This document shows positions 1 to 60,000 of a stretch of 60,000 bases of DNA, piece by piece. Each line of letters begins with the position of its first letter. Position 1 is the stretch's first letter. The notes under the pieces were generated by a model, which saw only the letters and a list, made by a program, of their open reading frames with translations, searched no databases and was not told where the DNA came from. The stretch lies in assembly GCF_026151205.1 (NCBI RefSeq), contig NC_087076.1:16341919-16401918 (forward strand). Reading direction: 5' to 3'. The stretch is from Bolinopsis microptera. Its lineage: Eukaryota; Ctenophora; Tentaculata; Lobata; Bolinopsidae. The position numbers were made by a program, and so were the translations under genes.

Positions 1-1190
1 TAATGCATCGTTGCAGAACTTCAGGATGACGTCATCGATGTCCACCCTCTTCATCACTTCAGGTGAGATACCATCATCACCATAAGCTTTGCCTTCTACT
101 ATCTGCTTTTTGGCAAGACGTAGTTCCTCAATGGTGAACGGGCCATCCTCTATATTCAGTGGAGGGTGTATACTGTATATTCCTGATCGGAATACTATTG
201 TCAGGGACTGTGGGTGGCTGTCCAAGTAACCCAGAGAAGTGCTTCCTCCAGTTCTCAAGACGTTCTGTTGAGCTGCCCCCTTCCACGAGTCCACAGCTGG
301 GATTTGTCCTCCCTGAAATATCGTTGACAAGCTTCCAGCTTTCCTTGTTCTTACAACGATCAGCAGTATCCTCAACTTTCCTGATCTTTCCTTTCAGGAT
401 CTCCTCCTCTACCTCTTTGTAGCAGGCCTTTAACAAATCCTTTTTAGTGGCGACTTCCTCTCTCTTCTCCTCACAAGGCTCCTGATGGTATTGGTCCTTG
501 GCCAAGAACAGTCCCCTCCTTGCACTGTCCACTCTTGGGTCACTTGAGGGGTCAATCTGCTTTTGTCGAGTCTTCTTTGGCAGAAGGCTCTTGTTTGCCG
601 CCTCATTAGCAACCATAAGCTTCCCGTAGCTTTCAGTGGCCCCATCATCCTCCTCTACCAGGCCAGAGAATCTATTCCAAACTTCAATTGCATACTTTTT
701 TTGAAGCTCACCATCCGACTTCAGGGCACTATAATCATAGTTAACTTTTTTCGGAGGCCTGTGTCCTTTCCTAAAGCTAACTTTGATCTTACACACTACA
801 ACTCTGTGATCAGATCCCAACGACTGAAAAGTGTTGTAAACTTCAGTGTTCTTTAATGAGTTTTTCCACTTCCGCCGTATGAGGATATAATCAATCTGAC
901 CTTTGTTAAGTGTCCCATCGGATAAGAAGGTCCACCTCTTGTTGACCTTCTTTCTGAAGCGGATATTGGTAATTTCCATATCGCACTCCAGAGCAGTGTC
1001 TCTCAGTAGCTCTCCATTCCGATTGGTACGAGTATGAAAGTACCAACGGGAATCTTCTTCACTCTCCTTTCCAAGCCGGGCGTTCATATCTCCCTCTGTG
1101 ATCAGCAGGTGGTGCGCTCGCGCTGGCACATCATTCATAGCCTGTCTAAGGGTGTTATGGAAATCCTCCGCTTCTTCAACTAGTGCTGCC
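1..1190 (-). mobile_element. 5'-truncated non-LTR retrotransposon (RTE-like), endonuclease plus start of RT
   Basis: The minus strand encodes the C-terminal half of an APE-type endonuclease followed by the linker to reverse transcriptase. Visible motifs are GDMNARLG, GQIDYILI and the catalytic GSDH. In-frame coding can be followed upstream from 1138 to about 1187, where a stop codon and loss of similarity mark the probable 5' truncation point. Near 150-170 a one-base frameshift ends the long frame at 128. The neighbouring frame carries on as RT (residues ...FTIEELRLAKKQI..., KAYGDDGISPEVMK) to the window edge. The copy is therefore dead, and its 3' end and target duplication lie outside the window. 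Assignment to the RTE group rests on overall resemblance of the endonuclease/linker to elements often annotated as craniofacial development protein 2-like; CR1 or Jockey relatives are possible. Confidence 0.85.
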
Positions 1191-1508
1191 TATAGTAGCT
1201 AAATATATCTTGCTGTTTATTTGAGATAAATGGTTATTTATGATTATATCAAGCACTGCCTGTTTTATCATCAAATAAGTATGGTCATGATATCCCTTGA
1301 TATAACTAAAGCCCACACAATCATTCGTTTGAATCATCTGACTCTCCTTTAGAAAACAATATAGCCCCCTTGAAGGAAACATCAGCAATTTTTCTTTTAT
1401 TAAACCAGAGTTGCTTGAATACAATTTTCAAGCCATCTTAAAATTCAATTCTAAGTTAGTAAAGATTTAAAGTTTAATCATATAATTTAACAATAACATT
1501 CCTTTCAG
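1191..1508. other. short intergenic stretch, nothing recognised
   Basis: AT-rich sequence between the truncated LINE and the first recognised BBS1 exon. A good splice acceptor (cctttcag, ending at 1508) closes it. A non-coding 5' exon of BBS1 may therefore lie in or before this stretch, but I cannot place one. Confidence 0.5.
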
Positions 1509-1510
1509 CT

Positions 1511-4500
1511 ATGAGCGAAATATGGCTTGCTGCACATGCTGACCCTGTGGCAAATATCCACACTTTTCAGTCATGCATGACTCTTTCTAATGTTTATGGA
1601 CAAACCAACCATCAATGTGTTATTGCTGATAATGGGGATCTCTCTTGGCCTCCCAAACTGAAGGTTTTTTCCTGCATTTTATCACCCTAATTCTAAATCA
1701 TTGTCAGAACTCATGATTAATTTAGAATTAGAATTAGATTTAATTATTTGTATAGCAAGACAACAACAAATTGTAGTAAGAAGATAAATCAAGCTTTTAT
1801 TTGCTGGCAGTACTAATTTTATCTGATTTTCTGGAATAAATCTGGAACAATACATATAATAAACACTCCTCTTGCCCTTTTAAATGCGTAGTATACTGAA
1901 AAACATAGTAAAACCCCTAAGCTTTGTATGCTTATTTGTGCAAGGGTTTGAGCTGACAGTACTACTACTGCACAAACGTGGCAGTTTGTATCTTCACCGC
2001 ATGAAAGTGCTAGTCTCTTCACAAAAGCTACAGAAATATAAAACTCTGGTCACTTAACTGAGTTGTCCTTAGCATACACTTTCCTGTTGAAGTATCGTCC
2101 TCCCACCTTCTCAGTGCTTTTCTTGTTCAGTGCCTGTACAAGAAGCTCTGCTTGGTTTCATCTTCAACTGTGCAATTTAGACTCTAGACCAACAAAACTC
2201 AAGCAGGGTTATTCAAATGTCTTAATTTCATAACTTGAGCTAATGTCTTACTGACATTGCTGAAACTGGGGAGACTTGTCTAAATTAGACTTATCCTCAC
2301 TATTTATTATCATTCTACTGAGTGCCATGGTATGGAGAATTTGAGTTCTCCTCAAATGATTCTCCCAAGATTTTGCTTAAAAATAAAGATGTTTGGCTTT
2401 TTCTTCAGAGAGGCTTTTCTGCTGTTTCCTTGACCGAAATGTCGCGGTTTTGACTGAATTTTTGACCAGTGACCAATCAGTTAAGTCGGTGAGAGTGACA
2501 CAAGTCACCATCAAGGTAAACATTTTGCAAATTTCCTGCCGGTATAGTAGGAAAAGTTCTATTCCCAAAGAAAGCTTTGATAAACGGAAAATCGTCAAAA
2601 TATAAAAAGATATTTTGGAAGATTTTTGAAGAGAAGCTATTCTGCCGTCTCCTTGACCGAAATTTTGCGGTTTTGACTGAATTTATTCAAATATATTTCG
2701 AATAAAACCTTTCTTGGACCGAAACTTTACAGTTTGGACGGAATTTCTCTTCACTGAACAATTATTTAGCTAATTATGGACGGCATATGAAAATACTGTC
2801 CCATTTTACCTTATTTTTAAAGATTGAAGATGAAATTTACCTAACCAAAATTTCACAGTTTTGACTGAATTCTTTCTTCAGTGACCAATTATTCATTTAA
2901 CTATGGATCTCACACAATTGAGGTTCTGGAAGTCTTATTTCAGCCGTGGATAGCATCCCAGAGACATAATTACAAAATGGAAAATCACCTTGTCCCATTT
3001 CTGTCCCATTTCCAACCATCATCTTTCCTTAACCAAAATTTCACAGATTTTGAAATTTTCGTCCAGTGACCAATCAGTCAGTTAACTATAGATGGCATGA
3101 GACTTAATTGAGGTGCTGGAAGTTAAAAGGCTCCCCAAATTGAAAATAACCAAAATATACATATTATACAACCAGTAGTACATTTTCAACTTTCCTGGAC
3201 CGAAACTTCACAGTTTGAACGGAATTTCTCCAGTTTACAATTAGTTATTTAACGACTGATGGCAGTAGATACGTCTAAACAAATAACTTGTTAAGAACCT
3301 TACAACGTCATGTTTACAACGTCATGTTTACTAACAATTGTTGAGATTCATTATTCAAAACAAACGAGCTGTAGCATGCAGTCACAGTAATTGATGTCCG
3401 ATGTCTTTTGTCACGAGATCCATTTTGCAGTGTACAAGACAAATGCTTGCGAGATGTGCTAGCTAGTAAATTATACTTTCGTGAGAATAAGTGTGACCTT
3501 AAGATTAAGTTAATCAGTCTATCTAAAGTTCATTAACATTGATATTGAAGTGTTATTCTACTAAGTTCTATTATTTGGTCCTGGGAAATTGTTAATTTTA
3601 TCAAAGGCTACTGAATAAGTTTATCTAAATACTCTACCAAAGATATAAAAAGATCAATATTAATTTTCTTATTCGTCCTTGCTTTATACCATATAATACA
3701 AGACACCAGAGAAGGGCGAAGGCTGTACATTTCAGTATATGGTCACAAGTCGATATCCCAATCATTGACATTCAATGTTAATAATATGTTGCAATCTTGT
3801 ACCATTTCAGGTGTACAACGGAACAACCCTGTCTTACGATGGCAACATCGTGGAAACCCCTACTGCAATAGTATCATTTCATGTTGACACAACAGAGCCT
3901 CGAATACCTGCTATCGCTATGGCTGCTGGTCCCTACATCTACGTATACAAGAACATTAGGCCTTACTTCAAGTTCACTGTCCCTTCCCTGGACATCAATC
4001 AGCTGGAGCAAGATCTATGGAACCAGGCCAAGGTAATTACATGATGTTTTATTCATCGATTTGAGAATCCACTTATGGAAAAGTTCTTGAGTTCTAAGAG
4101 GTGTCTAGAAAGTAGAAAGTGACACGCTATAATTTTGTGTTATCTTGGTCGGCTGCAGCCTGCAAAATTAATGGTTAATATCGAGAACATATTTCAAGTT
4201 ACATATTTTCAGGCGGATAAAATAGACGTGCAAATGCTGCACGACATGTTAGACAGTATAAAAAGTGATTCTGACTCTGTTCCCCTGACGCCCTTGTCCA
4301 CAAAGTTCCTCCAGACAGCCCCACACCAACGCAGTCACTTTGTTTCTGTGTACCGTGAAAATCCTCTCAAACGACAAACCGTTATCACTGCTCTGGAAAC
4401 GCTGAAAAAATCTCACCCAGACGACGATGCTATAAGCTGCCTTATCATAGGGACGGAAAACAAGGACATGTACATTCTTGACCCTGAGGCGTTTACCGTC

Positions 4501-5709
4501 CTTGTCAAGCAATCCCTTCCTTCTCAGCCAGTTTTCTTGAGATCTACTGGGCTGTACGATGTGGACTACAGGATTCTGGTTGCCTGCAGAAACGGGAACA
4601 TTCTGGTGATGAAGAAAGGTGCAAATAGTCCTAAGTTTTGCATAACACTTAACAGTCATCCTATTGGTATTGAAAGGATCGGTAAGAACATAGTAATCGC
4701 AACAATGGATAAGAACTTGATGTGTTACAACAACAAGATAAAGAATCTGTGGAGCATTCCAATACCTCACAATATAACTTGTTTGGCTGGCATGGATTTT
4801 AAGGCTAAAACCTTTAAAGGTAAGATTGACAAAAATAATATTTGATTGTCCTGGTTTTTTTCTAGAGTATATTTATCACTTTCACCACGGATATCTTCAA
4901 GGATTGAGTATCACGCATGCATATATAAACTTGATCAGTTTTCATTATTTACAGGGGTCCTGGTAGGCATGGATAACAGCGAAGTACGAGTGTACAGGGA
5001 TAAATTCCTGGTGGATACGATGACTGTACCTGACATACCTGCTATGATGCAGTTTGGTAAATACGATCGGGAGGAATCAACTCTGATCGTCATTACCAAA
5101 TCAGGTGGTCTTCACATCTTTATCTTGAAAAGGAACGTTGATTTGTCTCAAGGGTTAGCCAGCGCAAGTATGGGACCGTCACCCAAGCAGTTTCAAAAAC
5201 TAAATGTTCCTCGGAAAACTAAAACTTTTGTTGACCAAACGTTGAGGGAGCGTGAACATGGTGTTGCGATGCACCGACAGTTCCAGCACGATCTATACAG
5301 ATTGCGCCTGACTACAGCACGCAACTTTGCTGAAGCGCTGCAAAAGAAGATGATGCCCATATCGAGCAGCAACTTTGCACCTCTGAAGCTGTCTGCCAAT
5401 GTGCAAGGAATTGGCCCCATGTTCCGACTCACAATCGAAGTAATGAACACGTCAACAAGCCACCCTATCCTGGGGGCCTACGTTGTCTTGGTGACAAACG
5501 ACACCCTCTACGTCCTAGAGAAGTGTTATATTAGCTTGCCTTTGCTAGTTCCCTCTCTTACATACACTGTTAACACTATGGTTAGGTGCACTTCTGATCA
5601 AGGAATCACCGATGCTATCAATGTTTTTGTTTACATTAAAGGAAAGTGTTCCCCAGTTCTCACTGCGATTATCGACATGCCCGCGAGTGAATCAATGATT
5701 GTTGTATAG
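1511..5709 (+). CDS. BBS1: BBS1, BBSome subunit (complete, four coding exons)
   Basis: BBS1 is a core subunit of the BBSome, the octameric coat that moves membrane proteins in and out of cilia. Coding exons read as 1511-1663, 3811-4032, 4213-4819 and 4955-5709. They join in phase and give 578 residues, against about 593 in human BBS1. Exon 1 (MSEIWLAAHADPVANIHTF) aligns with the human WLDAHYDPMANIHTF region. Exon 2 carries YIYVYKNIRPYFKF and LEQDLWNQAK. Exon 3 has the KRQTVITAL and LIIGTENKDMYILDPEAF beta-propeller segments. Exon 4 has EVRVYRDK, LNVPRKTKTFVDQTLRERE and the C-terminal gamma-adaptin-ear-like region with NTSTSHPILG. Acceptors are clean (tttcag, ttttcag, tttacag). Donors are gtaatt, gtaaga and a weak gtttttt after exon 1. 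The ATG at 1511 lies two bases into the exon, so an upstream 5' exon is likely. About 20 N-terminal residues of the human protein are absent. Confidence 0.95.
2400..3260 (+). repeat. six diverged copies of a repeat unit in BBS1 intron 1
   Basis: A core reading roughly TTGACCGAAAttTcaCaGTT followed by TTGACTGAATTT recurs at about 2431, 2654, 2715, 2842, 3028 and 3196. Four of the copies continue into a shared tail, cAGTGACCAATcagTtA or a decayed form of it, and several also share GAGGTGCTGGAAG downstream. Spacing is irregular (60-220 bp), so this looks like an old tandem or nested array that has drifted. No coding potential is evident. It lies wholly inside the 2.1-kb first intron of BBS1. Confidence 0.65.
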
Positions 5710-6299
5710 AATATTGTTGACGTTTGACTGACAACAAATTTTCAGAAATCCTAATTATAAACCAACTGGATTGGTGTATAAATTGTGTATAATATTATGT
5801 ATCCTTTGTGTACAGCCATGTATAGACATCTATTTAAGCTCACTTCTTTTTCCATTACATCAATGTTGATTATTGCTACTTGCTTCGTGTTATATCTGTT
5901 TTATGTTTAATTCTGTAATAATTTATTTTTGAAAAAGGAGAAATGAAACTATTATCATTCAGTCGTGAATATAACCCAGAGTGTATAATGTTTTTTACAA
6001 ACTAATTGGCATGATAATTCCGGCGGTCGCAAGAAATAGTTGTCATTCTGTAGGGCGCAAACACGAAATTGTGTATTCCAGCATTTGTAAATTGTGCTTT
6101 TTGGCTGTTTTCTATGGAAACCAAGCCGCGCATTCGCCCGTTTTGAGGTGCCTGTGACGAAAATTTGGGCGCACGAGTTGACCACTCCACCCAAGAGGAA
6201 TAATTGTACATGTATAAAAGAAGTTAGTCAACTATAAGCCCCCAATCGGAAAGACCATCCCTGTTTAATAGTCAGAAAGCTATTTCAAGTATACTCCCA
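5710..6299. other. BBS1 3' flank, nothing further recognised
   Basis: AT-rich sequence after the BBS1 stop. It presumably includes the 3' UTR; no canonical AATAAA is seen close to the stop. The small minus-strand frames at 5955-6211 show no family signature. Confidence 0.5.
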
Positions 6300-6468
6300 T
6301 AAGGGGTCGTTCGCGTTCACATAATACGTAATCACTTTTTGGACAATTTTTAACCCCCCTCCGTAATCAGTTTTACACATAGCTACTGTGTCAAAATTAC
6401 ACTAGCGTAATCATTTGGAAACCCCCCTTCCACCTCGGCTGATTACGTAATATCTGAACGACCCCTAA
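6300..6468. mobile_element. MITE with GGGGTCGTTC termini and TAA target duplication (Harbinger-like)
   Basis: The element body spans 6303-6465. It starts with GGGGTCGTTC and ends with the complement GAACGACCCC. The inverted similarity continues inward to ATTACGTAATCA-type sequence on both sides. TAA stands directly outside both ends (6300-6302 and 6466-6468). A three-base TWA duplication is the hallmark of PIF/Harbinger transposons, so a non-autonomous relative is the simplest reading. At 163 bp it has no coding capacity. Confidence 0.7.
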
Positions 6469-6887
6469 CCAAAACAAGAAGCTTTATCGATTTTATCGAG
6501 GGCCCACAAAATGATGTTAATTACAAGCTTTTTTGGGCCACATTTACTGTTCTTATATGGTTTCCGAACTTAAATAAATGGTTTATTTTTCCGCTATTGG
6601 TCGCCACAGTAAGTTATCGGCAGCATATTCAATTATTCGTGATAACTATCGTTAAAGATAAAGAACCGGAAATATTGTGTTATCGCTCGTGTTCTAAATT
6701 TAGAAAGACCATCATGGCCCTGCAACGAATAAAATTGCAGCCTACCTGTTCGAAAATACATATATTTCTGTAACAACATTTCTTGTAATTTTCAACTCAT
6801 TCCAATTTCCAAGAAATATGTTCATAAATAGATACCATATGCACGTGGATATTTCATGATAATTTCGGCATTCTGACAAAGGTAAAG

Positions 6888-7012
6888 CAGGGTGTCATAA
6901 TGATTGGCGCGTCGAAAATACTCAGAAGTAAAGTTATGACCCTTTGAAAAATAATGATTTCATTACAAAATGCACGTGAAATTTCAAACACGCCAATAAT
7001 TCTGACACCCTG
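6888..7012. mobile_element. palindromic MITE-like element, CAGGGTGTCA termini
   Basis: CAGGGTGTCA at 6888-6897 is mirrored by TGACACCCTG at 7003-7012. The inverted similarity runs inward through roughly 25 bases (ATTGGCGCG against CACGCCAAT). The CAGGG ends recall hAT termini, but no convincing 8-bp target duplication flanks it, so the class is left open. Confidence 0.5.
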
Positions 7013-7308
7013 CTGTTCCCCAAAATTTTGTAACTTCTTCAAATCTATTTAAACCCTTTCTCAAACCCTATATTTAAGAAATGTCTGGATAGAGTCTGAA
7101 TTCATCATATTAAAGTTGAAATGGTATTATTAGATGTTTTGAATTGTGGATACAGTTATTGTGTCTCCAGAGATATTTTATGCCGGCTATTTAAATCTGG
7201 GTATCAATAAGAACACAGCGCCGTTTTGATAGACATGTAAATTAATTGGAATTCCATATAACAATGATAAGTTTGGTATTCAACCCTTAAAATGAATATT
7301 TTCCAAGG

Positions 7309-7695
7309 ATGGAAAGTCGAGGAAGGTATTTCCTTCACTGCCTATTAGCAGGGTGCTTTGCTTCATCCGCTGGAATTTCCGCAAAACTGATTTCCTCCTC
7401 TTCTCTACCGACGCCCTTCATATCCCCGTATATCAGGACTGGACTGTGTGTCACCTCCCTGGTCATTTGTAACATCCTCATGTGGTTAAACTTCACAACT
7501 GCCATGCAAGGCATGCGGACGGTGACTGCCACATCTGCCACAACTACTGTCAACTTCCTCTTTTCCGGTTTTGCTGGGTGGATATTATTTGGAGAGATTT
7601 TGTCCCTCTCATGGTGGTTGGGAATCAGTTTTATAATCGCTGGCGTGCTATTGCTCAACTCAGATCAGATTGACGAAAAGCGTAAGACTGAGTAA
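7309..7695 (+). CDS. TMEM42: TMEM42-like EamA-type membrane protein
   Basis: A single open exon of 128 residues with about four hydrophobic helices. It is shaped like half of a drug/metabolite transporter (EamA fold). Residues near the N-terminus (LLAGCFASSAGISAKL) resemble the CLCAGAFGALAAASAKL segment of vertebrate TMEM42. The C-terminal part matches the TMEM42 pattern TVTFSN..FSSAFLGYVLYGE..LWWGG..LI.CGL, here TVNFLFSGFAGWILFGE and WWLGISFIIAGVLLL. The human protein is about 159 residues and has a longer N-terminal tail. The ATG at 7309 is the first in frame and gives a sensible short tail. A spliced upstream exon cannot be excluded. The molecular function of TMEM42 is unknown. Confidence 0.75.
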   Translation: MESRGRYFLHCLLAGCFASSAGISAKLISSSSLPTPFISPYIRTGLCVTSLVICNILMWLNFTTAMQGMRTVTATSATTTVNFLFSGFAGWILFGEILSLSWWLGISFIIAGVLLLNSDQIDEKRKTE

Positions 7696-8301
7696 ACGGG
7701 AATTCTGGGCGGTTATTTTATTCTGTTGTTAGTTAGCGGTAGAGGAGTGTTTTACATAGTATAACAAATAATTAAACAGTTTCATTACATGGAAATAATG
7801 TGACATGTTGCGGAACATTCCACGGATATAATAAATAATTGACATTCTTTGACCTTGTTATCCGTGCAAAGATGAGTTCAGATTAAACTGAAACTTTGCC
7901 AAAGTATTTCATAATGCCGTAAATGCCGGAAAATGAATTGTTTTCCAAACTTTCGTTATTAACATTGCTATTAATATAAATCTGCTTTTTAACTTGAATC
8001 TTTAAACGAGTCCTTTTATGTTGTCACAGAAGAATGATGGATTAAGACTTAGTAATGGTAAATTACAGGACACACCAAAGTTCCGGAACTTAATATTATT
8101 GATTGAAACCCAAATTATGCCGAATTCCCGATCGTTCAGTCTTGAAGTGCGTGCTGGTCGTCAAAATACTGGGCGCAAAAAATTTCCGGAACTCCAAATC
8201 TAAAAACTGAAACCTAGATTATGCCAAATTCCCATCGACAAAGTCTTAAAGTGCATAAAAATACCAAAAATCTCAACGTGACAAATTTTACAAATACCTG
8301 T
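7696..8301. other. intergenic, nothing recognised
   Basis: AT-rich sequence. A short diverged duplication (ttccggaact...aaacc.aaattatgcc) appears twice at about 8080-8130 and 8185-8230. There are no convincing genes. Confidence 0.5.
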
Positions 8302-8314
8302 ACCTAGCACACGT

Positions 8315-9524
8315 CATTCTGCTTATTTGGTTCACAGGTTTTTCCTAGACTCTGTGATAGGATATTAGCTTTCTGTACCAGTTTTCCGTTATCTTAGAAT
8401 TTATTCTGCTTTTATTTTATTCCCACTCTCGATTCATCGCTAGCAGTCCGGTTAATTTAGTACCTTTAGCGGGTCTCATTTAATCATTAGGTTTTATTAA
8501 AGAACCTCTCACCCTCTAAGAAAGTTTTCACCGCTTCGTTCATTTTTAGCTTTTACTAAATTTTCTAACACGTGCATTATTAAGGAGTAAAATGCCTCTG
8601 CAGGCATTCCAGTTCGGTATATATTTTAACACTTCATGCACGGGTGCCATTCTGCTTATTTGGTTCACAGGTTTTTCCTAGACTCCGTGATAGGATATTA
8701 GCTTTCTGTACCAGTTTTCCGTTATCTTAGAATTTATTCTGCTTTTATTTTATTCCCACTCTCGATTCCTCGCTAGCAGTCCGGTTAATTTAGTACCTTT
8801 AGCGGGTCTCATTTAATCATTAGGTTTTATTAAAGAACCTCTCACCCTCTAAGAAAGTTTTCACCGCTTCGTTCATTTTTAGCTTTTACTAAATTTTCTA
8901 ACACGTGCATTATTAAGGAGTAAAATGCCTCTGCAGGCATTCCAGTTCGGTATATATTTTAACACTTCATGCACGGGTGCCATTCTGCTTATTTGGTTCA
9001 CAGGTTTTTCCTAGACTCCGTGATAGGATATTAGCTTTCTGTACCAGTTTTCCGTTATCTTAGAATTTATTCTGCTTTTATTTTATTCACACTCTCGATT
9101 CCTCGCTAGCAGTCCGGTTAATTTAGTACCTTTAGCGGGTTTAATTTTAATCATTAGGTCTTATTAAAGAACCTCTCACCCTCTAAGATAGTTTTCACCG
9201 CTTCGTTCATTTTTAGCTTTTACTAAATTTTCTAACACGTGCATTATTAAGGAGTAAAATGCCTCCGCAGGCATTCCAGTTCGGTATATATTTTAACACT
9301 TCATGCACGGGTGCCATTCTGCTTATTTGGTTCACAGGTTTTTCCTAGACTCCGTGATAGGATATTAGCTTTCTGTACCAGTTTTCCGTTATCTTAGAAT
9401 TTATTCTGCTTTTATTTTATTCCCACTCTCGATTCCTCGCTAGCAGTCCGGTTAATTTAGTACCTTTAGCGGGTCTCATTTAATCATTAGGTTTTATTAA
9501 AGAACCTCTCACCCTCTAAGAAAG
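8315..9524 (+). repeat. 3.6 tandem 333-bp monomers (5' part of composite element)
   Basis: Units start with CATTCTGCTTATTTGGTTCA at 8315, 8648, 8981 and 9315, a period of 333-334 bp. Copies differ by only a handful of substitutions, so the array is young or homogenised. The last unit stops after about 210 bp, at CACCCTCTAAGAAAG. Each full unit includes the near-palindrome TGCCTCTGCAGGCA and a CACGTG core. No coding potential is seen. Confidence 0.95.
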
Positions 9525-9737
9525 AAGATATTCCTTATTAGGTTCTATGTTATTAAATTTCCTTGTGTTTGAATACTGTCACTTTTTAACTGTTCTTAGT
9601 CATTGTTATTTTCGGCCGATTTCTGCAACGTTACACCGGGTCATCATTTATTATTTCTGGGATGGAGACGACTTATATCTACATTTAACCTGAAGCGTTT
9701 GCTTGTCTGACTTACTTCATTAGACTTTATTTCAACA

Positions 9738-11165
9738 TACCGTGTCGTATCATGCTTTATCGTGTCTCCTTCTTCAGAGACAGGCTTCTTTCAGCATACC
9801 GTGTCGTATCATGCTTTATCGTCTCTCCTTCTTCAGAGACAGGCTTTCTTTCAACATACCGTGTCTTATCATGCTTTATCGTCTCTCCTTCTTCAGAGAC
9901 AGGCTTTCTTTCAACATACCGTGTCGTATCATGCTTAATCGTCTCTCCTTCTTCAGAGACAGGCTTTCTTTCAACATACCATGTCGTATCACGTTTTATC
10001 GTCTCTCCTTCTTCAGAGACAGGCTTTCTTTTAGTATACCTCATACCATGTCGTATCAAGTTGTTTTTTTTCGTCTCTCCTTCTTCAGAGACTGGCTTTC
10101 TTTCAGCATACCGTGTCGTGTCAAGTTTTTATCGTCTCTCCAGCTCCTTCAGAGACAGGCTTTATTTCAACATACCATGTCGTATCATGTTTTAATGGTC
10201 TCTCCTTCAGAGACCGGCTTTCTTGCAGCATACCATGTCGTATCATGTTTTTATGGTCTCTCCTTCAGAGACCGGCTTTCTTGCAGCATACCATGTCGTA
10301 TCAAGTTTTTATCGTCTCTCCTTCAGAGACAGGCTTTATTTCAACATACCATGTCGTATCATGTTTTTATGGTCTCTCCTTCAGAGACCGGCTTTCTTGC
10401 AGCATACCGTGTCGTCTCTCCTTCTTCAGAGATAGGCTTTATTTCAACATACCGTGTCGTATCATGCTTTATCGTGTCTCCTTCATCAGACAGAAAGGGA
10501 AAAGCGTGGGGTGCCCTACATAGCGTGGGGTGCCCTACATAGACTGAAGGATATCTGGAAATCCAAACTCTCAAAGAGCCTAAAGATTAGATTGTTCATA
10601 GCGGCTTGTGAATCAGTACTGCTCTACGGATCAGAAACCTGGACACTGACAAAGGCTCAAGAGAAAAGTTTGGACGGGACATACACAAAGATGTTGCGTA
10701 TGGTGCTGGGTATCTCATGGAAGGACAAGGTCAGCAATATAACTTTGTATGGTAGCCTCCCAAGGCTGTCAAACAAGTTACGAAGCAGGAGATTAAAAAT
10801 GGCGGGACACTGCATCCGACATCCTGAGCTACTTGCCAGTGATTTAGTCTTATGGGAACCTACGCACGGTAGAGCACAGCAAGGCCGACCAAGACAAAGC
10901 TACTTGTCTATGTTACTGAAGGAAGTTGGGACAAACTCTAAAGAGGAACTGCGAACCCTGATGCGGGACAGGGATATATGGAGGGGGTTTTCTGGCGTAG
11001 ATCGGACTTAGCTCCGACATAGTAGTAGTAGTAGTAGTTCATCAGACACAGGCTTTCTTTCAACATACCGTGTCGTCTCTCCTTCTTCAGAGACATGCTT
11101 TATTTCAACATACCGTGTCGTATCTTGTTTTATTGTCTCTACTTCTTCAGAGACATTCACTATTT
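9738..11165 (+). repeat. ~60-bp VNTR with a conserved hairpin, split by a LINE fragment
   Basis: About 13 units lie before 10492 and two more after 11037. The repeat core is ATACCGTGTCGTATCATG followed by TTTATC and then the hairpin GTCTCTCCTTCTTCAGAGAC (GTCTCT pairs with AGAGAC). Most units are 59-66 bp. Because many are 60 bp, several frames stay open through the array and yield repetitive apparent proteins in both directions. These have no codon logic and are artefacts of unit length. Some units have a shorter loop and an extra outer G-C pair (GGTCTCTCCTTCAGAGACC). Confidence 0.9.
10482..11048 (+). mobile_element. LINE 3' fragment inserted in the VNTR, 11-bp TSD and (TAG)n tail
   Basis: The 11-mer TTCATCAGACA occurs at 10482-10492 and 11038-11048, bracketing 545 bp. 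The insert encodes the C-terminal end of a LINE reverse-transcriptase polyprotein: RLFIAACESVLLYGSETWTL, KMLRMVLGISWKD and GRPRQSYLSML, ending with a stop at 11011. After the stop come about 26 bases and a TAG microsatellite (about 11020-11037), typical of RTE-like tails. At the 5' end a 19-bp segment starting AGCGTGGGGTGCC is duplicated in tandem (10503-10521, 10522-10540). The element is severely 5'-truncated and landed after the VNTR existed. Confidence 0.85.
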
Positions 11166-11567
11166 CAGTCAAGGTATTTATCCTTATATTTATTATTGGT
11201 TTTAAAAATTTTTAAATTCAAATTTGTATTTTATTTATCAGTTTAATTTGAAGCACACTTGGACAAATAGAGCCTCCCATTTTGTTATTATTATCTAGAT
11301 AGGTGATAGGTACCATGGACACTGGATCTCAGCAACTTACAGAAGATACTACCTGTCATCATAATAGAGTCTAATGAACTCTACCCACAGGTTAGTCAGG
11401 CAGTGGATCACACTCTGATGACATCTCCTTTTGGAGATTTCGGACTCTCAGACTACCTATACTAGTTGAGTGTGTTCCATAACCTAGCACCCTGCCTAAA
11501 CGTTCGGTACTCCTGGACCTATGTGGCAAGCCTGCTCCCTGAACAAAAAAAAAAAAAAAAAAAAAAA
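11166..11567 (+). other. unique 3' module and poly(A) of the composite element
   Basis: A non-repetitive segment follows the last VNTR unit and runs into 23 A at 11545-11567. It contains a perfect small hairpin ATCTCCTTTTGGAGAT (11423-11438). Near 11505 a GTTCGGTACTCC string faintly resembles a pol III B box, but no matching A box is found. It corresponds in position to the SINE-R part of an SVA, though I do not recognise its origin. Confidence 0.5.
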
Positions 11568-11578
11568 CCTAGCACACG

Positions 11579-12429
11579 ACCGGTAAAGAATCAAATAACC
11601 TCCGGTGTCCGTATCTAAATACTACTAAAATTTAACGTCCGATTTTGTCAGCATTCTAAGTAGGTAGATCTTACATCTATCACTTAGACCGCCCCTTATT
11701 ATTATCTGTTTAATATCTCTTGAACGTTTGTATGCACTTCTGAAGAATATAATTCACGACTAGTCAATCCCCTAGGGAAGAGAAAAGAAAGGATCATTGT
11801 AAGAGTTCCATAATTCCACATTAGTCCGGATCACTGCTCCGGTATTTTCTCATATTAAATTCATTAAAAAAGTTAACAAGACAAAAGTGTCATCCATCAA
11901 ACGAAACAATCTCACATCAAAATGTAATTCAATTCAACTTGTCATATCATTTAATCATTTTGTCTTTGCAGATCAAAATGTAATTAAATTTATCTTCTCA
12001 TATACAAAAGTTTTGGCTAAACGCCGAAAGAAATCTTGAAATATTTCCTCACCTCACACCCTGGCCAGTGGCGGTTATCGTTAAATATTGTGATGGTACT
12101 ATTTTTATAAGAAGGCAGTCAAGTTGCTACTCTGCCGGCATTTTTGCAGAGCTTTTGGTACATCCTACTGATTAGACTTGGCTGGAAATGTCCTGAGACT
12201 GGAGCCGGATGGCTATATTTTACATATAGCAAATTAGCACTCAATATGGGTAACTTCCTCGCTATGAGTTAAGCACGTTAAGTCACTTCACAGTTAATGA
12301 ATTCCAGGGGAGGTTCACAAGATACTTCGTACTTCATGACTTCACCCAGCATTGAATAAAAATTATTATTAGTCCCACGTGGGTATAGACTTTGAAAGGA
12401 ATCTCAGTTTTGGGCGGCGACCCTTTCGG
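11579..12429. other. intergenic, nothing recognised
   Basis: AT-rich spacer between the composite element and the 3' end of the minus-strand death-domain gene. It presumably includes that gene's 3' UTR. No repeat or gene is recognised. Confidence 0.5.
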
Positions 12430-13447
12430 TTATACGGTAGTGAGACACTCAATTAATATTACGTTGTATTTCGTCTCCAGGAGGCAAGCGCAGTCGCTCC
12501 GCTCAATTGAGTGCAGGGACTTAAGGAGATTCTCAACGGTGGCGGTATTGGTGAACTGCCATCTGTTAAGGAGGGATACTGTAGGGCTTATCAAGTAAGC
12601 ATCGTCTCCTCCCACTCTAGCTGAAGTCGAAAGATTGGTGAGAAATTTGCATCTCTGAAACGTGATCTTCAAAGTAATAGGACCGCTACTGTCAGTCTTT
12701 GACTACCTTCAAATTCATTTGGTCCTTTATACCTACCACATTTGGTACGGCCTCCTCCAAACTTGCAGACAGTTACTGTAAATTTGTATTCTCACAAAAA
12801 AATCTAACCTTTGATCTCGTACTGGTAGCCCAACTCGTTGGCTAGCTCCCTCCAGCCTTTTCCACCTCGACAGGGCTGGTCCAGCATCCTTGCTAGCTCT
12901 AACTTTATCTCGGGGTTTATTTCGCTGACGTGTTCCAGTTCAGCCCCATCATCAAACAGTGAAACAACACTGATGTGGCCCCCCAACGGCTTCTGAAAAA
13001 TAAGAATGTCGGGTCACTATTCCGGGTTTAACTGCCTGGACTGGAACGGAAAACCTTTGTTTTTGCCTTTGTAAGATCTGTCAAATACCAGTCGATGAAA
13101 TAGTGCTACCTCGTTACTCGAACATATTTCAGATAATATCATTTAAGCCCTAATTGCCTTGGACTCTCAACACTAAAAGTTAAATGGAAAGCATTCTTTG
13201 TAGGTGTACCCTAGGGACAGGGGTATTGAGGAACGACAGGTCCGCAACGTGACCTCGGACGGGGGGATGCATGTTCGCTACTTACCCTCTGAAAAAGGAA
13301 CTCCCATAAGGGCACCAGAATCCCCACCAGGCTGAGCGCAATAACGGTGGCGAAGAGGATAGGTGCCCATATGACGGTGTAACCGTTGTCTTGTAGCTGA
13401 TAAAGAGGTGGTTCTGACACCAGGATGCTCACATTATACCCGGACAT
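12430..13447 (-). CDS. minimal membrane-anchored death-domain protein (three exons)
   Basis: Exons read on the minus strand as 13447-13286, 12992-12809 and 12620-12430, giving 178 residues. Residues 1-23 are a short hydrophilic N-terminus. About 24-46 form one transmembrane helix (YTVIWAPILFATVIALSLVG). About 80-165 form a death domain, with IKLELARMLD, GGKGWRELANELGY (the conserved tryptophan and LA..LGY) and ISPTVSLLNRWQ, then ATVENLLKSLHSIERSD. The LGY and tryptophan pattern is closest to p75NTR/UNC5-type death domains. Phases agree at both junctions (0 and 1). Donors are gtaagt and gttaga, and the exon 3 acceptor follows a pyrimidine tract. An in-frame TAA sits 12 bases before the ATG, so no ligand-binding ectodomain can be spliced on through this reading frame. 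Function as a signalling adaptor is inference. Confidence 0.7.
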
Positions 13448-15023
<1,576 letters not shown>

Positions 15024-15557
15024 AGCTGGGAGCTACTCAGAGCTGGGAGCCAACTGAACCCAATTGAACCTAGTTCCCACGCAGTTAACAGGCACCCAAT
15101 CAGCTTAATTGGGTGACCTATCAGCTTAAATCCCAAAACGACAACTGAACCCAGGTCATATCACAACTGCACCCAAATTGAAAATACGACAACTGAACCC
15201 AAGGAAATACGACAACTGAACCCAACGATCGGATTTTCAGTGATATGACTGTGGTCATTATCATTATAGGATAGATCATGACCACACGAGCAGATAAGTC
15301 CGGATCTGCCAACCACTCCGAAGCACCAACCTCAACAGACCGAAATTATAGCACTAGAAACCAGGCAGCAGCTAAACTAGAACGGTATTTGGAAACCTGT
15401 TAAACTGTTAGTGATTTCTAGTGACGATTGGGTTCAGTTGTCGTTTCAAAGTTAATTAGGTAGTCTGATTGGGTTTATAATTATTTTCCCAAGCTACCCT
15501 GTCTAGGAAAAGTTCAAATTGGGTTCAGTTGTCCGGTAGCCGAGCTGGGAGCTACTC
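15024..15557. mobile_element. inverted-repeat element with subterminal GACAACTGAACCCA motifs, 17-bp flanking repeat
   Basis: AGCTGGGAGCTACTCAG stands at 15024-15040 and again at 15541-15557. The 500 bp between begin with CCAACTGAACCCAATTGAACC and end with its inverted counterpart (AAATTGGGTTCAGTTGTC). The motif ACAACTGAACCCA or a one-base variant recurs inside, at about 15139, 15162, 15190 and 15211 in one orientation. It occurs inverted at about 15430 and 15517. Subterminal repeats with opposite orientation at the two ends are typical of transposase binding sites in non-autonomous DNA elements. The 17-bp flank is long for a target duplication and its first bases resemble the element end, so the exact boundaries are uncertain. 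Confidence 0.55.
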
Positions 15558-16106
15558 AGCCGACATGTTTTAAGGAAAATGCATTTTCCACTTCAGGGGA
15601 AATAAATGTTAAATCTTAATGTCAGTAAGTAATATTGTACAAATATGTGTAGACTGTACATATAATTCTTGTGTACCTAATTCGGCGATGTATCATGTAC
15701 CAACGCAACAATTCAAGAAACAAGTCAAACAATTAATTATAAACTAGGTATGCAAATGACGAGATTATATTTAATAAGATTGACACTGCATTTGCTACAC
15801 ACAAATTAACGATCAAGTTCAAGCTCTAATTCAAATTATCAAGCACATTAACCGTGAGCTCCGTGCAGTAAAGCATGAATTATAATCTCAGTAGCGCTCG
15901 AACGCACGCGTTTTATATCATCACAAGCTTGAAATCATACCAAAATTTGACTAAAATAGACGTGATGAAACGGTGCCAATCGATAAGATATGCTAATGAT
16001 CGGGAAGCAGCATCTGATAAAAGCTTCAGAGTAATTCAGTAATTGGCACAACACATCACAACACTACGAACTCCATGGAGAAAATGTACAGACTTTAAGT
16101 AGTACT

Positions 16107-16336
16107 AGTACTATAATATATACTCCCTGTATAATACTCCGAAATATAACTAGTAAACACAATGTACTAGTACTATATACTCCCTGTATAATACTCCGAA
16201 CTATAACTAGAAAACACAATGTACTAGTACTATATACTCCCTGTATAATACTCCGAACTATAACTAGTAAACACAATGTACTAGTACTATATACTCCCTG
16301 TATAATACTCCGAACTATAACTAGTAAACACAATGT
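16107..16336. repeat. four 57-bp tandem repeats
   Basis: TACTCCCTGTATAATACTCC recurs at 16121, 16178, 16235 and 16292, exactly 57 bp apart and nearly identical. Because 57 is a multiple of three, it produces a repetitive minus-strand frame (16064-16333) that is not a gene. Confidence 0.95.
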
Positions 16337-17660
16337 ACGCGAGAGAGAATTACGTATGGGGTTAACACCATACGAAAAGTATGTTTGCTCTCGATGAAAG
16401 GCAAGTAGTCTGCCTTGCTGTAATGGTAGTAGTGTACCACGTACACTACAGGGAATGGGAAGCTGTCTAGAACATTATATACGAGACGGCCGCTGCTGGA
16501 GTCAACATATTAATATATAATATGTAGAGAGCATGATACGCACACAGTACAGAGCTCCAAATGTACAAGTAGAACTAGCAAGAGCGATCATTATTCCAAA
16601 TATGGCATAGTTACCTACCCTAGCTGCAAATGAGGGAAGTGTGACGTGATGGCGTTGTTGTATGTTGTGTCAATTTGGTACTAAGTACTGTACTGTAATT
16701 AGAGCGTGTAGCTTGGGTATAGTATTATTTCTGCAGAAAAATCTGGAGTGAAGGCGACTAGGTAGAATTATAATAAATTGTGTAGATACTTTAATGAATC
16801 AACACTAATTAAGTAATTACATTCGATGATTAGACCATTTCCGGATTGTAGCTTCAATTTCTATGAAATCTCGTACTTCAAGAAGCTAAATTTACTGATA
16901 TTCTACCAAAATTTTGTACAGAATATGGTCAAACGGGATAATGGATGTCTCGGACATTATAACATAACCATAAAATGACATTTTTACTAGTAGGTACACT
17001 TATGCTCCAATCGCTTAAAGCAGTTATGTAACCGTTCTGGAATTAACCAGATACGAAAAATTCAGATAGAATATTACGTAATAACGTAATGTTTAATCCA
17101 TATTGTAAAGGCTGGAGGGATATCGACGACAGAAAAATTACCCCCTGTTCACTAACTGGCCAGCTCAACCTTTTACATTCTTGACATGGCAACGATTACG
17201 ACACGTGTATCAACCACGTCACTCCTTCGAAGGAGTGAGGATTTACTGCTTTTCTCATAGACCAATCCTGTGCCATGAGACCGAGTTAGGGAAATGTTCA
17301 CGGGAAAAAAAGGAGGTACGACACTCACAATGTAATGGAAACCTTATGGAGCCAGTGAGTCGCTGAACTCTTGAAAGTAAATGTTTTACTGTGTGTAAAA
17401 AGCTTTTCGGTAAAAACATTATTTTATTGTGAAACTAAGGTCGTAATTTCAATTTTTGTAGACTTTTAAAGTTAGAATAATACTGCGGTATTTGTATCAA
17501 TTGGTCGTGATTAGTAGGTTTTGCCAATATGCCAATATGCCAAAAGATCAATCAAACAGTCGCTAATTTGAACAATGTCTCAAAGATATGAATTGGAATT
17601 GATTCATTTTCAGACTACTAGCTAAAGCCTTTAGACTATCTATTTCAAATTTCTTTCCAG
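16337..17660. other. non-coding, nothing convincing
   Basis: AT-rich. A 61-codon frame at 17181-17366 ends next to a GTGAGT donor-like site, but it has no recognisable family. Its phase does not fit the exon at 17661. Confidence 0.4.
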
Positions 17661-17785
17661 ATGAGAGAGCCCGAGAAAAGTTCTACTTCAGAAGACCGAC
17701 GACGCTTAGCTTGTTAATGCTGCTTATCATTGACATTTGCTTTCTGGGTATAGTATGGCTGTTAAGTGTTAATTTTGTTGATTAG
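17661..17785 (+). CDS. orphan last exon with a membrane helix (partial gene)
   Basis: A strong acceptor (tttctttccag, ending at 17660) is followed by 125 bases ending in TAG at 17783-17785. In phase 1 it reads ERAREKFYFRRPTTLSL and then a hydrophobic stretch (LLMLLIIDICFLGIVWLLS), ending NFVD. A basic stretch followed by about 20 apolar residues and a short polar tail looks like a C-terminal membrane anchor. Phase 0 would instead give an 18-residue tail beginning MREPEKSS. I cannot find the preceding exon or name the family. It may be chance. Confidence 0.3.
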
Positions 17786-20700
17786 TATCTGACCGATATA
17801 AAATGCTTTTATTGAGACTAAGGATATATCAAGCTAGTTTAAGTACATTACTGAACCAAGATGAATTGATAATTAATGCATCCATTGTCAACAAAGTCGG
17901 CCTGCCAACGCCCCTGCCAAGTTATCACTTTCACACCCGATTCATTGAGGCATAATTTGCTTTTCTTGAATTTTCCTTTAATGCGAGTTTGTTTAATCAA
18001 ACCGATTTTGAATATGATGTTGTTCAAGCCAAATCATATTAGTCTAGATAGAATTACAAAATATTCTTAATCATCTTCAGGACAGAATCTTAAAAGGAAA
18101 TCCCGAAAAGAGGGCCACAATCTCTCATTACACATTAGTCGAAGGCGAGGTATCATCACTATTGATCGAAATGTTTAGAATTTTTCGGATAAATCGGGGG
18201 AAAAAACCTTGGAAAATTCTTTGCCATGGCGAGAGTGGTAAGACTAAGATTTTACACGCTGAAAATAGTTTTTGCCATTGATCACGAAAGACCTTTTTAT
18301 TTTCTCCACAATGAGAATTAAACATACTTTGGAAGTCATCAGGTGGCAATGGTGATGACCCATGAGTAATGAACATAAAAAATGATAAAATGTCACAATA
18401 CAATGTCTAAAATTTAGGAAATTGAAGCCTAAGAACATCTATAGACGATTTGGAACATAAATCATCATCTTTTATTAGCATCAAATTATCTGGCACGGTT
18501 CCATTACCGAGCGTCTTGGATATATATATACGTTCACTTCAGAACATCAAAGGATTCAGCATCTATCCAAGGGCCGCCAGAGCGTAATGATTTTTATAAA
18601 ATACATTGACCAGAATTAATTAAATGTCGAGTCAAGAAATGACCCCGAAGAGGAAGTATATTAATGTAAAATAGATTGTCGTACCTCCTCAACCCGCTAC
18701 TGCTTTGCAGTTATTCATTTGTTGGAACCGCCTTAACTGGCGGAAATTCATGGACACAGAAGTAGACAGTAGAATGACTTTGCGGCTCATATTAGGAACT
18801 TTTCAGAAAAGTTTCTCCTCGATACAGATCATTACTTCTCTAGCTCTAGATATTTACACGGTCGTATCTTTATAATATATTTTACACGATACGTTTTACA
18901 GTCATCTCTTTGCATTTGATGGAGCTTTGAGCTGAAATCATAATGCTAAACCCAGTGTAATTGTATCTGAAACTACCTGTTATACCGTATACTATAATAC
19001 TGGGTAATATAACGTATGTTGTTGGGTTTGCTTGATAATATTTAATAGCTTTGCCCGGACCCCAGGTTTGAACCGGTAGTCGCCGTACACCTGTCATTCT
19101 GTCATAGTCGTATCACCGGTATTTGAGGATAAAAACTTAGTTCTAAAAATACCGATACTCTAAGTTAATGCAGCAGCAGCGCCTGGCCCTGTCGCTTGTC
19201 AACCAGCTCGTGCCATTAATACCGCATGCTAATCAACCAGCTGTTGGCAAATTTATTATCTTCCGTCGTCGAAAGTATCAAAAGTATTTCAGGCAGGTTC
19301 GTGATGTGCCTGAGCAACAGCCTCTGCCCTCTCTTTCGGTTGTGTGTTTGTTGTCTTGGAGCGTTCCGCTTGTTTGGGGCGGTTTTTGTTGTTGCTATGA
19401 TATCTAGTGGCACACCCTATCAAGGCTATTATTCACACTAACTGTTATCCTAACTAGATATCCTACTGATAGTTGTTCACGGGACACTCACGTATATTTC
19501 ATTGTTAATTATTAATCGTATTTACGTAGACAGCACTCTAAATAATAATATAGGCTATAAGGGGGAGGTCACTCTTCTATTTAAGTTTTTGGCGAATGTT
19601 TCGTGAATGAGTAAGGGGCTGTACCAGCTTTCCTGGGCGAACGTAACCTTAGATAATTCATTTTTATACAACGCCGACGGGCTGGAGCTATATTTAAACA
19701 CTGATAAAATCTTAAATGAGATTACCTCTAATTGACGTAAAAAAAGTTTGCAACTCGTACGTACCGACAAAAGCTAGTGATCTGCTGAATATGTTGGGTA
19801 CCTATATATTAGGATAACTAAATGTATATCAGCTTAATATCTATCTGTACAGACAACAATTTAATTAGACTTAACGAAGAATCTCGAAACATTTGGCAGC
19901 TTCAATCTAGATAGGGAGACAGTCTAAGCAGTTTCTATCAGTCACAAGCCTCCCCAAGTGTAGGTTAGTACCAGCTTACAGACACAATAGTGCTTCACAC
20001 CCAAGCAGGCCCTTCCTCCCCCACTCTCCGTCTCCAGATGTGATATCCCTTTTCAGAACTTGTAACATATCCTATGTCTAGATGTACAGCTCTTTCGGGT
20101 CCGCATCACGTATTAACCGGCTTCTTCTTTTTAAGTTTCTATACTATCTTGTATTTTCCTTGTTTCTTCCTAGTTGTTAGTTTAATTAACCGTTATTTTT
20201 GCTGCTTTACTGCATTACTGGACCTGACGATAACTTATTTGCCAGGCTGCTGTAGTTAACTTGGGATAATATAATCGAAGTCCGACTAGGTCGGTCATAG
20301 TGTCCTAATACCTAGCCTTGCCAAGTTCGTCGCGGTGCTTGGGAAGGAAGGGAGGGAAGAATTTCCATGTGTAGTGAACCCTGGCCGGACATATCTCGTT
20401 AGTGCCTAGTACATTCCTACTGGAACATGCTTCACATGCCGGGGTGGCCGGGGTGTGTGCGAGATGTAGGGGTAAGTAAATACCTCCCAGCACCGCGTAG
20501 TAACATTAAGGAATCAGTAAAGTGAGGCCCCAAGGCATTCGGCTATTTCTGGGAAATACCGAGACAAAGAGATTGTCAGTATACTTGTTAAAAAACTCAC
20601 ATATCGAACTGGTCTTCGAGACCAACCCGTGGCCTGACATAGAATCCGGACCGATAAACCCCTTCATTTTAATGCCTACAGCACCAACTGTGTTTGTTCG

Positions 20701-22639
20701 AATTAGATATTTTTGAGACGCGCTTCAAAAGCCTGCAGCCGTCATACGAAGTTACCAACTCCATTTTGCCGAGCAGAGCCCGCCGACTGAACTGCTACAT
20801 CGTCACCTGCGATGTCACTCTTAACAAATCCTTCGGGTGCATCGGTGCTGAAACGGTATTTCAACAATTTGGTTCATCATGTTTTGTCTCGCCACGTTAA
20901 ACACCAACTTCATCAGCTGCTACACGGCATAAAAGCGGGTAGTAGGAGTTCGCTGTTTTTCGGGCAGATATTTGTGCAGGACATCCTCGCCACTCATTTG
21001 ACACTGACAAGTTTCGGGAAACGCCTACCCAGTTCGAGGTCGTTTCCTGAGGGGGACTAAGTCACCTCCATAAATGGATCCTCCCTAAACGTTTGTTTTA
21101 AATCTATAAATGTTACAGAAGTATCCGTTTGATTCTTCTGTGAGGTGGGGTTGACTGTCCGAAGCCTTTGAGGTTTGCCCATTGATTCGGTCTATCATAT
21201 ATTTATATAGCATCATCCGGCTCGGATACCTTCTATTTCACCAATTCATGTTTCCATCCTGTGCAGACTTTGTAGCTATCAGGACTTCAGCTGACCGCAT
21301 TGGATCATCAACTTTTAATTTTCCCTCCGTTTATTTTTCGACTGATGCATCAAAGAGGCTATTAGAGCTGCAATTTCCATCGGCTTGTAATGATCTGTTA
21401 TCGAAAATAAAGCAAGCGTTGATTTATAAATTGTTAGGCCACTATCTATGAGATTGTATTTAAGGTTTATATCACAGGTTTGCCGACATGAGATTCCCAA
21501 TGTTGCTTTACTTTCCATGGAACAGGTTGGAGAATTCTTTAAATAACTCAAAATCCAATATTGAGTCAGCAACAGTCCGAAAGTGTATATGCACTGTCAG
21601 CGTTTGGCTTCCTGGACATGATTTAGGTCACGTGCTATCTGCGCAGGTCAAGTAGAAACATAGCATTTAAGATGCGTGCGTCTCGTTTACGCGGGCCTAG
21701 TTGAGTTACCAGCGGATCACATGATTGCTCCTCCATCGTGGAATCGGCCCGTATTTCCATTGAAGCTTGAACTTCAAGTGATGCTGCCGCAGTAAGAATG
21801 CGAGTTTTGTGAGGGTTCCTAATTTTATAAGTAGTTGTGTACATATTTCGGGACAATTATCGCTGTTACCAGTATCACTGCTCGCTAATTCGTGAACAAC
21901 AATTGTTTGAGTTTTCATTTCGTCTGAGTTACCATCCCTTGGCCCCTTAATTTGCCACCCTCACATACCCAACTAGGACTTTTAAAGCGCCAAGGTTACG
22001 TTATTGGCGTTAGCCTTGTCTTGGGAATTCAAGCTGCATTACTAAAGGCTTTGCTGAGCTCTTTTAAACTTTGTCTAACTGTTATAGTACCAAAAAGCAA
22101 ATATAAACCTGTCGAGCCTATGGGCTTGGGCCCAGAAAATTTGTACTTGACGTTTCTCTTTCTCGCTTACCTTCTCATTATATTGGAATTTATTTGTAAC
22201 TGCCAATCGAGTTGGGCAGGGCACGATGGATTTAACTAGTTAACTATATAGTTGATATTGTGCTGCCAGGAAATATGTTGTTGTTAACGGAACCCAGCCG
22301 AATTAAACCCGGCATATTGTTCTTCCAGGAAGTGACACCTTATTCGTTGTATCATACGAAAAATTGATAAGACGCCTTTCAATAGAGCGGAAAGAAGTCG
22401 CCGTAGTAACTTGGTTGCAATCTCGCTGGTCTCAATACAAATTATTCTCATTCAATTTTGTTGGTGCTTTCATTTTGTGCTGCATCTCTAAGTACTGTTT
22501 TACAAAAAGCTAGTTCGGCTATTTGTTATATCCATTTTCAATTGAGTTTATTGTGTTAGCTTGGTGATATTTATTGCTTAACAGTACACTTACCTCACAT
22601 TTTCTAATCTAAAATAGTTTTTACGGCAGATGATCAGTA
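17786..22639. other. 4.9 kb without a supported gene
   Basis: Mostly AT-rich. About 20720-21060 is GC-richer with open frames on both strands and may be a decayed retroelement, but no protein motif is recognisable. A tRNA-like B-box-ish string near 19070 lacks the rest of a tRNA. The upstream end of the serpin promoter must lie in the last part. Confidence 0.4.
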
Positions 22640-25600
22640 ATGTTTTGGATTCTTAAGGTTTTGGCATTCATCTTCAGCTCGACTTCAGCTAGAAGTTTTC
22701 ACAGGGTTTCAAACCGCGTGAACAACAACAATATCTTTGGTTAGTAATTTCATGATCTTATTTCTAAAGAATTTCGCATTCAAATCTATTATTACTAATA
22801 ATTATATTACCTTATTTGATATTGGTAATGTCACAACTTTTAAACTAAAGTTAAGTTAAACTTGGTTAAACTTTTAGACATTTAAAATTTACATAGAACA
22901 AGATTGTAGTTTTAAAACAAGTGCAAAGCTTGACTTTAAATATCTGTTAACTCTCTCTCTTAATTTTCTTGTCTTTTTTTCTGTCTAATGTTTCTGGCGC
23001 CAAAATTGACCGGTAGAATTTCCCCTCTCTCCAAGTTACTGATTAGACAATCGATAACTTTAATAAAAACCGAAAGATTAACCGAATGATTAAGGGGGTG
23101 GGGTGAATGATTCACCATGAGTTTTTTGTGAAAATGTAATCTTGAGATCGCAGTAAAGTACTAAGTGCGTCACAATAGTGATCACACACTTATGATCGGT
23201 CCCTGAACGTCTAAACCTGACTAAATGACGGCAAAACGTACTCCAAATTTTGTTCTGAAAGTATTGAATTCTGAATACATGTACCCAAAACTAACCTCAT
23301 GAGGACATGAGAAGCCAGGCACAGTCTCAATGTCTCATGAGCAAGATTAATTTTGTTTTTGGACAAAATGGCAAAGTTATGAGGATCATTATATTAGCAT
23401 GAAATACTTAATCTGTCGAATATAATAGGGTATATCTTTCATCTTGAGGAGCATGTGATAGCAAAACCATCGAAAATGAACGATGTCGTTGAATGTTAGT
23501 TTCTGCTAACCTATCACAGTGGCTCCATTAAAAATATTTATACATAATAATATTATATATATGATCAAATAAAGGGCTGGCTGCTATCAGCTATGAGATT
23601 TGATACTTGCGCTAAGTTTCGGTTTGTGCAGTTTGGGCCTCAACTTAATTACATCCTTTAGGTCGATCACCAAACCTAATTTTTGTGGATATCATGTAAG
23701 TATTGAGGTAATTGAAAATCAGTTGAAATCCTCCCTAAATGCCTGAAAACTAATTTTTTTTAATTGATTTTAACGATGTGCCAAATAGATTTTCAATTTT
23801 CCCTATGAACCAATTTACAAAAGCACAGTTTGAGGTGAACAAAAGGTCACTGTCAAATCTTTTAATCTGTACAGTGGTGAGAGGATAAATACTACATGAT
23901 CGATATGTCTTTGATGTGGTGCGCGTGCGGTCATGGATTTAAACTATTCTTGATTGACAGAATTAAAGCAATGAATTATTAGGGCGTCAAAATTTAATAA
24001 GTGACGTAAAATATAAGTGTTGTAACTAGTAACTGTATGGCTATTCGATAGCAAAAATAAGGTAATGGTATGTAGTAAAATTAAGTAACTCACAATAATT
24101 ATTCTCAGATATAGAGGAAGACCCCCGTATCAAAGATTTGTGCAACAAATGTTGTAACCCAGGAGTTTACGAACATGGCAACGAGAAGTGTGGCCTGGCC
24201 ATCAGCTCCCACAACTTTGCGTTTGAGCTGATGAAAAATCTAGCAGCTGGATCAAACGTCCCTGAAAACATAGTCATTTCTCCCTTCAGGTAAAGATCAT
24301 GCTATTCTTTATGGCCTGTAAAGTGTCGTAATCGTTATGTTATAATTTCAGTTATAAAAACCATAAAGCATAGTGTTCCATTTGTTTGGATGAACTGGGC
24401 TTTCGAAAATTTAGAGAAATAAACCTCATGTCAGAAATTCTGGAAATTTATTTTCATTTATAGTTGTTAGAGTACCGAGGGATCAGTTTCAAATTCGTGT
24501 CTAGTTAAGATTTCGAGGATAACTTGAGATGATCTTTGCATCTCGGAAATGTGTTATTATAGATATCTAGATTGTCAAGTTGTCGATTCCACAGTTATTA
24601 GTTAAACTATCACATTCTTAACGAACTACCGCCATCAACGTATTATATTCTTTAACTGTACTGCAGTGCAATAAAATTCGATATCAACAAATGTTGTACT
24701 GAATAGAATTAGAATATATTGAAATTCACAAGTTATACCTCTAAAGTGCTGGCATGTTCACAACTAGTAAGTTTTTAGTACTGGTCAGTCGTTACATCTT
24801 AATAACCTGCCAATTTTTGAAGTGTTCAGGTTCTGTTAACGCTTTTCATACAGTTGTGTAATTTGTTTAAAATCTATTGAAATGTCAAAAAATATTTAGA
24901 AAGTCAGGAAATGTGTCATGGTTGAACTTCTGGTAACTTCAGCCACGGATTTAATTTGTAATTCTGAGCAGGATCGACGACCTGAAGCCTCCACCGAAAA
25001 ACTTCACCCCCGAATTTTCATTGCAGTGACCTAGCTCCGAAATATCCAGTTCCACATCATCTTAGTAACTTATCAAGCCAATGATTCTGCAAACTTATGA
25101 TAGAATCGTCATTTCTTTGCAGATGTCCCTCTTACGTCTCTCTACTCCTTTTTTCCAGTCTTTTGTCTGCAACCCCTACCCTTCCACTCAATGATCCTCT
25201 ACACAGTTCTCCCTTTCCACGTTTTCTCTCCGACTACCTCAACAGTCAATTGATAGTCGTCTACCACTCACTCCCAGATAGACTGCGTTTACTAAGATGT
25301 ACTCTCGTAGTCGTGAGGGGATGATCTGAGAAGGACGTTGTGGAGCCGAGTGTGCAAGGGGATGAGTGGAAGTGCGGTAGAAAAGCGTGAGGTTTGAGCA
25401 TTTATCTCGCAAATGATCCGAAATGAATCATTGGTCTTGTAAACATGCTTTACCCAACAGTTACATAGTTAATGTTGTAAACCATTGGGGCCGGGCACAA
25501 TTGTGTTAGGACGGACAATACACCTTCTTTGGATGGGAAATATTTATTCGTGAAAACAAAAATAAGCTATTTCGCTTTCACTGATCAACTCGTCTTTAAA

Positions 25601-28600
25601 AACCACGAATAATTTGCCAGAATAGTGTCGATGTAACGAACCCGGTATGTGGCAGTTAAGAAGTCCGGCTTTTAACAGAGTTAATAATCGGGCAGAGCCG
25701 CGACAAATGCTTACTTTTCTTTAATTATTATTGCCAACTATTATTTCACATTTCTGAGCTATCAAGAATTTTTATAAAGTTTCTGGGGGTTTTCGAGGTG
25801 GTCAAGATGGAAAATTGGTAATCCTGTGATATCTTCTTAATTTTAACGTTGAAACATACGGTTTATTTTTAGCTGACAGCTGGTATGACATTTTACAAGT
25901 TCATGGAGGGAGCTCTGAGGTAAATCGGTCGATGGTCTTTATTATGTCTTTACCTGCGTCATCCACACCAATTCTCAATTAAAATCTCAACTTTGTGCCG
26001 CGGGCAAATAATTTATTGGCAATTGAGTTCAAGGATAAAACTTTAAAGAAGAGTCGACAGACACCTGTGAGCCAATTATCCCCGGACATATACGGTAAAA
26101 ACAAAGGTCCTGAAGTTGTTACTACATACTGCAAAGAGCCCTTTTCTTACTCACGAATTCACTTCGCACTTAATTAACCTTATAGCAAGATAATGATTAC
26201 GATATCACGTCACCCATAATTTGTAATAAACTAATTTGTATCCCACGCCGACCCATCTCTAGGTTACATCACAGTCATATTGATATAGGAGGTAAAACTT
26301 AGCGGGGAACTGATATTATCACATAACTTAATGTGCCAGCATCACCGTTGGACGACTAAATTTAGATGTTACTAAGTACGCTTGAGCAGTAACAGTAGTT
26401 CCAAACCCTCCATGTTGCAGTGGTACGATTTTCAGTTAGCGGTTGGGATTGTGACCCGCTTCCGTTGTTGAGGCTGTAAAAATACAAGCGATAATGTAAA
26501 GAGGATGTAATTTACAGTGATCTCAACTGCAAACTTCTAATCGTACTACTACAAGGTGGTTGATGGGATTAAAAGAATATTGGAAAGGAACTTCCCAACA
26601 TTATAGATTATGACGCAATCAAGATGGTCAAACTCTTTCTGTGTTCACGTCATAATATTTCAAATTTCTTTGTCTTAAACTGTTTAGTACCGTCTCTCCT
26701 AATATATGTAATAGTATTTCCTACTCTATATAATTTTCACGACGAATTAAATTTTAAGATCCGAGACATAATTAAGAAAAATAATGGAACTGTCTGTAAA
26801 TTTAAAGTTTACAAGCTTTTGTCTTGACTCTAGAGATGTAAAAAAGTAAAAAAGTCTGCAAAATAAGTGACTACGTCAACGTACGAAAACAGAATGAGAA
26901 AACCTCACTAATGCCACCGTAATCTCCTCAGTGTGATGAACATCATGCTCCTACTGTCACTTGGAGCCAGCGGCAGGACCCGAGAGGAGATCAGAAGGAC
27001 ACTGCAATTCCCACTTTACTTTCCACCCGAGCACGACCATATCCTGATGAAGTGCGCTCTCATGCAGTACGATGGAGTCTCCCTTCAGGCTGCTAACGCG
27101 TGAGTTTTCCTTTTTGTTACTCTGCTTTTTATTTTTGTGATGATAGTTGTACAAGTGAAACATAGTGTTTAACCCCCTCTAAACTAATGTCGCACTGAAT
27201 GAGCTTTCTATTTCTATTCCGAATTTTTCTTCTTCGTATAGTCGCTGGTTGTAGACTTTGTCTAACCGGTCCGTTAGCCCATTCGTTGGTTCCCAAGGGA
27301 ACATTTCTTGCTAGCAGTCAATCAGTCAGCCATTAAGCTAATGAACTGTGAATTGGGTTTGCAAGACTCAAAGTGATTTTAAACTGGGCTTCTACTCCTC
27401 TCTGTACTAGTGATCCCAGTCGATGCTGCACGGTGTCGGGAATGAAGCCATCAACCGGGATTCGAGGGAAACCCGAATCCTGGAGAATCCTTTTTGAACA
27501 AAGATGCGGCAATGCGTGTCAAAATGACTAATCTTGATCTTTTTGATTGAACTCTGACTTTATTTCAGAGTGTTTTACGACAGCCAGAAGGCTACATCCA
27601 GACAATCTTTCGTGGAAGAAGCTGCCAAGTACTACAACGTCAGTGTGAAGGGTGTCCGATTTGAGGCTGATCCTTATCATGCTTGGCTTAACGTCTCAGA
27701 TTTTATCAGGGAGAGCAGCCACGGCTTCCTGGACAACGTTTTGCAAGAAACGTCCATCTCAGAACTCCTCTTTGTCAACACCGTCTATTTCAATGGAACT
27801 TGGAGTTTCAAAGTACCCAGCAACGGCCAAAAAAGGATAACTTTCTACAGAAATTTCAGGTCGGTCGAGTTAGAGTGACGAATTTCTATATCTGAATATT
27901 TGCACCTTGAAATAGAATTATCACACATTAACCTGTTGAAAATACTAAATAGCTGAAATTTAGCACATGTCGTATCACACTTAGTTACTTGTTTTCATCA
28001 GCCATTTAATGAGTCCAACCACGCCCAGAACTGAACGTGAAGTTGAGGCCTTCGAAGTAACCACCCCCCTGAACGTGGGAGTGCTTGAAGACTACACCAG
28101 CTACGGCGACAAGATCCGGGTGGTTGAACTACCCTACTCTGACGAACAGTTCTCAATGTTCATTTTCAAATCAGGTAAGCTGAGCTGTCCCCTCGGCCCA
28201 GCTCCCTCCACCCTCCCCTACCTGCCACCCCACACAGTAGACCGTCAACACTGTTTTTCAGACTTTCAATCGCACCAGACCGTCAATAGTATTAGAGGAC
28301 TGACAACACGTACTAGGCACCGACTCCCACTCGCCCTACCTATCACATACTCTCACGTGCAAAGGACAACTGCTCCTTCAGAAATCTTACTTTTTAACAC
28401 CATTTTCCGGCACACAAGAGAGCTGGGTATAAATTGCAAAAATTGAATTGAAAAATAGAGCTGCCACGTAAACTGGGGCTTTGGACTAGGCTGGTGGCGC
28501 ACAACCTTGTTAGCTTTTTAAATTGTCATTTTTAGACGGTGTTAAAATTTAATAACTTATTGTTCGAATATAACTGACATTCAAATTCCTCAGAAAAGGG

Positions 28601-29938
28601 GCAAATATCTCTGAATTTCATCGAAGAGACGATCAGAAGGTGGACAATCGGAGTCATTAAACACTATAAAATGGTCAAAACCATGGTGACAGTAACAGTA
28701 CCCAAATTCACCATCGCCTATCAGGTAATAAAAAAGTTTTGATTTTAATTTTAATTTACCAGTATTAGACAATTTTTAAAGCCAGAAATTTGCATTAATA
28801 TTGAAACTTAAAACTACTGTAGCGATATTATATTCAATTTCTTCAATATCAATTCGACATATAACTTGAAAATAATGCTTTTACATTTTTCAAAACGTTA
28901 TATTATCAATTATTTAATTGAAATGCAGCCATATATTTCTATGGATATCAAAGCCACATTTTTGGTTCAAAAATGCAAGATCCATCCTCGACTAGGGACC
29001 GAAATTAGAATCTTGATCTATTTTTGTTGTCATTCTCTTATCATTTGTATCATGGTTTTAGTTTCTGAACCTAACCAAGGAATTTTTAGAACAGTCTTAG
29101 AGAAAAACCTTTCATACTATTCTATATTCTCAATCGGCCGAACAGTATTTTTTATTCATTTAAAAGTATTTCTCCCTCTAATAGTTTGCCAACTTAACCG
29201 AGAACTTTCCTCGTAGGCTGACGTGTCAGAAGCACTGAGTAACATGGGGATTAAGAAGTTGTTCTCAAGGGGAGGAGATAGCAATCCCGAATTGAATAAC
29301 TTGTTCGAAGATGACCCCAAAATCTATGCGGACCGGCTCCTTCACAGTGCCAAGGTAGGAGTTTGTAATGATTCCCAAGGTACAGTTTTACAACTTACTA
29401 TCTGATAGGGTAGGGGCCAATGCATCATACATTTTACATCCGGTATTCGAAGAATCCTTGACCCGCAGTAAAATTTGATCGATTGCGTGTCGTTTAAAAA
29501 CTTTAAGAATTACAGTTACATTCCAATACCAAAGTCAAGCCTATGAAAGTAAGAAACCTTATCATGAAGTGACCTGCCTCTAGTCTTTTTGGCATTTTTC
29601 CTAAATCTGCAGATAGCCCCACCCAATTAAGTTAGACTTTAACGATATCACGATAATATTTATATTAATGGGAATTAAGGAAATATTTGCGGAGAATCAC
29701 AAAATATTCCAACCTTGCTGACAAGTCTGCAAGGTAATATTTCGAGTTACTGACAAGTCCATCCCCTCAGATCATGGTAACGGAAGCGGGGACGGAAGCA
29801 GCAGCTTACTCTATAGCGAGTATATCCCGTGGGGGATACCTCAACACTATCACCTTCTCACATCCGTTCGTGTTCGTGATCTACGACAGCTGCAACAACC
29901 TGATACTGTTCCAGGGCCGAGTCGTGGACCCTCAATGA
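22640..29938 (+). CDS. secreted serpin (eight coding exons, complete)
   Basis: Coding exons are 22640-22739, 24109-24289, 26932-27099, 27569-27859, 28002-28174, 28594-28724, 29217-29354 and 29771-29938. All are GT-AG and in phase, giving 449 residues. Residues 1-17 are a signal peptide (MFWILKVLAFIFSSTSA). A cysteine-containing N-terminal extension (CNKCC...CGL) precedes the serpin fold. Signatures in order are NFAFELMKNLAAG, ENIVISPFS, FVNTVYFNGTW, VVELPYSDEQFSMFIF, VPKFTIAYQADVSEAL and HPFVFVIYDSCNNLILFQGR. The reactive loop hinge EAGTEAAA (399-406) is of the inhibitory type. The loop continues to SRGG (413-416), so P1 is Arg414 by distance to the conserved ITF strand, or Gly415 by distance from the hinge. 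Arg would target trypsin-like proteases. NVS and NGT sequons fit secretion. The exact clade is not assignable by eye. Confidence 0.93.
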
Positions 29939-31149
29939 GACAAACCATAGCTAAGCTGGCAGTTTTGCAAACTGATCCAAGCTAGCTGCTCATCACAAAT
30001 CAGGACTTCAAACTGCAAATCAGAACTGGCAATTCTAGGTGAACCGTGCCACGATGGACACACTAGAATGTAAGATGAAGATTGAAGAATCCCGCATTAT
30101 CCTCAAGTTTAAAACTTGAAACTCAGAAATGAGACTCTGACCTATAAGAGGTTGTGGCTCAAACACAGCATTGCCAGGAACAATGGCTCACACAATGGCG
30201 CTAAGTTGGTAGCTGAAAATAGCGCTAAGACGTAAATACTGGCGCCATTGGATGATTACCATTTGGTGTTTTCGGGAAGATCGGTCGCCAGAATCTTTTC
30301 TCCTTTGGGCTCTTTTATCGATAATATCTTAGGACTCCGCGAGTCCCTCTAGAAAACGCTTGGCAACCTTCCGTGGAAACGCCCCTGGCAATCGGGCTAA
30401 TGTTCGACATTTTAACTAATTTGTTAAGTTAAAACTTTATTTTGTCTCAAATGAGGTACCTTATTGTCCTTTTTCAGCAGGCCCTAAGAAAGGACACCCC
30501 GCCCTCATGAACTAACGCGATCGATATCTGGCAAATTACTAGGGCCCGCTAATCAACGCTTTTTCGAAACTATGAATTAAATTTAAGGCAATTTATGCAA
30601 TTTTTTACAAATATTAAGGATAGGATTCAAGTTCAGAAATGCACATTTCGCGGTCTACACATATTTGAATAAAAGCCCTGTGCATTAAAAGGACTACATA
30701 AAACAATTCACCTAAACAAACGTTAGATAGAAATTGTACAATAAAGTTACTTACTCTATTGTATTCTCAGTAGGTTTGGCTGGGATCGCATCTGGACAAC
30801 AGTATCAAGTACGTCCTCCAATTACTCCTGGCTTAGATCTTAGAATCCATTCCTGAACAGATTTATTTGTGATGGCGGTATACCATTTTGTAGGCGGCGT
30901 ATCAAGGAAGCCTTTCAAGAATTTAGTAAGAGAGAATTTGCAAGTTTCCTAGACATTTATAGAGTTTTTACTTCCGTTGGAAGTAAGTTGGGAGTTGGTT
31001 CCATAACGTGGCTGCTTTTACCGAGTTCTCAGTCGTTAAAGCACTGTGCGTTTTTATTAAATGCAGGCACAAGTGGCCTTTAGGCCGTGCCGGGAGTTTC
31101 CTTGAACTGCATGTTGATGTCGTTTGGAGCTATAGTCCATTCATCATCT
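29939..31149. other. serpin 3' flank with candidate poly(A) signals
   Basis: AATAAA occurs at 30668-30673 and 30740-30745. Either could end the serpin transcript, implying a 3' UTR of 0.7-0.8 kb. Nothing else is recognised. Confidence 0.4.
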
Positions 31150-31710
31150 TCCATGTATGATGATGATGTATCAATCTCGAGTCTCAGTGTCTCTACAGTG
31201 AGAGAAGACCCAGTTTCTGCAGGCGTTCCCAGTTATCAAGATTCTGGCAGCCTCCGACGAGTGTAGTGTGAACATAGGGAAGTGCGACTTATCTCTGAAT
31301 ACGCTTAGGACCCATGATGTCATCGTCCTTACTGTTTTAGCCATTTGCTGTATGTGGGGAGACCAGGAACAGTCATTTGACAAGAGAATCCCTATGTCCC
31401 TCATTGTTTCGGCTGGTTCAATGATTTCTCCGTTTAATAAATTGTAATTTGTAGCAGGAGTATTGACTTGTAAAGGGCCGTTATCTCAGCATTAAGGAAT
31501 TGTCCAGGCTGTAGTTCAGTATCTCAGATTTGGCCTCGTTAAGTTGCAAGAGGCCATTCTTAACAGCTAGGTCAATGATTTTTCCAGCGAGCCTGGAATC
31601 GTCAGAAAATTACTTTACCAGAGCGGTAACCGCTGTACGGGTTGATCGTCAATGTATAGAAGTTGGTGTACTATTTCACATAAATTACTCATTTGGGCGA
31701 TAAGGTACTC
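31150..31710 (-). pseudogene. decayed LINE reverse-transcriptase fragment (CR1/Jockey-like)
   Basis: On the minus strand the frames read, in order, SDDSRLAGKIIDLAVKNGLL, LNEAKSEILNYS, then after frame changes NYNLLNGEIIEPAETMRDIG and LLSNDCSWSPHIQQM, then SWVLSVFRDKS. These are the block around and after the catalytic YADD box of reverse transcriptase (here degraded to FSDD) and the downstream HIQ..A...ASWVLSVF region common in invertebrate LINEs. Stops and frameshifts are frequent, so it is an old relic of a family different from the other LINE copies here. Confidence 0.8.
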
Positions 31711-33502
31711 AAATTTTAATTATTTTTTTGTGTTTTTATACTTAATGCTAGATTTTTTATTTGATTGTACATAGGTGTAGTTTTTAGCAAAACATCCTTA
31801 AAACAGCTATAATCCATCAACAAAACGATGATCAAAAAAAGTGATGCTTGGTTTCTGATGAAATGTTTGCCAAACAGATAGATCTTTGATTTCTGATTGT
31901 TATTATTTGAAGTTTAACGTCTTTTGACGATTTCAATTTGGTCGTTTTAATTTATGAATGAAAGCGATGAAGAAAAAAATGTTTCCAATTCAAGAGGTGA
32001 CAATATTCGATCAATTTCAAAAAATATTCTTTGGCGTCCTCTTGTGACCAAAACACCAAATATTTGTTTTCCTTTTCTTTTTTGAACAGACATTTGATCG
32101 AAAGGCAAGAATGAACAAGTAAAGACATTGAAATCTATAGAAAAGATTGATCTGTAAAATAAGAATGAATTATGCTTTCGAAAATGAATTATAAAACTGT
32201 TTACGTACACTTTATAATATTCCGCAAGATTTCTGTTGTAAAATTTGTAATCGTTTTTCCCCAATATATCTTCTTACTGCAATATATTGTAATATGGGTG
32301 TGCAAGTCAAGCGAAGGATAGGTCCGAACTTGAAAGTTCTTTTAAACTAGTTGCTTTAACGTTAAACTTCTAATAAAAGCTAGAGTTATTTGTGTTATAT
32401 ATCTTCTCGAATATGAGGTAAACCGCATTAAAGCAAAGCCCCTTGAAGGGATGATGAAGTTACATAGTTACCGGGAGGTATCGAAGTAAAACTTCTATCG
32501 AAAACCCTGCAGGTTAAACTTAGTTAAACTTAGTGGCCCATGCCCAATCCTTGAAACTGATAGGTTCTTCAACAAGGAAACATACGCTGATTTCTTGCTG
32601 TAACAATATCTCACCAGGAACTTAACTACGCTTCATTTCTGACGTATTCACCTGATTTATTGAACACAAATTAATATCTCCTCTCCATGTAAAAGAATTT
32701 TGACTGACATTGCGATGTGAATTTTGTTGTCATTCTCACTTCACGGTTATAATATAGTGTCTCGGTCTTACAAAATGATAGTCTTTTGATAGATGTTTTG
32801 AGTGCATTTATTTAAATTCCAGACATTTTCATTGGGCGACTTTATGATTCGACAAATTAAAGGTCGAACTCTTCAAGAATCGAGAGCATTGCGCACATGA
32901 CATTCCCTAATGTGTGAGATATTGACAATTATCGTAGCAGTTTATCCTACAAGGACCTCACTGCCTGTAACTTGTTAAACTTACTGAGATGTCACGATGT
33001 CGGGATGCTGAAATGTAACATATAAATGTGTTGAGTAAATTTATGGGCAAAGGCCTGAAAAGATTTTGAAAATAGCGGGGCCTAACTCCATGGCCTGACT
33101 ACTGACTACCTCGCTAGACACTGGACAGCTGGGTGTACCTTAACTGTTATTTTTTTGTCAAGCTATTTTAGGCTATCGTGGTCTGTAGTAATAAAATTAT
33201 TACCTGGGGACATCAGGCTTTTGTAAAGCAATTGTTGTAGATATGGCGGAATGACAGGCTGGCACAGTAATATGATTAGTTAGAATATAAGTTGATAAAC
33301 CTGTCTGACTTATTCCGTATCCACCCAAGATTTTTTGGCCCTAGTGTTTCCTCTTTGGTCGTTAGATAAACGTCATGGACACTGACAGTTTATAGGGCCG
33401 GAAGAAAAAAAGTCCGAAATAACTTAAAGATGAAAAATTGTGGCTATCCAAAATTTTATCCATTTTTATTTCTGCCCTCACTTTTGTCTGAAACTTCGAA
33501 TC
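31711..33502. other. non-coding, nothing recognised
   Basis: AT-rich sequence with no convincing gene or repeat. The frame at 31947-32264 has no family signature. Confidence 0.45.
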
Positions 33503-33972
33503 TACAGGGTGGCCCATAAGTGACTACCCACACGCAACCTCTTAATAACTCACGTAATTCGTCTCCAAATTGCACCAAAATTTCAGAGATTATAGATATG
33601 GGTCAAACTTAGATTTCCTGAAAGTTTCGTAAGCCACGCCCAATTACAGTGGGCGTGGCGTGACACTCCCTCTTTTTCACTATTGTCTTCATAAAATGAG
33701 AACGCTTTAAGCTAAGAACTCAAAATTTTTTGCACACATTTGGCTTGATAATTGAAAACTTTTCCAAAAGTTTCAAGTTCATTGGTTAAAATATGGCTAA
33801 GTTATGACCATTTCAAAACTCATCGGATACGTGATCCGAGCACTCAGTCAGTGATCTCGTCACTTGGTTAATGGCCTGTTTGGCTCACATGCACCGCTTG
33901 ATTGGTTGCAGCCTGCTTTTCCTGAAAAGGTCACGATCTGGTGCGCCATCAGTTCTTATGGGCCACCCTGTA
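33503..33972. mobile_element. MITE with CAGGGTGGCCCATAAG termini, TA target site (Tc1/mariner-like)
   Basis: CAGGGTGGCCCATAAG starts at 33505 and its complement CTTATGGGCCACCCTG ends at 33970. TA stands directly outside each end. A TA dinucleotide duplication with short TIRs fits the Tc1/mariner superfamily. The 466-bp body has no transposase frame. It contains a second internal palindrome (GCCACGCCCA...TGGGCGTGGC, about 33632-33661). Confidence 0.8.
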
Positions 33973-35299
33973 GTATAAAATGTTCAAATAAGTTTGCCGA
34001 AATTATTAAATACCCGAAGAATGACGTTGTCATCAAGCGTTGAAGTCCTGAATTAAACTGTTACACTTCTGAATTGGCCCCGGATTCGCAGGTTTCTTGA
34101 ATATCGCAAGTGAGGAAACAGACAGGGCTGAAAAACAAAAGGCCAATAATTTTTACGCCCGGAAAACTTAAGGCCAATAAGATGTTCAATTGTTGATGTT
34201 CTAAGAAATCATAAGAATCCACAGAATCATTTGAAATAAAATTCGTATTTTCTATAATCATCTGCTACATACTGGCTTCATGATGGAATAGTGGGAGGAA
34301 TTAGGAAATGCGTACGTGAATCCCTGACTAAATTATTCCTCGTACGTGGATCTACCAACTACTAACAGTTTAGTAATACTGATGTGGCTTCTGTGAAGAC
34401 TGTGATGAAGGAGGGCCGTTGTTCGTTACAGGCAAAAAGATTATGTTCAGCGATGATCGGTACGAAGCATCATAATTCATACTGTGTTCCAAAGAGGCTT
34501 CACTGCATATGCAGTTCTTCAAATGTACTCATATTTCCAGAAAGCTTGACTATCTAATTTCCTCACTAAGTAGAGAAAATTAGCTAAAAAGTTAAACTCC
34601 AGAGAGAAGCTCTTATAGTAGACAGTCAACGACTGTTACCCGACTTCTGGAAACCAAATGGGGAATAGACCATGTGGCTTCTCAGAGGGAAAGTTACGAT
34701 ATTGACCACGCCATACACTTTTATATCATCACCGTTCGTCGATGAATTCTATCCCGTCTAACTTACAAAAGCTCAGTTCTAAATTTAAAGTTCAAAAGCA
34801 TGCCGCCTATTGTAAATATTTTTAAAGTTTCTATATATTGCCCTAGTAAAACAGGCCCTGCTCGGGACAATATGCAATATAGTAGGCATAGCCTAACTGA
34901 CGAGATTTGAACTTTGACCAACTGATCTTATTTAAAAAGGTCTATCATGATCTTATAGTAAGCCTTACATTCAATTTCATTGATAAGTGATAAACTAGAT
35001 CAATAAGTCTTATCAAGTTTGAACTTAATCAATATAATCTGATTTGAATTTTAACCGAGAATATTTTGCCGGAAGTATTGTGTGAAGGTGGGGCCGGCCA
35101 CGTGCACGCTCACGCCCACGGCCCACGTGCACACCTTTACTGCGACTCGAACTCGAAATAATTCCGATAGTAAGAAAATTGCTGCTTTTATCGGCCGAAT
35201 GTGTTTATATTTCAAGTTGTTAGAACACTGCGAAAAAATAAACACACATGAAATACAAACTTTTTAGTATTTATTTATAATTCAATTTGAAATAGGTAC
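33973..35299. other. non-coding, nothing recognised
   Basis: AT-rich except for a GC-rich patch at about 35087-35135 where GGCCACGTGCAC and GGCCCACGTGCAC repeat around CACGTG cores. No gene is supported. Confidence 0.45.
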
Positions 35300-35478
35300 T
35301 ATAGTAAAACCCCGATTTACCGCGGAGTTTCGGGAAAGGAAACAGCCGCGGTAAATCTAGGTTTGCGAAAAATCGGGGTTTTGTTTTTGTACATTATGTA
35401 TGTCAAGCCCTATTTGGGGAAAGGAAATAGCCGCTGTAAATCGGGGTTTACGGTAAATTGAGGCTAGGTTTTACTGTA
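35300..35478. mobile_element. MITE with AGTAAAACC termini (pogo/Tigger-like)
   Basis: Left end TATAGTAAAACCCCGATTTA (from 35300) is mirrored by GGTTTTACTGTA (ending 35478). TA lies at both edges. Inside, a GGAAAGGAAAcAGCCGCgGTA segment occurs twice, at about 35333 and 35418. CAGTAAAACC ends with TA targets resemble pogo/Tigger TIRs. About 175 bp, non-coding. Confidence 0.65.
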
Positions 35479-37662
35479 TTAAATAAATTTCACTAATTTT
35501 TATACTTATATATATAAATGGAATGTGGCTGCCGTCCCATTATTGACCGCTAAATATGACCTAATGATCAAATGGAAACTAAAGTCATATCTCTCTCGCT
35601 GCTTTGATATTAATATTATTATTTGTTGCTAGTACGTGTGGCAGAAAGAAAATAGCCGATCACACCTTTATTTACGGCTTGAAAATTGTAACAAGTTCAA
35701 AATTCCAATGACGCTCAAACCAAGGTCATTAGTGCATTTCATTTAAATCCCTACGTGAACTTTATCTCACGTTGCTACCTCAACTATTCTTCCCGCGTGA
35801 CATGCCAGGTAACGTCTGGCAATGTTGACCGACGAAAATTTTCTTTTTAATAAGTTCAGAATCTAAAATTACTTATAGTACATAATCTATCCAACTATTG
35901 CATGTTGATCGGTGGGTCCACTCAATGTTAAATGACTGAATTACTTTTCAAGATCTGATGGTCGGACATCACTATTCACTAAGTTCCAAGCACCATTTAT
36001 TTGACCCTCTCTTTGACGCTTGGAGACTCATACAAAGTTTCAGCTATAATTTCAAGTTTGGGTTAAAACGTACACAGAAATCGAGAAATCACATACTTTT
36101 AAGTTAAACTTTCCTGATGACCTTTCTGTGACAGGTCTCCAAATTTTCACAGCTAGTTGGTGAGTGTTAATAACAGGTGAAGGACAAGAAAGGGCGGGAA
36201 AGTTATAATAAAACACCTGTCCACGCTGCATGCACAAATTGCACATATAATAGTCATACGCGTCTGTCAATAGACCATTAACCTAGGAGTCTAGCAATAC
36301 GTAAATATATTAGCGCTGTAATCCAGTTATTATCCGTAAATGGAGATATCAGCCCTGCAATGATATAAGTTGTAAGCAAAGATATCAGGGTTACCCGTAA
36401 ATGGGAATACAAGTTTAGAAGTTTAAACTTGATAGGAGTTAGAGATAAGCCCAAAGGAGGGTCAATTTTTGTGTACCAAATCATATATAAATTGAAGTTT
36501 AGCCTCTCCTGATGTTCATTTCACAATTGCAGGTTGCACTATAGTTTGTTTCTGTTTATTGGATTTCCGAGATGTTCCCTCCACCATCTTGCCGGATGAT
36601 TAGAGCGCAATAAATATTTGGATTCTGGAATCTTAGGTTTTTTCTTATAACACTGTGGACGTGATATCTATAATAAGTACGATAGCTATAATAGTATAAT
36701 AAGTAGGGTACAGTTTGAGTAATAGTGCGTGGTGCAACAATGTTAATATTATCCTGCAGCCTCACTGCTTGTTTTGATATATTTCATGTCTATGAAATTT
36801 CAACGCATATCTTTGCTGCTATTATATTGGTGCGTTTAGCCATCCGCACAGACTTTGTAAACACATATGTTTCAGGCAGATTTTCAGGCAGATTTACAGT
36901 ATGTCCGTTATCCAGAAATTTAAAAAACTCTTGTCATTAGCTGCTGACTATTATACTTGTAAACAATGTCTTAACAGTAACTCTTTACACAAAACGCTGC
37001 CAAATATAATCAAAGATTATTTGAGATTATTGATATTGCCCTCAGCTAGAATAGAGATCAGTTTAATAACTGCAATAAAAGTGATACTAGTACCCAGATA
37101 CTCCAAAGATCGGAAGAAGTGGGGAGGCTGTACACGTTTGGTAAAGGTTCACAACTGATCGCGAGTAAAAGGGATGGTCCGTTTATCGTTCTATATCTAA
37201 TTCTAACGATGAAATATCGCCTTGTATTTCACAGTTCACTACTTTACAGTACCTAGCTTATGAGAAAGCTGCATGTAATGGGTGGCTAGGTACATTTACC
37301 AGACGAATATTACTCGAAATAGAGAAAATATCCGGAATTAATCGATGTATGTTTTTTTTAAACGTAGGCTGCATTAATAGTTAATATATACATACATACA
37401 ATTACATATACATTAAATTTTTGTGCCCTGTGGAGATGAATATTTAATATTGTTATTAACATAAATCTTTTGAGAACCTGTCAATCTGTTCAATATATAC
37501 GTCACCAAATAATTAACATCCTTACTTGAAGTAATGTGAGAAATTGTAGCAGCTCAGACAATCAAGAACCAATTAAATCGAATTATGCACATAATATAAG
37601 AATTATGCACATCAAGAAATGCTGACTGCAGCACTGATGAGTTCATAATAGTCTATCATCTA
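35479..37662. other. 2.2 kb non-coding, nothing recognised
   Basis: AT-rich. Only short incidental frames are present, and no RNA gene or repeat is supported. Confidence 0.45.
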
Positions 37663-39049
37663 TGTAATAAGCACCATGAGTTGGCACAGAATTTTTTGTC
37701 TCTGATTTTGATAAATTTGGTACCAAAAGTTGCCTTTAACTGTGAATAATGAAAATTCACCGTGTAGCACGATAACGTCGAGATGTATGTGGGCCTCCTG
37801 TGCATTGCAAAAGTGTACAAAGGACGAAAAATTGTTAATTTATTGCTTAAAATGCCTATAACTCCTAAAATATTGAATATTTTGAAATAATTCTTGGTAA
37901 TGTTTGCACTAGATTGGATATCTTTACCTCCCATCTTCACAAAATATTCAAAATTCTAATTGATAGAGGATATAGCCGTGATAGACTGATTAAAGGCATT
38001 ACACGTTGTCTGAGGAAATATGATAACGTTTTCAGGAAGTTCGGTATTCTAGATGACCATAACATTATTAAAGAACTCCCCTGATATCTTTTGATTTTAT
38101 TGAAACACGGGTACTAACTCTGCTAAACTGAACAAATTCTGAAATAAAGGTGAATAAGTGTACAACGTGCTAAACCGAAGTTCAGACTGACCAGTGAAAA
38201 TGGGCGAGCGTACCAAGTGTCATTTTAATTAGAAGTTTTAGTCAGTGATTTATTATTGAAGCTTGTAATTACAATAACTAATGCTCCTATAAATACTTGA
38301 ATTAATTGTTTGTTCCGTTATTCTTTTTCCTTCCTCTTTTCCTTGTCATCCCCTTTAGTTTTGAGATTCTTGCTATAAATGGCTACAGCTAACACTATTA
38401 ATGCTAAGTACCAAACAACAAGTGGGAGGTGGATCGTTGGTATACCATTAAATCGATTTAACACCGCAATTCCAGTCGCAAGCCTGGGACCACTACTAGC
38501 ATAGTCACAACATCTACAAAGCTGCCATTTAGCCTGACTGACAATTTTCTCGACTGACTGACAATGTTTCTTCTTTTCCCCATTTAGAATACAAAGATTA
38601 GTACATTTTAGCTTATGATTAATATTATATTTTTACCTATAGTTTACCTAGATTACAGGATCGTAATGAAATTAATCAGACGCATCATTTGGTACCAAAA
38701 TTATAATATTTAAAGCACCAAATTTTTCGAAAATTTGTTCGGATTAAAAACTTTTGAAAAAAAAATTCCTTCAAATCTTAAGATATTAGTACCAAAAGTT
38801 TCGTCACGATGAGCTTATTACGATACCATAATAAATATGTGACAATAATTGAAAATGTGAAAGTTAAAGGCCAAAAACTAAAAATTTGCGCAAAAAAAGC
38901 ACGCGCGGCGAACAAGCGCCGTGTAGCATTTTTAGCGAAAATTGCTACACGGTGAATTTGTTTTATTCACATTTTTAGAAAACTTTTGGTACCAAATTTA
39001 TCGAAATCGGAGAAAAAAAGTTCTGTGCTCGCGCTTGGCGCTTATTACA
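37663..39049. mobile_element. long-TIR non-autonomous element, 1.39 kb
   Basis: TGTAATAAGC at 37663 matches the complement at 39040-39049. The inverted similarity continues inward for about 110 bp on each side through GATAAATTTGGTACCAAAAG and ATTCACCGTGTAGCA. Close to the right arm an extra hairpin CCGTGTAGCA...TGCTACACGG (about 38919-38953) shares that motif. No transposase reading frame lies between the arms. No clear target duplication is seen, so the class is unknown. Confidence 0.65.
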
Positions 39050-39297
39050 CTGACTATAAGGGGATTGATCTTCAAAAGGGTACGGTCTATCATGAAAGGT
39101 TATTGTTTTAAAAGTTGGAAACTGTTGGCAATAAGTTAGAAACTGTTAGTGTTGGCAATAAGTTGGCATGTCAGGAATTTGTAAGATCTTTGTTTTTCCT
39201 TAGCTGACGAAGATTTGTTGAAGACTTCTGTCCCTCAATTCCTCGCGTCTCCTCTGATCTGCAAATATTCGACAAGGACAAATAGAACCAATAACTA

Positions 39298-39564
39298 ATG
39301 TTCACTGACGGTCCCCAGAGTTTTGCTTCAGCTTATTACACAAAGTCATTACGTTTTGAAGCTTTGCCAGCAAGTGCTGTTCAAGAGGCCCTGCGGAACT
39401 TATTAAGAGGAGGCTGCAGTGTCACAGACTGGTATCACTATCCACGAGAAGATTATCAAGTCCTTTTTAGGCCAGAACCTGGCGACCTTTATATAAGAAG
39501 AACGAATGAATTAAGCATGATATTAGAAACAAACACACCCCTAACCCCTTCCATCGCTACTTGA
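39298..39564 (+). CDS. hypothetical 88-residue frame
   Basis: ATG at 39298 opens 88 codons with a fairly balanced amino-acid mix (for example SLRFEALPASAVQEALRNLL and PREDYQVLFRPEPGDLYI). It is GC-richer than its surroundings. No family is recognised, and no splice or promoter context supports it. It could be a fragment of a decayed mobile-element protein or chance. Confidence 0.2.
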   Translation: MFTDGPQSFASAYYTKSLRFEALPASAVQEALRNLLRGGCSVTDWYHYPREDYQVLFRPEPGDLYIRRTNELSMILETNTPLTPSIAT

Positions 39565-40365
39565 ATAATAATTTCTGATAATCATAAGTTATTCAAAATC
39601 AATATACGAGAAAATTTCCAGGACCAATCGATGCAAGTTTTAATTGTTTCAGAAGGTCGTGTTAGATGCAGAAATAGATGTTCTTTTGCGATAGTCAAAA
39701 CGCGACAATTAGCGCTGGATGGCGACAACTAGCGCTATCCAGCGCTAGTAATTGTCGCCATCCAGCGCTTATAGTTGTCGCTATCCAGCGCTGGATAACG
39801 CTGGCCATCGAAAAATATATATGTTCGACAATTGTCGCTATCCAGCGCTAGTTGTCGCCATCCAGCGCTAGTTGTCGCCATCCAGCGCTAGTTGTCGCTA
39901 TCCAGCGCTAGTTGTCGCTGGCTATGCGACACTGTCGCACGCGATAGTTTGCGATGGCCAGCGCAACTGGCAATCGCAGAAAACGGTTCGATAACTAGCG
40001 CTGGATAGCGACAACTAGCGCTGGATAGCGACAACTAGCGCTGGCCAGCGCTAAGCGCTGGCCATCGATATCAAGCGCAAAATTTTTGCGCTATTACCCG
40101 TCAGCTAGTGCTGGCCAGCGCTAACCAGCGCTAGCCAGCGCTAACCAGCGCTAGCCAGCGCTAGTCAGCACTAACCAGCGCTAACCAGCGCTAGCCAGCG
40201 CTAGCCAGCGCTAGCCAGCGCTAGCCATGCCAGCGCAATGTATCAAAATCATATACTTGCGATATTACTCAGATGATGATTACTTTACACTCGACTGTCA
40301 CGTGGTCGTGACTTTTGTAACCCATTCTCTGACTCTAGCTAGCTGGTTCTGAACGACATTTCGAA

Positions 40366-40448
40366 ACCCTAACCCTCTAATTTGATCCCAACCCTAACCC
40401 TAACCCAATCTTTAACAAAAACATATGCTGGAACCCTAACCCTAACGA
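40366..40448. repeat. interstitial telomere-like (CCCTAA)n tract
   Basis: Broken runs of AACCCTAACCCTAA lie at about 40366-40378, 40388-40408 and 40431-40446, within the loop of the foldback element. The unit is the complement of the common metazoan telomere repeat TTAGGG. Confidence 0.8.
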
Positions 40449-40506
40449 GAAATTATTAATTATATAAATACTTATACATCGATTGTTGATTGACGATGTC
40501 AATCCG

Positions 40507-40562
40507 TCGAGATCGTTGCTCTGCGAAGCAGAGCAACGATCGTCGACGATGCGAAGCAAGAA
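40507..40562. other. GCGAAGC mini-hairpins in the foldback loop
   Basis: ATCGTTGCTCTGC, GAA and GCAGAGCAACGAT form a perfect 13-bp stem with a three-base loop. The top of that stem is GCGAAGC, a sequence known to form an unusually stable DNA mini-hairpin. A second GCGAAGC follows at about 40551. Confidence 0.75.
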
Positions 40563-41227
40563 TGCTAGTTTGCGCGGCGCGTCGAAGCGGCGAAGTCCTC
40601 CAACATCGATTGAAGTTGGTTACAACCATCGGGGGCCCTTTTAGAACAATCTCGAAGATCGACTGTAGAGTGATTTAGCACGCTCGATATTATATCGATA
40701 TATTATATTAGTATTACTCGTCAGCCAGCGCTGGCCAGCGCAATATTAATATAGTTGCGATATTACTCGTCAGCTAGCGCTGGCCAGCGTTGGCCAGCGC
40801 AAAATATAAAAATCAAATATTTGCGATATTACTCGTCAGCTAGCGCTGGCTAGCGCTGGTTAGCGCTGGTTAGCGCTGGCTAGCGCTGGTTAGCGCTGGC
40901 TAGCGCTGGTTAGCGCTGGCCAGCGCTAGCTGACGGGTAATAGCGCAAAAATTTTGCGCTGGATATCGATGGCCAGCGCTGGCCAGCGCTATAGTTGTCG
41001 CTATCCAGCGCTAGTTATCGAACTGTTTTCTGCGCTGGCCAGTTGCGCTGGCCATCGCAAACTATCGCGTGCGACAGTGTCGCATAGCCAGCGACAACTA
41101 GCGCTGGATAGCGACAACTAGCGCTGGATGGCGACAACTAGCGCTGGATAGCGCTAGTTGTCGCCATCCAGCGCTAGTTGTCGCGTTTTGACTATCGCAA
41201 AAGAACCGAAATAGACAATATATATGA

Positions 41228-41480
41228 CTGTCTCAATGTAAGCTGCGTTGGTTAAACTTAAGCACACTTGTTTGATAAGGCTGCTGCGTGTTAAACACCC
41301 CATTCCATTCCCTTACCCACTTTGTTTTCCAGCTCACAGTACATTAACATTGGGCATCTTGGAACGCTGGCTTATGTCAACAAATACAATTACGTGGACT
41401 GTGTTAACATTGTATAGTTTATTGATACCAATTTTATTGTTTCCGCTCTAAAGTTGAATCAGATATGAAGATAGTAAGAT
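41228..41480 (+). pseudogene. sulfotransferase leader fragment (no coding body)
   Basis: This stretch matches the leader found before the sulfotransferase genes: acttgTTTGATaAGGCTG, TTTGTTTTCCAGCTCACA, TACATTAACATTGGGCA and TTATTGATACCAATTttATTG. It reaches an ATGAAG at about 41465 and then loses similarity. It is the remnant of another array member or a duplicated leader. Confidence 0.65.
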
Positions 41481-41970
41481 CAGCGTGTAACTACACAAAA
41501 ATGAAAAGCCATTGTGCAAAAGGGTGCTAAAAATATGTGTTCGAAGTTGATGATGCGTAGCTAAAAGCTTCGTGTCGGCATAGTTGGAGAGGAACGAATC
41601 AAGGTTGTCTTTTGATGATTGATGATGTTTTCATTGATAGAAATATAACGGAACCTTTCACGACACACTGGCCTGCAGCTCTACGCTATGGCTGAGCACT
41701 TAATTGAACAGTCGCAACTGTGAATGAAGTTTCGTGGCCAGGTCTTTAATGCTCCATGAAGCTGTAACATAGTTAGTAGTAGTACATACCACATCTAATG
41801 TGGCTAACCACTTTACCCTTTTAAGTTATATGCTTATTCAGGTTGTATCAAATTTGCATAGTGCCTCACGGAAAGCTGGCATAATTCAACAATTATGTAG
41901 GCTATCTTGATACTGTATAGTTTTTTTGTATTATATTGTATTGTTTATCGATACCAATTCCATCGTTTTT

Positions 41971-42433
41971 CGTCCGGAAGTTGCAGAATTGCAACTTCTC
42001 ATTGGTCAGTACCATTCCCGCCATTTTCACTCCACACTATAGATACATACCTACACACTTCACATCATGCACCTGTTCACCGTTGTAGCATTCCATGCTT
42101 CTGTATCATGTGTAGTATATATTTTAGTCTTGTAGTAGTTTTAGGACTGTACAGTATTTACTATAAAAGTTTGTCGTCGTATAAATTAATTTTGTTATGA
42201 ATTTTGTTATGACCTTTTTGTATCGCATTTTTGGATAAAGTTGATTGATTAAAAATAAATTAATGTACACAAATTTTTTTCCCTTTTTTTTATTTTTAAC
42301 ACTTGTTTTTAGATCATGAATACGATGTAGTTACATTGAAACGTCGAGTAAACTCCTTTCCCTAATAAGAGCATTTTTACTTGTCGCAGTAACCGGGATA
42401 AGATAATTTTACACAGAAGACGTCCGGAAGTTG
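41971..42433. mobile_element. 437-bp insertion in the leader of the first sulfotransferase gene, 13-bp TSD
   Basis: CGTCCGGAAGTTG occurs at 41971-41983 and 42421-42433. Removing one copy and the 437 bp between restores alignment with the leader at 41430-41465 (ATTGATACC...TCCG...AAGTTGaATCaGATATGAAG). The insert has no A-tail or clear TIR, so its class is unknown. Its left edge forms GTTGCAGAATTGCAAC. Confidence 0.6.
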
Positions 42434-42441
42434 GATCGGAT

Positions 42442-43692
42442 ATGAAGTCGGAAGCTTGTCGACTGATAGCTGCTTTCCTCGCTGGATCTCTTTGGATTTC
42501 ATTCTTTTACTTTTGCGTTCTCCAACCTACAAAATGCTCTGTTGATGTGGAATATTCCAGCAAATTTATAGATGTTTATACTAAAGCTCAGAATATACCA
42601 TCCAGTATATCCCATCGCTCGTCTCAAGATCCTGTATTTAATCTCAAACTTAATCCAAACAAGAAGTTCATTATTATAGTGGCAGCCTTTCGAAGTGGGT
42701 CAACTTTTTTAGGAAACCTGTTCGACAGTAATCCAACGATGCAATACTTGTTCGAGCCGTTTCACAGTGACCATATCCGGAACCTCCGTAACAGAGATGC
42801 TCTACTCGGAGCGAGACCTGACCACACGGAGAGTGACTTGAGGATGTTGTATCTCCAGCAGATGTTACACAACTGTACCATCTACCCCACTCCTTTCCCT
42901 GAAAAGTACCGATGGTGTGGTACCGAAGAGGAACATTTACATCGCTTCAATTCGACAGAGTGCGTGAGGAAGATGTGGAAACACGGAGTTTCACAACAAG
43001 AGATCTGTAGATATCGGGACACTACCGTGATCAAGGTTATAAGACTAGAGGATCTGTCTGATATCCTGAAAATAGCCCAGATAAGATCAGCGAATATCCA
43101 GATTATCCAGCTCCTAAGACACCCTGTGGCTTTAATGATGTCTAGACGGGTCGGTGGCAATTTCTTTATATGGGACAGTAGGACTAAGGTAGAACTAAAG
43201 AACGAAATCACACAAAGGCGGAATAGAGTGGCTTGGGAAGCGTTTAACTACTGTAACAACCACTTGAAGTCTATGGAACTGGTTGAAAATGATCCTTGGC
43301 TGAAAGACAGATACTTGAGAGTCACTCATCATGAAATGTCACTTAAACCTCTCGAAACTGCAGAAAAGGTTTACTCATTTATCGGAGCTACTCTAACCGT
43401 TCATATTAAAGAATACATTCGAAATATAACCGAGGCTAACTCAGAGGGGTTCAAAAATGCGCTCGAAGACCTTTCGAATGTGTACAGGAATTCTACAGAA
43501 ATTATCACAAAATGGAAGAAATTGAATTCGCCGACGCTTAAGTACTGGGACGTTTTTTCCATTGAAGCTCAATGTAAACGAATGTTTGAACCCTTGAAAC
43601 ACGAATTTTCCGTTGACAATATGCCCGACTTACAGCTGATGAAAATAAATTCAGCATTAGATGAGTTATATGATAAAATGGATAACGAATAA
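42442..43692 (+). CDS. Golgi carbohydrate sulfotransferase, copy A (CHST1/3/6-like)
   Basis: Such enzymes transfer sulfate from PAPS to sugars of glycans in the Golgi lumen. The intronless frame gives 416 residues. It starts with a type II anchor (about 8-28), then a stem (about 30-70). The 5'-phosphosulfate loop is FRSGSTFLGNLF (83-94) followed by the conserved FEPFH. The 3'-phosphate site is IIQLLRHPVALMMSR (221-235), and downstream lie RYLRVTHHEMSLKPLETA and YSFIGATL. Several NxT/S sequons (NCT, NST, NIT) fit a lumenal domain. It is the A-type variant, with EEEHLHRFNSTECVRKMWK before the 3' site. The ATG at 42442 matches the start of all paralogues (MKSE). Acceptor sugar cannot be told from sequence alone. 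Confidence 0.9.
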   Translation: MKSEACRLIAAFLAGSLWISFFYFCVLQPTKCSVDVEYSSKFIDVYTKAQNIPSSISHRSSQDPVFNLKLNPNKKFIIIVAAFRSGSTFLGNLFDSNPTMQYLFEPFHSDHIRNLRNRDALLGARPDHTESDLRMLYLQQMLHNCTIYPTPFPEKYRWCGTEEEHLHRFNSTECVRKMWKHGVSQQEICRYRDTTVIKVIRLEDLSDILKIAQIRSANIQIIQLLRHPVALMMSRRVGGNFFIWDSRTKVELKNEITQRRNRVAWEAFNYCNNHLKSMELVENDPWLKDRYLRVTHHEMSLKPLETAEKVYSFIGATLTVHIKEYIRNITEANSEGFKNALEDLSNVYRNSTEIITKWKKLNSPTLKYWDVFSIEAQCKRMFEPLKHEFSVDNMPDLQLMKINSALDELYDKMDNE

Positions 43693-44278
43693 TCTGACAA
43701 ACTTATCTTCATTATTCATCGATGACTATTGATAATTTAATTAAATGACGTCATCGTATGAATTATTTCATATTTGATATTATATTAGTTCATGATCATG
43801 ATTATTTTTTAACCTAATTAGCACATATTCCTGCGATATTGTTTTATTACAACCGATTTAACATTTGGTATTCGGTATTCGGTGACCGAATACCGAATCA
43901 ACCGAATATTCACTTGACCAAATTAAATCGACTGAATCGATTCGGTCAAACGAACGTTCATAAATTTGCTTGACCGATTTACTCGGTGATCCGGTTTTCG
44001 GTGATTCGCTCATCTGTTGACTATATGTTCAGTAACTTATGTCATTTGAAACTGTATATCGGACACAAAAATAACACCAGAGACGTAAATAGATAACCAC
44101 ATGACAAAGAAACACAATTCAAAGAGTTACAAACACAATTAACGATTTTACTCTATTTATTTTAATCCTAAACTCCTTCATGGAGTATTCTTTTACTGAA
44201 CCATGATCATTAAATCATACAGGGAAACGTTGACTTTAGACGTGAAGTGATAGTTTGAAGTGTACTAATATATAAGTA
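43693..44278. other. intergenic with a 29-bp near-perfect palindrome
   Basis: AT-rich flank of copy A. ATTCGGTATTCGGT, one G, then ACCGAATACCGAAT (43870-43898) forms a 14-bp perfect inverted repeat. Further TCGGT/ACCGA words continue to about 44010. No gene is seen. Confidence 0.7.
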
Positions 44279-47200
44279 TACACGAGATATATATATATAG
44301 TTCAAGTCAGTTGTTCCAGCTATCAGAGAATATCTCTGAGTATAAGTTGGACTTGCTGGGTATAACTGAGACCCATATGCCTGGTACAGGATCAGAGCTA
44401 CTGGATAATGGCTCCTTACTTATTTATTCAGGGAGGACGGACGGTATAAGAAGGCGAGGTGTCGGTCTTACCCTTTCAAAGAAGATTAAAAATTCATCTA
44501 CCAATATCTGACCGTTTGTTGAGTGCAAGGCTGCATAGTCAACACCTGAACATCTCTGTTGTTGTGGCATATGCGCCAACTGAGGGGGCTTCAGATAATG
44601 ATAAGGATGAATTCTACCAGCAGTTGTCAAGTGCATTCGATGAGCTACCCCGACATGATCTAAAATTACTGTTCGGTGATCTTAATGCTAAGGTCACATC
44701 GGACTGCAGTTCTATGTCAGGTGTCATTGGTGGGCACTCGCTTCACAGCTCATCAAATGACAATGGTACCCGATTGTTGGACTTTTGCATTGCCCACCAA
44801 CTTACCATCGGTGGCACTATGTTTCAGCAAAAGGATATACATAAAGGTACGTGGAGATCACCTAATGGTCGTACTGTAAACCAAATAGACCACATCTGTA
44901 TCAGTAAGAAGTTTGGAGGCTCTTTGCTAAATGTAAAAGTTTGTAGGGGGGCTGACATTGGGTCTGATCACTATTTGGTAAGAGCACGACTGAGAATGAA
45001 GCTTATGTCAGTGAAAAAGAAGCAGGAACGTAAGCTTGAGATTCCTGCTATTGAGCATCTGCGTGATCATTCACTTGTTTCCGAATACAATATTGTTCTG
45101 AGAAACAAATTTGACTGTTTGGAACCTGAGGTTGACCTGGAAACAATGTGGGACAACTTCAAGACAACTGTCCAACAAGTTTCCATGGAAATTCTTGGGC
45201 AAAGACCTCGAAAAAAGAAGGACAGGCACCAATCTCAGAAGACAAAAGAATTATTGAAGAACCGTAAGGAATTTAAGCGTAAAGACCCTAATTCGAACGC
45301 TAACAGGTCAGAGTATTCTAGATTGAATAAGCTCTTTAAAAAAAGTAGCAAGGTGGACGATAACAACTGGGCACGTAGAATGGCCAATGACTTGGAAGAA
45401 GCTGCGAGAAAAGGTCAGCAACGTGAGGTATGGCAGAAGATCAATGTCATATCTGGAAAGAAGAAGAAGCAGTCAACTGCAGTTAGAGACGTATCTGGCC
45501 AGTTGATTGTCGACCCTCATGCCCAGAAAGAAAGGTGGAAAGAGCACTTCTCTAGGCTATTGAACCCTCCCCCGCAAGAGGCCAATATTTCTGACCTAGA
45601 CAACATCCCTCCGCAACCCAGTTTTGACGACCTTTCCGATTCGGATGAGGCTCCTACAAGAAACGAGATTGTTGATGCCCTCAAAAAACTCAAGAATCAC
45701 AAAAGTCCAGGAGTGGATGGTATCACCAACGAGCAACTTAAGTATGGACAGGATGGGTTGGTTGATCAACTAGTTGTGTTGTTCAAGAAAGTGTGGGAAG
45801 ATGAGAAGATTCCTGAGGATTGGTCCAAAGGTGTTATTATCATCGTTGGAAAGAAAGGTGACACCTCTCATTGCGCTAACAACAGAGGCATTACATTAAG
45901 ATCCACAGCCTCGAAGCTCCTGCAGATGATACTCCTGTGGAGACTTAGCAATGGCATGGAAAAATTTCTCCGGGAGAATCAAAGTGGTTTTAGACAGAAT
46001 CGCTCATGTATTGACCAGGTTTATTCACTCCGCTGTATTATACACCAATGCATTGAGTATAATATTCCTCTGTATATTAATTTTGTTGATTTCAAAGCAG
46101 CTTTTGATTCGATTGACAGGCAGTTCATTTGGAGAAGTATGCAGCACTACGGTTTACCTGACAAGTACATTAGAATTATGAAGGCGTTCTTCACTCACAC
46201 AGTTAGTGCTGTTAGGGTCAATGGAGAGGTTACAGGTTGGTTTGATGTCAACTCGGGAACTGGGCAAGGTGATATACAGGGACCACCACTCTTCAACTTT
46301 TGTTTGAATCTTTCGGCATACCTTATGGAACTAAACAAAGTCATTAGCAAGGGGGCTTTATTACAGCTGCCAGCCCCCGGGGTAGAAGAGAAACATCTCT
46401 TGGACACTGATTACGCTGATGACATGGCCATGTTAGATAACTCAAAAGAGGGGCTGCAGGAAACCACTGACCTTCTCTGCAAATACAGTGCCTATGCGGG
46501 TCTGAAGATTAATGCAGGCAAAACACAGAGCATGGTTGTCAGCAAAAGTGCATCGCAGAGGCCGTATTCTAAAGACGACACTATGGACATTAATGTGGAA
46601 GGTCTCCCAATACAGCAGGTCAGCAATTTCACTTACTTGGGTGCAATCATCAGTGCGAATGGAACAATTGACAAAGAACTATCAGCTCGAATTCAAAAGG
46701 CCTCTGGGGCATTCTATCAGCTTAGCAGTATATGGTACAGTCGCAGCATTAAGACTCCAACTAAAATCAGAATTTACAAAGCAGCTGTGCTCACTATACT
46801 GCTTTATGGAAGTGAGGTATGGAATACCACACAGACGCAGATGAAAAGATTTGAGGTGTTCCATCATAGATGTCTGAGGAGAATCCTGAAAATCAAATGG
46901 TTTTATCATGTATCTAATGCTGATGTACTTAAGCGGGCTAACATCGCCCCTGTTGATACTTTCGTACGAGCAGCTAGACTCCGATGGTTTGGCCATGTGG
47001 TGAGGATGCCAGAAGAAAGAATACCCAACTATCTTCTGCACTGGATCCCAAAGCATGGTAAAAGGTCAAGAGGTAGACCTCGGAAAAACTGGTTGTCATG
47101 TGTCCGGGAGGATGCAGCAATCTTCACAGGTGTCGATAACATCACGATAGAAGATGCAGAACAACAAGCTACAGACAGGGTTCACTGGAGAGGTCTAATA

Positions 47201-47290
47201 CACCGGAGAAAGGAGTTACTATGTGGTGCAGGCCACTCCAACGACTAGGAGGAGACCTTTTCAAGTACAAGTAAGTACACGAGATATATA
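44279..47290 (+). mobile_element. LINE insertion (RTE-like) with perfect 15-bp TSD
   Basis: TACACGAGATATATA stands at 44279-44293 and 47276-47290. The insert of about 2.98 kb begins within the endonuclease coding region, so it is slightly 5'-truncated. It ends 27 bases after the stop with a short AAGTACAAGTAAG tail rather than poly(A). Identical target duplications mean the insertion is recent. It sits between sulfotransferase copies A and B on the same strand. Confidence 0.93.
44311..47248 (+). pseudogene. LINE endonuclease-reverse transcriptase, one frameshift
   Basis: The endonuclease starts in one frame (LLGITETHMPG, to a stop at 44511). It continues in another frame that stays open for 929 codons to 47248. 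The switch falls at about 44490-44510, a one-base indel. The rest looks intact: GDLNAKV, VNQIDHICI and GSDHYLV (endonuclease); KSPGVDGITNEQLK, INFVDFKAAFDSID, GTGQGDIQGPPLFN, DYADDMAML, GLKINAGKTQSM and FTYLGAII (reverse transcriptase blocks). The C-terminal region has LRWFGHVVRMPEER and GRPRKNW. All catalytic residues I can identify are present. Only the frameshift and the missing N-terminus inactivate it. Confidence 0.92.
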
Positions 47291-48111
47291 AGTTAACACG
47301 AAAAAACGAAGACCAATCGTATGAAATTGAGCATTTACATTGCGCATTCATGATGAAGAAGTGATTTGGTTCATGTAATTATGTTCTTCTTTTCAATTTT
47401 GAATCTCAATTGTGAGAACGTAACTGTAAGATAGATGTCGAGTATACTAACTTGCTCGATGAGGTTGCTACGTATTAAAGTATTAAGCACCACGTGTTAT
47501 AACAATGTGAACAAACCACTCGCCTTTGTTTTCCAGATCATGTGTGAACTGTGAGATATGATACATTAACATCGGGAACATATTTTCATCAATTGGTTCC
47601 TGATGGTTTTGAGTATATTGAATTTTAACCGAAGACCTAATTTTGTGTTGCCTGGTCGGGTAGGAGTGCAATCATCGGTATTCGACACAGTCTGACATTG
47701 GAGGTGACAACATTCCTGCCCTCGACATTCGGCACGTAAGAGTGGAGTAGTAATTCCTCATACAACACTCTCATTTTTGTGGCAATCATACATTATTGAA
47801 TTCACGAGAAAACATCCAGATTCCAGAACCAATCAATATACATTTTTCAGAAGGTAGAACTACATCACAAAATATTCTGAAAGGCGGATGTTTCGATGTA
47901 AACCAAATGTTAAGCATACTTGCTCGATGAGGTTGGCTCATACTGAACACCACATTTAATTTACCTAACCTACTCGCCTTTTGTTCTCAAGCTCACAATA
48001 CATTAACAACACAATACATTAACATTGGGCACCCTGGGAAGCTTGTTTAGTTCAACAGTTTTCTGTTCAGTTTGTTTTGTGCCTTGCTTTTCATCCGCAA
48101 TTTTATTGGAT
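47291..48111 (+). promoter_or_regulatory. two successive leader copies before sulfotransferase copy B
   Basis: Leader-like sequence occurs twice: about 47440-47640 (ACTTGCTCGATGAGGTTGC, GCCTTTGTTTTCCAG, ATACATTAACATcGGGaAC) and about 47905-48111 (ACTTGCTCGATGAGGTTGG, TTGTTCTCAAGCTCACAATA, CATTAACATTGGGCACC). The repeated TTTGTTTTCCAG looks like a splice acceptor, so a 5' UTR exon and intron are plausible. Which leader drives copy B is unknown. Confidence 0.5.
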
Positions 48112-49395
48112 ATGAAGTCAGAAGCTTGGCGACTGATAGCTGCTTTCATCACTGGATGTCTTTGGTTTTCAATCCTTTCTTTTTGCCTTCACCAACCTAC
48201 TAAACACTCTGGTGAGGTGAAATATTCCAGCAAATTAATAGATGTTGAGACTACAACTCAGAGTATAGCATCTAGTGTACCCCATCGACCGTCTCAAGAT
48301 CCCGCATTTAATCTCAAACTTAATCCAAACAAGAAGTTCATTATTATAGTGGCAGCCTTTCGAAGTGGGTCAACGTTTTTAGGAAACCTGTTCGACAGTA
48401 ATCCTACGATGCAATACTTGTTCGAGCCGTTTCACAATGCTCATGTCCGGAACCTCCGTAGAGACAAGTATCTGCTCGGAGCAAGACCTGACCACACGGA
48501 GAGTGACTTGAGGATGTTGTATCTCCAGCAGATGTTACACAACTGTACCATCTACCCCACTCCTTTCCCCGAAAAATATGCTTGGTGTGGTTCGAAAGAG
48601 GAGAATTTACTTCGCTTCAATTCGACTGAGTGCGGAGGAAGAAAGCTACCTGGATCACACCAAGAGATCTGTAGATATCGGGACACTACCGTGATCAAGG
48701 TTATAAGACTAGCGGATCTGTCTGATATCCTGAAAATAGCCCAGATAAGATCAGCGAATGTTAAAATCATCCAGCTCCTAAGACACCCTGTGGCCCTGAT
48801 GATGTCTAGACGGACTGGTGGTAAGTTCTTTATGTGGGACATCAGGACTAAGGTTGAGCCCGAACTTCTCGTGGGTGGGGACATCGATCAAAGGCGGATT
48901 AAAATTGCTTGGGAGGCGTTCAACTACTGTAACAACCATTTGAAGGCTATGGAACTGGTTGAAAGTGATCCTTGGCTGAAAGACAGATACTTGAGAGTCA
49001 CTCATCATGGAATGTCACTAAAACCTCTCGAAACTGCAGAGAAGGTTTACTCATTTATAGGGGCTACTCTAACCGATGATATTAAAGAGTACATTCGAGA
49101 TATAACCGAGGCCAAATCAGAGGGTTTTAAAAATGCACCTAAAATGGCTTTAAATGTGTATAGGAATTCTACGGACATTGTAACAAAATGGAAGAAACTG
49201 GTCTCGGCCACAGTTAAATATTGGGACGTTTTCTCCATTGAAGCTCAATGTAAACGGATGTTTAAACCGTTGATTGATGAATTTTCTGTTGACACAATAC
49301 CAGACTTACAGCTGTTGAAAATAAACTCTGCATTAGATGAGTTATATGATCAGATTGAAGAAACTGATGAACCTATTTCCATTGATGACGATTGA
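48112..49395 (+). CDS. Golgi carbohydrate sulfotransferase, copy B (CHST1/3/6-like)
   Basis: 427 residues from the ATG at 48112, which is the MKSE start shared with the other copies. The frame stays open 29 codons further upstream, but that part is leader sequence. The enzyme is a type II Golgi membrane protein using PAPS. The anchor is at about 8-28; the phosphosulfate loop FRSGSTFLGNLF and the 3' site QLLRHPVALMMSRR are intact. It is the B-type variant in the middle (KEENLLRFNSTECGGRKL, then SHQEICRY). It has a longer variable segment after the 3' site (EPELLVGGDIDQRR) and an acidic tail EETDEPISIDDD. AATAAA occurs right after the stop (about 49400). Large blocks are nearly identical at DNA level to copies A and D. 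Confidence 0.9.
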   Translation: MKSEAWRLIAAFITGCLWFSILSFCLHQPTKHSGEVKYSSKLIDVETTTQSIASSVPHRPSQDPAFNLKLNPNKKFIIIVAAFRSGSTFLGNLFDSNPTMQYLFEPFHNAHVRNLRRDKYLLGARPDHTESDLRMLYLQQMLHNCTIYPTPFPEKYAWCGSKEENLLRFNSTECGGRKLPGSHQEICRYRDTTVIKVIRLADLSDILKIAQIRSANVKIIQLLRHPVALMMSRRTGGKFFMWDIRTKVEPELLVGGDIDQRRIKIAWEAFNYCNNHLKAMELVESDPWLKDRYLRVTHHGMSLKPLETAEKVYSFIGATLTDDIKEYIRDITEAKSEGFKNAPKMALNVYRNSTDIVTKWKKLVSATVKYWDVFSIEAQCKRMFKPLIDEFSVDTIPDLQLLKINSALDELYDQIEETDEPISIDDD

Positions 49396-49914
49396 TAAAT
49401 AAATGACATGATTACATGTATTATTTGATATTGAATTAGCTCATTACATTATTGTTTCACATACTGATTTATTTCCCTCTTCCATGCAACACTGTTATAC
49501 GAATAATGTAAGGTCCTTTATCAGATAATGCGTTTTTTCCGAAATAATAAACTTGAGACTTCACCTTTTGAATGTAATGAATGATCACAGATAACATAAT
49601 ATGTGAGATTATTACACGAATAAGAGTGAGCCATCATAAATATTTTCACTACAGTACCTTAAGCAAAAATCTTTATTTTTATTTTATTTGAATTAGATTC
49701 GAAAAGTTTTAAAACTGGCACTTTAATTCTCAATAGCGTAGGATAATATTTTTTAGGGGTTGACATATTACGTAAGCGAAATTTCGGCCGTTTTAGACCC
49801 CCTCCCGCATATTCATAATATTTATATTTAAATTAATATCATTGAACTGGAGTAAACTAGTACTAATAATTTCAAATATAAGGTGCGACTGTCAAAATTG
49901 AATAAGATCTTAAG
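49396..49914. other. intergenic, no gene
   Basis: AT-rich 3' flank of copy B. About 49754-49812 has GGGGTTGACATATTACGTAAG and a later CCCCCT that resemble a decayed MITE end, but termini are not paired convincingly. Confidence 0.4.
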
Positions 49915-50153
49915 CCAGAGGTATACTTGCTCGATGAGGTTGCTACGTGTTCAACACCACGTCATTTAATGTATCTAACCCGCTTGCCTTTGTTTTCCAG
50001 CTCATAATAGATTAACACCTTAGCACCTTGGAAGACGGATCTCATTGAGTAATTACGTAGGTTGGGTTAATATCGTGTAGATTATTGATACCAATTCCAT
50101 TGTTTTTCATCTGGAGGATATGAAGTCAGAAGCTTGGCGACGGATAGCTGCTT
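49915..50153 (+). pseudogene. sulfotransferase leader plus first 12 codons, then lost
   Basis: Leader sequence (ACTTGCTCGATGAGGTTGCT, GCCTTTGTTTTCCAGCTCA, TTATTGATACCAATTCCATT) runs into ATG at 50120 and MKSEAWRRIAA. Similarity to copy B ends abruptly at about 50153 and foreign sequence follows. The coding body is missing, so this is a fragment left by a break or partial duplication. Confidence 0.8.
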
Positions 50154-50562
50154 ATGAGCGTTACCGTACCCAAATACAAAATGATACCGATAATGAAATT
50201 AATAAAATTGTAATGATTTTAGGTTTATTACATTAATCACATTTTTTAGAATCTTCTTTAGGTTGCTGTCGGGCTGATACCAAGTGTACCTCAAGTTAAG
50301 AGTGGTAAGTACTGTGGCAAACTTTGGGGAAAAAAGAGATCAAATCATGTCATCCGATCATTGACAATTAATTGGTGATGTGATCCATGGATAGAATTTC
50401 ATTGACCTAGAAATGGGCTAAATCTAGGGTCGAATCTGAACATGACAACTTTTATCTGTACATAGTAGCTACAGACTTAGAAGTAAACACGATATCTATG
50501 CTCGATTCTTGTATCTCATAAGGGAACCTTTGCTAAAGGTATTATATATCAGGGACAAAAGG

Positions 50563-50777
50563 ATTTCGCGGCATGTACGAAACCGCGAAATTTCCAATTC
50601 TCCGCGACAAATCGCGATTTTTTACGTTTTCCGCGACAGATCGCGAAATTTCCCATTCTCCGCGACAAATCGCGATTTTTTCAGTCCTCCGCGAAAAATT
50701 GCGCATTTTCCTTTAAATCTGAGGACCAAATTTGCACATTTTCCTTTAAATCTGAGGACCAAGTTTGCGTATTTTCC
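50563..50777. repeat. two adjoining short tandem repeats (CCGCGACAAATCGCGA type and 33-bp type)
   Basis: About four units of roughly 38 bp carrying the palindromic TCCGCGACAAATCGCGA (50563-50712) are followed by 2.3 units of 33 bp (GCACATTTTCCTTTAAATCT, then GAGGACCAAATTT; 50701-50777). They lie just outside the left TIR of the large element that follows. Confidence 0.8.
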
Positions 50778-50788
50778 ATGCGGGCGGA

Positions 50789-53166
50789 TATATGGACACG
50801 TTCATTGAAGTTTGAGGATATTGGTAAATTTCTAAAATAGCGTTTTCGACGATAGTGGCTTAATTTTAGCATCTATTAATTTAGCGTGTTCATAAGTTCT
50901 GAACATTAGCCACGTGACCCATACTCCCATATGCACTGCTCAGAAATAAAATGTATTGCTTTTAGGCACTATAATGTAAAAAATGTCACATTTTTGTGAC
51001 ATTGTTCACCATAGCTGCCCAATTATCATTCCTTGGTCTGAAATATAGTAGATTAGGTCAATCTAACAATTATGATACAACATTGGTTAAAGGGCACGGA
51101 TCGAACGGCTTTAAGGCAATATTTCGTAAACTTTGTCACACTCAGAATACGAGACCTCTTTTCTACTGTGAGGTGTCCTCAAAACCCTTTCAACTCATTA
51201 TTTGATGGTTCTTCTGCCAATCATAGCCCTAAAATATGTTGTTTTGAAAAGTTAGCTAATACATGCACTTGGTTATTGGGAAATGATGTAAATTCTGTCA
51301 CATTACATGGAATTTGAAATTCTGGGTGAATTTCCGAAATCATTTATATCTGATTTTGGTTTGGAAGGCGGGGAAAACTCTATATATGGACGATACACGG
51401 ATACAGTTGGTTCAAGTATAGGGCAGTTGATGTAAACATCGTCACAAAATGATACGACATCGTAAATAGGTTACATTTTGCGGGGAAAATCTATATAAGG
51501 ACGATACACGGATACAGTTTATTCAAGTATAGGGCAGTTGTTGTAAACATCGTCACAAAATGATACGACATCGTAAATAGGTTACATTTTGCGGGAAAAC
51601 TCTATATAAGGACGATACACGGATACAGTTGATTCAAGTATAGGGCAGTTGATATAAACATCGTCACAAAATGATACGACATCGTAAATAAGTTAAATTT
51701 TGCGGTAAAACTCTATATAAGGACGATACACGGATACAGTTGATTCAAGTATAGGGCAGTTGATGTAAACATCGTCACAAAATGATAAGACATCATAAAT
51801 AGGTTAAATTTGGAAACAATGATTATAGAATGAAATAGTCTGTGATTAACATATTACATACATTATAAAATGGGCAGGCGTTTTTATATTTCCTGTATCT
51901 CTGTATTAATCATTTCGGACTGTAATTAGGACTGTTCACGTGAAAGAAATTGTATCTAAATTTTACAATGACGTACTCGTATGTGACGAAATTTACATTT
52001 CTTGACACTATTTTGAAGAACCATACCTCGGTTAGAATTCAATGTTCTTCCAGGAATTATTGGTTGGTTATTGTTTAGCAAAATAGAACTCAAGTTTAAC
52101 AATGCTGAGTTTAATTTTACTAAGTTATTGAAATGTGACGAAATTCACTTTTCCTGCCCCAACAGTATAATTTCAATGTGATGAAAAATGGGCATGGGTT
52201 TCTATATTTCCTGTATAAATCCATTCTAGCTATAATAAGGGCAGTTGATATGAAAGAAAATCTATCTAACTAATGCTATGGCTGATGTGACGAAATTTAC
52301 ATTTCTTGCCCCTATTTTGAAGAATCATACCTCAATTAGTATGTAATGTTACTTTATCACCATCACTTTGTCGATAAATTAGTTATTTTGCCAACACGGA
52401 GCAAATAAAGTTATAATATTTTTTTGTGACGAAATTTACAAATTTTTACCCTGTTCAGTTGTCGAAATTTTGCCAATGTTAACATATCACTGCCATATAA
52501 TAATTTATATGACCGGCCTATGGTTGAAATATTGTTAATTGATCCATAGTACGTAATATAGGGTGTTTAAGTTGGTATACGTATATTTACTCAATTTCAC
52601 ACATGTTGAGATATCATACAAATTTATGTGACTAAATTTACCTATTTCTGCCTTCTGTATTTGTATTTGCCTATAACAATGAATTATGTGAACAATTCCA
52701 AACACATTCAGCTCACAAAATAATGCTAGACTATTCGGCATTTCTTGTCAGGATGTCATAAACATCCCTCATATAAATTTCTTAAATGTGTGACGGAGTT
52801 TACATGGTGCTACCATTTAACGAAAAAAGTCGCTAAATATGTAGATAATAGTCATATGCAACTATCCTATAAATTTGAAATTCGAAAATTTGGTCAAACA
52901 CGGCAACAAGGGGTCCATATAAACTCTGTCACGTTTTTATAGTGTGACAAAGTTTACAACTCACTGCCGGCCGCATTTAAGCGATATCTTATCGTCTGAT
53001 AAAGATATCGTTATGCGACAAAGTTTATCTAGAGGATGAAACGATTATCCTAACCATTGAGGGTTTATATAGTTTTATAGTGTGACACATTTTACATCAT
53101 CGTGCCATTTAGTAGGGTCACTAATATTTACCAATATCCTCAAACTTCAATGAACGTGTCCATATA
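50789..53166. mobile_element. 2.38-kb element with perfect 41-bp TIRs and polarised motif array
   Basis: 50789-50829 and 53126-53166 are perfect reverse complements over 41 bp (starting TATATGGACACGTTCATTGA). The motif TGTGACgAAaTTTACA occurs inverted in the left half at about 50975, 51125, 51288, 51431, 51542, 51653 and 51763. It occurs upright in the right half at about 51981, 52133, 52285, 52425, 52627, 52788, 52942, 53013 and 53080. TA can be read as target site on both sides. No transposase frame is present. It separates sulfotransferase fragment C from copy D. Confidence 0.8.
51368..51815. repeat. four 111-bp tandem repeats inside the 41-bp-TIR element
   Basis: ACGATACACGGATACAGTT recurs at about 51390, 51501, 51612 and 51723, exactly 111 bp apart. 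Each unit holds one inverted copy of the element's core motif (TGTAAACATCGTCACA). High identity suggests recent amplification within the element. Confidence 0.93.
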
Positions 53167-53204
53167 CTAGTGGTCAGATCACTTGGCTCCCCCAAGTCTG
53201 CCAG

Positions 53205-53481
53205 CAGGTGTTTCGACGTAAGCTGAGGGTTAAGCATACTTGTTTGATGAGGCTGTTAGTTGCCACATTCTAAACATTATTTCGAATGTAGCTCACCCGC
53301 TTGCCTTTGTTTTCAAGCACACAATACATCATCATTGCTGAATAGGGTAAGTGCTTTAACAAATCTGTTTCGTTCGAAATTCCCTAGGTTTAGGTTTCCT
53401 TAAGCTTTACCAAAGTTTGGGTTGTATTGATATTGTATCGGTGTATTGATACTAATTTCATTACTTATCCAGAATCTGAAT
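53205..53481 (+). promoter_or_regulatory. conserved leader of sulfotransferase copy D
   Basis: It carries the array-wide leader words: ACTTGTTTGATGAGGCTG, CCGCTTGCCTTTGTTTTC, ACAATACATcATCATTG, and GTATTGATACtAATTtCATT just before the gene. In this copy the acceptor-like CAG after TTTGTTTTC is altered to AAG. Conservation of non-coding sequence across copies suggests it was duplicated together with the coding part and may contain the promoter or a 5' UTR exon. Confidence 0.5.
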
Positions 53482-54735
53482 ATGAAGTCAGAAGGTTTGC
53501 GCCTGATAGCTGCATTTCTTGCAGGGTTTCTTTTAGTTCCGCTCCTTTTTCTTTTCTTTGTACAATCTTCAAAAGAGGCAGACACAGAAGAACATGCCAA
53601 TGGAATCTACAACCCGCCCCAAGATCAAGCGTTTAATCTCAAACTCAACCCAAACAAGAAGTTCATAATCGTATTGGCAGCATTTCGGAGTGGGTCTACG
53701 TTTTTAGGAAATCTGTTCGACAGTAATCCTACGTTGCATTACATGTTTGAGCCGTTTCACAGTGCTCATATCCGGAACCTTCGTACCAGAGGTGCTCTAT
53801 TCGGAGTGAGACCTGACCACACGGAGAGTGACTTGAGGATGTTGTATCTCCAGCAGATGTTACACAACTGTACCATCTACCTCACTCCATTTCCTGAAAA
53901 GCACCAGTGGTGTGGTACCGAAGAGGAACATCTACATCGCTTCAATTCGACAGAGTGCGTGAGGAAGATGTGGAAGAACGGAGTGTCACAACAAGAGATC
54001 TGTAGATACCGGAACACTACCGTGATCAAGGTTATAAGACTAGAGGATCTGTCTGATATCCTGAAAATAGCCCAGATAAGATCAGCGAATATCCAGATTA
54101 TCCAGCTCCTAAGACACCCTGTGCCTTTGATGATGTCTCGACGTACTGGAGGCAAAGCTTTTATGTGGGACGACAGAACTAAAGTCGAACCCGATACTAA
54201 TAATGGTAGCGACATCACTCACAGGCGAACCAAAATAGCATGGGAATCGTTTAACTACTGTAACAACCACTTGAAGGCTATGGAGCTGGTTGAAAATGAT
54301 CCTTGGCTGAAAGACAGATACTTGAGAGTCACTCATCATGAAATGTCACTTAAACCTCTCGAAACTGCAGAGAAGGTTTACTCATTTATTGGGGCTACTC
54401 TAACCGATGGTATTAAAGAGTACATTCGAAATATAACTGAAGCCGAATCAGAAGGGTTTAGAAATGCGCCTACACATGCTTTAAATGTGTACAGGAATTC
54501 TACGGATATTGCCACAAAATGGAAGGAATTGGTCTCGGCAACGGTTAAATATCGGGACGTTTTCACCATTGAAGCTCAGTGTAAACGGATGTTTAAACCA
54601 TTGATACATGAATTTTCTGTTGACACAATACCTGACTTACAGCTGATGAAAATAAACTCAGCATTAGATGTGTTATATGACGAAATTGATTTTGAAGAAT
54701 CTGATGAACCAGCTATTTCCATAGATGACAATTGA
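53482..54735 (+). CDS. Golgi carbohydrate sulfotransferase, copy D (CHST1/3/6-like)
   Basis: 417 residues from the conserved MKSE start at 53482. A frame open 12 codons upstream is leader. It has a type II anchor at about 8-28 (LIAAFLAGFLLVPLLFLFFV) and a shorter stem than copies A and B. The phosphosulfate loop is FRSGSTFLGNLF and the 3' site QLLRHPVPLMMSRR, with Ala to Pro compared with copies A and B. The middle is A-type (EEEHLHRFNSTECVRKMWK, GVSQQEICRY). The tail is acidic (EESDEPAISIDDN). All visible catalytic elements are present, so it is probably functional. The changed stem and the variable TNNGSDITHRR segment may alter location or acceptor choice. Confidence 0.9.
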   Translation: MKSEGLRLIAAFLAGFLLVPLLFLFFVQSSKEADTEEHANGIYNPPQDQAFNLKLNPNKKFIIVLAAFRSGSTFLGNLFDSNPTLHYMFEPFHSAHIRNLRTRGALFGVRPDHTESDLRMLYLQQMLHNCTIYLTPFPEKHQWCGTEEEHLHRFNSTECVRKMWKNGVSQQEICRYRNTTVIKVIRLEDLSDILKIAQIRSANIQIIQLLRHPVPLMMSRRTGGKAFMWDDRTKVEPDTNNGSDITHRRTKIAWESFNYCNNHLKAMELVENDPWLKDRYLRVTHHEMSLKPLETAEKVYSFIGATLTDGIKEYIRNITEAESEGFRNAPTHALNVYRNSTDIATKWKELVSATVKYRDVFTIEAQCKRMFKPLIHEFSVDTIPDLQLMKINSALDVLYDEIDFEESDEPAISIDDN

Positions 54736-54983
54736 AAAAGCACTCATATCAGCACTGACTGCATGGAGTTATCAGCTTTAAATAATTAAATGTGTGATTA
54801 TTTGCTCATCATTATTTATTGTTTACTATCATACGACATTGATTTTAATTTTAAGTGATGCATAGCCTGGCCAATGACAGTGATGTTAAATATTCTCAAA
54901 CATGTAATACGTGGAAAATACTTGTAACATAATTTCACAAAATTTGCCGCATTTTAGAACGAATACTACTACTAGGATTCGAT
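54736..54983. other. 3' flank of copy D
   Basis: AT-rich. A CCTGGCCAATaaCA word shared with the flank of pseudogene E (about 57711) shows that the duplication unit included the 3' flank. Confidence 0.4.
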
Positions 54984-55160
54984 TCTATGTGTGACAAAGT
55001 TTACCAAATCTTGCGTTATAACCGTTACTGTTAGATCCCTGCCATTTTAAAGCAATGAAGTTCTTTGATTGTTAGATTGACCTAATCTCCTGCATTTTAA
55101 ACTAAAGAATACTAATTGGGCAGTTATAATTAACGAAGTCACAAAAATGTGACATTTCTA
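54984..55160 (-). repeat. solo fragment of the 41-bp-TIR element family
   Basis: Read in reverse, about 55070-55160 matches the left part of the large element at about 50985-51080: AAATGTCACATTTTTGTGAC, then ACTGCCCAATTA, then GATTAGGTCAATCTAACAA. A core motif GTGTGACAAAGTTTACC lies at 54989. It shows the family is present in more than one copy. Confidence 0.7.
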
Positions 55161-55489
55161 ACATCTCAATGCTTAATAACAATACATTTTCTTTCTGTAA
55201 AATATTGTAAATACAGACGTATCTGTATTTCAATTCTGAACAGGCCAGAGAGCGGAATTTTGATACTGTTCAACAATAATGTCAAAGAAAAAGTTATATA
55301 TTTGCGGTATTTGGGTATTTTAAAAAAACATTTAAGTTTCTAAAGTCCTTTCTGCATAGTTTTTAATATTACCACTTGTTTTGAACGAACGGAAATTCAT
55401 GCCTGTCCGCAATAAAATGATTAAATCGGCGAAGTTGGAATTGGCAAACTCCGTCCAAACGTTGATCTACTCTGAGACCGAGTCCATCC

Positions 55490-55700
55490 TGAATTCGCTC
55501 GCCTAGTTGCTTAGTTGCGTACCAACATTACATCTTTCATATAGCATATCATTGCTGCTCATCCCTTTTGGCCACTTGATATTCAAGATTGTCCTTAGGT
55601 GTCGACGATGAAGTGTATCAATTTTGTCCATGGTAGCTTTTTTAGGACTCCGACTGTTCGAGTTTTAAAGTAGCACGGATACCACTTGGGCATCATAATG
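55490..55700 (-). pseudogene. decayed LINE C-terminal fragment
   Basis: The minus strand reads KATMDKIDTLHRRHLRTILN, then IKWPKGMSSNDMLYERCNVG. This is the post-RT region of non-LTR elements (compare MKRFEVFHHRCLRRILKIKW in the element at 46845). An upstream segment in a shifted frame recalls the VLLYGSE..WSL block. It carries stops and frame changes and has no boundaries I can define. Confidence 0.7.
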
Positions 55701-56224
55701 CCTCAGTTTTCTTCCAAGGGATATCTTGTTTCCGGATAGCTACACTTTCTCAAACTTTTAAAAGCTAGGGCAGCTAATATTCTTTTCCTTTGAATGTCCA
55801 GTATAAAGAAGATACCCCTGGTCTCTTCGTTCATAAAATCATTATTTAATGCTAATGATAATATAAAACGAAAGAAAATCTTAAATTATCTACGTTTAAT
55901 TCCAGACTTTGAAGATTTGAGGGCCATTGCTCTTGGTATAGTTACATTGAAGTTATAAATCATCCAGTGCTAAATTTATTTGTAAAAGCTTTGAATTGGG
56001 TACTACAACAGATACATTTTCGCTGTTTTGAAAATATATTTTGTAAATCGATTTAAATTAAAAATTTTAAATCCTCAATATAACGTCGTGTAATTAAAGC
56101 ATGCTGTGTTGTAATGGACGATTTAAATGATGAATATTTATTAAAATATTCAAACGCACCCTGGACTCATAATATAGAGGAAAGAGAGCGAAATTTCGAA
56201 ATAAAAGCTTAAATTTTCAAAACA
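55701..56224. other. intergenic, nothing recognised
   Basis: AT-rich spacer before the leader of pseudogene E, whose first recognisable leader words appear at about 56230. Confidence 0.4.
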
Positions 56225-56429
56225 TCGACTCGTTAAACTTACACTCTCACCGCATCTGATGTGTGTAACCCGCTTTGTATTGTTAATGAACAATACGCTA
56301 ACCGCTAACGTTGGATAGTAGCACCCTGATAATCTGCTTAGTTTCTGAGTTGCATAGTTTGTATCCGGTTTAGACAATTATTGATACATTGATATATTTT
56401 GTTGTGTTCGTTGGGAACTTCCATCAGAT

Positions 56430-57630
56430 ATGAAAACAGGAGACGTGCGACTGATAAATGCTTTTCTTACTGGTTGTGTTTTAGTTATACTGCTTTTCTT
56501 TTCCTTCATACAACCTACAAAAGACTCTATCGAAGGGGAACATGCCGATGGAATCTACAACCCGCACCAAGATCCTGCTTTTAATCTCAAACTCAACCCA
56601 AACAAGAAGTTCATAATCGTATTGGCAGCATTTCGGAGTGGGTCTACGTTTTTAGGAAATCTGTTCGACAGTAATCCTACGTTGCAGTACATGTTTGAGC
56701 CGTTTCACAGTTCTTATATCCGGAACCTCCGTAGAGACAGGTATCTGCTCGGAGCAAGATCTGACCACACGGAGAGTGACTTGAGGATGTTGTATCTCCA
56801 GCAGATGTTACACAACTGTACAGTCTACCCCACTTTTTTCACCGAAAAATATGCCTATTGTGGTACCAAAGAGGAGAATTTACTTCGCTTCAACTCGACT
56901 GAGTGCGAAGGAAGAAAGATACCCAGATCACACCAAGAGATCTGTAGATACCGGAACACTACCGTGATCAAGGTTATAAGACTAGAGGATCTGTCTGATA
57001 TCCTGAAAATAGCCCAGATAAGATCAGCGAATGTTAAAATCATCCAGCTCCTAAGACACCCTGTGGGACATCAGGACTAAGCTCATGAACAGTAAGAACG
57101 AGATCACGGAGAGAAGGACTAAAATGGCCTGGGAAGCGTTTAACTACTGTAACAACCATTTGAAGGCTATGGAACTGGTTGAAAGTGATCCTTGGCTGAA
57201 AGACAGATACTTGAGAGTCACTCATCATGGAATGTCACTTAAACCTCTCGAAGCTGCAGAGAAGGTTTATTCATTTATAGGGGCTACTCTAACCGATGAT
57301 ATTAAAGATTACATTCGAGATATAACCGAGGCCAAATCAGAGGGTTTTAAAAATGCACCTAAAGAGGCTTTAAATGTGTACAGGAATTCTACGGACATTG
57401 TAACTAAATGGAAGAAACTGGTCTCGGCCACAGTTAAATATTGGGACGTTTTCTCCATTGAAGCTCAATGTAAACGGATGTTTAAACCGTTGATTGATGA
57501 ATTTTCTGTTGACACAATACCAGACTTACAGCTGTTGAAAATAAACTCCGCATTAGATGAGTTATATGATCAGATTGAAGAAACTGATGAACCTATTTCC
57601 ATAACCATGATAAATGAATTTAATGGATGA
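56430..57630 (+). pseudogene. sulfotransferase copy E, broken by a 44-bp deletion
   Basis: The frame opens at 56430 (MKTGDVRLINAFLTG) and reads through the phosphosulfate loop to LLRHPVG, then stops at 57080. The remainder (to 57630) is open in another frame. Compared with copy B, 44 bp are missing after CTGTGG at 57061-57066. They would encode the MMSRR part of the 3'-phosphate site. The deletion is bounded by GTGG in copy B, so it looks microhomology-mediated. Without the lost segment PAPS binding should fail even if the frame were bypassed. The 5' third resembles copy D, while the middle and the 3' end are almost identical to copy B. Confidence 0.9.
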
Positions 57631-58380
57631 TTATTTGCTCATCACGATCTACTCATTACTGTTTATTTTAATTCGACATTGAATGTCAACTTGAATTAGT
57701 TCATGGCCGCCTGGCCAATAACATGGATGTTAAATTCATTCAAACGTATATTAATATCATGATATAATAATATTAAAAATTTATTTTAAACTAATAGTAA
57801 TACAATGATACATTAAACTACTACAATGTCAGGATCCCGCATAGTGCATTGGTAGTGTTGACATCATGTCGCTATTATTACCATGAAATCAATCACTTCA
57901 TCGGGCATCGCGCTAAAAAGCTAGAAACTAGGATAATCGTAACTGACTTATCATTCAGCATCATAGTGGGCCCAATGCCCATGCTTGTACAGGAGTTGCA
58001 TCTGCACTCGATATCTGTGTTTTGGTGACCAACAAGTCATTTGATTACATACATTTTAAGTATTTTGCATAGTAAACTAGCTTGCAAATCCACACTTTCT
58101 CTCAAGGTATATTTGTAGCTTATTCCATTGTGTAATTTGTATGTAATTGATTGATTCAAAAGATTAAAAAATGTGGGTATTTATATCAATTCTCCTCATT
58201 CCACTTACCGCTTTTCATCCTCACATAAATTTGTCATGCATCCACTTCCTGGAAGATTTCCACACCCAAGAGGCAGGTAGATCAGCATCTTCATGCTATC
58301 CTTTTGTAAGCCCCATAGGTTCAACTAAACACTTGTGCCTGTGGGTGGAAGACCGCACTCTGTAACGTGGGGCAATCTTC
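57631..58380. other. intergenic, nothing recognised
   Basis: AT-rich. It contains the shared CCTGGCCAATAACA flank word of the duplication unit (about 57711) but no gene. Confidence 0.4.
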
Positions 58381-58768
58381 CATGATGCCGTTCTTCTTCT
58401 CCCTACTTCGTCCCCCTACTTCTTCTCCCTACATCTTCTCCCTACATCTTCTTCCTACTTCTTCTCCCTACTTCTTCTCCCTACTTCTTCTCCCTACATC
58501 TTCTCCCTACTTCTTCTCCCTACTTCTTCTCCCTACTTCTTCTCCCTACTTCTTCTCCCTACTTCTTCTCCCTTCTTCTTCTCCCTACTTCTTCTCCCTA
58601 CTTCTTCTCACTACTTTTCTCCCTACTTCTTCTCCCTACTTCTTCTCCCAACTTCTTCTCCTTCTTCTTCTCCCTACTTCTTCTCCCTTCTTCTTCTCCC
58701 TACTTCTTCTCACTACTTTTTATCCCTACTTCTTCTCCCTACTTCGTCTCCCTACTTTTTCTCCCTAC
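58381..58768. repeat. CTTCTTCTCCCTA minisatellite
   Basis: About 30 units of 12-13 bp based on TTCTTCTCCCTAC. It gives pyrimidine-only repetitive frames (58367-58882) that are not genes. Its right end abuts pseudogene F exactly at the word CTCCaGCAGATG. Confidence 0.93.
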
Positions 58769-59575
58769 TCCAGCAGATGTTACACAACTGTACAGTCTAT
58801 CTCACTCCATTTCCTGAAAAGTACATGTGGTGTGGCACCGAAGAGGAGCATCTACATCGCTTCAATTCGACAAAGTGCGTGAGAAATATGTGGAAGAACG
58901 GATTACGGATAGGAGTGTCACAACAATAGGAGTGTTCTGGTAGATACCAGAACACTACCGTGATCAAGGTTATAAGACTAAAGGATCTGTCCAGATTATC
59001 CAGCTCTCCTAAGAGTAAGACTAAGACACCCTGTGGCTCTAGACGGACCGATCCAAGAGTCTTCGGTGGACAGTAGGACAACAGAAGAATCTGGCTAAAA
59101 TGGCTTCGGAGGCTGTAACAACCATTTAAAAGCTATAGAAATGGTTGAAGGTGAACCTTGGTTAAAAGACAAATACTTGAGAAACACTCACCATGAAATG
59201 TCACTTAAACCTTTTGAAACTGCGGAGAAAGTTTACTCATTTATCGGAGCTACTCTAACCGATCATATTAAAGAATGCATTTTAAATATAACTGGAGGCG
59301 AATCAGAAGGATTTTTAAATCGTCCCAAACATGCTTTCAATGTTTACAGGAATTCTACGGACATCGTCACAAAATGGAAGAAATTGTTCTCAGTCACCTT
59401 TAATACTGGGACGTTTTCTTAATTGAAGCTCAATGTAAACGGATGTTTGAACCGTTAATAGGTCATTTTTCCGTTGATACGATACCTGTTTTTTAAAATA
59501 AATTCAGCATTAGATGAGTTATATGACGAAATTGATTTTGGAAGAAACTGACGATCCTAATTTTAATTACGACTG
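58769..59575 (+). pseudogene. sulfotransferase copy F, 5'-truncated and degenerate
   Basis: Similarity to the array begins at CTCCAGCAGATGTTACACAA, the middle of the gene, directly after the minisatellite. It is A-type (EEEHLHRFNSTKCVRNMWK). It has several insertions and deletions: a short duplication around GGAGTGT (58908-58940), loss of much of the segment before the 3' site, and frameshifts at about 59080 and 59420. The longest surviving frame, 59141-59422, holds WLKDKYLRNTHHEMSLKPFE and YSFIGATLTDHI. It ends with remnants of the acidic tail. It is clearly non-functional and older than copy E. Confidence 0.9.
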
Positions 59576-60000
59576 ATTGCAAGTAGAATGCAAAAACTAT
59601 TCTGATTTATCGATTAAGATCAAAAATTTGTTAATGCTTACCCCAGACTGATAGTTTTTATGAAGAAGCTGCGGCGGAATGACAAGCTGAGCTCCGCCCA
59701 GTAAATCAATGCTTGATATACCACCGTACTCTAGCTTCTAGAATTTCGATATCACATTTTAAATCCGATTATTCAAAAGTGGTATTATTATACTCGGCAA
59801 ATTTATACAAAATAATGAATACATTGTTTAGAAAGCATGAAGAATCGTTATAGTTATTAATCAGGGTAAGACAATGAAGAAAAAAAAATCAACATGTAAT
59901 AACTATGATATGAAAGGGATATATATATTATTATATAATATGAAGAAGAAGAGCAAATTACCAGCTGAATTCACAAAAAAGTACGGTTGACACATGACAC
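59576..60000. other. intergenic, nothing recognised
   Basis: AT-rich 3' flank of pseudogene F up to the window edge. Confidence 0.4.

Follow-up and report, generated by a model that had tools for sequence, protein, structure and literature searches.

Structure of the element

Positions 8302–11578 of the window (the whole 60,000-nucleotide stretch of DNA analyzed) are occupied by one insertion on the + strand, composed of 333-bp monomers (three full and one partial), a linker, a hairpin-bearing VNTR, a 3' module, an A23 tail and a 12-bp TSD. The 5' copy of the TSD, ACCTAGCACACG (8302–8313), is directly preceded by TGT. The element starts at 8314 with TCATTCTGC, the monomer start that recurs in other copies, and its tandem monomers extend to 9524 (8315–8647, 8648–8980, 8981–9314 and the partial unit 9315–9524); tandem-repeat analysis of 8315–9524 returned a period of 333, 3.6 copies and a 98% match. 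The linker (9525–9727), which resembles the LINE-A 5' UTR and family-2 elements, is followed by a VNTR of ~58–60-bp units (9728–10492; repeat signal of ~58 bp from 9725), with 10 perfect GTCTCT...AGAGAC hairpins per 13 unit anchors in 9725–10492. The 3' fragment of another LINE, 545 bp long and ending in a (TAG)n tail (10493–11037), was later inserted here; it has its own 11-bp TSD (TTCATCAGACA at 10482–10492 and 11038–11048), and its only match in a comparison of 28 loci (21 distinct places) was L002, the window locus itself. The VNTR remainder (11038–11160) holds 2 hairpins and 2 anchors, bringing the whole window VNTR to 12 perfect hairpins and 15 unit anchors. The VNTR folds more strongly than shuffled sequence (z = -2.55, 20 shuffles); no function is assigned to it.

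The 3' module consists of a first part of ~138 bp (11161–11298), in which no LINE-B similarity was found in the window's subfamily, and a last part of ~245 bp (11299–11544), which is the end of the LINE-B 3' UTR. The A23 tail (11545–11567) shares its final A with the 3' TSD copy ACCTAGCACACG (11567–11578). The monomer array, VNTR, A23 tail and 12-bp TSD reported in the earlier note are thus all present. Its 3.25-kb block is indeed bracketed by the 12-mer, but includes the nested LINE fragment, and the 3' module, which it called unique, is for the most part not so.

In the window copy, frames of at least 60 residues were found only in the flank, VNTR and nested fragment, and a coding element was rejected. 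No tRNA was found in the window and no Rfam match at E up to 1 within 8200–11650; a SINE with a Pol III head was rejected on these grounds.

On its + strand, the window contains the 11-mer CCTAGCACACG at positions 8303 and 11568 only, the twelfth TSD base, A, belonging also to the tail. The 9-mer ACCTAGCAC is present once more inside the 3' module, as had been noticed earlier, at 11482 and not at about 11486. Because this 9-mer sits in the conserved 3' end, and because the LINE-B copy L027 carries ACCTAGCACAC (11 of the 12 TSD letters) at the corresponding 3'-end site, the window TSD by itself is weaker evidence than it appears; the doubt is lifted by the TSDs that other copies have of their own (14/19, against 1/342 cross-pairings). 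A flank-by-flank search of the assembly gave a single match for each window flank and no empty site.

A dispersed family

The 3' module had at least 42 matches at ~40 places in the genome (40 of 195 candidates scored), and exact 3' ends numbered 41, LINE-B ends included, against 0 in a reversed-pattern control. The order of monomers, linker, VNTR and 3' module was complete in 13 of the 21 loci read, and ...CCTGAAC followed by an A-rich tail was found in all 21, with tail lengths differing between copies. An exact TSD of at least 10 bp lay at the copy's own 5' edge in 14 of 19 testable copies, compared with 1 of 342 mismatched pairs; exact lengths ranged from 10 to 25 bp. The five copies in which no TSD was found at the 5' edge are L010, L017, L020, L024 and L026; for L024, an 11-bp repeat situated 436 bp farther upstream was excluded from the count. 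The architecture that the earlier note had described as SVA-like with mouse-L1-like 5' monomers therefore recurs elsewhere, and the further copies for which it had proposed a search were found, in the same order with differing monomer numbers and with tails and TSDs of their own.

Eight of the 14 TSD-bounded copies (the window, L009, L013, L019, L021, L022, L023 and L025) begin at the identical monomer position, L009 with 6 extra bases, as if transcription had a fixed start; the remaining six (L011, L012, L014, L015, L018 and L028) are 5'-truncated. The monomer count is lowest in L021 and L023, with one partial unit each, and highest in L016, with at least 22 full units, so that a start at a set monomer position is combined with a varying number of units, as in mouse L1. 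Monomer arrays also stand elsewhere (C23:50307–63318 and C25:350–3193). In ungapped columns of the 3' module, eight further copies match the window at 99.2–100% identity, which points to recent activity of the family. In a second subfamily (L018–L026) the LINE-B 3' UTR is retained over a further ~48 bp, and L021–L025 have a longer 5' UTR segment. L028 was considered as a 3-kb element with a 3' module at both ends, a reading that was rejected, since its sequence shows 5' truncation, a 25-bp TSD and ~3.1 kb duplicated locally in tandem; its 5' edge for the TSD test was placed by eye. At L026 an RT frame, several kb away from the 3' module, was taken as unrelated.

LINE relatives of the two ends

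LINE-B encodes endonuclease, RT and RNase H domains. The last ~245 bp of the window 3' module are 91–96% identical to the end of its 3' UTR (L034–L037), and this end is common to the LINE-B copies L027/L034, L035, L036 and L037; agreement is 91–97% between L027 and L035–L037 or the compared copies of both subfamilies. The same genome thus contains a LINE with the same 3' end. TSDs were found in 2 of 4 independent LINE-B insertions, L036 (14 bp, A19) and L037 (9 bp, A23), and none at L027/L034 or L035. No complete 5' end and no single uninterrupted frame occurred among the LINE-B copies read, L027 having on the LINE-B strand no frame of at least 80 residues between oriented positions 3563 and 5297. 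In the truncated sister LINE copies L040 and L041, neither monomers nor linker found a match. Of 72 pairs predicted in the shared 3' region, 0 showed compensatory changes, so that recognition of a 3' RNA structure is unsupported.

LINE-A has a single frame of 1286 residues with endonuclease, RT and RNase H, and its protein is 28–33% identical to that of LINE-B. The LINE-A 5' UTR matches the monomers and linker of the element, the window linker being 84% identical to it in ungapped columns (L038, L039) and 90–91% identical to the family-2 elements L029, L030 and L032. Family 2 is a second non-autonomous family with monomers and linker of this type; it shares its 3' end with LINE-A, and its body is the LINE-A 3' UTR. 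The fixed monomer start is also that of L038, a LINE-A copy, which when read with L042 has an 11-bp TSD. The LINE loci read with a monomer-linker 5' UTR (L038, L039, L045) are all LINE-A, with DNA 96.5–99.6% alike; 40 of 107 candidates were scored in this search, and others may exist.

Target preference

The TSD is preceded by AGT in 7 of 14 family copies (binomial 1.5e-8) and by (A/T)GT in 10 of 14 (binomial 1.3e-10), with four copies deviating. AGT also precedes both TSD-bearing LINE-B insertions, whereas (A/T)GT was found in 0 of 4 LINE-A-type copies (L030, L038, L043, L044; Fisher 0.014), a contrast based on two LINE-B and four LINE-A-type insertions. The count excluded family-1 loci without TSD, the LINE-B copies L027/L034 and L035 (no TSD), L029 and L039 (inexact TSD candidates only), and L031 and L032 (no TSD found). 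The poly(A)-type LINE that the earlier note had required elsewhere in the genome accordingly has a candidate in LINE-B, by its shared 3' end, A-tails and AGT target.

Proposed origin and mobilization

The window block is probably a copy of a non-autonomous retroelement, mobilized in trans by a LINE, which combines a LINE-A-type promoter end, a VNTR and a LINE-B tail. The TSDs (14/19), tails (21/21), truncated copies and lack of an RT of its own are those of a LINE-mobilized non-autonomous retroposon. The element looks like a LINE/LINE hybrid because most of its 3' module is the end of one LINE and its monomers are of the 5' UTR type of a second; the two ends match two different LINEs, as judged among LINE-B copies without a complete 5' end. 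RNA polymerase II would initiate at a monomer, and the transcript would span the linker, VNTR and 3' module and end in poly(A). A LINE-B-type protein may bind the shared 3' end, the tail or both, cut DNA after (A/T)GT and carry out target-primed reverse transcription of the RNA. Tandem monomers would allow the putative promoter to be kept despite loss of 5' copies, as in mouse L1. Template switching or recombination that joined a derivative of a LINE-A-type 5' UTR to LINE-B 3' sequence is the most likely origin of the hybrid.

A somewhat unlikely alternative is that poly(A) is recognized by any LINE, as with L1 and SVA, and that the shared LINE-B end reflects origin only and is not the cause of mobility. 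The A-rich tails of all 21 loci, the other LINE families with long open frames in the genome and the lack of covariation in the shared 3' region are consistent with this, and no intact LINE-B was seen, yet the composite has young, near-identical copies. Against it, the target preference fits LINE-B and not LINE-A-type insertions, the only two LINE types compared, and the shared 3' end agrees at 91–97%.

Should these monomers also stand in the LINE-B 5' UTR, simple internal deletion of LINE-B would explain the element without any hybrid origin, the VNTR having replaced the reading frame of a LINE-B that has or had a monomer-linker 5' UTR. We regard this as improbable: all LINE loci read with this 5' UTR are LINE-A (40 of 107 candidates scored), and the two proteins are only 28–33% identical. 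The unseen LINE-B 5' end and the lack of a frame in the L027 segment nevertheless leave room for it, as do the truncated sister LINEs L040 and L041 and the additional LINE-B 3' UTR and longer 5' UTR segments of the second subfamily. A chance juxtaposition of satellite array, VNTR and LINE end, spread by segmental duplication, might account for the monomer arrays elsewhere and the copies without TSD, but was rejected as very improbable, given that 13 of 21 loci show the same order with separate TSDs and tails of differing length and that the window flanks are single-copy. An LTR-type, TRIM, hammerhead retrozyme or other Rfam RNA element, suggested only by tandem repeat units, was dismissed as scarcely credible in view of the TSDs of varying length (10–25 bp exact), 5' truncation, A-tails and lack of any Rfam family at E up to 1 in 8200–11650.

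Building on the hybrid reading, we tentatively suggest that the tandem-monomer module, a putative promoter, circulates among non-autonomous families that carry the tails of different LINEs. If so, a swap of 3' ends would change the mobilizing LINE while the promoter was kept, a route to SVA-like composites outside primates.

Comparison with known systems

Tandem promoter monomers of several types and variable number, separated from the body by a 'tether' stretch, are also known from mouse L1 (L1Md; related papers PMC6454616 and PMC9022269). Mouse L1 differs in belonging to another LINE group; LINE-A has its three domains in one 1286-residue frame.

LINE/SINE pairs with a shared 3' end are a general class. 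The partner LINE's 3' end on a non-autonomous element is the common feature here (related paper PMC3747384). Such pairs differ in that the head of the window element is a LINE-type monomer array, no tRNA or small-RNA head having been found.

The trypanosomatid Pr77 retroposons are, to our knowledge, without tandem monomers, a VNTR or a second LINE's 3' end. They resemble the present case in a 5' promoter module common to autonomous and non-autonomous families (LINE, SINE-like, SIDER and DIRE; related papers PMC8190864 and PMC4748587).

The abstracts of PMC4432496 and PMC7353768 present SVA-type VNTR composite retrotransposons as restricted to hominoid primates. Among the literature matches listed, none was an SVA-like element outside primates. 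The window element would be an example of convergence in a distantly related animal, and its assembly route is directly testable, since the genome still contains likely donors of both ends. Which end sets the partner, the role of the VNTR and the repeated evolution of monomeric LINE promoters could be addressed as well. Should the host be a ctenophore, as is probable, this way of building an element would be open to animals far removed from mammals. SVA has a 3' part from an endogenous retrovirus and a 5' part from hexamers and Alu, and its lineage is defined by an Alu-like 5' region plus a SINE-R or L1-derived 3' part. By that definition the window element falls outside the lineage, its 5' part being LINE-A-type and its 3' part LINE-B-derived, with no Rfam match, primate SVA being known here by description. 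LINE-type monomers make up the 5' repeats of the window element, and most of its 3' module is the 3' end of the LINE presumed to be its partner. With SVA, LAVA, PVA and FVA it nonetheless shares non-autonomy, 5' tandem repeats, a central VNTR, a distinct 3' module, poly(A), a TSD, variable copy structure and, as proposed here, trans-mobilization by a LINE, and the fixed order including poly(A) was complete in 13 of 21 loci. The best reading, with SVA compared by description, is that the element works like SVA and is not its relative.

Structure of the window copy

The composite retroelement at 8302-11578 was found to hold every part described in the earlier note, namely monomers, linker, VNTR, 3' module and a tail of 23 A. 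By tandem-repeat analysis the monomer array occupies 8315-9524 and the VNTR starts at 9725, both on the forward strand, the VNTR having 15 unit anchors and 12 perfect hairpins. The bracketing 12-mer was confirmed as an exact forward-strand repeat, ACCTAGCACACG, at 8302-8313 and 11567-11578, the first A of its 3' copy belonging also to the poly(A) tail. Exact search of the window gave no further forward-strand occurrence of its last 11 letters. Nine of its letters do recur inside the conserved 3' end, as had been cautioned, at 11482 rather than about 11486, and 11 are present in the conserved 3' end of L027, a LINE-B copy; we take this overlap to be chance, because other copies have TSDs. The VNTR is interrupted at 10493-11037 by a nested LINE fragment with a (TAG)n tail and its own 11-bp TSD, no second occurrence of which was found among 21 distinct places compared. 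Other tandem arrays in the window lie at 16108-16338 (57-bp unit, x4), 51371-51811 (111-bp unit, x4) and 58393-58769 (13-bp unit, x29).

Copies in the genome

The genome (264.65 Mb, 232 contigs) was searched with the 3' module, and at least 42 matches, spread over about 40 places, were obtained from the 40 candidates scored of 195 that passed the first look. Twenty of these places were read, up to 9 kb upstream, and with the window make 21 loci, all of which terminate in ...CCTGAAC followed by an A-rich tail; two extra 3'-module matches were seen within loci, one in L015 ending in ...CCTGAAC and one in L028 without the final 20 bp. The module order proposed from the window copy (monomers, linker, VNTR, 3' module) is present in 13 of the 21 loci (window, L009, L010, L012, L013, L016 and L019-L025). 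L018 begins in the linker, L011, L014, L015 and L017 begin in the VNTR, L026 and L028 have the 3' module with the VNTR absent, and L027 is LINE-B itself.

The 5' edge was testable in 19 loci, that is, all except L027 and L016, which runs past the fetched stretch. At this edge 14 of the 19 have an exact TSD of 10 bp or more, whereas L010, L017, L020, L024 and L026 do not; pairing 3' flanks with the edges of other copies, as a mismatch control, yielded 1 TSD in 342. The exact 11-bp TSD of L015 sits within a longer imperfect duplication, and an 11-bp repeat in L024, 436 bp upstream of the edge, was excluded from the count. Copy L009 (C13:107-9900) lies ~0.9 kb from the start of its contig, and its monomer array is interrupted by a ~1.8-kb stretch. 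Copy L028 (oriented 5780-9255) is 5'-truncated and has a 25-bp TSD; part of it has been repeated in a local tandem duplication of ~3.1 kb, which includes a glycosyltransferase-like frame on the opposite strand as well.

LINE-A, family 2 and the 5' end

When the linker was searched against the genome, as the earlier note had advised, many relatives were found away from the 3' module. Ten of the 40 matches listed belong to the composite, and 22 of the 30 others are followed, in the same orientation and at no more than 1.2 kb, by a 3' end of family 2, a second non-autonomous family; five of the 30 lie outside the family-2 ends listed (through C7), and three, including L046, have no such end within 1.2 kb downstream among those listed. 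Exact family-2 or LINE-A 3' ends number 195 (reversed-pattern control, 0). In the four family-2 copies that were read, L029, L030, L031 and L032, monomers and linker lead into a distinct body of ~650 bp that ends in an (AAAC)n tail.

The same type of 3' UTR, 94.5% identical to the family-2 body, is carried by the autonomous LINE-A copy L039 (C1:13643300-13650000, at 852-6472), whose endonuclease, RT and RNase H domains lie in one uninterrupted frame of 1286 residues and whose 5' UTR is of linker type (83%) with an additional match of ~150 bp. Two additional LINE-A copies were read: L038 (read with L042 at C12:2053100-2061000) shows the monomer directly, and L045 (C7:19465200-19467400) shows the final bases of a monomer, further monomer matches lying immediately upstream. 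The three copies are 96.5-99.6% alike where compared; in protein, LINE-A shares 28-33% identity with LINE-B. Judged by these alignments, the 5' end of the composite is LINE-A-like. Locus L046 (C2:22561600-22563600, reverse strand) shares with the composite a VNTR and an additional 5' UTR segment, the linker lying just upstream; its sequence after the VNTR matched none of the 3' module, LINE-A and LINE-B, and is perhaps a third 3' module or the result of a deletion.

Of the 14 copies bounded by a TSD, eight begin within a few bases of one monomer position, (C)ATTCTGCTTATTTGG: the window copy, L009 (which carries 6 additional bases), L013, L019, L021, L022, L023 and L025. The remaining six are 5'-truncated in monomer, linker, VNTR or 3' module. 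The LINE-A copy L038 has the same start and, combined with L042, an 11-bp TSD. A common start is what a start site within the monomer would give, and TCATTC around it looks similar to the initiator consensus of animals. Long monomer arrays of roughly 10 to 30 units (periods ~258-356 bp), far exceeding that of the window, occur at C23:50307-63318, C25:350-3193, C10:6044396-6048166 (ending in L031) and C6:12235647-12246714 (ending in L010), and would represent satellite-like growth of a promoter-type monomer.

LINE-B and the 3' end

The 3' module had been called unique, which does not hold for its last ~245 bp: positions 139/141-384 are the end of the 3' UTR of L027, whose endonuclease, RT and RNase H domains lie in two frames with a stop between. 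L034 is the L027 insertion on another contig (99.4%), and L035, L036 and L037 are further 5'-truncated copies sharing the 3' end at 91-94%. The composite subfamily L018-L026 retains ~48 bp more of LINE-B. From sequence, the 3' end of the composite is assigned to LINE-B.

The three bases preceding the longest exact TSD are AGT in seven of the 14 copies (L009, L011, L012, L013, L018, L019 and L021; p = 1.5e-8) and TGT in three more (the window copy, L023 and L028), making (A/T)GT in 10 of 14 (p = 1.3e-10), with neither in L014, L015, L022 and L025; background was the window's trinucleotide frequencies, the last base conditioned as not A. AGT also precedes the TSDs of LINE-B copies L036 (14-bp) and L037 (9-bp), a small (n=2) but independent test, because the motif was noticed in the composite before LINE-B was inspected. 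Neither triplet was found at LINE-A-type copies L030, L038, L043 and L044 (12/16 for composite and LINE-B versus 0/4, Fisher p = 0.014).

The composite was probably copied in trans by a LINE-B-type protein, with a LINE-A-type 5' end, a LINE-B 3' end and the VNTR between. Its derivation from LINE-B alone by internal deletion seems unlikely; this alternative is slightly strengthened, and the reading as a hybrid slightly weakened, because no TSD was found for two of the four LINE-B insertions (L027/L034 and L035) and because two LINE-B places, C13:5866806-5867765 and C13:5842079, lie beyond the protein matches whose 5' sides were read. The protein search, in which 82 candidates of 4320 were scored, gave at least six matches with more than 75% identity; those read at the 5' side, L027 (the C30 copy) and its sisters L040 and L041, look truncated there. 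None of the LINE-B copies read is intact; the driver may have died out, be polymorphic or missing from the assembly, lie among unread copies, or be a relative.

Module histories and comparison with known elements

Module identities were computed over ungapped columns. L016 is 99.2% identical to the window in the 3' module and 93.1% in the linker; against L019 its linker is 97.5% and its 3' module 87.7% identical. Linkers of family-2 copies L029, L030 and L032 are 94.9-97.0% identical to those of composites L021-L025 and 88.8-90.4% to LINE-A, and their bodies 96.1-96.5% to L039; L031 shows the reverse (linker 98.8%, body 92.2% to L039). The 5' and 3' parts therefore differ in history, within and between families; the modules have been reshuffled, perhaps by template switching during reverse transcription or by recombination. 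In the 3' module, L009 and L012 show no difference from the window copy, and six further copies are 99.2-99.7% identical to it; the composite family has therefore moved recently.

In architecture and life style the composite resembles SVA/LAVA, and its 5' end is of the mouse L1 monomer kind, much as the earlier note had read it. A promoter module common to several families recalls trypanosomatid Pr77. On present evidence, the composite is related to none of these elements by descent.
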